This document shows, piece after piece, positions 1 through 34,631 of a stretch of 34,631 nt of DNA. The position numbers and the translations under genes are program-made. This stretch comes from Desulfuromonas sp. (lineage in GTDB: Bacteria; Desulfobacterota; Desulfuromonadia; Desulfuromonadales; Geothermobacteraceae). The stretch is taken from the NCBI GenBank assembly GCA_002868905.1, contig PKUA01000034.1:1-34631 (forward strand). Direction: 5' to 3'. Below the pieces are notes generated by a model. It was not told the origin of the DNA. It was given only the letters and a program-made list of their open reading frames with translations, and made no database searches. Each line of letters opens with the position of its first letter. Position 1 is the first letter of the stretch.

Positions 1-62
1 AGCAGGATCATCACCAACGAAATAACAAGCCATAAGGCGAGATTTTTATAAAACGGATTCAC
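1..62 (-). CDS. ftsH: FtsH membrane protease, N-terminal fragment (runs off window)
   Basis: Only the first 20 codons are present. Reading the minus strand from the GTG at 62 gives VNPFYKNLALWLVISLVM and onward, which is the typical opening of FtsH: a short polar start followed by the first membrane helix. FtsH is a membrane-anchored AAA+ zinc protease that degrades misfolded membrane proteins and some regulators. A purine-rich ribosome site (AGAGGGAA) lies about 6 bases upstream of the GTG. The gene follows tilS in the same direction, an arrangement common in many bacteria. The ATPase and protease domains lie outside the window, so the call rests on the N-terminus and the neighbour. Confidence 0.85.
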   Translation of the reverse strand, partial: MNPFYKNLALWLVISLVMIL

Positions 63-139
63 TCAGTTCCCTCTTGACATGTAGAAGATTAAACAGCCGA
101 AAAACCGGCCGCACGATGCGGGTTTCAGAAAACCTTGAA

Positions 140-168
140 AATCTAGCATAAAGTCACCGTTATCACAA
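140..168 (-). promoter_or_regulatory. Probable sigma70 promoter of ftsH
   Basis: On the minus strand, TTGTGA (163-168), a 17-base spacer ending in ATGC, then TAGATT (140-145). The -35 box overlaps the tilS stop codon, so ftsH may be transcribed independently of tilS. The TGC before the -10 makes it an extended -10 promoter, like several others here. Confidence 0.5.
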
Positions 169-1545
169 GAGAAAGGTCCAGTCTTCCGGCGGTCGGAAGG
201 CAACACGTACCGACCCATCCCTATCCTCGGCGGCATACCCTTCAGCCAAACGCAGTCCGGCAACCCAGATCAACTCCGCGTCGACCAGCAAAGGGAGTCT
301 GGACCTTGCCTCAATCGGGACCTTCTCATTGATAAAAAAGTCCTTCAGCTTCATTCTTCCCGCCAATCCGGAGGGTCGAAATCGGTCGCCGGGTCGGAGA
401 TTTCGAATCGTCAACGGAAAATGCAATACGTTCGGGTTCAACACAGCGCTCCAACGGTCCTCGGTATCAGCCTCGCCGGTGCCGATTTCAAACACTCCCC
501 CACCAGGCAGTTCATAGCGACCCGGACCCGGAATTTCGAGTTCATAGTGCGACATTGCGGCCGGAGCTTCCCGCTGCAGCCAAAGAGATCGATAGCGTCT
601 GCCTACCCAGCACCCCGGAAGGTCGAGGTCCCACTGAGAACGCTTTCCTTCGAGCAGGGCGAGCAGATCGTCCAGATGATATGAGGAGATGCCGGTTTCG
701 TCCCCGCGAGACATGGAAACGGCTGCCCGCAACAACCGAACCCGTATCGCCGGGTGGTAGTCGTCGAGGCGGTCAAGGTCTACCCGCCAGGCATCACCCG
801 CCCTGGAGATCACCTGGTTTTGGGCCGAGGCGATCTGTTCACGCCAGAAGTCCTCGTCCACGGCTGCCCGCGTCGCCACCCCCGACAACGCCTTTTCGAC
901 ACGGGGGTTCAATTGTCGCAGCAAAGGGAGCACCTGGTGCCTGATCCGGTTGCGGGTCAGGGACAGATCACAATTACTGGCATCCTCACGCCAGGATATA
1001 GCGCTGATTTCAAGATAACGTCGAAGTTCGGCCGGCTCGGTTTCAAGCAGGGGTCGGACAAAACAGTCTCGCCGCCAGGCCATGGCCGCCAACCCCCGAT
1101 TTCCGGTCCCACGCAGCAAACGATGAAGGACGGTTTCGGCCTGGTCCTGGCGATGATGGGCCAGGGCGATAGCAGAGCAGGAATTCCGCTGCGCCACCTC
1201 ACGGAGAAACTGCATCCGCACCTCGCGAGCAGCATCCTCGAGGCCGGTCCGAAGCCGTTTTGCTTCACTTTGCACATCGACCCGTTCGACGACGAGGGGA
1301 ACCTTCCACTCATGGCATAGTTCAGAGACGAAGGAGGCATCATGCACCGATTCGTCACGCAGGGCGTGATCGAGATGGGCCGCCGTCAACCGCAGGTCGA
1401 GTTCTTCCGTCAAACCGAGCAGCAGATGCAGCAGGGCAACCGAGTCAGCCCCGCCAGACACCGCCACCAGCAGACGCTCACCTTGAGTGATCCCGCACTC
1501 ACCCAACAGGGTCTCTCTTACCCGGCGCGACAAACGGACTGCCAT
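163..1545 (-). CDS. tilS: tRNA(Ile)-lysidine synthetase TilS
   Basis: 460 aa. TilS uses ATP to convert C34 of the CAU anticodon of tRNA-Ile2 to lysidine, changing its reading from AUG to AUA; it is cytosolic and essential in most bacteria. The N-type ATP-pyrophosphatase loop SGGADS is at residues 30-35, followed by a typical TilS core (DHALRDES, then AIALAHHRQDQAETVLHRLLRGTG and RNRIRHQVLPLL) and a C-terminal region with RPGDRFRP and KLKDFFINEKVP, seen in long TilS proteins. The reading frame stays open upstream into the tRNA gene, but that extension is not protein-like. I chose the ATG at 1545, which has a GAGAG ribosome site about 6 bases upstream and gives the usual MAVRLSRRV-type start. 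The gene lies between a tRNA(CAU) gene with its own terminator and ftsH. Confidence 0.93.
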   Translation of the reverse strand: MAVRLSRRVRETLLGECGITQGERLLVAVSGGADSVALLHLLLGLTEELDLRLTAAHLDHALRDESVHDASFVSELCHEWKVPLVVERVDVQSEAKRLRTGLEDAAREVRMQFLREVAQRNSCSAIALAHHRQDQAETVLHRLLRGTGNRGLAAMAWRRDCFVRPLLETEPAELRRYLEISAISWREDASNCDLSLTRNRIRHQVLPLLRQLNPRVEKALSGVATRAAVDEDFWREQIASAQNQVISRAGDAWRVDLDRLDDYHPAIRVRLLRAAVSMSRGDETGISSYHLDDLLALLEGKRSQWDLDLPGCWVGRRYRSLWLQREAPAAMSHYELEIPGPGRYELPGGGVFEIGTGEADTEDRWSAVLNPNVLHFPLTIRNLRPGDRFRPSGLAGRMKLKDFFINEKVPIEARSRLPLLVDAELIWVAGLRLAEGYAAEDRDGSVRVAFRPPEDWTFLL

Positions 1546-1610
1546 ATCAACTCTCGACTCGGAAATTTTCAATCCTCCCAGCAATATTTTCGGTTCCTGA
1601 CGAGCATAAC

Positions 1611-1642
1611 AAAAAACGCCCTCCCCGGTCATGGGAAGGGCG
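1611..1642 (-). terminator. Rho-independent terminator of the tRNA gene
   Basis: On the minus strand a 10-bp stem (CGCCCTTCCC with GGGGAGGGCG, one T-G pair) with a 6-base loop is followed by six T. It starts 5 bases past the encoded CCA end of the tRNA and should stop transcription before tilS. Confidence 0.85.
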
Positions 1643-1647
1643 CTAAA

Positions 1648-1724
1648 TGGTGGCGGTGCAGAGATTCGAACTCCGGACACTGCGGATATGAGCCGCATGC
1701 TCTAACCAACTGAGCTACACCGCC
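1648..1724 (-). tRNA. tRNA with anticodon CAU, probably elongator tRNA-Met
   Basis: The minus strand folds as a full cloverleaf of 77 bases: acceptor stem GGCGGTG with CACCGCC, D arm with AGCTCAGTTGGTTAGAGC, anticodon stem TGCGG/CCGCA around the loop CTCATAT (anticodon CAT), T arm with GTTCGAATC, discriminator A and an encoded CCA. CAU is shared by tRNA-Met and the TilS substrate tRNA-Ile2. The acceptor stem has G4 and G5, not the C4-G69/C5-G68 pairs favoured by E. coli TilS, so elongator Met is more likely. It has its own promoter and terminator. Confidence 0.93.
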
Positions 1725-1769
1725 TTGGAAACGGCTTTGGCGCCGCGGCCGGGCCGCAACGGGAGCATA

Positions 1770-1798
1770 GATATAGCCCAAGCCAACCCCCATGTCAA
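1770..1798 (-). promoter_or_regulatory. sigma70 promoter of the tRNA gene
   Basis: On the minus strand, a perfect TTGACA (1793-1798), a 17-base spacer and TATATC (1770-1775). A GC-rich stretch follows, as is usual for stable RNA promoters. The tRNA 5' end is about 40 bases downstream of the expected start. Confidence 0.7.
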
Positions 1799-1831
1799 GC
1801 CTCTTTCATCTTCTTTTTCAAACACGGTATT

Positions 1832-2662
1832 TCATCTGATTGAGTCCGACTTTTCCGTACAAATCGCCAGACCATAGATCACATGGTAGGTCGCGACGAT
1901 TCCCTCGTCGCAGCCATATTGCCGCCCGTAATGATCGATCATTTCCGTCATAACCCGCCGCGAAGCAAGCCCGTGCGGTCGATTCACCGAGGCGTTGCCG
2001 GCGCCGATCTTTTTCAGACTCCGCAGCAATGCCGGGACATCAGGATGAAAATCGAGTTCATCCTCTTCGTGGAGAAGACGGATGTCAAACCCGCTCACCT
2101 GCAAAGCCCGGCGCACCTCCTCCACGGAGGGATACTCTTGGGCATGGGAGAGGCGTCCCCTGCCGTAGCGCTGCATCGCATGTCGGTGAGACGCACGCAG
2201 CTCGGAAAGGGAACGTTCGCCGAACAGGGCGAAACCGAACAGTCCTCCGGGAGTCAGGATACGTGACGCTTCGCCGAACGCACCGGACAGATCATCCACC
2301 CATTGATAGACCGAGGTCGAGAACACGGCGGAAAATCGACGGGGCAAAAAGGGGAGCGAGACAGCATCGGCATCGAGGGCAAAAGACCGGGGATTCTGCC
2401 CGTGGGCATGACAGGTCATACCGTGGGCCAAATCAGACAGAACCAGGGGGAGATCCGGCCACTTGCCGCCCAACGCCCTGGCGAAGCTGCCGGTTCCGGT
2501 GCCGACCTCAAGAGCCAGCGGTAGCGGTGCGGATGAAGGCAATAACTCGACCAACCTCTGCACCACACGCTGCTGCACCACGGCATAGCGGTCATAATCC
2601 TCCGCGTGACGTCCGAAATGCTTGCGGACCAGGCGCTTATCGACTGGCTGGGAATCGGTCAC
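1832..2662 (-). CDS. bioC: Malonyl-ACP O-methyltransferase BioC
   Basis: 276 aa. BioC methylates the free carboxyl of malonyl-ACP with S-adenosylmethionine, so that fatty acid synthesis can extend it to the pimeloyl chain of biotin. The SAM-binding motif LEVGTGTG is at residues 51-58, followed by LVLSDLAHGM and DADAVSLPFLPRRF, the usual class I methyltransferase order; the N-terminus (VRKHFGRHAEDYDRYAVVQ) is typical of BioC. The frame is open further upstream, but I chose the GTG at 2662: it overlaps the bioH stop as GTGA and has GGAG 8 bases upstream. It is the last gene of the bioF-bioH-bioC operon. No clear terminator was seen downstream. bioA, bioB and bioD are not in the window. Confidence 0.92.
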   Translation of the reverse strand: MTDSQPVDKRLVRKHFGRHAEDYDRYAVVQQRVVQRLVELLPSSAPLPLALEVGTGTGSFARALGGKWPDLPLVLSDLAHGMTCHAHGQNPRSFALDADAVSLPFLPRRFSAVFSTSVYQWVDDLSGAFGEASRILTPGGLFGFALFGERSLSELRASHRHAMQRYGRGRLSHAQEYPSVEEVRRALQVSGFDIRLLHEEDELDFHPDVPALLRSLKKIGAGNASVNRPHGLASRRVMTEMIDHYGRQYGCDEGIVATYHVIYGLAICTEKSDSIR

Positions 2663-3417
2663 CGGCAGAACTCCTTGACAACACTGGCGAGTCCATCGAA
2701 CGAGGGGTAAAACGGTGCATGTCCTGCCTGCGGCACCATATGCCAAACAACATCAGGCAGCTGCTCGGCCAGGTATTTCCCGGCGGGCACCGGGGTGACC
2801 CGGTCGCGCTCACCGTGAATGACCAGAACCGGAGCCTTGATCGCGGCGAGTCGCGGACGCAGGTCGAGCTCCTGCAGTAAAGCAAGGCCGGCGAGCGCAC
2901 CCTGCAGATCGGGGAGGTGCTCAGGGTGGCTGCACTCTTTTGACCAGGCCTGCCAAACAGGATCCCCGTCGTCCTCCAGGGGGGTCATCAAAGCGGCAAA
3001 GCTTTTCATGGTGCCGATCATGTCCCGTTTCAATTGTCGCGCCAGCACACGCACCTGGCCGCGCGGCAGACCGTGTTCCCACCCCTCACCACAGACGAAC
3101 TTCGGGGTCGTGTCGACCAGGATCAGGCGCCGCACCATCTCGGGACACCGGTCGGCCAATGCCAGTCCGAGCATGCCGCCGAGCGACCAACCAAGCAGGT
3201 CGACCGGGGCTCCGGATCCTTCAAGCTGTTGCGCCAGAGGGACCAACCAGGAAGAGAGGTCCGAGAGGTCCTCCCGCCGCCCACCGTGACCGGGAAGGTC
3301 GAGCAGGATCGTGTCACGTTCGCCATCGAATTGTCGGGCCAGTGGGGCCAACAGCTGTCGGTGCATCCCCCAGCCATGCAACAGCGCGAGGGGTGTGGAG
3401 TCCATCGCCTCAGACAT
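2659..3417 (-). CDS. bioH: Pimeloyl-ACP methyl ester esterase BioH
   Basis: 252 aa alpha/beta hydrolase. BioH removes the methyl group from pimeloyl-ACP methyl ester, releasing it from fatty acid synthesis for BioF. Visible parts are LLHGWG at residues 12-17 (oxyanion region), the nucleophile elbow GWSLG with Ser78, HGERD with Asp205, and AGHAPF with His233, a complete catalytic triad in family order. The start at 3417 overlaps the bioF stop by 8 bases; a second ATG four codons in (3405) is also possible, and neither has a strong ribosome site, which suggests translational coupling. The position between bioF and bioC supports BioH over a generic hydrolase. Confidence 0.88.
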   Translation of the reverse strand: MSEAMDSTPLALLHGWGMHRQLLAPLARQFDGERDTILLDLPGHGGRREDLSDLSSWLVPLAQQLEGSGAPVDLLGWSLGGMLGLALADRCPEMVRRLILVDTTPKFVCGEGWEHGLPRGQVRVLARQLKRDMIGTMKSFAALMTPLEDDGDPVWQAWSKECSHPEHLPDLQGALAGLALLQELDLRPRLAAIKAPVLVIHGERDRVTPVPAGKYLAEQLPDVVWHMVPQAGHAPFYPSFDGLASVVKEFCR

Positions 3418-4591
3418 GGTTCTGCTGCGAGAGAAGTTCACGCACCGCCTCGGCGGCGGCCAGAACATCAGATTCGGTATGGTCAGCCATCAGCGTCGCC
3501 CTGAGCCGACAGGTCCCCGAAGGGACGGTCGGCGGACGGATTCCCTGCATGAAAAATCCCCGCCCCAGCAAGGCCTCGGTCGCCGCCATGGTCGGCTCCG
3601 GGTCCCGGGTGATGACCGGGACGATCTGGGTTTCGCTCTGCAGCAGGTCGAACCCGGCCTTGCGCAGGGTCGATGAAAAGATATTCGTATTGTGCCGCAG
3701 GCGTTGGCGACGCTCATGCCCTTCATCACTCTCGATGATGTCGAGGGCCGCCATGGCAGCGGCCGGAACAGAAGGAGAAAGGCTGGTGGAGAAGATGAAC
3801 GGGCGACAACGATTGATCAGGGTCTCGATCACGACTTGACTTGCGGCGAGGTAAGCACCGCAGACACCGAACGCCTTGCCGAGAGTCCCCATGTGCAAGT
3901 CAATCTCATCATGCAGACCGAAATGCTCGGCGGTCCCCCGACCACAGGGACCGAGAACCCCGCTGCCGTGGGCGTCATCGATCATCAACAGGGCGTCATA
4001 GCGCTGTTTCAAGGAAACCAGTTCCGGGATCGGCGCGATGTCGCCATCCATGGAAAACACGCCGTCAGTCACGATCAGGAACCGGCCTTTGCGCCGGGCC
4101 TGCTCCTGCCGCAGCTTCTCTTCGAGGGCATTGACGTCCCGATGGGGATAGACCACGGTCCTGGCCTTGGCCAGACGACAGCCGTCGATGATGGAGGCAT
4201 GATTCAGGTCGTCGGAAAAGATGACGTCTTCGGATTCGAACAACCCCTGCAGAATACCGGTGTTGGCGGCAAATCCCGAGTTGAACAACAGGGCCGCCTC
4301 GGTCTGCTTAAAGGCCGCCAAGCGCTCTTCCAGGGCAACGTGCAACTCCATGCTGCCCGAGACCAGGCGGCTGGCGCCGCTGCCGACACCGTACACCTCG
4401 GTCGCCTTGATGGCCGCATCAACCAAGAGCGGGTGGTTGGCCAGTCCGAGATAGTTATTCGAACAGAGCAGAACCACCTCGTTGCCGTTCACCCGGACCC
4501 GCGGCCCCTGGGCTCCCTCGATGGTCCGCAGGGTCCGCAGCATGCGGACCTCCCCCAAGTGGCGCAAACTCTCACCCCAGACCTCAGGCAC
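3410..4591 (-). CDS. bioF: 8-amino-7-oxononanoate synthase BioF
   Basis: 393 aa PLP enzyme of the alpha-oxoamine synthase family. It condenses pimeloyl-ACP with L-alanine, with loss of CO2, to give 8-amino-7-oxononanoate. Visible are SNNYLGL (44-50), SGASRLVSG, DDLNHASIIDGCRL, TDGVFSMDGDIAP, the cofactor Asp in DDAHGSG (205-211) and the Schiff-base Lys239 in GTLGKAFG. The frame is open to 4660, but the GTG at 4591 has GGGAGG 5 bases upstream and gives the usual N-terminus; an ATG in that gap is in another frame. It is the first gene of the biotin operon, about 100 bases downstream of a BirA-type operator. Confidence 0.94.
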   Translation of the reverse strand: MPEVWGESLRHLGEVRMLRTLRTIEGAQGPRVRVNGNEVVLLCSNNYLGLANHPLLVDAAIKATEVYGVGSGASRLVSGSMELHVALEERLAAFKQTEAALLFNSGFAANTGILQGLFESEDVIFSDDLNHASIIDGCRLAKARTVVYPHRDVNALEEKLRQEQARRKGRFLIVTDGVFSMDGDIAPIPELVSLKQRYDALLMIDDAHGSGVLGPCGRGTAEHFGLHDEIDLHMGTLGKAFGVCGAYLAASQVVIETLINRCRPFIFSTSLSPSVPAAAMAALDIIESDEGHERRQRLRHNTNIFSSTLRKAGFDLLQSETQIVPVITRDPEPTMAATEALLGRGFFMQGIRPPTVPSGTCRLRATLMADHTESDVLAAAEAVRELLSQQNHV

Positions 4592-4681
4592 GCATACCTC
4601 CCAGGTCGATACGACAGACCAACGGACGAGGTCGAGCAAAGCTGCACGCAGCATGGACAATAGCCGGTTTCATGGGCCCGG

Positions 4682-4710
4682 AAACTAGCATGATCCGAGC
4701 CCGTTGTCAA
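4682..4710 (-). promoter_or_regulatory. Promoter of the bioF-bioH-bioC operon
   Basis: On the minus strand, TTGACA (4705-4710), a 17-base spacer ending ATGC, then TAGTTT (4682-4687). The -35 hexamer lies inside one half-site of the BirA operator, so bound BirA would block RNA polymerase. Confidence 0.7.
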
Positions 4711-4750
4711 CCAGATCTGCCTCCGCTGGTTGACAACGGGCTCGGATCAT
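4690..4750. repeat. 24-bp perfect inverted repeat around the BirA operator
   Basis: The arms 4690-4713 and 4727-4750 are exact reverse complements, separated by 13 bases. The inner parts are the BirA half-sites; the outer parts (starting ATGATCCGAG on the left arm) extend the symmetry well beyond what BirA needs. The repeat could form a cruciform or, if transcribed, a strong hairpin. Confidence 0.95.
4704..4736. promoter_or_regulatory. BirA (biotin repressor) operator
   Basis: TTGTCAACC (4704-4712), a 15-base spacer, then GGTTGACAA (4728-4736). This fits the known BirA pattern TTGTnAACC-N14/15-GGTTnACAA and lies directly upstream of bioF. BirA loaded with biotinyl-AMP would bind as a dimer and repress the operon. 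It predicts that the genome's BirA has an N-terminal helix-turn-helix domain. Confidence 0.88.
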
Positions 4751-4811
4751 CTTCCCGGAATTTTCTTTCTATTTGCCGTCAGATTAGAATCGACCGTATG
4801 CATTTCAAACC

Positions 4812-4840
4812 TTGGCGCGGCCGCACGATTATGCTAGTCT
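4812..4840 (+). promoter_or_regulatory. Probable promoter of ccsA-resB
   Basis: TTGGCG (4812-4817), a 17-base spacer ending ATGC, then TAGTCT (4835-4840). The start codon of ccsA is 24 bases past the -10 box, so the leader is very short. Confidence 0.55.
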
Positions 4841-4864
4841 GCGCGCTCTGAAAGATTGGATCTT

Positions 4865-5665
4865 ATGCTTGCACATCAACCGGTCATACTGAATATCATC
4901 TTCGCCTGTTACCTGGCGGCCCTCCCCTGCTACCTGCTCCACTTTTTTCGGCATAAAAGGGGCTGGCGAGTTCTGGCGGTCAGCGCCATGCTGACCGGCT
5001 TCGCCCTGCAGAGCGCCCTGTTGGCAGCCCGCTGGCTGGAAGCCGGCTACCTGCCGGTCACCAACCTGTTCTCCACCCAGTATTTCTTCAGCTGGGCCCT
5101 GGTGTTAACTTATCTCTATTTCGATGTCCGCTACCGGGTCGGCAGCTCCGGCCTGTTCGTGGTGGTGATCAATCTGCTCTTGCTCGGCAGCGTTCTGCAG
5201 CGAGACCCGGAAATACCGATTCTCATCCCGAGCCTCGACACACCGCTATTCACCATCCATATCATCTGTTCGTTTACCGGGTATGCCATGTTCGCCATGG
5301 CATTTACCCTCGGCGTCATCTACCTGATTAACCGTTACATCCCGAACAAGCGACTCCCCGACCCGGTCGTGCTGCGGAAATTGAACGAGGAAGCGATCTT
5401 TCTCGGCTTCATCCTCTTCAGCATCTGCATGATCGCGGGTTGCATCTGGGCCTACATCGCTTGGGGGTTCTACTTCTCCTGGGAGATCAAAAGCCTCTGG
5501 TCGTTTATCGTCTGGCTGTTTTACGCCGGCATGTGCCACGCGAAATTTATTCGACGCTGGCAAGGGACCGGCTACGCCTGGCTCTCCCTGCTCGGCTTCG
5601 GGGTCGTTCTTTTCACCTATCTCGGCATCGGCCTGCTGCTTGAGAGCAGCCACCCGCTCGAATAA
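4865..5665 (+). CDS. ccsA: Cytochrome c assembly protein, CcsA/ResC family
   Basis: 266 aa, about eight membrane helices. In System II cytochrome c biogenesis, CcsA and ResB form the haem exporter and synthase that attach haem to CXXCH motifs outside the inner membrane. The WWD-type segment is at residues 197-212, reading WAYIAWGFYFSWEIKSLW; the usual form is WGxYWxWDPKE, so Trp, Asp, Pro and Glu positions are altered. His132 (IHIICSFTGYA) and His225 (MCHAKF) are candidate haem ligands. I chose the ATG at 4865; a TTG three codons earlier (4856) is also open. The stop overlaps the resB start by one base (TAATG), so the two are translationally coupled. A CcsA/HemX-like relative acting on haem is possible, but the ResB partner favours CcsA. 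Confidence 0.82.
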   Translation: MLAHQPVILNIIFACYLAALPCYLLHFFRHKRGWRVLAVSAMLTGFALQSALLAARWLEAGYLPVTNLFSTQYFFSWALVLTYLYFDVRYRVGSSGLFVVVINLLLLGSVLQRDPEIPILIPSLDTPLFTIHIICSFTGYAMFAMAFTLGVIYLINRYIPNKRLPDPVVLRKLNEEAIFLGFILFSICMIAGCIWAYIAWGFYFSWEIKSLWSFIVWLFYAGMCHAKFIRRWQGTGYAWLSLLGFGVVLFTYLGIGLLLESSHPLE

Positions 5666-6726
5666 TGAATCGTCTTACTGTGTCACAACGCCTCTGGCGA
5701 CTCTGCTGTTCCCTAAAACTGGCGATCGTGCTTGCATCGGCCGCGACCCTTTTTGCCATCGGCGGTTCGCTGACGATCCATTTCCACCCGCGTATTTACG
5801 GTAACCTCGACACCACCCCACTCGCACAGTGGCTGCTGGCGGCAAGTCGGGATCACGCCGGTGAAATCTGGTGGCTCTGGGTGACAGGTGTGCTGTTCCT
5901 CCTGTTCGGCCTCAACACGCTCTGCTGCTTTGTCGACTGGTTGATACACATCAACCTGCGCTGGCGTAAGCTCGGAGAATACCTGATCCACCTCGGCTTT
6001 GTGTTGTTTGTCGGCGCCTTCTTCTGGGGGAGCCTTGCAGGGACCCGCACCGACGGTGTGCGCCTCTTCGTCGGCGCCTTGACTCCGGTACCTGGGAATC
6101 CCGGGACCTACCTCCGCCTCGACCACTTCGAACCTGTGATGAGCGACAACGGCCGTCCCCTCGACATGATCAACCAATTGACCCTGCTGCGGGGTGAATC
6201 GGTGCTTGCCGAAACGGTGGCGAAGATCAACCACCCGCTGATCTATAAAGACCTGGTGGTGACAGTCATGAGCTTCGGCCAGTCGGCCAAGGGGTTCCAG
6301 GTGCTCATCCCGAATCTCGGCATGGTCGAATTGGTGCCGGGACAGCATCTCCGCCTGCCCGGCGGAGGGCGTCTTGAAGTGCTCGAGTTCCTGCCGGATG
6401 CGGTACGGCACCGAAATCAGTGGACGGCGCGCAGCGAACGCCTCGTCGACCCGGTTTTCCGCCTGAGGCTCACCCGGCCGGGCCTTGAACCTTGGGAGGG
6501 ATGGTACCCCCTGAGAGAAGAGATCCCCTTTCCGTTGATCCAGGCCGGAGTCCGTATCTGGCCGAAGCAACCTCTGTTCGCCAACTACAGCCTGGTTCGG
6601 GCCAATCGTGATCCCGGAGCCGGTGTCGCCCTGGCCGGCGGAATCTGTCTGCTGATCGGGTCGCTGATCGCTCTCGGATCCTTCTATCGGAAACGGAGTC
6701 GGGGAGATCGTCCGGAGATCGTTTGA
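5665..6726 (+). CDS. resB: Cytochrome c biogenesis protein, ResB/Ccs1 family
   Basis: 353 aa. Three membrane helices in the first third (about residues 19-37, 67-90 and 103-121), a long extracytoplasmic domain (about 125-320) and a final helix (about 325-343) match a ResB-type protein. ResB is thought to hold apocytochrome thiols reduced and near haem while CcsA delivers haem. Family hints are SLKLAIVLASAATLFAIGGSL near the start and GDRPE-like basic tail after the last helix. It overlaps ccsA by one base. The protein is shorter than the longest ResB proteins (about 450-550 aa), as in many compact System II pairs of this group. No terminator is obvious downstream. Confidence 0.8.
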   Translation: MNRLTVSQRLWRLCCSLKLAIVLASAATLFAIGGSLTIHFHPRIYGNLDTTPLAQWLLAASRDHAGEIWWLWVTGVLFLLFGLNTLCCFVDWLIHINLRWRKLGEYLIHLGFVLFVGAFFWGSLAGTRTDGVRLFVGALTPVPGNPGTYLRLDHFEPVMSDNGRPLDMINQLTLLRGESVLAETVAKINHPLIYKDLVVTVMSFGQSAKGFQVLIPNLGMVELVPGQHLRLPGGGRLEVLEFLPDAVRHRNQWTARSERLVDPVFRLRLTRPGLEPWEGWYPLREEIPFPLIQAGVRIWPKQPLFANYSLVRANRDPGAGVALAGGICLLIGSLIALGSFYRKRSRGDRPEIV

Positions 6727-6735
6727 CCTGATCGA

Positions 6736-6764
6736 TTCTCATCGAATTCCATTTCTGCTATATT
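6736..6764 (+). promoter_or_regulatory. Possible promoter of the DUF4388 gene
   Basis: TTCTCA (6736-6741), a 17-base spacer ending CTGC, then TATATT (6759-6764). It lies in the 94-base gap after resB. The -35 is weak; the -10 has the same upstream TGC seen elsewhere in the window. Confidence 0.45.
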
Positions 6765-6820
6765 GAGTCTTTTGCCGGATTCGAATTAGATGTTTAATAG
6801 TTCAATAGGGCGCTACCCGA

Positions 6821-7636
6821 ATGCAGCAACCGATGAAACAGACTCCACCGATCGAAGACCAGGGGCCGAAAACCATGCTCACCCTGATCGGGACCTTGCG
6901 CCCAAACCAGGTACCACCGCTGTTTCAACTGATTGCCGCCGGTGAACAGACCGGGAGTCTCAAGGTCAACTCGAGGGGCAATGAAATCCGCGTCGACTTC
7001 ATAGCCGGTCGTATCGTCGCGGCCGTCTCGTTCAATGCCGAGGAGAGCGACGGCAGCCAGCTGAAGAGCAAACTCGGCCACCTGCTGTTGCGCCAGGGGA
7101 AAATCAACGAGCAGCAACGTGACCAGGCCCTGCTCCGCTGTGACGAGAACAAGGGCTTGCAATTCGGCGAGGCGCTGGTCGAGCTTGGAATTCTCACCCC
7201 TGATAGCCTGCGAGCGACCTTACGGGAACAGGCGAAGATGACCCTCCGCTCTTTGTTGATCTTCCCGGAAGGGGACTTCGATTTCGAAACAAGTCAGCCG
7301 GTGGATCTGACCGACGAAGGGCTCGATCTCAAGGTCGAGGAATTTCTCCGGCTCGCCCGGGTCCACGACGCCGAGTGGGAGATGATTCGTGACCTGCTCC
7401 CGTCACGCGACATGATCCTCGGTTACACCGACGGGGGACGCGACAAGGCGGATGCGGCCCGCATGAACATGCATCAGCAACTGATCCTGTCACTCGTCGA
7501 CGGCAAACGCTCTATCCGCCAGGTCTGCCAGATTGCCACCCTGCACGATTTCGAGGTCTACCAGTTTCTCTACATGATGACCAAGGCGGGGATCATGCGA
7601 CCGGTCCCGGTCTCTGGAGACGAACAGGTTGAGTAA
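6821..7636 (+). CDS. DUF4388 (PatA N-terminal-like) domain protein
   Basis: 271 aa, soluble. Residues about 19-70 (TLIGTLRPNQVPPLFQLIAAGEQTGSL, then the IRVDFIAGRIVAA strand pair) match the DUF4388 pattern found in regulators of delta-type proteobacteria and cyanobacteria. Residues 85-125 contain the repeated helical pattern LGHLLLRQGKINEQQRDQAL and FGEALVELGILTPDSLRATL, resembling the two-unit low-complexity helical module of such proteins and of GspE N-termini. A winged-helix-like tail (LSLVDGKRSIRQVCQIATL) follows near residue 225. No catalytic motif is visible; a regulatory or scaffold role is likely but unproven. The first ATG has no strong ribosome site; the ATG at 6875 (MLTLIGTL) has AGGGG upstream and may be the true start. 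Confidence 0.7.
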   Translation: MQQPMKQTPPIEDQGPKTMLTLIGTLRPNQVPPLFQLIAAGEQTGSLKVNSRGNEIRVDFIAGRIVAAVSFNAEESDGSQLKSKLGHLLLRQGKINEQQRDQALLRCDENKGLQFGEALVELGILTPDSLRATLREQAKMTLRSLLIFPEGDFDFETSQPVDLTDEGLDLKVEEFLRLARVHDAEWEMIRDLLPSRDMILGYTDGGRDKADAARMNMHQQLILSLVDGKRSIRQVCQIATLHDFEVYQFLYMMTKAGIMRPVPVSGDEQVE

Positions 7637-8126
7637 CCAGCAACCTTGACCATGCGAGGCGAAAGATCTCCTCGCTCAAGAACCTGGTCCAACCTGCTCC
7701 CGAATATCCCGCCCGGTTCACCCCCAAATCCATTCCAGTCCTCTGTGATTTTCACTATTTCCACTGAATAACCACGATAAACGAAGTTTGATAATCGGCC
7801 TGACCAATTTTTTTTCATTTTTCATTTCACCTCAACACGACTTTTCAAAAATTAGGTATTCAGAAATAAAAAGCGAGTTGTACTGTTAAAACGTGCCCAT
7901 ACCAGCAAAACAGCGGCGAATACCCCTTTAATTTAAAAAATCGCAGCACATATTTCCCATTTTTATACCGTTGATTTATCAGGCAAAACAAAATCACATT
8001 TAACATACTGTTTTAAAGGGATTTTTCGAAATTTCAGGGGTTGCAATCAAAAAAAAATGGCGCTATTTTGATCCACAACAAACCAAACAGGGGAAATTAA
8101 TCCAAATCTGGATCGGAGGAAACATC
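7637..8126. other. 490-base AT-rich non-coding gap
   Basis: No credible ORF is visible on either strand. Much of 7760-8100 is clearly richer in A and T than the flanks. A short stem (GCGAGG/CCTCGC, about 7655-7677) follows the DUF4388 gene but has no T-run, so it is a poor terminator. The 3' end carries the promoter and ribosome site of the zinc-ribbon gene. I see no riboswitch fold that I recognise. Confidence 0.6.
8041..8069 (+). promoter_or_regulatory. Probable promoter of the zinc-ribbon gene
   Basis: TTGCAA (8041-8046), a 17-base spacer with an A9 run, then TATTTT (8064-8069). The start codon is about 57 bases past the -10 box. Confidence 0.6.
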
Positions 8127-8339
8127 ATGAGATGCCCCGTCTGCAAGAGCTTTCAGAACCACGAAATCGACCTGCACGTTGACCAGTTTTACGAGGACCT
8201 GTTCGAGTGCACCACGTGCGGTAGTACCTGGTCAGTTTCTCACGGTCTAACCGAGGTCGTCAAAGATTCCCAGCGGGCATCTTTTCTTGAAGGAACCACA
8301 GAAAGCGTTGAATGCGACGATTACTGCCTGGTCGGCTGA
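8127..8339 (+). CDS. Small zinc-ribbon protein, function unknown
   Basis: 70 aa. It has CPVC at residues 3-6 and CTTC at 28-31 (in FECTTCGSTWSV), the spacing of a treble-clef or zinc-ribbon site, so one structural zinc is likely. Two further cysteines, in ECDDYC near the C-terminus, are unpaired with a known motif. The gene is well supported despite its size: GGAGGA 7 bases before the ATG, a promoter 57 bases upstream and a strong terminator 125 bases downstream. It stands alone, so context gives no pathway. I do not recognise the family; a small regulator or an RNA- or protein-binding adaptor are possibilities only. Confidence 0.8.
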   Translation: MRCPVCKSFQNHEIDLHVDQFYEDLFECTTCGSTWSVSHGLTEVVKDSQRASFLEGTTESVECDDYCLVG

Positions 8340-8712
8340 ATCGGTCGCAACTCACGCTCTCAGGCAGGTGAAGCGGTTCAAAGGGGAATAGCCCATGAAT
8401 CGTAGTTGTGTTTCTCTTTCACGGACCGCAACCCTCTCCTGTCGTATCAAATTTAAGCATACAGAAAAAGGGACCGTTCCTTCGGGAAGCGGTCCCTTTT
8501 TCGATCTTCAAAGAAGTCCCTGCCGAAAGAGACCTATTCATTGACTCCTGGCATGAAAGTCATTTCTTCACTCGCTAGATGCCAAAAGCACTTATCGGCA
8601 CCACCCCTCCGAACCAGAGATGGCGACCCCTAAAAGACTTTGCCACTTTCAAAGCAAAAAACTGATCCCGCAAACGCGCAACCCGCTGATATCATTGATT
8701 GTGATGTAAGAG
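8340..8712. other. Gap between zinc-ribbon gene and mutS
   Basis: Convergent gap of 373 bases. It holds the terminator at 8465-8501 and otherwise nothing I can support. A 49-codon ORF from 8396 runs through the terminator and is not protein-like. No clear mutS terminator is visible on the minus strand. Confidence 0.6.
8465..8501 (+). terminator. Rho-independent terminator
   Basis: AAAAAGGGACCG pairs with CGGTCCCTTTTT, and inside it TTCC pairs with GGAA around a TTCG loop, with one bulged G. The A and T runs on both sides mean it could work in both directions, serving the zinc-ribbon gene and perhaps mutS. Confidence 0.88.
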
Positions 8713-11322
8713 CTACAACATGCGTTTCAATTTATCGATCAGGTTCAGAGCCTCAAGCGGAGTCAGCACCGTCGGATCGGTCTCCTCAAGAGTCTGCCGG
8801 ACCGGGTCCGACCCGTTGCCGAACAGGGCCATCTGTTGCGACTCGGGACGGACTTCGCTCTTACCGCGTGCCAGGCTCGGCTCGCCCTCGGCGGCGAACT
8901 CCCCCGCTTCGAGGTTGCGTAGCACTTCTTTGGCTCGGTCGATGACCGGGACAGGTAATCCCGCCAGCCGGCCCACCTGGATTCCGTAAGAGTGGCTCGC
9001 GCCCCCCTTGACGATGCGACGCAGAAAAATGATCTGATCACTCCACTCCTTGACGGCAACGTTGTAGTTCCGTACCCGCTCCCGGGTCAAAGCCAGGTCG
9101 GTCAACTCGTGGTAATGGGTCGCGAACAGGGTCCGCGCCGCCACCGAGGCGTTGTCATGCAGGTATTCGGCGACCGCCCAGGCGATGCTGACACCGTCGA
9201 AGGTCGAGGTCCCCCGACCGATTTCGTCAAGGACGATCAGGCTCCGAGGCGTGGCGTGATTGAGGATATGGGCCGTCTCGGTCATCTCGACCATGAAGGT
9301 CGACTGTCCGCGCGCCAAGTTGTCACTCGCCCCGACCCGCGTGAAGATCCGGTCGACCAGGCCGACATGAGCGCTTTCGGCCGGTACCATTGAGCCGAGC
9401 TGGGTCATCAGGGTGATCAACGCCACCTGGCGCATGAAGGTCGACTTACCGGCCATGTTCGGGCCGGTGATGATCAGTAGCTGGTTTTCCCGACAATCGA
9501 GCAGGGTGTCGTTCGGCACGAAACGCTCGCCAAGCTCCATCGCCTCAACCACAGGGTGTCTTCCGCCACGGATATCGAGAGTGTCACTGTCATCGATGGT
9601 CGGCAGAATGTAGTTCTTGTCGTGGGCGACGTCAGCCAGACCGCAAAGCACGTCGAGTTCGGCCAGGGCCGCGGCGGTCCCCTGAATCCGGACGCCGACC
9701 GCCAGCACCTCGGCACGCACCTGCTGGAACAGCTGGTACTCCAGCTCCACGAGCTTTTCCTCGGCACCGAGGACTTTCTCTTCGTATTCCTTCAGTTCTT
9801 CGGTGATATAGCGTTCGGCGTTGGCCAGGGTCTGCTTGCGCTGGTAATCCTCCGGCACCCGGTCGAGATGACTTTTGGTCACCTCGAGGTAATAGCCGAA
9901 CACCTTGTTGTAGCGTATTTTCAGGTTCGAAATGCCGCTCCGTTCCCGTTCCTTCTGCTCCAGGTTGGCGATCCACCCCTTCCCCTCCCGGGCAATGGTG
10001 CGGAGCTCGTCAAGTTCCGGATTGAAACCGTCCCGAATCAGCCCCCCCTCGCGCAGCACGAACGGCGGTTCGTCGACGATCGACCGTTCCAGTAACTCCC
10101 GCGTCTCCGGCAATGGATCGATCTCACCGCCGAGTTCCCGCAACAGGGGGCTCTCAAGGGTTGCCAGCTCGTCGAGCAGGCCGGGGATGCGCTGCAGCGA
10201 AGCACGCAGGGCCGCCAGGTCCTTGGCGTTGGCCGTGGCAAGAGCAAGCTTGCTGTTAAGCCGCTCCAGGTCGTAGACGCCGTCGAGTTCCTCACGAAGA
10301 GCGCCGCGGACCATGCTCCGCTCAACCAGTTCGGCAACCGCCTGCTGCCGATGCCTGATCGCGTCGACGCTGAGCAGCGGCTGCCCGAGCCAACGGCGCA
10401 GGGTGCGTCCCCCCATGGCGGTCACGGTCCGGTCGAGGACGCCTAGCAGCGAGCCGCGCTTTCCCCCGTCCCGCATGTTGGCGGTCAGCTCGAGGTTGCG
10501 GCGCGTCGACTCGTCGAGCACCATGTAATCCTGGTGGAAGTATGTCGTCGGTGGCTGCAGGTGACTCAGGCGGGATTTCTGGGTTTCCTCCAGGTAATGC
10601 AGCAGCGCCCCGGCGGCCCGGACCGCCCCGGTCAACCCCTGACAACCGAAAGCTTCGAGTGAAGCAACCCGGAAGCACTCCTTGAGCGCCTGCTCCGCCT
10701 GCTCCGATTCGCTGACCCAGGCGGGCAGCGACGTCACCATGATCTTCTCAAGCAGGTCGTCGATCTGCTTACGCAAATCATCCTGGTGCTCCTCGTTGAA
10801 CAGGACCTCGCTCGGCTGCAGGGCGGAGAGCTCCCTCCGCACCCCGGCGATCCCCTCAACTTCGGTCAATCGAAATTCACCAGTGGTGATATCTGTACAG
10901 GCGACACCGAAGGTGTCACCTTCCCCAGCCATGATTGCCACCAGAAAGTTGTTGACGTTCGGCTGAAGTGCGTCGGTATCAACCACCAGGCCGGGGGTCA
11001 CCACCCTTACCACGTCCCGCTTGACCAGACCCTTGACGCTCTTCGGATCTTCCACCTGTTCGCAGATCGCGACCTTATGTCCCGCCTCGACCAGCTTGGC
11101 GATGTAGCCCTGGCTGCTATGATAAGGGATACCGCACAGCGGAACCTCTTGGGCGGCCCCCTTGTTGCGCGCTGTCAGGGCGATATCGAGAATTCGGGAG
11201 GCGACCACAGCGTCGTCCATGAACATCTCGTAAAAATCGCCGAGACGAAAGAACAGGATGGCGTCGGGGTAATTGCTTTTAATTTCGAGATATTGCCGCA
11301 TCATCGGCGTAGTGGTGGACAT
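8713..11322 (-). CDS. mutS: DNA mismatch repair protein MutS
   Basis: 869 aa, full length for MutS. It scans DNA for mismatches and small loops, clamps on and recruits MutL. The mismatch-reading Phe-x-Glu is FYE at residues 30-32, in the canonical N-terminal domain ([11 protein letters not shown]). The connector, core/lever and clamp regions follow. The ATPase has Walker [10 protein letters not shown] at 620-628, ST motif nearby, and Walker [24 protein letters not shown] is also present. The C-terminal tail ends LIDKLKRML, as in MutS1 proteins that tetramerise. AGGAG lies 8 bases before the ATG. Single gene on the minus strand; mutL is not in the window. Confidence 0.97.
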
Positions 11323-11410
11323 GCGACGGCTCCTGCAACCGATGGTAGGTGTAATGAAACCGGCTCTCCCCGCGAGAACAGACTGGGCGGGAGGCCGGTC
11401 AAAGAGGGCT

Positions 11411-11440
11411 ATGCTAACAGAGAGTCACGAGGCGTGTAAA
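11411..11440 (-). promoter_or_regulatory. Possible promoter of mutS
   Basis: On the minus strand, TTTACA (11435-11440), an 18-base spacer and TAGCAT (11411-11416). About 90 bases of leader would precede mutS. It sits back to back with the promoter at 11454-11482. Confidence 0.4.
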
Positions 11441-11453
11441 GTGCCGACATCTC

Positions 11454-11482
11454 TTGACCGTTGCGTGACGAGATGCTAGATA
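11454..11482 (+). promoter_or_regulatory. Probable promoter of the 168-aa gene and CDF transporter
   Basis: TTGACC (11454-11459), a 17-base spacer ending ATGC, then TAGATA (11477-11482). The start codon is at 11544. Confidence 0.6.
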
Positions 11483-11543
11483 GATTCCGTCCGGAAACTC
11501 CCGATGAACACCAGATTAACGGCTCCCGACCTGGAGAGTGAAC

Positions 11544-12050
11544 ATGACCGAAAAAAAATCCGAAACGTCCCCGGCTTCGATCAACGCCGCCCACTTCGAC
11601 ATCGCCTCTCTCGACGACGAGATCCGTGTCGACCACCTCTGTTGCGAGATCCTGCAGCGCTTCGTAGCCGCCTTGCAAGAAAATGGAGTCGAACCGCTCG
11701 CCGCCGGCCGCCTCGCGCGGGGAGCCGACTACTTCATCAGGGATTTCCTGGTGGCGGACCGCCACACCAACCCGTTGCACCCTGAACCGGAGCGGGTCAG
11801 GCAATTCGGCGGCAACTGGTACATCATCACCACCCTCGAGCCGAATCTGACCGAACTGGCCGACACCCTGGCCGGTGTGACCGCATTTTACCGTTTCCTT
11901 GCCGACAAGAAGCTGCTTGAGGTAGACAACGCCGAAGCGATCGCTACGGCCTGCACCGAACTCGCTTTCTTCAAGGAGAGGATCGAAGCATTCTGGGATA
12001 TTGAAGGTGACGGCTTCGCCGCCTGGGATGCCGGTTGCCCGGTGACCTGA
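11544..12050 (+). CDS. Conserved-looking protein of unknown function
   Basis: 168 aa, soluble, no signal peptide or membrane segment. It is largely helical and acidic (IASLDDEIRVDHLCCEILQRFVAALQENG), with a segment ADYFIRDFLVADRHTNPLHPEPERVRQFGGNWYIITTLEPN near the middle. I do not recognise the family. The ATG at 11544 has GGAGAG about 5 bases upstream; a GTG two codons earlier is also open. Its 3' end nearly touches the CDF transporter gene, so the two are probably cotranscribed, which weakly suggests a link to metal handling. A pair of adjacent cysteines (residues about 34-35) and several His could bind metal, but there is no clear motif. Confidence 0.75.
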   Translation: MTEKKSETSPASINAAHFDIASLDDEIRVDHLCCEILQRFVAALQENGVEPLAAGRLARGADYFIRDFLVADRHTNPLHPEPERVRQFGGNWYIITTLEPNLTELADTLAGVTAFYRFLADKKLLEVDNAEAIATACTELAFFKERIEAFWDIEGDGFAAWDAGCPVT

Positions 12051-12055
12051 CCCAA

Positions 12056-13006
12056 GTGAACCGCTCCGAACGCAAAATTCGCGCGGCGCGCGTCTCGATC
12101 GCCACCGCCAGCGCCCTGGCCGCGGCGAAACTGTTGATCGGTTTCCTGACGGGTTCTCTGGCCGTCATCGCCTCGGCCATCGATTCGCTGCTCGACATCC
12201 TCATGTCCGGGATCAACTACTTCGCCATTCGTCACGCAGAGGTCCCGGCCGACGAGAACCACCCGTTCGGCCACGGCAAGTTCGAGACGGTCGCGACGCT
12301 GGTTCAGGCCTGCATCATCGGCGGGAGCGGCGTATTCATTATGGGCGAAGCGGTCAGGCGACTGCAGGGCGACATCCCTTTACAGCGGCTGGAGCAGGGG
12401 ATGATCGTGCTGCTGATCAGTATCGGCGCCTCAGCCTGGGTCAGCCGCTACCTCCGCCGCGTCGCCCGCGCGACCGATTCGACCGCTCTAAAAGCCGACG
12501 CCCTCCATTTTTCCATGGACGTCTACACCAACCTGGCGCTGGTCGTCGGCCTGATCCTGATCAACCTGTTCCACGCCCCCTGGATCGACCCGGGCATGTC
12601 TCTGCTGGTCGGAGCCTACATCCTGTTCGAGGCTTTTAAACTGGTCCGGCAAAGCATGCGCGACATTCTCGACACCGAGCTGCCCCAGGAGATTCGCGAG
12701 GAGGTCGAGGCGATCATCGACGCCCACGAGGAGCACATCCATGACATTCACAACCTGCGAACCCGCGGAGCCGGTTCCCAGAAGATCATGGATTTCCACC
12801 TGACCGTCTGTCGGCATATGAGTGTCGCCGAAGCGCACCACATCACGGATGATCTCGAAGAGACGATCGGGGAAAGAATCCCCGGCGCCGATGTCACGAT
12901 CCACATTGAACCTTGCGTTGGCGATGATTGTCCGGGCAAAGAAAGTTGTGCGAAACTGAGAAAAACGAGGAAACCGGAGGAGAAAAACCTGGCAGGCAAA
13001 ACGTAA
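12056..13006 (+). CDS. Cation diffusion facilitator (CDF) metal efflux transporter
   Basis: 316 aa. CDF proteins export Zn, Fe, Co or similar divalent ions in exchange for protons. Six membrane helices are expected in the first 210 residues. Metal-site residues are SAIDSLLD (Asp43 and Asp47) and, in the fifth helix region, ALKADALHFSMD (His and Asp). HPFGHGKFE is the conserved loop after helix 2. The cytoplasmic domain follows (IDAHEEHIHDIHNLRTRGAG; HLTVCRHMSVAEAHHITDDLE), and then an unusual cysteine-bearing tail, EPCVGDDCPGKESC. The GTG at 12056 gives a natural start; a TTG at 12035 overlapping the previous gene is the alternative. The stop codon directly abuts the stop codon of exbD on the other strand. 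Confidence 0.88.
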   Translation: MNRSERKIRAARVSIATASALAAAKLLIGFLTGSLAVIASAIDSLLDILMSGINYFAIRHAEVPADENHPFGHGKFETVATLVQACIIGGSGVFIMGEAVRRLQGDIPLQRLEQGMIVLLISIGASAWVSRYLRRVARATDSTALKADALHFSMDVYTNLALVVGLILINLFHAPWIDPGMSLLVGAYILFEAFKLVRQSMRDILDTELPQEIREEVEAIIDAHEEHIHDIHNLRTRGAGSQKIMDFHLTVCRHMSVAEAHHITDDLEETIGERIPGADVTIHIEPCVGDDCPGKESCAKLRKTRKPEEKNLAGKT

Positions 13007-13435
13007 TTACTCTTGCTTTTTCATATTCTCGCCGACTGGCCTCTCCGTCGCGATCGCGAGTTTGGTAAAACCGGCCTGCTGCGCTGCATCCATCACCGAA
13101 ACGACAAGCCCGTGCCTGACCTGTTGATCGGCGTTCAGTACAAACGTCGTCCCCTCCGCAGTCCCCTTTTCTCCCAGGAGAAAACTCTGCAATTGCGCCA
13201 GAGTGAAAGCCTTTCCATCAACCCGGATCTCTCCGTCCTTTGAGATGAAGACCATCAGCTCCTGCGGCTCTTTTTCCACCACGGTCGCCGACGACTCCGG
13301 CAGGTCGATGGAGATTCCAGGTGTCTCGATAAAGGTGGTCGAGATCATGAAGAAGATCAACAGCAGAAAGACGACATCGACCATCGGGGTCAATTCGACT
13401 TTCGGCTCCTCGCTCTGGCGTTGGCGCCGGAACAT
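13007..13435 (-). CDS. exbD: ExbD/TolR family biopolymer transport protein
   Basis: 142 aa. ExbD/TolR works with ExbB/TolQ as a proton-driven motor in the inner membrane that energises TonB or Tol. It has a short cytoplasmic N-terminus, one membrane helix (VDVVFLLLIFFMISTTF, residues 19-35) with the essential Asp at position 20, and a periplasmic domain to the end. The typical ELTPMVDVVFLLLIFF signature is intact. It follows exbB with a 3-base gap. No tonB or tolA gene is present in the window, so whether it serves TonB or another partner cannot be told from sequence. Confidence 0.92.
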   Translation of the reverse strand: MFRRQRQSEEPKVELTPMVDVVFLLLIFFMISTTFIETPGISIDLPESSATVVEKEPQELMVFISKDGEIRVDGKAFTLAQLQSFLLGEKGTAEGTTFVLNADQQVRHGLVVSVMDAAQQAGFTKLAIATERPVGENMKKQE

Positions 13436-13438
13436 CGG

Positions 13439-14038
13439 CTATCTCCCCACCTGATCGACCACCCGCAACACATACTCCTCCAAATCGACAATCAACCGCT
13501 GCATCCGGTCGTTGAGGTAACGGTGGGCGAGAATCGTGGGGATGGCGACGGAGAGTCCGGCGGCGGTGGTCAACAACGCCTGGGAGATCCCTCCCCCGAG
13601 AGTCGCCGGGGTTCCGACCCCCTGTTCGGCAATCACGTGGAAGGCCTGAATCATGCCGAGGACGGTTCCGAGCAGCCCGATCAGCGGTGAGATGGTGGCG
13701 ATAGTCGAGAGCAAACCGAGATAACGTTCGAGCGGGCCGCTTTCACGACCGGCGACCTCCTTTGCAATCGTCTTGATCTGGTCGCGGCTCTGCCCTTTCA
13801 GTCGCAAAACGGCGGAGGTCACCTTGGCGAGGGGAGATGCGGAACGCTGGCAGAGAGTCGCCGCGTCGCTGAACTCCCCGTTCTGCACGAGGCCGATCAC
13901 CTCGCGAAACAAGCCAGCCGCGTCACTGCGCAGTCGGGCAAAATAAAGCAGCTTGGTCAGGAAAATCCCCAGGGCGAGAACAGAGCAGCCGAGCAGCGGC
14001 CACATCAGCGGTCCTCCCTGACGGAACAACTCATACAT
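13439..14038 (-). CDS. exbB: ExbB/TolQ/MotA family proton channel protein
   Basis: 199 aa with three membrane helices: about residues 10-33, 108-135 and 150-175. It forms the pentameric channel around ExbD. Family features are the first helix after a short periplasmic N-terminus, the GPLERYLGLLSTIATISPLIGLLGTVLGMIQAF block and the ISQALLTTAAGLSVAIPTILAHRYL block with conserved Thr and small residues lining the proton path. It lies three bases downstream of the HIT-family gene and three bases upstream of exbD, so all are probably in one transcript. Confidence 0.93.
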   Translation of the reverse strand: MYELFRQGGPLMWPLLGCSVLALGIFLTKLLYFARLRSDAAGLFREVIGLVQNGEFSDAATLCQRSASPLAKVTSAVLRLKGQSRDQIKTIAKEVAGRESGPLERYLGLLSTIATISPLIGLLGTVLGMIQAFHVIAEQGVGTPATLGGGISQALLTTAAGLSVAIPTILAHRYLNDRMQRLIVDLEEYVLRVVDQVGR

Positions 14039-14041
14039 GGT

Positions 14042-14560
14042 TTATCCCTCCGGTGGTGAATACTGCCCTGCCAGTTTGCCAAACCCGGCCGTGAGCAGTT
14101 CATAGGTCTCTTCGAGATGCTGCGGGATCACCCGGACGTCGCCGAAAACCGGCATAAAATTGGTGTCTCCCTGCCAGCGCGGCACGATATGCTGATGCAG
14201 GTGGTCACGGACTCCGGCTCCCGCCACGCCGCCCCAGTTCATGCCGACATTAAACCCCTGCGGCGCGAAACAATCGCTCAGGACATCCCGCGCCAGAATG
14301 GTCAGACGATGCATATCGAGGGCCTCGCCATTGCCGAGCGAAGCGAGGTCCGCCGTATGTTGAAACGGAGCAATCATCAAGTGCCCGTTCGAATACGGGT
14401 ACTTGTTCATGATCACATAGGCATAACGGCCGCGAAACAACACCAGTCGTTCCCGGTCCGCATCGACTGATTCCGGCAGGCAGAAAATGCATCCATCCGC
14501 TCCCCCCTTATCCTGTCCGGATATGTACGACATGCGCCAGGGCGCCCAGAGTTGTTTCAT
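14042..14560 (-). CDS. HIT-family nucleotide hydrolase or transferase
   Basis: 172 aa, cytosolic. The histidine triad is HLHQHIV near residues 130-136, preceded by the helix of the fold. The N-terminal part has WAPWRMSYISGQDKGGADGCIFC, whose CIFC could bind zinc, and a long insertion typical of the Ap4A phosphorylase/FHIT-like branch. The likely activity is cleavage of dinucleoside polyphosphates or nucleotide esters; the exact substrate cannot be read from the sequence. Its ATG overlaps the stop of the phosphoesterase gene upstream (ATGA), so the two are coupled. It lies upstream of exbB. Confidence 0.88.
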   Translation of the reverse strand: MKQLWAPWRMSYISGQDKGGADGCIFCLPESVDADRERLVLFRGRYAYVIMNKYPYSNGHLMIAPFQHTADLASLGNGEALDMHRLTILARDVLSDCFAPQGFNVGMNWGGVAGAGVRDHLHQHIVPRWQGDTNFMPVFGDVRVIPQHLEETYELLTAGFGKLAGQYSPPEG

Positions 14561-15087
14561 GCTGTCATTCCCGTTCGAAAGCGAGGTCCTGAGTCGGTCG
14601 CATCCAGGTTAACAATTCGTCCCGTCGCCCGTTCCCCCAACTCGAGCAACCCGACAGAATGATACGGCGCAAAGCGCCGATCAGTCGGACTGCCGGGGTT
14701 CAAGCATAACACGCCATCGACAATTTCACAGAGCGACTGGTGGCTGTGACCGTAGACAAGGACGTCCAGATTCTCTTCGGCGAATTCCTGCAGGGCACAG
14801 GAAAGAACCCGTTCACCGGCGCCGTATCCGTGCATCATGCCGATCCGGAACCCGGCAAGAGTCAAGATTCGCTTCTGCGGCAGGTCGGGGTGATACGCAT
14901 CACAATTACCCCGTACCGCAAGCATAGGTTTCTCGACAAAAAAATCGAGAAGGCCGGTGGCCACCAGGTCGCCTGCATGCAGGATCAATTCGACCTCGGA
15001 AAAATCGTTCTCCTGCATCGCCTGCAGCCAAGCCAGGCCAGATTCAACCGACTGAAAATGGGTATCGGAAACCACCCCGATCAACAT
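14557..15087 (-). CDS. YfcE/MJ0936-type metallophosphoesterase
   Basis: 176 aa calcineurin-like phosphoesterase. The metal-binding blocks are in order: SDTH (residues 8-11), HAGD, GNCD, MMHGYG and YGHSHQ. Proteins of this group hydrolyse phosphodiesters with two metal ions; natural substrates are mostly unknown. An earlier in-frame start exists, but the ATG at 15087 has AAGGAG 6 bases upstream and gives the standard MLIGVVSDTH opening. It is the first gene of the operon phosphoesterase-HIT-exbB-exbD. The pairing with a HIT hydrolase suggests nucleotide clean-up, which is inference. Confidence 0.9.
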   Translation of the reverse strand: MLIGVVSDTHFQSVESGLAWLQAMQENDFSEVELILHAGDLVATGLLDFFVEKPMLAVRGNCDAYHPDLPQKRILTLAGFRIGMMHGYGAGERVLSCALQEFAEENLDVLVYGHSHQSLCEIVDGVLCLNPGSPTDRRFAPYHSVGLLELGERATGRIVNLDATDSGPRFRTGMTA

Positions 15088-15304
15088 TCTTAACTCCTTG
15101 TACAATATCAGCCGTTTTTACCAAGCCGCCTCGTGGGTGTCAATCGGATTCAACGAGTCAGGCAAAGACGTGGCCAATTCTCGCCACATGTTCGGCGAGC
15201 TGCCACTTTTCCAACCGTTGGCTCCCCGAAGTCCCGCCAGTGCAAAGCCCCTTGACGCCAGATAAACAGCAGGTATTGTTGTATCATTAATAATTTCTGA
15301 CAAG

Positions 15305-15321
15305 TTGGCATTTCCCTTGCT
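15305..15321 (+). promoter_or_regulatory. sigma54 (RpoN) promoter upstream of maeB
   Basis: TTGGCATTTCCCTTGCT matches the RpoN consensus TTGGCACG-N4-TTGCT, with GG and GC exactly 10 bases apart. The predicted start is near 15333, about 265 bases before maeB. No enhancer-binding site was identified. Confidence 0.7.
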
Positions 15322-15359
15322 CTTTTCTCGGGAATTCGGTCTGACCATTCAAAATTGAC

Positions 15360-15388
15360 TTGACACTCTGGAAAGGCGCCGCTATGTT
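15360..15388 (+). promoter_or_regulatory. sigma70 promoter of maeB
   Basis: A perfect TTGACA (15360-15365), a 17-base spacer and TATGTT (15383-15388). It lies 39 bases downstream of the sigma54-like site and would give a leader of about 205 bases. Confidence 0.7.
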
Positions 15389-15473
15389 CTTTTACCCAGA
15401 CTAAATTTTTCTTCGAACTTTTTTAGTTCGGTCGGCTATCCACTTAAGCCATAGAGTTAAAGCATTTCGTCGG

Positions 15474-15566
15474 CCCTGCTATCCGCAGGGTTTGTTTTAA
15501 GGAGAATAAAACCTTGAAGGTGGGTGTTGCTCACTCACCGTTTCGTTCGCACCTGCCGAGGCAGGT
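15474..15566 (+). other. Hairpin-rich leader of maeB
   Basis: Three hairpins follow one another. Hairpin 1: CCCTGC/GCAGGG (15474-15490) followed by TTTGTTTT, a terminator-like form. Hairpin 2: GGTGGGTG with CACTCACC (15519-15539, one G-T pair). Hairpin 3: ACCTGCC with GGCAGGT (15551-15566). A TTG at 15514 with AAGGAG upstream could start a short leader ORF that runs into maeB in another frame. No known riboswitch class was recognised. Confidence 0.5.
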
Positions 15567-15599
15567 CGCAGAAAGCAACCACGAGGAGGCTTACGAATC

Positions 15600-17855
15600 A
15601 TGTCAAAGCGCCAAGAAGCCCTTGACTATCACAGTACAGGGCGAAAAGGAAAAATCGAGGTCATTACCACTAAACCGTGTGCGACCAGTCGCGATCTTTC
15701 ACTGGCTTACAGTCCCGGTGTTGCCGAGCCGTGTCTGGAGATCGAGAAAAACCCGGATATGGCCTACGAGTACACCGCGAAGGGGAACCTCGTTGCGGTC
15801 GTGTCGAACGGCACCGCGGTTCTCGGTCTCGGCGACATCGGCGCCCTGGCCGGCAAGCCGGTCATGGAGGGAAAAGGGGTTTTGTTCAAGCGCTTTGCCG
15901 ACGTCGACGTTTTCGACATCGAACTCAACACCAAGGACAGTGACGAGCTGATCCGGACGGTAAAGTTGCTCGAACCAACCTTCGGAGGGATCAACCTGGA
16001 GGACATCAAGGGACCTGAGTGCTTCTACATCGAGGAGCAACTTAAAGAGATCATGAACATCCCGGTGTTCCACGATGACCAGCACGGCACTGCGATCATC
16101 TCCGCCGCCGGAATGGTCAACGCCCTGGAGATCGTTGGCAAAAAAGTCGAAGATGCCAAGATCGTTGTCAATGGCGCCGGCGCCGCCGGTATTGCCTGCG
16201 CCAACCTTGCCATTACCATGGGAATCGATCCGAACAACGTCATCCTCTGCGATACCAAGGGAGTTATATACAAAGGTCGGACCGCGGGGATGAACGATTA
16301 CAAGGAACGTCTGGCCGCAGAGACAGACGCTCGCACCCTCGAAGATGCCATGGTCGATGCCGATATCTTCTTCGGCGTTTCAGCCAAGGGCGCACTCACC
16401 CCGGAGATGCTCAAGTCGATGGCGAAAGACCCGATCGTCTTCGCCATGGCCAACCCCGACCCGGAGATCACCCCTCCCGAAGCACAGGCGGTCCGAGAAG
16501 ACGTCATCATCGGTACCGGCCGCAGCGACTACAACAACCAGGTCAACAACGTCCTCTGCTTCCCGTTCCTGTTCCGGGGCGCTCTCGACACCCACGCCAG
16601 TGCCATTAACGACGAGATGAAACTGGCCGCGGTCAAGGCCTTGGCTGACCTCGCGAAAGAAGATGTCCCCGATTCGGTCCGCAAGGCCTACGGCGGCGAA
16701 GAGATCAAGTTCGGGCGCGAATACCTGATCCCGAAGCCGTTCGATCCGCGCGTCCTGCTGCATGTCGCCCCGGCCGTCGCCAAGGCTGCCATGGATACCG
16801 GCGTTGCTCGTCGTCCCATCGAGGACATGGACAAATACCTTGAACGCCTCGAAGCGATGCAGGGCCGCTCCAAGGAAGTGATGCGGACCCTGATCAACAA
16901 GGCGAAGACGGCCCCGAAGCGGGTCGTGTTCCCGGAAGGTGAAGAGGAAAAGGTCATCCGGGCCGCCCACATCCTGCTCGACGAAGGGATCGCCAAACCG
17001 ATCCTTCTCGGCGATGAGATGGAAATTCGGGCCAAGATCGCCGAACTTGGCGCCGACCTCGACGGGGTGCAGATCGTCAATCCCGAGTCGTTCGCCCGTC
17101 GCAGCGAATATATCGACGTCCTGTTCGAAATGCGCCAGCGCAAAGGGGTCACCCGTGCCGAGGCGAAACGGATGATCAAGAAACAACGCAACTACTTCGG
17201 CGCCATGATGGTTCATATGGGGGATGCCGATGCCCTGCTCTCGGGTATCGACCATCACTACCCGGAAACCATCCGCCCCGCCCTTGAGATCATCGGCAAG
17301 CAGGCCGGCCTCTCCAAGGTTCACGGCGCCTACATGATGGTGACCCAGAAGGACGTCGCCCTGTTCGCCGACACCACCGTCAACATCGAACCGACCGCCG
17401 AGGAACTGGCCGAGACCGCCATTCTGACCGCGGAAAAGGCCCGGCAGTTTGATTTCGAACCCAAGGTCGCCATGCTCTCCTTCTCCAACTTCGGCAGCGC
17501 CGAGCACCCGCTCTGCAGCAAGGTCAAAAAAGCGACCGCCCTGGTCAAGGCATGGGATCCCAATCTGGAGGTCGACGGTGAGATCCAGGCCAATGTTGCG
17601 CTTGATCCTGACCTGATCGAAAAGCAGTACCCCTTCTCCAAGCTCAAAGGGGACGCCAACGTTTTCATCTTCCCGGACCTGCAGTCGGGCAACATCTCCT
17701 ACAAGCTGCTGCACAAGTTGGGCGGCGCCGAGATGATCGGTCCGATCCTGATGGGGATGAAAAAACCGATCCATGTCCTGCAGCGTGGCGACGCCGTCGC
17801 CGACATTGTCAACATGGCCGCCGTAGCAGTAGTCGACGCCCAGGAACTCGCCTGA
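15600..17855 (+). CDS. maeB: NADP-dependent malic enzyme fused to a phosphotransacetylase-like domain (MaeB type)
   Basis: 751 aa. The N-terminal two-thirds is malic enzyme, which converts malate to pyruvate and CO2 with reduction of NAD(P): YSPGVAEPC (residues about 38-46), [11 protein letters not shown], the dinucleotide loop [13 protein letters not shown] and ANPDPEI are all intact. Residues about 430 to the end resemble phosphate acetyltransferase ([16 protein letters not shown], then [11 protein letters not shown] and [30 protein letters not shown]). In MaeB proteins this domain is regulatory, sensing acetyl-CoA, and is not usually catalytic. GAGGAGG lies 10 bases before the ATG. Single gene, with tandem promoters and a long structured leader upstream and its own terminator. 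Confidence 0.96.
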
Positions 17856-17885
17856 GCAGACATCTCACATCACACCAGCCAACAT

Positions 17886-17918
17886 GGGGGAGCCGTTATC
17901 GGCTCCCCCTGTTTTTTT
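17886..17918 (+). terminator. Rho-independent terminator of maeB
   Basis: A perfect 10-bp stem GGGGGAGCCG/CGGCTCCCCC with a TTAT loop, followed by TG and seven T. Confidence 0.95.
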
Positions 17919-17931
17919 ACCGCCAAACAAC

Positions 17932-17960
17932 TTAACCGTTTCCGGGTTTTCTGCTAAACT
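17932..17960 (+). promoter_or_regulatory. Probable promoter of thrC
   Basis: TTAACC (17932-17937), a 17-base spacer ending CTGC, then TAAACT (17955-17960). It lies between the maeB terminator and the thrC start at 17994. Confidence 0.5.
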
Positions 17961-17993
17961 GCGCCTCTCAATTCAAAGTGAGGAGCTTAACCG

Positions 17994-19382
17994 ATGAAAT
18001 ATCTCAGCACCCGCGGCCAGGTTTCGGGCCTCAGTTTCAAACAGGCGGTGATGATGGGGCTCGCCGACGACGGCGGCCTCCTGCTACCGGAATCGATCCC
18101 CCACCTGACGCCAGGGGATTTCGATGCCATGGCGAAGCTCGCCTACCCGGAGCTCGCCTTCCAGGTCTTCACCCGGTTTATCGATGACATCCCGTCGGCC
18201 GACCTGAAGGGCCTGGTCGAGCGTTCCTACGCCACCTTCACCCACCCCGAGGTGACTCCGCTGGTTCACCAGGACGGAATCGACATCCTGGAGTTGTTCC
18301 ACGGCCCGACCCTCGCCTTCAAGGATGTTGCACTGCAGTTCCTCGGCAACCTGTTCGAATACCTGCTGAAAGAATCAGGCGACAAAATGAACATCGTCGG
18401 CGCCACCAGCGGCGACACTGGCAGCGCTGCGATCTACGGCGTGCGCGGCAAGCAGAACATCAACATCTTTATCCTCTACCCGCACGGCAAAGTTTCCCCG
18501 ATCCAGGAACTGCAGATGACCACCGTGGTCGATCCGAACGTATTCAACCTCGCCATTGAGGGGACGTTCGATGACGGGCAGCACATCGTCAAGGAGATCT
18601 TCGGCGACATCGAGTTCAAGCAGACGTACAGCCTCGGTGCGGTCAACTCCATCAACTGGGCGCGGGTCCTGGCCCAGGTCGTCTACTACATCTATGCCTG
18701 GGGACGAATCCAGCGTGCCGGTGGGAGCCGTGAAATCGACGTGGCGGTCCCGACCGGGAACTTCGGCGACATCTTTGCCGGCTACCTGGCGAAAAGGATG
18801 GGACTGCCGATCCGCACCCTGATCCTGGCGACCAACGAGAACAATATCCTCGCCCGTTTCATCAACGACGGCGACTACTCGATCGGTGATGTCCGACCGA
18901 CCCCGTCGCCGTCGATGGACATTCAAAAGGCAAGCAACTTCGAACGTTTCCTCTTTTACTTGTTCAATGAGGATACCGAAAAGGTCGCTGCCGCAATGCA
19001 GGAGTTCGCCGCAAGCGGCAAACTCACCTTCACCGCTGAGCAGCAAGCGACTATCCGCGGAACGTTCGCATCCCGTTCCATTGACAACAGCCAGACCCTG
19101 GCGACCATCAGGGATTTCCATGCAAAAACCGGCTACATTCTCGACCCGCACACGGCGACCGGCGTCGCCGCCGGCAAAGAATTGACTGATGGTCGCGCTG
19201 CGTTGGTCTGCCTCGCCACCGCCCATCCGGCCAAGTTCGGTGACGCGGTCCGGAAGGCCATCGGTCAAGGCCCGGAGATGCCTGACAGCCTCAAAGGGAT
19301 CGGTCAACGGGACAAGCGGTGCGAAAAGGTGCCACCCGACCTGGAGACCATCAAGCGCTACGTGGCCGACCACGCCCGCTGA
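17994..19382 (+). CDS. thrC: Threonine synthase
   Basis: 462 aa PLP enzyme that converts O-phosphohomoserine to threonine, the last step of the pathway. The N-terminus (MKYLSTRGQVSGLSFKQAVMMGLADDGGLLLPE) is the family signature. The cofactor lysine is Lys110 in HGPTLAFKDVALQF; GATSGDTGSAAI and the phosphate-binding region (VPTGNFGDIFAGYLAKRMG) follow. The length and the insert pattern match the class of long bacterial and fungal ThrC, not the short plant-like class. GAGGAG lies 8 bases before the ATG. It stands between a terminator upstream and one downstream, so it is a single-gene unit; hom and thrB are not here. Confidence 0.96.
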   Translation: MKYLSTRGQVSGLSFKQAVMMGLADDGGLLLPESIPHLTPGDFDAMAKLAYPELAFQVFTRFIDDIPSADLKGLVERSYATFTHPEVTPLVHQDGIDILELFHGPTLAFKDVALQFLGNLFEYLLKESGDKMNIVGATSGDTGSAAIYGVRGKQNINIFILYPHGKVSPIQELQMTTVVDPNVFNLAIEGTFDDGQHIVKEIFGDIEFKQTYSLGAVNSINWARVLAQVVYYIYAWGRIQRAGGSREIDVAVPTGNFGDIFAGYLAKRMGLPIRTLILATNENNILARFINDGDYSIGDVRPTPSPSMDIQKASNFERFLFYLFNEDTEKVAAAMQEFAASGKLTFTAEQQATIRGTFASRSIDNSQTLATIRDFHAKTGYILDPHTATGVAAGKELTDGRAALVCLATAHPAKFGDAVRKAIGQGPEMPDSLKGIGQRDKRCEKVPPDLETIKRYVADHAR

Positions 19383-19406
19383 CAATCCTCTTTGACGAGA
19401 CATGTT

Positions 19407-19445
19407 AAAGGCCGCCATCCCGGATCCGGGAGGCGGCCTTTTTTT
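19407..19445 (+). terminator. Rho-independent terminator of thrC
   Basis: AAGGCCGCC (19408-19416) pairs with GGCGGCCTT (19432-19440); an inner stem CCCGG/CCGGG fills the loop; T-run to 19445. Confidence 0.93.
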
Positions 19446-19513
19446 GTAACGATCTGGTTGGTGGAACCGCAGAGACGGAACAAGCCACACAAACCACCGT
19501 TGTTGCCTGTCCA

Positions 19514-19793
19514 GTAGAGACGTAGCATGCTACGTCTCTACAAAGGTCAACCACATAACGACAAAGACGTCCCGACGGGACGTCTCTACGAGGGATGGTT
19601 TGATTTTTCAACAAATTTGTAGAGACGCCCCGGTGGGGCGTCTCCGTATGCATGATGGGGCGTCTCCGTATGGATATATTAATCGGAGAAAATACATTCC
19701 CGAAAACCGGGACACCGACAAAGACGTCCCGGCGGGACGTCTCTACAATAGGCCAATCAGCTACCGTGGAGACGCATTGCAATGCGTCTCTAC
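19514..19793. repeat. Cluster 1 of small palindromic repeats (five units plus a half-unit)
   Basis: Units share the outer arms GTAGAGACG and CGTCTCTAC and have different but still self-complementary cores. Unit a 19514-19541 (core TAGCATGCTA), b 19561-19589 (TCCCGACGGGA), c 19619-19644 (CCCCGGTGGGG), d 19718-19746 (as b with one change), e 19766-19793 (CATTGCAATG). A half-unit at 19657-19672 repeats the last 16 bases of c (19635-19650). In b and d the left arm is degraded to ACAAAGACG. The cluster fills most of the 438-base gap between the thrC terminator and the convergent SIMPL gene; nothing else was found there. Confidence 0.93.
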
Positions 19794-19820
19794 CCGCACC
19801 TGAGAAAATTCGTGCGTCCC

Positions 19821-20546
19821 CTAATCCTCTATCAGGTAACGAATCGAGACCGATGCGCGAACCGTCAGGTCATCCGGAGCGACTATCGGCGGCGCTGCGT
19901 TCGCTTCCATGGACATCATCACCCCTCTTGCGAGGGGACGGGCCGGCGTTTGGGCGGTCTGACCGAGGGCAATATCGCTGATTCCACGCAAAGTAACTCC
20001 GGAGGCAGCGGCCAGGGTTTTCGCATCCACCATGGCGTTGCTGGTCGCCGTTTGAATGGCCTGCTGGCGGTGGGCGCGCGAATCAGCCAAAGCGAAAACG
20101 ATCTGACCGATATCATTGGCCCCTGCATCACTGGCGGCCTCGATCACCTTTCCTAGGAGTTCGATCTTGCCGGTTTTGACTGCAAAGCTGTTGCTGACGC
20201 TGAACCCGACAATCTGCGGTCGCCACCCGGCGGGCGCATTGCGGGGGCGCGGCGACCAACGCGGGCTCAGTTGAAAGCGGGCGGTACTGTAATCACCCTT
20301 TTCCAACCCGACCCGCTGCAGCGACTCCTCCACTTTTTTCATAACACGGCTGTTGGCATCAAGGGCGGCGTCAGCGGTCGAACCATCCGACTGGACTCCG
20401 ATACGCAGCTCCGCCTGATCCGCTGGAACCAGAAGTTCGGCTTCGCCCGATACGTGCAGATAGGCTGCCTCGTCAGCAAGTGCAGTCACTGCGGACAGCA
20501 TTGAAATCAAGATCAAGGTAATCCCTATGCAGATTGAATAGCGCAT
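19821..20546 (-). CDS. SIMPL-domain (DUF541) periplasmic protein
   Basis: 241 aa. A signal peptide covers residues 1-24 (cleavage after ALA), followed by a SIMPL domain: HVSGEAELLVPADQAELRIGVQSDG at the start, VGFSVSNSFAVKTGKIELLGKVIEAASDAGAND in the middle, and a final VRASVSIRYLIED. Proteins of this family are exported and form ring-like oligomers in known examples; their task is not settled, though links to stress tolerance have been reported. AAGGAG lies 6 bases before the ATG. It is 14 bases downstream of the DUF6178 gene and likely cotranscribed with it, although the two have no obvious functional link. Confidence 0.88.
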   Translation of the reverse strand: MRYSICIGITLILISMLSAVTALADEAAYLHVSGEAELLVPADQAELRIGVQSDGSTADAALDANSRVMKKVEESLQRVGLEKGDYSTARFQLSPRWSPRPRNAPAGWRPQIVGFSVSNSFAVKTGKIELLGKVIEAASDAGANDIGQIVFALADSRAHRQQAIQTATSNAMVDAKTLAAASGVTLRGISDIALGQTAQTPARPLARGVMMSMEANAAPPIVAPDDLTVRASVSIRYLIED

Positions 20547-20560
20547 CGCGATCTCCTTTG

Positions 20561-22267
20561 TCAGTCAAGCCTTACCATCATCCCGTTGATAAAACGGGGG
20601 TCGAGTTCCTCGGCTGCCAACCGGCAGAATTCATCATCCCAGCTCGCCAGGCACCAGGCACCGAATTCGCCCGCGCCTGTCTCAAGGCTTTCCAGCCAGG
20701 CTACGCACTCCTGCCGTATTTCGGCTTTCAGGCCACCTCCATCCACAGTGACCAGACGATGCAATTGCCGTATCGCGTCTTGCCGGAGCGGCTCAGGGGC
20801 AAACGGCTTGCCGAGCAGACGGTTGGCGTATGCGGTCAGGAACATCTGCGACAACGACAGGTCATCCCCCTGTTCCGGGAGGCAACCCTCCAGATCATAT
20901 GCGTCCGGGTGTTGCAAACCGAATTCAAATATCCCGACGAATAGTCGCTGCTGTCGTTCCAGGCGATCGAGCCAAACGGAACAGAGCTGTACCTGCTCCA
21001 GGGTCATGAAGGGGTGGGTGTCATTCCTGTTCACCTCCATCAACCCCTGGTAAAACTGCGGTGAACGCTGCAGAAGCGCATCGACCAGGGACCGGTACGG
21101 CGGATCGAGAAACGCCGATATGACCGAAGCATGAATCGCATGGGCGCGATGCTGCAACTGCAGGGTCAGGGAATGCCCAAGTCGGAACAGGGATTCGAGC
21201 CAGATGGAATCGAACAGGTCGGCCGCCATTTCGGCGTTATGGCCACAGAGCTTTTCCAGGGCGATATCGAGGATGCCGTAGACCCGTTCAACGCAATCCT
21301 CGACCTGGTCGATTTCCCCGATGTCGACCTGGTCGGCCATCATCACCTTGTTCAGCAGGTAGGCCAACTCCCAGGCAACCTCGCTGGTAATTCCACGTGC
21401 GAGGACCTCTGCCAGCAGATGGACATGGTCAATGCGCGACAGGACGTACGATGGCGCCTCGACGCCATCGAGGACGTCGAACGGATTCAGCTTTCGATGC
21501 TGCTCTACGTTGAAACTTGCCGGTTCGAGCCAGCTGTAAACGCCCCGCGCCTCCAGCGGTTCGGGGAAACCCTGGTCGAGCAGGCGACCGTTGCGCCAGC
21601 GGGCAACGTTTTCCTCCAGCACGGCACTGGACTCCCAGCGAACACCCTCCATAAGTTGCAGATAAAGTCCCTGGTGATGGCGGAACAGGATATCGAGCCA
21701 GGCCCCGGCAATCTTGGCCGTCGGCTCATCGGTGAATTCGACCGAGTAACCGCCATCCTTGATCAGGGCCTCGGCCCGCTCGTCCTCATCGTCGATCGCC
21801 TCGGGGCCCCTGATGACTTTCAAATGTTTCTGCATCACCAGCGAAAGGAGTTCGAAGTCCATCTCGTCGGCGGTGCGCAGGACCTTCTCTTCGCCGCATT
21901 CGAGCAGGTTGAACATCCACTCCAGGGTCTTTTTCCGATCCAAATGGTATCCCTGCCATCCGTCCAGGTCGAGCAAGCCAACCAACTGCTCGGTCTGGCA
22001 AAGTTCCATCAGCTCGACCGTGTCCTCCGCGCCGAGTTGCCGGACCAGCAGATAGACCTCCTGCATCGGCAGGCGACGCAGCAGGTAAGGACCATCGACG
22101 GCCTCGATCAGCAAATCCAACTTTTCCTTACCGTGGGCCGACTGCACAACCATCAGGCGTTCACCCTCGGTCAGCGTATTGATGGGCCGCGCACCAATGG
22201 TCTCGGCACGTTGTATCTTGAGGAAACCGGATCCCACCGGCGCGTCGTCATTTCTCTGATCGATCAT
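20561..22267 (-). CDS. DUF6178-type protein of unknown function
   Basis: 568 aa, no signal peptide or membrane helix. Helix-rich and acidic, with repeated segments such as LLRRLPMQEVYLLVRQLGAEDTVELMELCQTEQLVGLLDLDGWQGY, RKKTLEWMFNLLECGEEKVLRTADEMDFELLSLVMQKHLKVI, and later LNPFDVLDGVEAPSY. I associate these with the DUF6178 family known mainly from Desulfuromonadales and relatives; this is recognition by eye. GGAGAG lies about 10 bases before the ATG. A long open frame exists on the opposite strand through the whole gene but is a shadow caused by codon bias. Function is unknown. Confidence 0.75.
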   Translation of the reverse strand: MIDQRNDDAPVGSGFLKIQRAETIGARPINTLTEGERLMVVQSAHGKEKLDLLIEAVDGPYLLRRLPMQEVYLLVRQLGAEDTVELMELCQTEQLVGLLDLDGWQGYHLDRKKTLEWMFNLLECGEEKVLRTADEMDFELLSLVMQKHLKVIRGPEAIDDEDERAEALIKDGGYSVEFTDEPTAKIAGAWLDILFRHHQGLYLQLMEGVRWESSAVLEENVARWRNGRLLDQGFPEPLEARGVYSWLEPASFNVEQHRKLNPFDVLDGVEAPSYVLSRIDHVHLLAEVLARGITSEVAWELAYLLNKVMMADQVDIGEIDQVEDCVERVYGILDIALEKLCGHNAEMAADLFDSIWLESLFRLGHSLTLQLQHRAHAIHASVISAFLDPPYRSLVDALLQRSPQFYQGLMEVNRNDTHPFMTLEQVQLCSVWLDRLERQQRLFVGIFEFGLQHPDAYDLEGCLPEQGDDLSLSQMFLTAYANRLLGKPFAPEPLRQDAIRQLHRLVTVDGGGLKAEIRQECVAWLESLETGAGEFGAWCLASWDDEFCRLAAEELDPRFINGMMVRLD

Positions 22268-22352
22268 CTAAGGAAACTCTCCATCGGTTTAATAATACTG
22301 TCGGTTCAATGTAAAGCACGAGCAGGGCAAGGTCAAGAAACGGAACATCAAA

Positions 22353-22381
22353 TTGGCGGCTCACACTCCTGCATGTATACT
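22353..22381 (+). promoter_or_regulatory. Probable promoter of the LolA-like/permease operon
   Basis: TTGGCG (22353-22358), a 17-base spacer and TATACT (22376-22381), a near-consensus -10. The start codon is at 22409. Confidence 0.65.
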
Positions 22382-22408
22382 GAAGAAAACTCCAACTGCG
22401 AGGAAACC

Positions 22409-23149
22409 ATGGTTCGCATCCTTTTCTCCTTTTTTCTCCTGGCGACGTTCTGCATGGCACCGGCCCGAGCGACCGAGCTCAACCTGCAGGAGTTGATTCG
22501 CAGCGTTGAAGACCAGCATTGGGGCATTTCCTCCCAGGCGGTCATGGAGATGTCGATCAAAACCACCAACTGGGAGCGGACCACCGTCATGGACGCCTGG
22601 TCCCTCGGGCGGGACTATTTCCTGATCAGGATATCCGAACCGGCCAAGGAACGCGGCGTGGCAACGCTGAAAGTCGAAGACGAAGTCTGGAACTACCTAC
22701 CGAAAGTCGACCGCACCATCCGCATTCCTCCCTCGATGATGGGTGGCGCCTGGATGGGAAGCCACATCACCAACAACGACCTGGTCAAGGCCTCCCATGT
22801 CGACGAAGATTACCTGTTCAAGATGCTCGAGGAGACCGGGGCGACCTGGCTGGTGGAAGGACTTCCCCGTGAGGATGCCGTCGTCATCTGGGGGAAGATC
22901 GTTTACCTGATCGACAAGTCGAACCGGGTGCCGATCAGGGTCGATTATTTCGACGAGGAGGGGGTCAAGGTCCGAACCATGGAATTTGACCGGGTGACCA
23001 CCGTGGGCGACAGGGAGGTCCCGATGCGCATGACCATCCGCCCGCTTGAGAAGCCGGGCGAGCTGACCGTGATGGATTACCGAGAACTCGCCTTCGACGT
23101 CGGTCTCGACAAACGGTTTTTCTCCCTGCGCCAGCTTAAGGCCCGTTGA
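22409..23149 (+). CDS. LolA-like outer membrane lipoprotein-sorting protein
   Basis: 246 aa. A signal peptide covers residues 1 to about 21 (FLLATFCMAPARA). The mature part is a beta-rich LolA/LppX-like fold: SSQAVMEMSIKTTNWERTTVMDAWSLGRDYFLIRISEPAKERGVATLKVEDEVWNYLPKVDRTIRIPPSMMGGAWMGSHITNNDLVK is the family core. Such proteins carry lipids or lipoproteins across the periplasm and often accompany MacB/LolC-type permeases. The ATG at 22409 has GAGGAAACC upstream; the open frame extending far upstream is a shadow of the DUF6178 gene. The stop overlaps the ATG of the first permease (TGATG). Confidence 0.87.
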   Translation: MVRILFSFFLLATFCMAPARATELNLQELIRSVEDQHWGISSQAVMEMSIKTTNWERTTVMDAWSLGRDYFLIRISEPAKERGVATLKVEDEVWNYLPKVDRTIRIPPSMMGGAWMGSHITNNDLVKASHVDEDYLFKMLEETGATWLVEGLPREDAVVIWGKIVYLIDKSNRVPIRVDYFDEEGVKVRTMEFDRVTTVGDREVPMRMTIRPLEKPGELTVMDYRELAFDVGLDKRFFSLRQLKAR

Positions 23150-24369
23150 TGCTTTTCACCCTCGCGCTGCGCAACCTCTGGCGCAATCGCCGCCGCACCC
23201 TGCTGACCCTCTCGGCCATGGTGGTTTCATCGGCCCTGCTCATCCTCTCGCTCGGGATATTCTCCGGAATGCTTCAGGACATGCTCGCCTCGGCCACCGA
23301 ACAGTATTACGGGCACATGCTCGTCAACCGGGAAGGCTACCAGGAAGATCGCGATCTTTATCTCAACCTGTCCTCGTCCCGGGCGCTTGACGAGGTACTG
23401 GCGGGAGAACCGGGTATCACTGCGGCATCGCCACGTCTGCGCAGTTTCGGGTTGCTCTCCCACGCCGACAAGAGCTATCCGGCCGAGTTACTGGGTGTCA
23501 TTCCACAGCAGGAGCGGCAGGTCACTACGTTCGCGGAGCACATAGCCGCCGGGACGTATTTACCCGAGAACCTTGAAAATGGCGCCGTTCTCGGTGCCGG
23601 GCTGGCAAAAAAACTCGGGGTCAAACCGGGGGACGAGCTGGTGTTCCTGACCCAGGCGGCCGACGGGAGCATCGGCAACGACTTGCTGTATGTGACCGGC
23701 ATTTTCAAGACCGACTCCAGCGGAGACAAGAGCCTTGTTCTGGTCGGGCTCCCCTGGCTGCAGCAGGTCATGGCGCTACCCGACAAGGTCCACGAGTACT
23801 CGATCCGCCTGAGCGATCCGCGCCTGGCGACGGAGGAAAGGATCAGGCTCGATGGACGGCTTCCAGCCGGGCTCGAAGCGCTCGACTGGGGAATGATGAT
23901 GCCGGAGATGCGCGAAGCGGTCGCCTCGTATGATGTCAGCCGTTTTATCGTAGTGATTATCCTCTACGTGGCAACCGGGCTCGGCATCCTCAATACCTTC
24001 TACATGTCCGTCATGGAGCGAACCAGGGAGTTCGGCATCGCCATGGCGCTCGGCATGCCGCCAGGACATATCCGCCTGCTGATTTTCCTTGAAGCGTTCC
24101 TGCTGGGGATATTCGCGCTGGTCTGCGGAGTCGGCATCGGGCTGCTGCTGACGTTATCGATGCAGACGCAGGGTATCGACCTGTCAAGCTATGTCACGCC
24201 GATCACCTATGCCGGCGGGACGATCCTGCCACGGCTCCGGACGGTGCTTGAAATTGGCAACCTGCTGGTGCCGGCCCTGCTCCTGCTGCTGGTCTGCCTG
24301 GTCGCCGCGATGTTGCCGGCCCACCGGGCAGCGAAACTGCAACCGATTGAAGCGATCAGAGAGGATTGA
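23149..24369 (+). CDS. ABC transporter permease, LolC/MacB (FtsX) family, first copy
   Basis: 406 aa. One helix near the N-terminus (residues 20-43), a large periplasmic domain (about 50-265) and three helices in the C-terminal FtsX core (about 267-290, 315-345 and 372-395). The start MLFTLALRNLWRNRRRTLLTL is shared with the second permease. Family core: ATGLGILNTFYMSVMERTREFGIAMALGMPPGHIRLLIFLEAFLLG. These proteins do not form a pore; they transmit ATP-driven movement to pull substrate from the membrane to a periplasmic partner. The start overlaps the stop of the LolA-like gene; the next gene starts one base after its stop. Confidence 0.88.
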   Translation: MLFTLALRNLWRNRRRTLLTLSAMVVSSALLILSLGIFSGMLQDMLASATEQYYGHMLVNREGYQEDRDLYLNLSSSRALDEVLAGEPGITAASPRLRSFGLLSHADKSYPAELLGVIPQQERQVTTFAEHIAAGTYLPENLENGAVLGAGLAKKLGVKPGDELVFLTQAADGSIGNDLLYVTGIFKTDSSGDKSLVLVGLPWLQQVMALPDKVHEYSIRLSDPRLATEERIRLDGRLPAGLEALDWGMMMPEMREAVASYDVSRFIVVIILYVATGLGILNTFYMSVMERTREFGIAMALGMPPGHIRLLIFLEAFLLGIFALVCGVGIGLLLTLSMQTQGIDLSSYVTPITYAGGTILPRLRTVLEIGNLLVPALLLLLVCLVAAMLPAHRAAKLQPIEAIRED

Positions 24370-24370
24370 C

Positions 24371-25597
24371 ATGCTATCCCTCGCCTGGCGCAACTTGTGG
24401 TGCAACCGACGCCGAACCATCATCACCCTGACCGCACTGGCTCTCAGCACCATGCTGGTCCAGGGAACCCATAACCTCTCCTTCGGTGTTTACCAGAGAA
24501 TGATCGATTCGGGCGTCCGGGCCGGAAGCGGCCACCTCGCGGTGTACCAGGCCGGCTACCTTGAAACCCGCGACGAAAAACTGAACTTTGCTCCGGAAGG
24601 GCTGGTCAGGGAAATTGCCGCGACCGACGGGGTCGCCGCAGCGCTGCCACGGGTTTTGCTACCGGGCCTGGCCCAATCGAGTCGGGACAGCCGCAGCATC
24701 ATTCTCACCGGCGTCGATTCCGAGGCCGAAGTAGGGATTAACCCGTTCCTGAAAGAATTTTCAAAGCCGGAACTGACCCAAATGCTCCAGGGCCGCGGCG
24801 CCGTTATTGGCGCCAAGCTGCTCAAGGAGCTGCAGTTGGAACCGGGGCAGAAGTTCGTTGTGACTGTCCAGCGCAGCGATGGGGTTCTCGGCAGCGAACT
24901 GTTCCGGGTCCGGGGTGTCGTAAAAACCGGGCTCAAGGAGATCGACGGTTCGCTGGTTTTGGTCCGCCGCGACAAGGCCGCGACCCTGGGGGACCTCGGC
25001 GGTCGAATTCACGAACTCGCGATTGTCCTGGAGAGCGCCGGGACCAGCCATCAACTCCAACCTCTCCTCGCCGCCCTGCTCAAAGAAAGACAGGGGCTCA
25101 ACCTGGTGACCTGGGAAGAATCGATGTCCAACCTGGCCAATGCCATCAAGCTCGACTACGCCAGTCAGAAGTTCATCTTCCTGCTGCTGTTGGTGATCGT
25201 CACCATCGGGGTGATCAATACCCAGCTCATGTCAGTCATGGAAAGGTTTCGCGAATTCGGCGTCATGCTCGCCCTCGGTGCGACCCCCGGCCGACTGCGA
25301 AGCCTCATCCTGTTCGAATCCTTGCTGTTAGGTGTCTGCGGGGTCATCCTCGGCACCATTCTCGGTTCATTGCTGACCTGGTACCTGGTCGACGTCGGGA
25401 TCGACCTGCGAAGTTTCATCAGCGGAGATCTCGAATTCGGTGGCGTGATTTTTGACCCGATCATGCGGGCGATGTGGGATTATGCCTGGATGGGGCAGAT
25501 CGGATGTTACGTGGTGTTGCTCGCACTGTGGGCGGCTCTTTACCCGGCATACAAGGCGGGAAAGATCAGCCCGGTTCGCGCCATGCGGCACACCTGA
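24371..25597 (+). CDS. ABC transporter permease, LolC/MacB (FtsX) family, second copy
   Basis: 408 aa, same architecture as the first permease: N-terminal helix (about 20-40), periplasmic domain, and three C-terminal helices with FIFLLLLVIVTIGVINTQLMSVMERFREFGVMLALGATPGRLRSLILFESLLLG. The start MLSLAWRNLWCNRRRT mirrors that of its neighbour, so the two likely form a heterodimer. The long open frame upstream of the ATG overlaps the first permease and is not real. No ATP-binding subunit follows: the downstream gap has only palindromic repeats and then a convergent cupin gene. The ATPase must be elsewhere or lost. Confidence 0.88.
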   Translation: MLSLAWRNLWCNRRRTIITLTALALSTMLVQGTHNLSFGVYQRMIDSGVRAGSGHLAVYQAGYLETRDEKLNFAPEGLVREIAATDGVAAALPRVLLPGLAQSSRDSRSIILTGVDSEAEVGINPFLKEFSKPELTQMLQGRGAVIGAKLLKELQLEPGQKFVVTVQRSDGVLGSELFRVRGVVKTGLKEIDGSLVLVRRDKAATLGDLGGRIHELAIVLESAGTSHQLQPLLAALLKERQGLNLVTWEESMSNLANAIKLDYASQKFIFLLLLVIVTIGVINTQLMSVMERFREFGVMLALGATPGRLRSLILFESLLLGVCGVILGTILGSLLTWYLVDVGIDLRSFISGDLEFGGVIFDPIMRAMWDYAWMGQIGCYVVLLALWAALYPAYKAGKISPVRAMRHT

Positions 25598-25615
25598 AAC
25601 AACATTGAATTCGTT

Positions 25616-25773
25616 GTAGAGACGGCTCGGTGAGGCGTCTTAAATACCTTTACAAAAGCACACCCAGACGCCCCGGCGGGGCGTCTCTACGTGCCGGCAC
25701 GCGGGCTGTAACAGGTAGAGACGCATTGCAATGCGTCTCTACAACCCCTCTAGACGCTCCGGCGGGACGTCCC
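25616..25773. repeat. Cluster 2 of small palindromic repeats (four units)
   Basis: The same family as cluster 1. Unit f 25616-25647 (degenerate, GTAGAGACG at its left), g 25665-25690 (core CCCCGGCGGGG), h 25715-25742 (core CATTGCAATG, same as unit e), i 25749-25773 (degenerate). The cluster fills most of the 200-base gap between the second permease and the convergent cupin gene. There is no separate terminator, so the hairpins may serve as one. Confidence 0.92.
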
Positions 25774-25797
25774 AACACGGCCTGTGAGATCAGTATC

Positions 25798-26127
25798 TCA
25801 AACCAACTTCAGGTAGTCTTCGCGCGGCGGCGAGAAGACCTCAATGGCGACACATGCCTGCTTGGCGACGCCTGAATGTTCGACATCCGGTGGGACAGAC
25901 CAGGCCGCGCCCGGTTCAGCCAGAAAGGTCTCACCGCCGATGGTCAGCTCAAGCAAACCGCTGACCAGGTAACCGGTCTGCTCATGGGGGTGGCTGTGGG
26001 ACGGAAGTTTCGCCCCTTTCCGCAATCGGAATTCGCTCAGCAACGTCTTCTCGCCGAAAGCAAGCGTCTTCAATTCGATTTTATCCAGAACCTGATGATA
26101 GCCTTCCGGCGAATGATTTCGAAACAT
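25798..26127 (-). CDS. Small cupin-domain protein
   Basis: 109 aa, one cupin barrel. The first motif is PSHSHPHEQTGYLVSGLLEL (His-His and Glu for metal), and the second is PDVEHSGVA with a further His. Enzyme or sensor role cannot be told apart from sequence. AGGAGG lies 5 bases before the ATG at 26127; a GTG one codon earlier is also possible. It is the last gene of a likely operon: cupin, YkgJ-type protein, cupin. Confidence 0.85.
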   Translation of the reverse strand: MFRNHSPEGYHQVLDKIELKTLAFGEKTLLSEFRLRKGAKLPSHSHPHEQTGYLVSGLLELTIGGETFLAEPGAAWSVPPDVEHSGVAKQACVAIEVFSPPREDYLKLV

Positions 26128-26159
26128 CACATCCTCCTGCGCAATAGTCTCATCCTGGC

Positions 26160-26852
26160 TCAGCAGCCACGATCCAGTGTCAACAAGTATGGAAACTCCC
26201 GCCCTTTTTCCGCAAAAAACTCAGCGGCTCCGGCCATGTCTGAAAGATCAGACATTGCTTCCGATTCCCGGACCAACCAGACCAGGTAACCCAGGCTGCC
26301 GACCAAACGGAAACCCCACGACTCGGTCATCCAGGCAACCACGTCTCCCTCCTGGGCTTCGGCCATATACTGGGTCGCTTCAACATAGTGAGTCGGCCAA
26401 GCAACCACCTCACGATCAAGACCGGAGCGGTAGGCCTCTTTTTCAAGGGGATGCAACAGCGAAAAATCAGCTCCGCACCACTCGGCAGGCCTGGTTGAAA
26501 GCATGCCTCGGCAGGCGAAAGGTCGACATTGGTAAATGCCGCAAGCACCGTCAGGATCAAGGAAAGGACACGGTCCGACCTTGAAGCGGGCCCGGTGCAA
26601 AAAGTCCGTCATGGACGCTGACCCACCGGCATGAAGCTTCATCTTGTCGACATGCAATTTAAGTTTTCCAGACTGCTCCGGAGTCAGCTGACCGGCGATA
26701 TGCAGTGCCTCAACACCGGTAATTCGCACATATAACGTACAACAATTGGAGCAGCCCCTGCCGCAAAACAGACGTCCGCCCTGCTCTTTGTATTCACGCT
26801 GCCATGCGTCAATCGCCTGGTTGAGCGTTTTCATCTTTTTTTGGATATTCAC
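26160..26852 (-). CDS. YkgJ-family cysteine-cluster protein
   Basis: 230 aa, cytosolic. The cysteine pattern of the family is clear: FCGRGCSNCCTLYVRIT near residues 29-45, PCPFLDPDGACGIYQCRPFACRG near 93-116. Eight cysteines probably bind a zinc or iron-sulfur centre; the function of the family is unknown. The ATG at 26858 lies directly against GGAGG, so I prefer the GTG at 26852, six bases from it. The C-terminal part (residues about 140-230) is not of a kind I recognise. It lies between two cupin genes, with gaps of 60 and 32 bases. Confidence 0.82.
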   Translation of the reverse strand: MNIQKKMKTLNQAIDAWQREYKEQGGRLFCGRGCSNCCTLYVRITGVEALHIAGQLTPEQSGKLKLHVDKMKLHAGGSASMTDFLHRARFKVGPCPFLDPDGACGIYQCRPFACRGMLSTRPAEWCGADFSLLHPLEKEAYRSGLDREVVAWPTHYVEATQYMAEAQEGDVVAWMTESWGFRLVGSLGYLVWLVRESEAMSDLSDMAGAAEFFAEKGREFPYLLTLDRGC

Positions 26853-26912
26853 CGGCATCCTCCAGCGAACTCTTCAAGGGCTTCCCCTGGTTCGCTCAGC
26901 CTGACTTGATTG

Positions 26913-27239
26913 TCAATGTTCCAGGTGCAACGCCAGCCAAATGGTATCACAACTCTCGGAGGTTCTCTCCACACGATGCCGGCGACGGGCCGGGATCAAA
27001 AGGAAATCACCGGCGTGCATCTGAATCGTTTCATCCGGCTCAGCGAACCGCAATATCGCCTCCCCCTCAACGAGCAGCACCCACTCATCCCATTCCTGGT
27101 CGTACCACTCACCCGGCGCGGTGCTATGCTGGCGAGAGACAATTCGTTCCAACCTGATGCCCTGGCGTTCCACCAGAGGTTCGATAAGTTCGTCAGGCAA
27201 TTCCCGGGGAATATTCCTCAGGAGGTTCTCAATTTGCAT
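26913..27239 (-). CDS. Small cupin-domain protein, phosphoribosylaminoimidazole-like helical start
   Basis: 108 aa. The N-terminal 25 residues are helical (MQIENLLRNIPRELPDELIEPLV), followed by one cupin barrel: EWYDQEWDEWVLLVEGEAILRF (first motif, with acidic residues where other cupins have His) and MHAGDFLLIPARRRHRVERT (second motif with His). The metal site therefore looks incomplete. GGGAGA lies 5 bases before the ATG. It shares little direct sequence with the cupin two genes downstream. Function unknown. Confidence 0.83.
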   Translation of the reverse strand: MQIENLLRNIPRELPDELIEPLVERQGIRLERIVSRQHSTAPGEWYDQEWDEWVLLVEGEAILRFAEPDETIQMHAGDFLLIPARRRHRVERTSESCDTIWLALHLEH

Positions 27240-27326
27240 GTTTTATCTCCCACGTCATGGCCCGGGCTTGAACCTGCGCCAACCCTGTTTAAGCCGAACC
27301 CGTATCAACCGATGCCCCCTTTGTTC

Positions 27327-27354
27327 TTGACCGAGTCATCCCTGCCGGTATAGG
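27327..27354 (+). promoter_or_regulatory. Possible promoter of the SlyD-like gene
   Basis: TTGACC (27327-27332), a 16-base spacer and TATAGG (27349-27354), 47 bases before the ATG at 27401. Spacing is one short of optimal. Confidence 0.45.
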
Positions 27355-27400
27355 GTGCTGCTCATCGACATTTTGTACCAGCAACGAAAGGTTCAACAAC

Positions 27401-27865
27401 ATGAAACAGGCAACAACGGGCGACAAGGTCATCTTCAAGTTCACCGGTCGCCTTGATGATGGCAGCGTTTTCGACAGCTCGGACGACTGTCATGACGAGG
27501 ACGATTGTGGCTGCGGTGGCCCGCTGGAATTCACTATCGGCGCAGACGAAGTGCTGCCGGCCCTAGAGCAGGCCGTCATCGGTATGGCATGCGGCGACAC
27601 CAAAACGGTGCGCCTGAACCCTGTCGACGCCTACGGCGAACATATCCCGGAACAGGTTTTCACCATCGACCGGGAGGAACTCCCGGAAGATCTCGAGCCA
27701 GCGGAGGACCAGGTCCTCGAATTGCTGAATGACGACGGGGAAGGGTTCCCGGTCTGGGTAACCGAAGTGACCGATTCAACCGTTACCCTCGACGCCAACC
27801 ACCCGTTAGCGGGTGAGACCCTGACGTTCGAACTCGAGCTGCAGGAGATCATCCCGGCGCACTGA
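27401..27865 (+). CDS. SlyD-like FKBP-type peptidyl-prolyl isomerase with a metal-binding-like insertion
   Basis: 154 aa, no signal peptide. FKBP strands flank an insert-in-flap domain as in SlyD: GDKVIFKFTGRLDDGSVFDSS (residues 7-27), LEFTIGADEVLPALEQAVIGMACGDTKTVRL (42-72), then the flap domain (EHIPEQVFTIDREELPEDLEP and further) and a final ETLTFELELQEI. It should isomerise X-Pro bonds and chaperone folding. The unusual part is DDCHDEDDCGCGG at 28-40, between the first and second strands where SlyD proteins have about four residues: three Cys, one His and many acidic residues. The C-terminal His-rich tail of E. coli SlyD is absent. Own promoter and terminator. Confidence 0.9.
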   Translation: MKQATTGDKVIFKFTGRLDDGSVFDSSDDCHDEDDCGCGGPLEFTIGADEVLPALEQAVIGMACGDTKTVRLNPVDAYGEHIPEQVFTIDREELPEDLEPAEDQVLELLNDDGEGFPVWVTEVTDSTVTLDANHPLAGETLTFELELQEIIPAH

Positions 27866-27887
27866 AAACCGGCATGACCCAAACAAC

Positions 27888-27917
27888 AAAGCCCCGACCG
27901 GATACGGTCGGGGCTTT
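27888..27917. terminator. Bidirectional terminator
   Basis: A perfect 13-bp stem AAAGCCCCGACCG/CGGTCGGGGCTTT with a GATA loop, between the convergent SlyD-like and chemoreceptor genes. A/T runs on both sides are short but fit both directions. Confidence 0.9.
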
Positions 27918-27958
27918 ATTATTTTAAGCCCTTGCCGATAGGTTGACCCGCGACTCCG

Positions 27959-30325
27959 TTAAACGGTAAAGGCGCCAACTTCATCATTCAGAGCTGACGT
28001 CAGCTTATTGAGATCTTCGACCACCTCGTCAAGCTCTTTGGTACTCAGGGAGTTATCGTCGGCAATCGCCAAAACCTTGTTGACCCGGTCGAGCACCTGC
28101 TTGCTCTGGTGAGTCTGCTCGGTGGTCGCCGAATTGATTCGTTCGATCATATCCCGAACCCGGTCGATGCTCCCCTGAATCTGCCGTGAACCTTTTGCCT
28201 GCTCGCTGGTGCTCAGTTTGCCCTGGGCGGCGATCTCCTTCATGGCATCCGAAGCACGCGCAAGCTGACGAACAGTATCGTTCTGCTGCCGGATCGCGGT
28301 GGTGATCTGGGTCAGCATGATGGTGACCTGGTTGATCGACTCGGTAATCTGGCGGCTGCCGCGGCTCTGTTCCTGGGTCGCCCGGACGATGGTACGTACC
28401 TGTTGATGCGCCTTGTCGGTACTGCTGCGAATTTTCTGCAATGCGTTACCGGTCTCCTTGGAACGTTCGACTTCGTCATAGACCTTGGTCATACCGACCT
28501 GCATCGCCTTGACCGCCCCTGCAGTACCGTTCTGAAGATCGCTGATAATATCCCCGATTTCCCGGGTGGAGACTGCGGTCCGTTCCGCCAGTTCACGAAT
28601 TTCGTCGGCAACCACGGCGAATCCGCGGCCATGCTCCCCGGCCTGGGCGGCAATAATCGCAGCGTTAAGGGCGAGCAGGCTGGTCTGGTCGGCGACATCG
28701 TCAATGACGGTCAGGATTTTGCCGATATCCTTGGAGCGGGTCCCCAGGTTCTCGATCTCCTTGGCCGCCACATCGACGCTCTGGCGAATTTCCTCGATTC
28801 CGGCAAGGGTGGCCGCCACCGCTTGCGATCCGCGTTCGGCATCTTCAGTCGCAGCAGCAGCCAGGCTACTGGTCTGCTCTGCGTTATCCTCGATCTCCTT
28901 GATCGCAGCGTCGAGTTCGACAATACTGCTGGCCGTCACCTCGGTGGAGCTGTTGAGGATGTCGACATTTTCTTCGACTTCCTGGCTCGAGACGCTCATC
29001 TGGTTAATGCTGCTGCTGACATCCTCGACCGTGGCGAACAGCCGTTCCATTTGCGAGGAGATCTCTTCGATGGTGATGGCGAGTTCCAGGGTGGCTGAGC
29101 TGCTCTCCTCGACCGCTGTCACCAGGGTCGAAACCGAGTCAGCCACCTCACTGCTTGAGTCATCGATCAATTTCAGACCCAGGTGTGATTCCTTCAATTC
29201 TGTTCCCTGGGCCTCGGCACTTTCCGTAACCTGCTGGGACGACTTCTGGATCTTCTGGTTAGCAACGACCAAGTCTCCGGCCACGTTACGAACCCGCGAG
29301 ACCATCTCGCGCAAGCGCCCCATCAACTCATTGAAGGCGGTTCCGAGCTCGCCGACTTCGTCATCCCCGACCGTTTCAAGCTGCTTCGTCAGGTCCCCTC
29401 CACCGGCGGCAATTTTTTTCAGACTGCCGACAACCGCCGAAAGGGGTTGGGAGACCCCCTTGGAAATCACCAGACCGAAGAGGATGGCCAACACGGCGGC
29501 AACAAACACGATCATCACGAGCTGTTGCTTCATGGCCATTTTCGCTGACAATTCGGCACTGCGATCGAGGGCGATGACGATGTCGAGACCTGTTTCACCG
29601 AGGGTCCTCTTGAACACTGCGTAGGAGTTGTCGGCGGCCTCAAGATAACCTGTCTCATCGACTCCGACCTTGAATCCACGCAGGGCCGAGAGTGAGGAAG
29701 CAACCGCGCGGTTGCCGCGGAAAAAGGCGATATCCGCGCCGCTTAACTCCTTCACCCCCTGAACAAACCTGTCATTGAACAGGTTCGCTCCCACGAAATG
29801 GCCAACAATTTTATCCTGCAGACGAATTGGAGCAGCCGCCATGATTCCGAACTGCCCGCCGATCTGGTTGACACCTTTGCCGACCTGGCCTTCCAGGCTC
29901 TGCTTGATCAACGGATGATCAGCAGCATTTTTGATCAGGATCGCATCCCCCTGCAGGGTCGACTGCAACAGAACCTCCCCTTTATCGTTCAGGGCGAGGA
30001 CGTAATCGAGCCCAAATTCCTGTTGCAGCTTCTTGGTGATTTCAGCGAGCTGATCGGTATCCGCAGCGAGGGTCGCATAATAAGTCGCGTTCACCACATC
30101 CGCCCCGGAGCTGATCATCGAAACATAATTGAGCAGTTCCTGTTCAGATTGAGCCGTCGCCCGCTGAACGAAGTTGCCGGTTTTTTCCGCAAGCAGCAAC
30201 ATGTCGTCGTTGATGACTTTGCCGGTAAACCCCGACATCAGGATGAGAGTCACGATCAACGGCAAAACCGAGAGCGAGACAAGGGCCAGCAGGATTTTCC
30301 AACGGAGTTTCAAACTGTTCAGCAT
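27959..30325 (-). CDS. Methyl-accepting chemotaxis protein
   Basis: 788 aa membrane receptor. Membrane helix 1 is about residues 11-31 and helix 2 about 269-288. Between them is a periplasmic sensor of about 235 residues that looks like a Cache-type domain ([84 protein letters not shown]). A HAMP segment follows (about 289-342), then a long coiled-coil signalling domain with the hairpin tip at 546-580 ([38 protein letters not shown]), which contacts CheA and CheW. No C-terminal CheR-binding pentapeptide is present. The ligand is unknown; its neighbour upstream is a solute-binding protein in an electron-transfer operon. Confidence 0.93.
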
Positions 30326-30440
30326 ATCCGGGCTCCAGACTTACAACGAGGCATCACCTGACGCCTGACAAATTGGGCAGGAAGCGGATTCTGCGAAAAA
30401 TGGCGGGTTCTCCTCCAAACCATTGCAGAACATGGGGCAA

Positions 30441-30469
30441 AGATTAGCATGAAACCACCAGAATTGCAT
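30441..30469 (-). promoter_or_regulatory. Possible promoter of the chemoreceptor gene
   Basis: On the minus strand ATGC-TAATCT (-10 at 30441-30446) with a weak -35, ATGCAA (30464-30469), at 17 bases. It lies in the 211-base gap after the solute-binding gene, so the receptor may be transcribed separately. Confidence 0.35.
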
Positions 30470-30536
30470 ATCAAATCAAAGGATCATCCTCACGAAGCTA
30501 GTCCGTACAAGCTGACGACAGCAATCGGGCAAACAA

Positions 30537-31517
30537 TCAGTAAAGGACCTCGTCGGCCGCCTCCAGCAATGATTTCGGCAGGGTGATGCCGAGCTTGCCG
30601 GCAACGCTTCGATTGACCATCAGCTTGGCCGTCTTCCCCACCCTGACCGGCAACATAAACGCCTGCTGCCCGGCCAGCAGCTGCAGAGCGTGCACGCCGA
30701 GAACCTTCCCCTGCTCTTCCGGATCGGGTTCCAGGGTGGCTAATGCACCTTGACCGGCAAGCCCCGGAATCTGGGAAATAACCGGAAGCTTTGCTGACCC
30801 GGCAAATTCCATGATCCGGTCGGAAACACTCGCCACAAGGGCAGCATCGGCGACAAACAATAAATCGGTCCGGTTCGGCAGGGTTTTCAGGTCCCCATCG
30901 AGATCCCGGGTGTTGCGCAGGTTGACCTTGACCAACTCGCTGCCGGCAAGTTGACAGTTCTTTTCAAGGTCGGCGAGTTGCCTCCTGGCGCCCGGATCCG
31001 ATTCCGAGTAGATCACACCAATTCGCTTGCCTGACAGAATCGGTCCCATGGCATTGAACATCCGATCGAGCGGAACCTGCGAGGCGGCACCGGAACGGTT
31101 GACACCAGGTGCAGCCAGGTTGTTGACGATGCCGAGCCCCAGCGGGTCATAGACATCGGCAAACAACACCGGAACATCCTCAACCATGTCGGCCGCGATA
31201 GCGGTCGACATGGCACCGTAGGTGATAATCAAATCCGCCCCTGCGGCGATCGATCGGCGCAGACTGTTGGTCAGCGACATCTTGTCCGGGTTCGGATACT
31301 GGGCGAAAATCTGCAGCTTGCTCTCGTCGAAACCACCGGCGCGGACGATCTTTTCAAACGCCTCGTGCGCCTGATGGTAGCGGGGCAGATCGCCGGTCAC
31401 GACGGCCGCCATCAATTGCTTGGCCGACACGTTGGCGTAAGAGAGCACGATCAGAACCGTTGTAGCGGCAAAGATGCGCAGCAGCTTCGATTTCAAATGA
31501 ACCACCTGAATTGTCAT
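30537..31517 (-). CDS. PF04392-type ABC transporter substrate-binding protein
   Basis: 326 aa. A signal peptide ends near residue 33 (LLRIFAATTVLIVLSYANVSA) with no lipobox, so the protein should be free in the periplasm. The two-lobe fold shows AAVVTGDLPRYHQAHEAFEKIVR, ADLIITYGAMSTAIAADMVEDVPVLFADVYDPLGLGIV, RIGVIYSESDPGARRQLADLEKNC and LPVISQIPGLAGQGALATLEPDPEEQG. Proteins of this family bind amino acids or other small solutes, but many occur without transporter genes. Here, the permease and ATPase are absent; the gene is 23 bases downstream of the porin gene and clearly in its operon. A sensor or redox-related role is possible. Confidence 0.85.
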   Translation of the reverse strand: MTIQVVHLKSKLLRIFAATTVLIVLSYANVSAKQLMAAVVTGDLPRYHQAHEAFEKIVRAGGFDESKLQIFAQYPNPDKMSLTNSLRRSIAAGADLIITYGAMSTAIAADMVEDVPVLFADVYDPLGLGIVNNLAAPGVNRSGAASQVPLDRMFNAMGPILSGKRIGVIYSESDPGARRQLADLEKNCQLAGSELVKVNLRNTRDLDGDLKTLPNRTDLLFVADAALVASVSDRIMEFAGSAKLPVISQIPGLAGQGALATLEPDPEEQGKVLGVHALQLLAGQQAFMLPVRVGKTAKLMVNRSVAGKLGITLPKSLLEAADEVLY

Positions 31518-31540
31518 TCCATCACCTGCCTCTCTTCAGC

Positions 31541-33595
31541 CTACCAGAGGTACGCCAGGTTCGCCGAGTAAACCTGGACGTTACCGTCGAAGACATCCGA
31601 GGTCTTGTCCGAATAGTCGTCGTACTGGTAAGAAACGCCGAAGGTAAGATTCTCCACCATCTCCCATTCCATGCCGGCCTGGGCACCTGTCCGACGCACA
31701 TCGACCTTGGAAATATCTTTGAGCCCGGAGGAATCCGCGTTAAAAATCCCTTCCGGGGCGTAATCGACCAGGAATCCCGGATTGAAATCCGCATCGGAAC
31801 GAACATAGTAGCCATTGGCATACAGTTTCAGATTTTCAAGAGGTCGGATGTTCAGATAGGCGCTGTAGCTGGAAACCGTCTGCTCGTAATCGACGCTCTG
31901 GTCGACGAAGGCATACCCCTCGGCACCTTCGTTACCGAACAAGAGATCCTGCTGGGTCGTGCTGGTCAGCAGGGCATAATCACACCCCATGCTGACAACT
32001 GCATTGGGAGAGAACCAGAAGCCGAGGGTCAGGTTCGCCTGCTCGTATTCCCGGTCGAGTTCGTAAACCAGGGGATCCTCACCAGGCTGAACAATCTGAT
32101 GCTGGTTGTTCTCCTCCCAGCGCCCTTCGAGGCTGACCGTACCGCCGATGTAGCCCGCCGCCTGCATGGAGAGGTTGACAAAGGCGCGATGCCCATCTTC
32201 CAACGACGTCCCGTAGGCCGGGTCGTCCGAATCGAGATATTTGTAGTATCCGTTCATCTTGACTTTACCACCGCCGAACGGTCGACTATGAAAACTGAGC
32301 TTATAGCGATTATTCTGCTCCTTGCGTGGCAACTCCCAGACCGGATCGATGACCACGGGGACCCCGAATCCGCTGTGAGGCAAGGCCCCGCCCGTGTTGT
32401 TTCGCTCCAGGTCCTCCCGCTCGAACTCCGCCTTCAACGAGAGGTTCGTCGTCGGTCTGAAACTAACCATGGCACCGTAGGTGTCCCGTTCAAGATCGAT
32501 ATTGTCCCGAACAGCCAGCGGATTGCGGATTCCACTCAGCCCGGCGGTGTATAGCGAGGACGGGTTGTCGTTATCCAAGTCAAGCATCCGGTAACGGAAA
32601 TTGAAAGACCAGTGCTCGTTGACATTCCAGGAAAAGTCGCCCGCAGCCTTTTGAAATTCTGTCTCCACCTCGACCGGGCCGACTTCCGGCCGTTCCAGAT
32701 CGCTGCGGTTTTGCCGTTCTCCGAAACTGTAGCTGGCCGCCGCCACGAGTCCCCCGTCGAGCGAGGTATTCAACTTCAACGTCGTCTGGTTGAGACGGGA
32801 ATCCGGAATCTCGTCATGCTGGTACTCCCCTTCCGGCCGCAAAGTGTGGGCAGCGAACTCGTCCCGGGGCGTCTCCGTCCGGTTATTGAACTGCCGGTAG
32901 AGATGCTCCAGCACAACATCGACCGGCCCGAGATGGGCATCGACACTGGCGGTCACTTCATCCGTCACCTGGTCGATCTCATTGCTGCGGCTCTGCAGGT
33001 GACAGCTGGTGCACTGTTCTTTGGCGTACCTGAGCTGATGCTCCCCCCTCTTTTCGTAACGCCAGTATGTCACATTGAGGTGGGCCGGGTAACTACTCAG
33101 CTTCGCCCTGAATTTCGCTTCGTAACGACTCAACTCCCGTCCGTATTCCGCCCCCGGGTCGTCATCAAAATATTCAACCCTGGCTGCCGGAGGATCGGAA
33201 CCGTCGTTCGGCGTCGCGATAGCAGCCTGTCGCGCCCCGTCGACATCAACATCATAAGGGATGTGATCGAGGTTGTGATAAAAGCGCTCGGCGTTCAAAT
33301 TCAACCGGATCAGACTGCTTCGGTTGTAATCCGCACCGAACGACCATTCATTCTCACCGACGTAGGTCCCTTCGAAAATTTCGTATTTGTAATTGGCCGC
33401 ACGCTCGACACGAAAATGCCCGGTCGCGCTCGACTCAAGATCACCGTATTCCTGGGCGCGGGCAGGCGCATCCTCCATCTCGACCACGCGAATGCCGGCT
33501 TCGATTTCCGCATTGAAAATTTCGGAGGCAAAGCTCATTCCTCCCGTGAACATCAACCCGGCTAGCGTTATCAACATTATAACCATCTGGTGCAT
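31541..33595 (-). CDS. MtrB/PioB-family outer membrane beta-barrel protein with a CXXCH motif
   Basis: 684 aa. A signal peptide ends at ASA-like FASE near residue 24. The rest has regularly spaced amphipathic beta strands (for example YKLSFHSRPFGGGKVKMNGYYKYL, LKLYANGYYVRSD) and ends in VYSANLAYLW, with a C-terminal aromatic as expected for an outer membrane barrel. MtrB/PioB proteins form a sheath around a decahaem cytochrome to carry electrons across the outer membrane. The upstream gene here is a decahaem cytochrome, 46 bases away. Unusual: CTSCH at residues 195-199, a potential covalent haem site. The ATG at 33595 has GAGAGGA about 9 bases upstream; the open frame before it is not protein-like. 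Confidence 0.88.
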   Translation of the reverse strand: MHQMVIMLITLAGLMFTGGMSFASEIFNAEIEAGIRVVEMEDAPARAQEYGDLESSATGHFRVERAANYKYEIFEGTYVGENEWSFGADYNRSSLIRLNLNAERFYHNLDHIPYDVDVDGARQAAIATPNDGSDPPAARVEYFDDDPGAEYGRELSRYEAKFRAKLSSYPAHLNVTYWRYEKRGEHQLRYAKEQCTSCHLQSRSNEIDQVTDEVTASVDAHLGPVDVVLEHLYRQFNNRTETPRDEFAAHTLRPEGEYQHDEIPDSRLNQTTLKLNTSLDGGLVAAASYSFGERQNRSDLERPEVGPVEVETEFQKAAGDFSWNVNEHWSFNFRYRMLDLDNDNPSSLYTAGLSGIRNPLAVRDNIDLERDTYGAMVSFRPTTNLSLKAEFEREDLERNNTGGALPHSGFGVPVVIDPVWELPRKEQNNRYKLSFHSRPFGGGKVKMNGYYKYLDSDDPAYGTSLEDGHRAFVNLSMQAAGYIGGTVSLEGRWEENNQHQIVQPGEDPLVYELDREYEQANLTLGFWFSPNAVVSMGCDYALLTSTTQQDLLFGNEGAEGYAFVDQSVDYEQTVSSYSAYLNIRPLENLKLYANGYYVRSDADFNPGFLVDYAPEGIFNADSSGLKDISKVDVRRTGAQAGMEWEMVENLTFGVSYQYDDYSDKTSDVFDGNVQVYSANLAYLW

Positions 33596-33641
33596 GATTT
33601 TTTGTCCTCTCCTGATCAGGCTTACAAATCCACACAGTCCA

Positions 33642-34631
33642 TCAGCGAGCGATAAACGTTCCGCGACCATGGCTGGACGGGATGTCGGTGCCATGGATGG
33701 CCGAATGACAATCGGTGCAGCGATTGAAGAACGCCTGCTTCATCGAACCCGACGAAAGTGCGCCTTTCGCCGAATGGCTGTCCACCGAAAGATGCCCGCT
33801 ATGACACTGCATACAGAGGAATGGCTGGACACTCGTCAGCAGGGGGTCTACCGGAGAACCGTGAGGACGATGACAGTTGCTGCATTTCTCGGTGACATCA
33901 GCATGTTCATAGACAAACGGTCCCTGTTTGTCCATGTGGCACCGTGTGCAAGTCTCCTTGACTGTAGATCCGACCATCATGTTTTCGTTACTGCTGCCGT
34001 GGGGATTATGGCAGTCGGTACAGACCACCTTACCTTCGGGGACCGGGTGGTGGGAAAACTGGCTGAACTGCATCTTGATATTCTGATGACAGTTGTAGCA
34101 GAGCTCGGCGGTATCCTGCCGGCTGACTTTCTGAGTCGGGCCTTCATGCAGCTTGTGGCAGTCCAAACAACTGACGCCGCTGTTGGCGTGAATGCCGGTG
34201 TGCCAGAAGGTGAGGTTCGGGGTCGAGGCCGCCGCGTGACACTTGAGGCAGATCTGCGACTTGGCCTGGCTCGGAAATTCCTTCAACTGGAGGAACTGGC
34301 TGGTGTCGCAGCGATTGTTCTTGTCCGCGTTTTGAATGGCGAGGCTCCCGGGGCCGTGACACGACTCGCAGTTGACCAGCGGCAGGCCTGTCTCCACGGA
34401 AATCTGGTCGCCGTGCACCGACACCGCGAAATCCCGCTTGATTTCATCATGCTTATGGCACTTGGCCAGGCAGTTGTCATTGCCGACGTAGTCGGCCATG
34501 AAATTACCGACCATGAGCCGCTCGTACTCCTTGACCGGCATGATCGGTTTGCTTTCACGCAACGAGTCGCAGGCCGTCAGCAGCAACAGCGGCAACAACG
34601 TCAGACAGAGCAAGCTTGACAGTTTCAAGGG
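33642..34631 (-). CDS. Decahaem c-type cytochrome, MtrA/DmsE-like lipoprotein (5' end at window edge)
   Basis: About 328 aa visible. Numbering is from a TTG at 34628, which lies three bases from the edge; the true start may be outside. A lipoprotein signal ends with LTAC (Cys20). Nine CXXCH motifs are present, with first Cys at residues 87, 127, 154, 177, 203, 227, 249, 272 and 304, plus one CX3CH (CLAKCH, 53-58) as the first site, giving ten potential haems. MtrA-like cytochromes plug the MtrB-type porin encoded next. Asp follows the lipid Cys. Free histidines for distal ligands are common (for example HNPHG, HRPHG, FSHHPVPEG). The next gene is the porin. Confidence 0.9.
   Translation of the reverse strand, partial: PLKLSSLLCLTLLPLLLLTACDSLRESKPIMPVKEYERLMVGNFMADYVGNDNCLAKCHKHDEIKRDFAVSVHGDQISVETGLPLVNCESCHGPGSLAIQNADKNNRCDTSQFLQLKEFPSQAKSQICLKCHAAASTPNLTFWHTGIHANSGVSCLDCHKLHEGPTQKVSRQDTAELCYNCHQNIKMQFSQFSHHPVPEGKVVCTDCHNPHGSSNENMMVGSTVKETCTRCHMDKQGPFVYEHADVTEKCSNCHRPHGSPVDPLLTSVQPFLCMQCHSGHLSVDSHSAKGALSSGSMKQAFFNRCTDCHSAIHGTDIPSSHGRGTFIAR

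What the first reader, a model, noticed from the sequence alone, without database searches (positions are those of the whole stretch)
30537..34631. Solute-binding protein within an outer membrane electron conduit operon, beside a chemoreceptor
Order on the minus strand: decahaem lipoprotein, MtrB-like porin, PF04392-type binding protein (23-base gap), then a Cache-type chemoreceptor after 211 bases. No ABC permease or ATPase is present. The binding protein could sense a shuttle or acceptor in the periplasm and pass the signal to the receptor or regulate the conduit. I do not know of a described system with this make-up.
Basis: inference. Interest (0 to 1): 0.7.

Follow-up and report, generated by a model that had tools for sequence, protein, structure and literature searches.

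The report
Electron conduit operon with chemical sensor
A bacterial gene set that carries electrons through the outer membrane nearly always carries a small binding protein with it, paired either with parts of a lipid-type transporter or, as here, with a chemotaxis receptor, which suggests that cells sense or handle an unknown compound at the site where electrons leave.

Summary
The gene order is real. The porin model is MtrB-like (Z 22.6, rmsd 3.2 A, 568 residues), the cytochrome has ten haem sites, the binding protein is PF04392 and the receptor sensor is double-Cache. The association is not peculiar to this genome: 93 of 103 porin pieces in 277 genomes of the class are followed by the binding-protein gene. 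Seventeen have the receptor downstream; none has both. In its order the receptor-bearing loci lie in a Cys/Met biosynthesis cluster (17 of 17 fetched), where the receptor also occurs without the conduit: the best argument for a chance neighbour. Against it, in this genome the four genes lie together outside that cluster, and a Nitrospirota contig repeats the order with a different sensor. Three of the genome's five PF04392 genes directly precede a receptor or sensor-kinase gene. I think the protein reports a ligand, probably no aromatic amino acid, to the receptor as LuxP does to LuxQ. Ligand and contact are untested.

The parts
33642..34631 (-). decahaem c-type cytochrome, lipoprotein-like N-terminus (LLLTAC, by eye), OmcK/DmsE-related; 5' end at the contig end
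   Evidence: TIGR03508 268 bits, over cut-off; NF041028 GSU2203 261 bits, cut-off 325; best PDB relative 6r2q_A; 9 CXXCH + 1 CXXXCH
31541..33595 (-). outer-membrane porin of MtrB fold (GSU2204-related branch), one CTSCH haem motif at residue 195
   Evidence: NF041027 147 bits, cut-off 350; MtrB 6r2q_B Z 22.6
31518..31540 (-). 23-base gap porin to binding protein
30537..31517 (-). binding protein, PF04392 (TrpX-like), signal-peptide-like N-terminus without lipobox (read by eye)
30326..30536 (-). 211-base gap; no sigma-70-like promoter and no terminator found inside it by simple scans
27959..30325 (-). methyl-accepting chemotaxis protein: double-Cache periplasmic sensor (about 30-262), HAMP, signalling domain
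27888..27917 (+). terminator-like hairpin (13 pairs) between the receptor gene and the convergent FKBP gene

Best explanation
The locus encodes an outer-membrane electron conduit (decahaem lipoprotein with an MtrB-fold porin) and a dedicated soluble periplasmic binding protein. In most relatives conduit and binding protein are encoded with an MCE (Mla-type) ABC transporter or its ATPase. In the window's lineage the protein instead lies before a double-Cache chemoreceptor. I propose that it binds a small compound in the periplasm and, when loaded, docks on the receptor's sensor as LuxP docks on LuxQ, so that swimming is steered by a compound that matters where this conduit works. Shown by computation: gene order, folds, recurrence, the either-or of ATPase and receptor, and that the four genes lie together outside the usual cluster. 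Inferred: electron transport itself, ligand binding, docking, taxis and the nature of the ligand.
For: 93 of 103 porin pieces are followed by the binding-protein gene (model-end gaps 4-144 bases), 70 have the ATPase within 4.5 kb upstream, 17 the receptor downstream, 0 both. Thirteen receptor-linked binding proteins of the order, the window's included, form one clade (100/99). In the window's genome the four genes lie together outside the Cys/Met cluster that neighbours the other receptor-linked loci of the order (17 of 17 fetched loci, two of them the same contig), while a sister copy of the receptor (97/95) stays in that cluster without conduit. A Nitrospirota contig has cytochrome-porin-binding protein-receptor, the last two overlapping by four bases, with an sCache_3 sensor. 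Of five PF04392 proteins in the genome, three lie directly before a signalling gene: this one, one before a dCache chemoreceptor (44 bases) and one before a hybrid histidine kinase (7 bases). The sensor model matches LuxQ across both subdomains (Z 15.0, rmsd 2.7 A, 192 residues). A set of conserved residues is kept in 47-49 of 49 binding proteins of all locus types. The genome has four CheA genes.
Against: No contact between the proteins and no ligand was tested. Four loci have the receptor directly behind the porin with no binding protein between, and the sister receptor in the Cys/Met cluster has none beside it, so the receptor may do without it. The 211-base gap in the window is longer than the 22-52 bases of four relatives. 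Receptors beside the conduit are not one clade (p 3e-17). The sister placing of the two receptors of this genome rests on long branches, and a tree with the window's copy beside those of G001 and G002 is not rejected (p 0.07). LuxQ is not the best structural match: DctB scores higher over both subdomains (Z 16.2, rmsd 4.8 A, 216 residues) and CitA over one (Z 17.4, 120 residues), and receptors solved with directly bound ligands (Tlp3, PctA, Mlp24) score 13-14.
Confidence: 0.5

Rival explanations
1. Chance neighbour: the conduit with its binding protein once landed beside a chemoreceptor that belonged to a Cys/Met biosynthesis cluster; the receptor has nothing to do with conduit or binding protein.
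For: In 17 of 17 fetched receptor-linked loci of the order outside the window, MetX, MetY or CysK genes are neighbours. The window's own genome and G002 hold the receptor in that cluster without conduit. Receptor-linked copies are not one clade. Four loci lack the binding protein between porin and receptor.
Against: In the window the four genes stay together away from that cluster; the Nitrospirota contig repeats the order with another sensor family and without such neighbours in its 21 kb; spacings of 22-52 bases in four relatives.
Confidence: 0.3
2. The binding protein is at heart the shuttle of an MCE-type ABC transporter, in the place that MlaC holds in the Mla system (recalled), moving a hydrophobic compound between the inner membrane complex and the conduit porin; the window-type locus is a remnant that lost the transporter.
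For: 70 of 103 porin pieces have the ATPase upstream. ATPase and porin co-occur: 89 of 100 porin genomes against 41 of 177 others (Fisher p 6e-28, relatedness not corrected). Ten of 37 named loci and 20 ATPase loci of the class have the binding-protein gene behind transporter genes without porin. In families f22-f25 the permease lies elsewhere in the genome while the ATPase stays with the conduit.
Against: The five genomes of the window's family show no match to this ATPase, permease or the 500-aa partner at the limits used, yet two of them keep the binding protein with the conduit; the solved relatives of the protein bind amino acids, not lipids; in f22-f25 no room for an MCE gene is left between ATPase and cytochrome.
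Confidence: 0.35
3. The protein no longer binds a small solute but is an assembly or stabilising factor for the conduit in the periplasm.
For: It tracks the porin more closely than the ATPase or the receptor does (93, 70 and 17 of 103).
Against: A set of polar residues is kept across locus types, which looks like a working site; loci without porin keep the protein.
Confidence: 0.1

Closest known systems
MtrAB and OmcK/OmcL-type (GSU2203-GSU2204) porin-cytochrome conduits
   Same: Decahaem cytochrome of the DmsE type next to a porin of MtrB fold; the Mtr complex 6r2q is the best structural relative of both. GSU2204 is listed as an MtrB/PioB family barrel (PMC13188914, passage seen); GSU2203 (OmcK) and GSU2204 are up-regulated with hematite and magnetite (PMC4070692, table passage seen); OmcKL homologues are proposed as a conduit in a syntrophic sulfate reducer (PMC10553843, passages seen)
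   Different: Cytochrome and porin score below the curated GSU2203 and GSU2204 cut-offs; a binding protein plus an MCE transporter or chemoreceptor is in the locus; no outer cytochrome gene in the part held
LuxP-LuxQ and other receptor-docking binding proteins
   Same: Binding protein next to a receptor with a double-Cache-like sensor; LuxQ matches over both subdomains. Docking of binding proteins on receptors is a known, widespread mechanism (PMC9602780, passages seen; PMC8396549, passages seen)
   Different: Receptor is a chemotaxis protein, not a kinase; binding protein is PF04392; docking not shown; lies in an electron-conduit locus
TrpX-type PF04392 proteins (SP1069, CD0873, VC_1101)
   Same: Same family; about 265 residues aligned
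   Different: Five polar residues invariant in the three aromatic-amino-acid binders, which I picked as likely pocket residues, are replaced in all or nearly all of 22 family members; both specificity residues named in PMC6816091 (passages seen) differ too (window I250 and P266, mapped by eye)
Mla/MCE lipid transport systems
   Same: MlaE, MlaF-like ATPase and MlaD/MCE protein in relatives
   Different: MlaE is over the cut-off only of the general TIGR00056, MlaD below that of the OM-asymmetry model; coupled to an electron conduit and a PF04392 protein; MlaC was not searched for

Membership tests
MtrAB-type porin-cytochrome conduit | Large outer-membrane barrel of MtrB fold | tested here: met
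   Model pLDDT 84; MtrB 6r2q_B Foldseek TM 0.71/0.75, Z 22.6, next chain 16.6
MtrAB-type porin-cytochrome conduit | Decahaem cytochrome of MtrA/DmsE type encoded beside the barrel | tested here: met
   TIGR03508 over cut-off; ten haem motifs
MtrAB-type porin-cytochrome conduit | Electrons pass the outer membrane | not testable with these tools
   needs biochemistry
GSU2203/GSU2204 (OmcK/OmcL) families of NCBIfam | Curated cut-offs | tested here: not met
   261 of 325 and 147 of 350 bits: a related branch, not the same family
PF04392 (ABC_sub_bind) | Over the gathering score | tested here: met
   107 bits, cut-off 25.9
TrpX tryptophan-binding protein | NCBIfam NF041285 cut-off | tested here: not met
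   122 of 390 bits; likely ligand residues replaced
ABC importer with binding protein | Permease and ATPase genes beside the binding protein | tested here: inconclusive
   None between cytochrome and receptor, but the contig ends upstream; MCE-type permease and/or ATPase in relatives
dCache chemoreceptor | HAMP and MCP signalling domain plus double-Cache sensor | tested here: met
   PF00015 and PF00672 over cut-off; sensor model (mean pLDDT 76) matches DctB, LuxQ, Tlp3 and PctA over both subdomains. Sequence hit to CHASE4 is below cut-off and no Cache family was hit
Binding-protein-dependent receptor (LuxP-LuxQ kind) | Binding protein contacts the sensor | not testable with these tools
   complex prediction or pull-down needed
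MCE/Mla system (in relatives) | MlaE, MlaF and MCE-domain genes together | tested here: met
   PF02405, PF00005, PF02470 in G026; not in the window's genome in this form

The most novel reading that the evidence does not exclude
A class-wide envelope machine that couples electron export to handling of a specific compound: an MtrB-type haem conduit, an MCE-type ABC transporter that moves a lipophilic compound (perhaps a redox shuttle or quinone-like lipid) and a shared binding protein. Where the transporter is not in the operon, a chemoreceptor takes its place, so that the same binding protein turns from transport helper into the cell's compass toward that compound.
Probability: 0.22. Interest if true: 0.87.

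Novelty: new variant of a known kind. Interest (0 to 1): 0.64.

Why it matters
Porin-cytochrome conduits are usually thought of as wires only. A branch followed by a solute-binding protein gene in 93 of 103 cases, together with an MCE transporter ATPase or a chemoreceptor in most, implies that the wire serves or senses a particular molecule. For the related OmcK/OmcL conduits I saw only expression data and a proposed role in interspecies electron transfer. Finding the ligand would show what this branch is for and would make testable how bacteria find extracellular electron acceptors.

Tried and rejected
An upstream half of the window's own operon on another contig: the MlaE/MlaD genes at the start of contig C47 looked like a candidate because the contig breaks there, but the permease is only 36% identical to the conduit-type one and the 500-aa partner has no match in the genome, so I dropped it; the real upstream sequence remains unknown.

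Close relatives in viral contigs and, with the single sequence, in genome contigs: nothing confirmed; the alignment query worked. The plasmid collection gave 34 records; the ten listed are under 28% identical. A one-clade history of the conduit-linked receptors was tested and rejected. The first receptor tree was spoiled by three long branches and was rebuilt without L154, L095 and L113; L168 was left out because my script read it as a fragment. Promoter and terminator scans of the 211-base gap found nothing.

Rows dropped: for I copied 128 rows of the printed list, leaving out most of the weaker rows at its end (the list itself was cut by the tool), and 29 receptor rows (all 18 of 495 bits or more and 11 weaker); I read the remaining printed receptor rows by eye against the porin places and none lies beside a porin. 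In one search the ten porin pieces without a binding-protein gene within 400 bases are: 4 with the receptor directly behind (G040, G067, G071, G072), 3 beside Cys/Met genes with neither (G059, G063, G064), and 3 cut or broken (G074, G145, G202). G065 has a binding-protein fragment and the receptor on a short contig that lacks the porin and is not among the 17.

Literature searches (search listings, and passages where named): (GSU2203, GSU2204; MtrB, decaheme, MlaD, Geobacter; 20 of 84 listed; PF04392, chemoreceptor; OmcK; porin-cytochrome, MCE; decaheme, chemotaxis protein, substrate-binding protein; no paper; CD0873; LuxQ, LuxP, Cache; 8 of 12 listed; decaheme, MlaE; no paper), 105 (porin-cytochrome, chemoreceptor). 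None of the listings or passages seen describes this gene set; most subscription journals are not held.

Full report
What is there. The window is one whole contig (C70) of a 3.30 Mb, 84-contig genome. On its minus strand the last four genes are a decahaem cytochrome (start at the contig end), a porin, a PF04392 binding protein and a chemoreceptor. Gaps are 46, 23 and 211 bases. A 13-pair hairpin at 27888-27917 separates the receptor gene from a convergent FKBP gene; simple scans found no terminator or sigma-70-like promoter in the 211-base gap. The cytochrome has nine CXXCH motifs and one CXXXCH, scores 268 bits with the DmsE-family model (cut-off 192) and 261 with the GSU2203 model (cut-off 325); its best PDB relative is chain A of 6r2q, the Mtr complex (that this chain is MtrA is my inference, as the molecule name printed is plainly wrong). 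The porin has no MtrB hit by sequence, a marginal Porin_2 hit and a sub-threshold hit to GSU2204 (147 of 350 bits), but its model (24 sequences, pLDDT 84) matches MtrB best by far. The receptor has HAMP and signalling domains and a double-Cache sensor by model (10 sequences, mean pLDDT 76).

Does it recur? Of 57 relatives, 20 have a strong porin hit, and in 19 of these the binding-protein gene lies directly behind the porin gene (the exception is G040). Over 277 genomes of the class, own included, there are 103 porin pieces in 100 genomes: 93 are followed by the binding-protein gene within 400 bases, 70 have a MlaF-like ATPase within 4.5 kb upstream, 17 have the receptor downstream (13 behind the binding protein, 4 directly behind the porin), and none has both ATPase and receptor. 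Among 37 loci of named organisms found with the binding-protein alignment, 27 have the porin gene directly before it and 10 have MCE transporter genes directly before it without a porin; ten have the receptor behind. The titles name Desulfuromonadales and deltaproteobacterial genomes, Geobacteraceae (Geomonas silvestris and G. limicola, Geomobilimonas luticola, Geobacter sp. AOG1 and two MAGs) and one Nitrospirota MAG.

The part the window does not show. In 14 loci of unnamed relatives the order is TPR protein, a 500-aa protein of no family, MlaE, MlaF, MlaD, cytochrome, porin, binding protein (in one, L077, the contig ends before the first two genes; domains typed in G026). Seventeen genomes of the class that carry the porin elsewhere have a separate locus with the ATPase, an MlaD-sized gap and the binding-protein gene, and three genomes without porin hit have the binding-protein gene directly behind the ATPase; six named genomes gave both kinds of locus. 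In families f22-f25, which I take to be Geobacterales because the named Geobacteraceae loci look the same, the ATPase lies directly before the cytochrome while the matching permease lies elsewhere in the genome: 73 ATPase loci are not next to the permease, all in these families, against 50 that are. ATPase and porin co-occur: 89 of 100 porin genomes have the ATPase, against 41 of 177 others (relatedness not corrected). Fourteen relatives have the MCE set and no porin hit, or in G050 only a weak one; of their loci one breaks off inside a cytochrome gene (L105) and two end within 1.1 kb of MlaD. The window's own genome shows no match to the 500-aa protein or to this type of ATPase and permease at the limits used.

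Where the receptor comes from. In 17 of 17 fetched receptor-linked loci of the order outside the window (L069 and L133 are the same contig), MetX, MetY or CysK genes are near neighbours; G001 and G016 have CysK, a PLP enzyme, cytochrome, porin, binding protein, receptor, MetY and, further on, MetX. The window's genome (contig C9) and G002 hold the receptor at that place without the conduit. The receptor tree puts the four receptors of the window's family in one clade (100/98), with the window and C9 copies as sisters (97/95); both are long branches, and a clade of the window's copy with those of G001 and G002 is not rejected (p 0.07). A single clade of all conduit-linked receptors is rejected (p 3e-17). 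The binding proteins of receptor-linked loci of the order do form one clade (100/99), with the Nitrospirota one apart. The simplest history is that the conduit with its binding protein came to lie beside a receptor in a Cys/Met cluster, and that in the window's lineage the four genes then moved, or were copied, together.

Is the neighbourhood functional? Three facts speak for it. First, the four genes stay together away from the cluster. Second, the Nitrospirota contig (L154) has cytochrome, porin, binding protein and receptor, the last two overlapping by four bases, with an sCache_3 sensor and no hit to the seven Cys/Met-cluster proteins searched. Third, of the five PF04392 proteins of this genome, three lie directly before a signalling gene: the window's, one 44 bases before a dCache chemoreceptor on C10, and one 7 bases before a hybrid histidine kinase on C79. 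The other two (C36, C56) precede a poly(A)-polymerase-like and an acetyltransferase-like gene. The genome has four CheA genes. The sensor model aligns with LuxQ over both subdomains (Z 15.0, 2.7 A, 192 residues); but DctB scores higher (Z 16.2, 4.8 A, 216 residues), CitA higher over one subdomain (Z 17.4, 120 residues), and receptors solved with directly bound ligands 13-14. So the fold allows docking and does not prove it. LuxP regulating LuxQ is the known precedent (2hj9 and 1zhh; PMC8396549, passages seen).

What might it bind? The three solved relatives bind Trp, Tyr and Phe (PMC6816091, passages seen). Among the polar residues invariant in these three I picked five as likely pocket residues (T, Q, D, D, N at window A102, A106, S146, A225, A226); none of 22 family members keeps the first, third or fourth, one keeps the second, and for the last the printed counts cover 19 of 22, none of them N. 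The choice of the five is mine; the passages seen do not name them, and other invariant positions differ as well. The family keeps its own set (Y47, Q73, P75, D78, S81, N84, R87, Y100, G101, E268, Q269) in 47 to 49 of 49 proteins, whichever locus type. This suggests one kind of ligand, other than an aromatic amino acid; but no structure of this protein was predicted, and some of these residues may be structural. Position 82 is Trp in all 20 proteins of loci with ATPase and porin and in the Nitrospirota one, but Leu or Ile in the 13 receptor-linked ones and Leu in 12 of 13 transporter-only ones.

Verdict. I commit to a conduit-dedicated binding protein that signals to the receptor in the window's lineage (0.5), with a chance neighbour (0.3) and a transport shuttle (0.35, partly compatible with the first) as rivals. 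It is a new variant of a known kind: conduit, binding protein, MCE transporter and chemoreceptor are each known, and binding proteins that dock on receptors are a known mechanism (PMC9602780, passages seen), but I found no description of this combination in the searches made.

Noticed in passing
L084 (own contig C36) 5808-11214: A second, diverged copy in the same genome: TPR protein, cytochrome, porin (27% identity), binding protein (31%), with neither transporter nor receptor beside it.
   Followed up: partly
L157 (own contig C9) 2550-13900: A chemoreceptor paralogue sits inside a CysD-CysN-CysK-MetY-MetX cluster, which hints that this receptor family may sense a sulfur compound or sulfur amino acid. 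Gene names other than the PLP enzymes are read from the sequence and recalled.
   Followed up: partly
500-aa protein, e.g. L075 1547-3049: A conserved protein with repeated W-P-F/L-F motifs and no Pfam or NCBIfam match accompanies the MlaE-MlaF-MlaD genes in the fetched Desulfuromonadales loci whose contig reaches that far.
   Followed up: no
L136 5313-6723 and similar Geobacteraceae loci: An ABC ATPase is kept next to the conduit, behind a 149-aa membrane-like protein of no family, while in the families that look alike the matching permease is elsewhere in the genome.
   Followed up: partly
window 31541-33595 and the 47 porins: Single haem motif in the barrel: CXXCH in 21, CXXXCH in 16 and none in 10 of 47 porins (some are the same locus fetched twice); absent in the six Geobacteraceae ones and the Nitrospirota one. 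In the window model it begins at a two-residue turn between two long strands.
   Followed up: partly
window 27959-30325, residues 553-566: The receptor hairpin reads [13 protein letters not shown], where I recall NAAVEAARAGE in the E. coli receptors; the signalling part after HAMP is about 448 residues long, which would fit a very long (64-heptad) class. Comparison from recall, not from a call.
   Followed up: no
L076 8474-9506 (G047) and G050:C9:47146-48579: MlaD of G047 is read in two frames (frameshift or sequencing error); the 500-aa gene of G050 holds one TGA.
   Followed up: no
window 21131-25597: Plus strand: a LolA-like protein and two FtsX-type ABC permease genes, on the other strand and apart from this locus. 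The rest of the window was not typed by family search.
   Followed up: no
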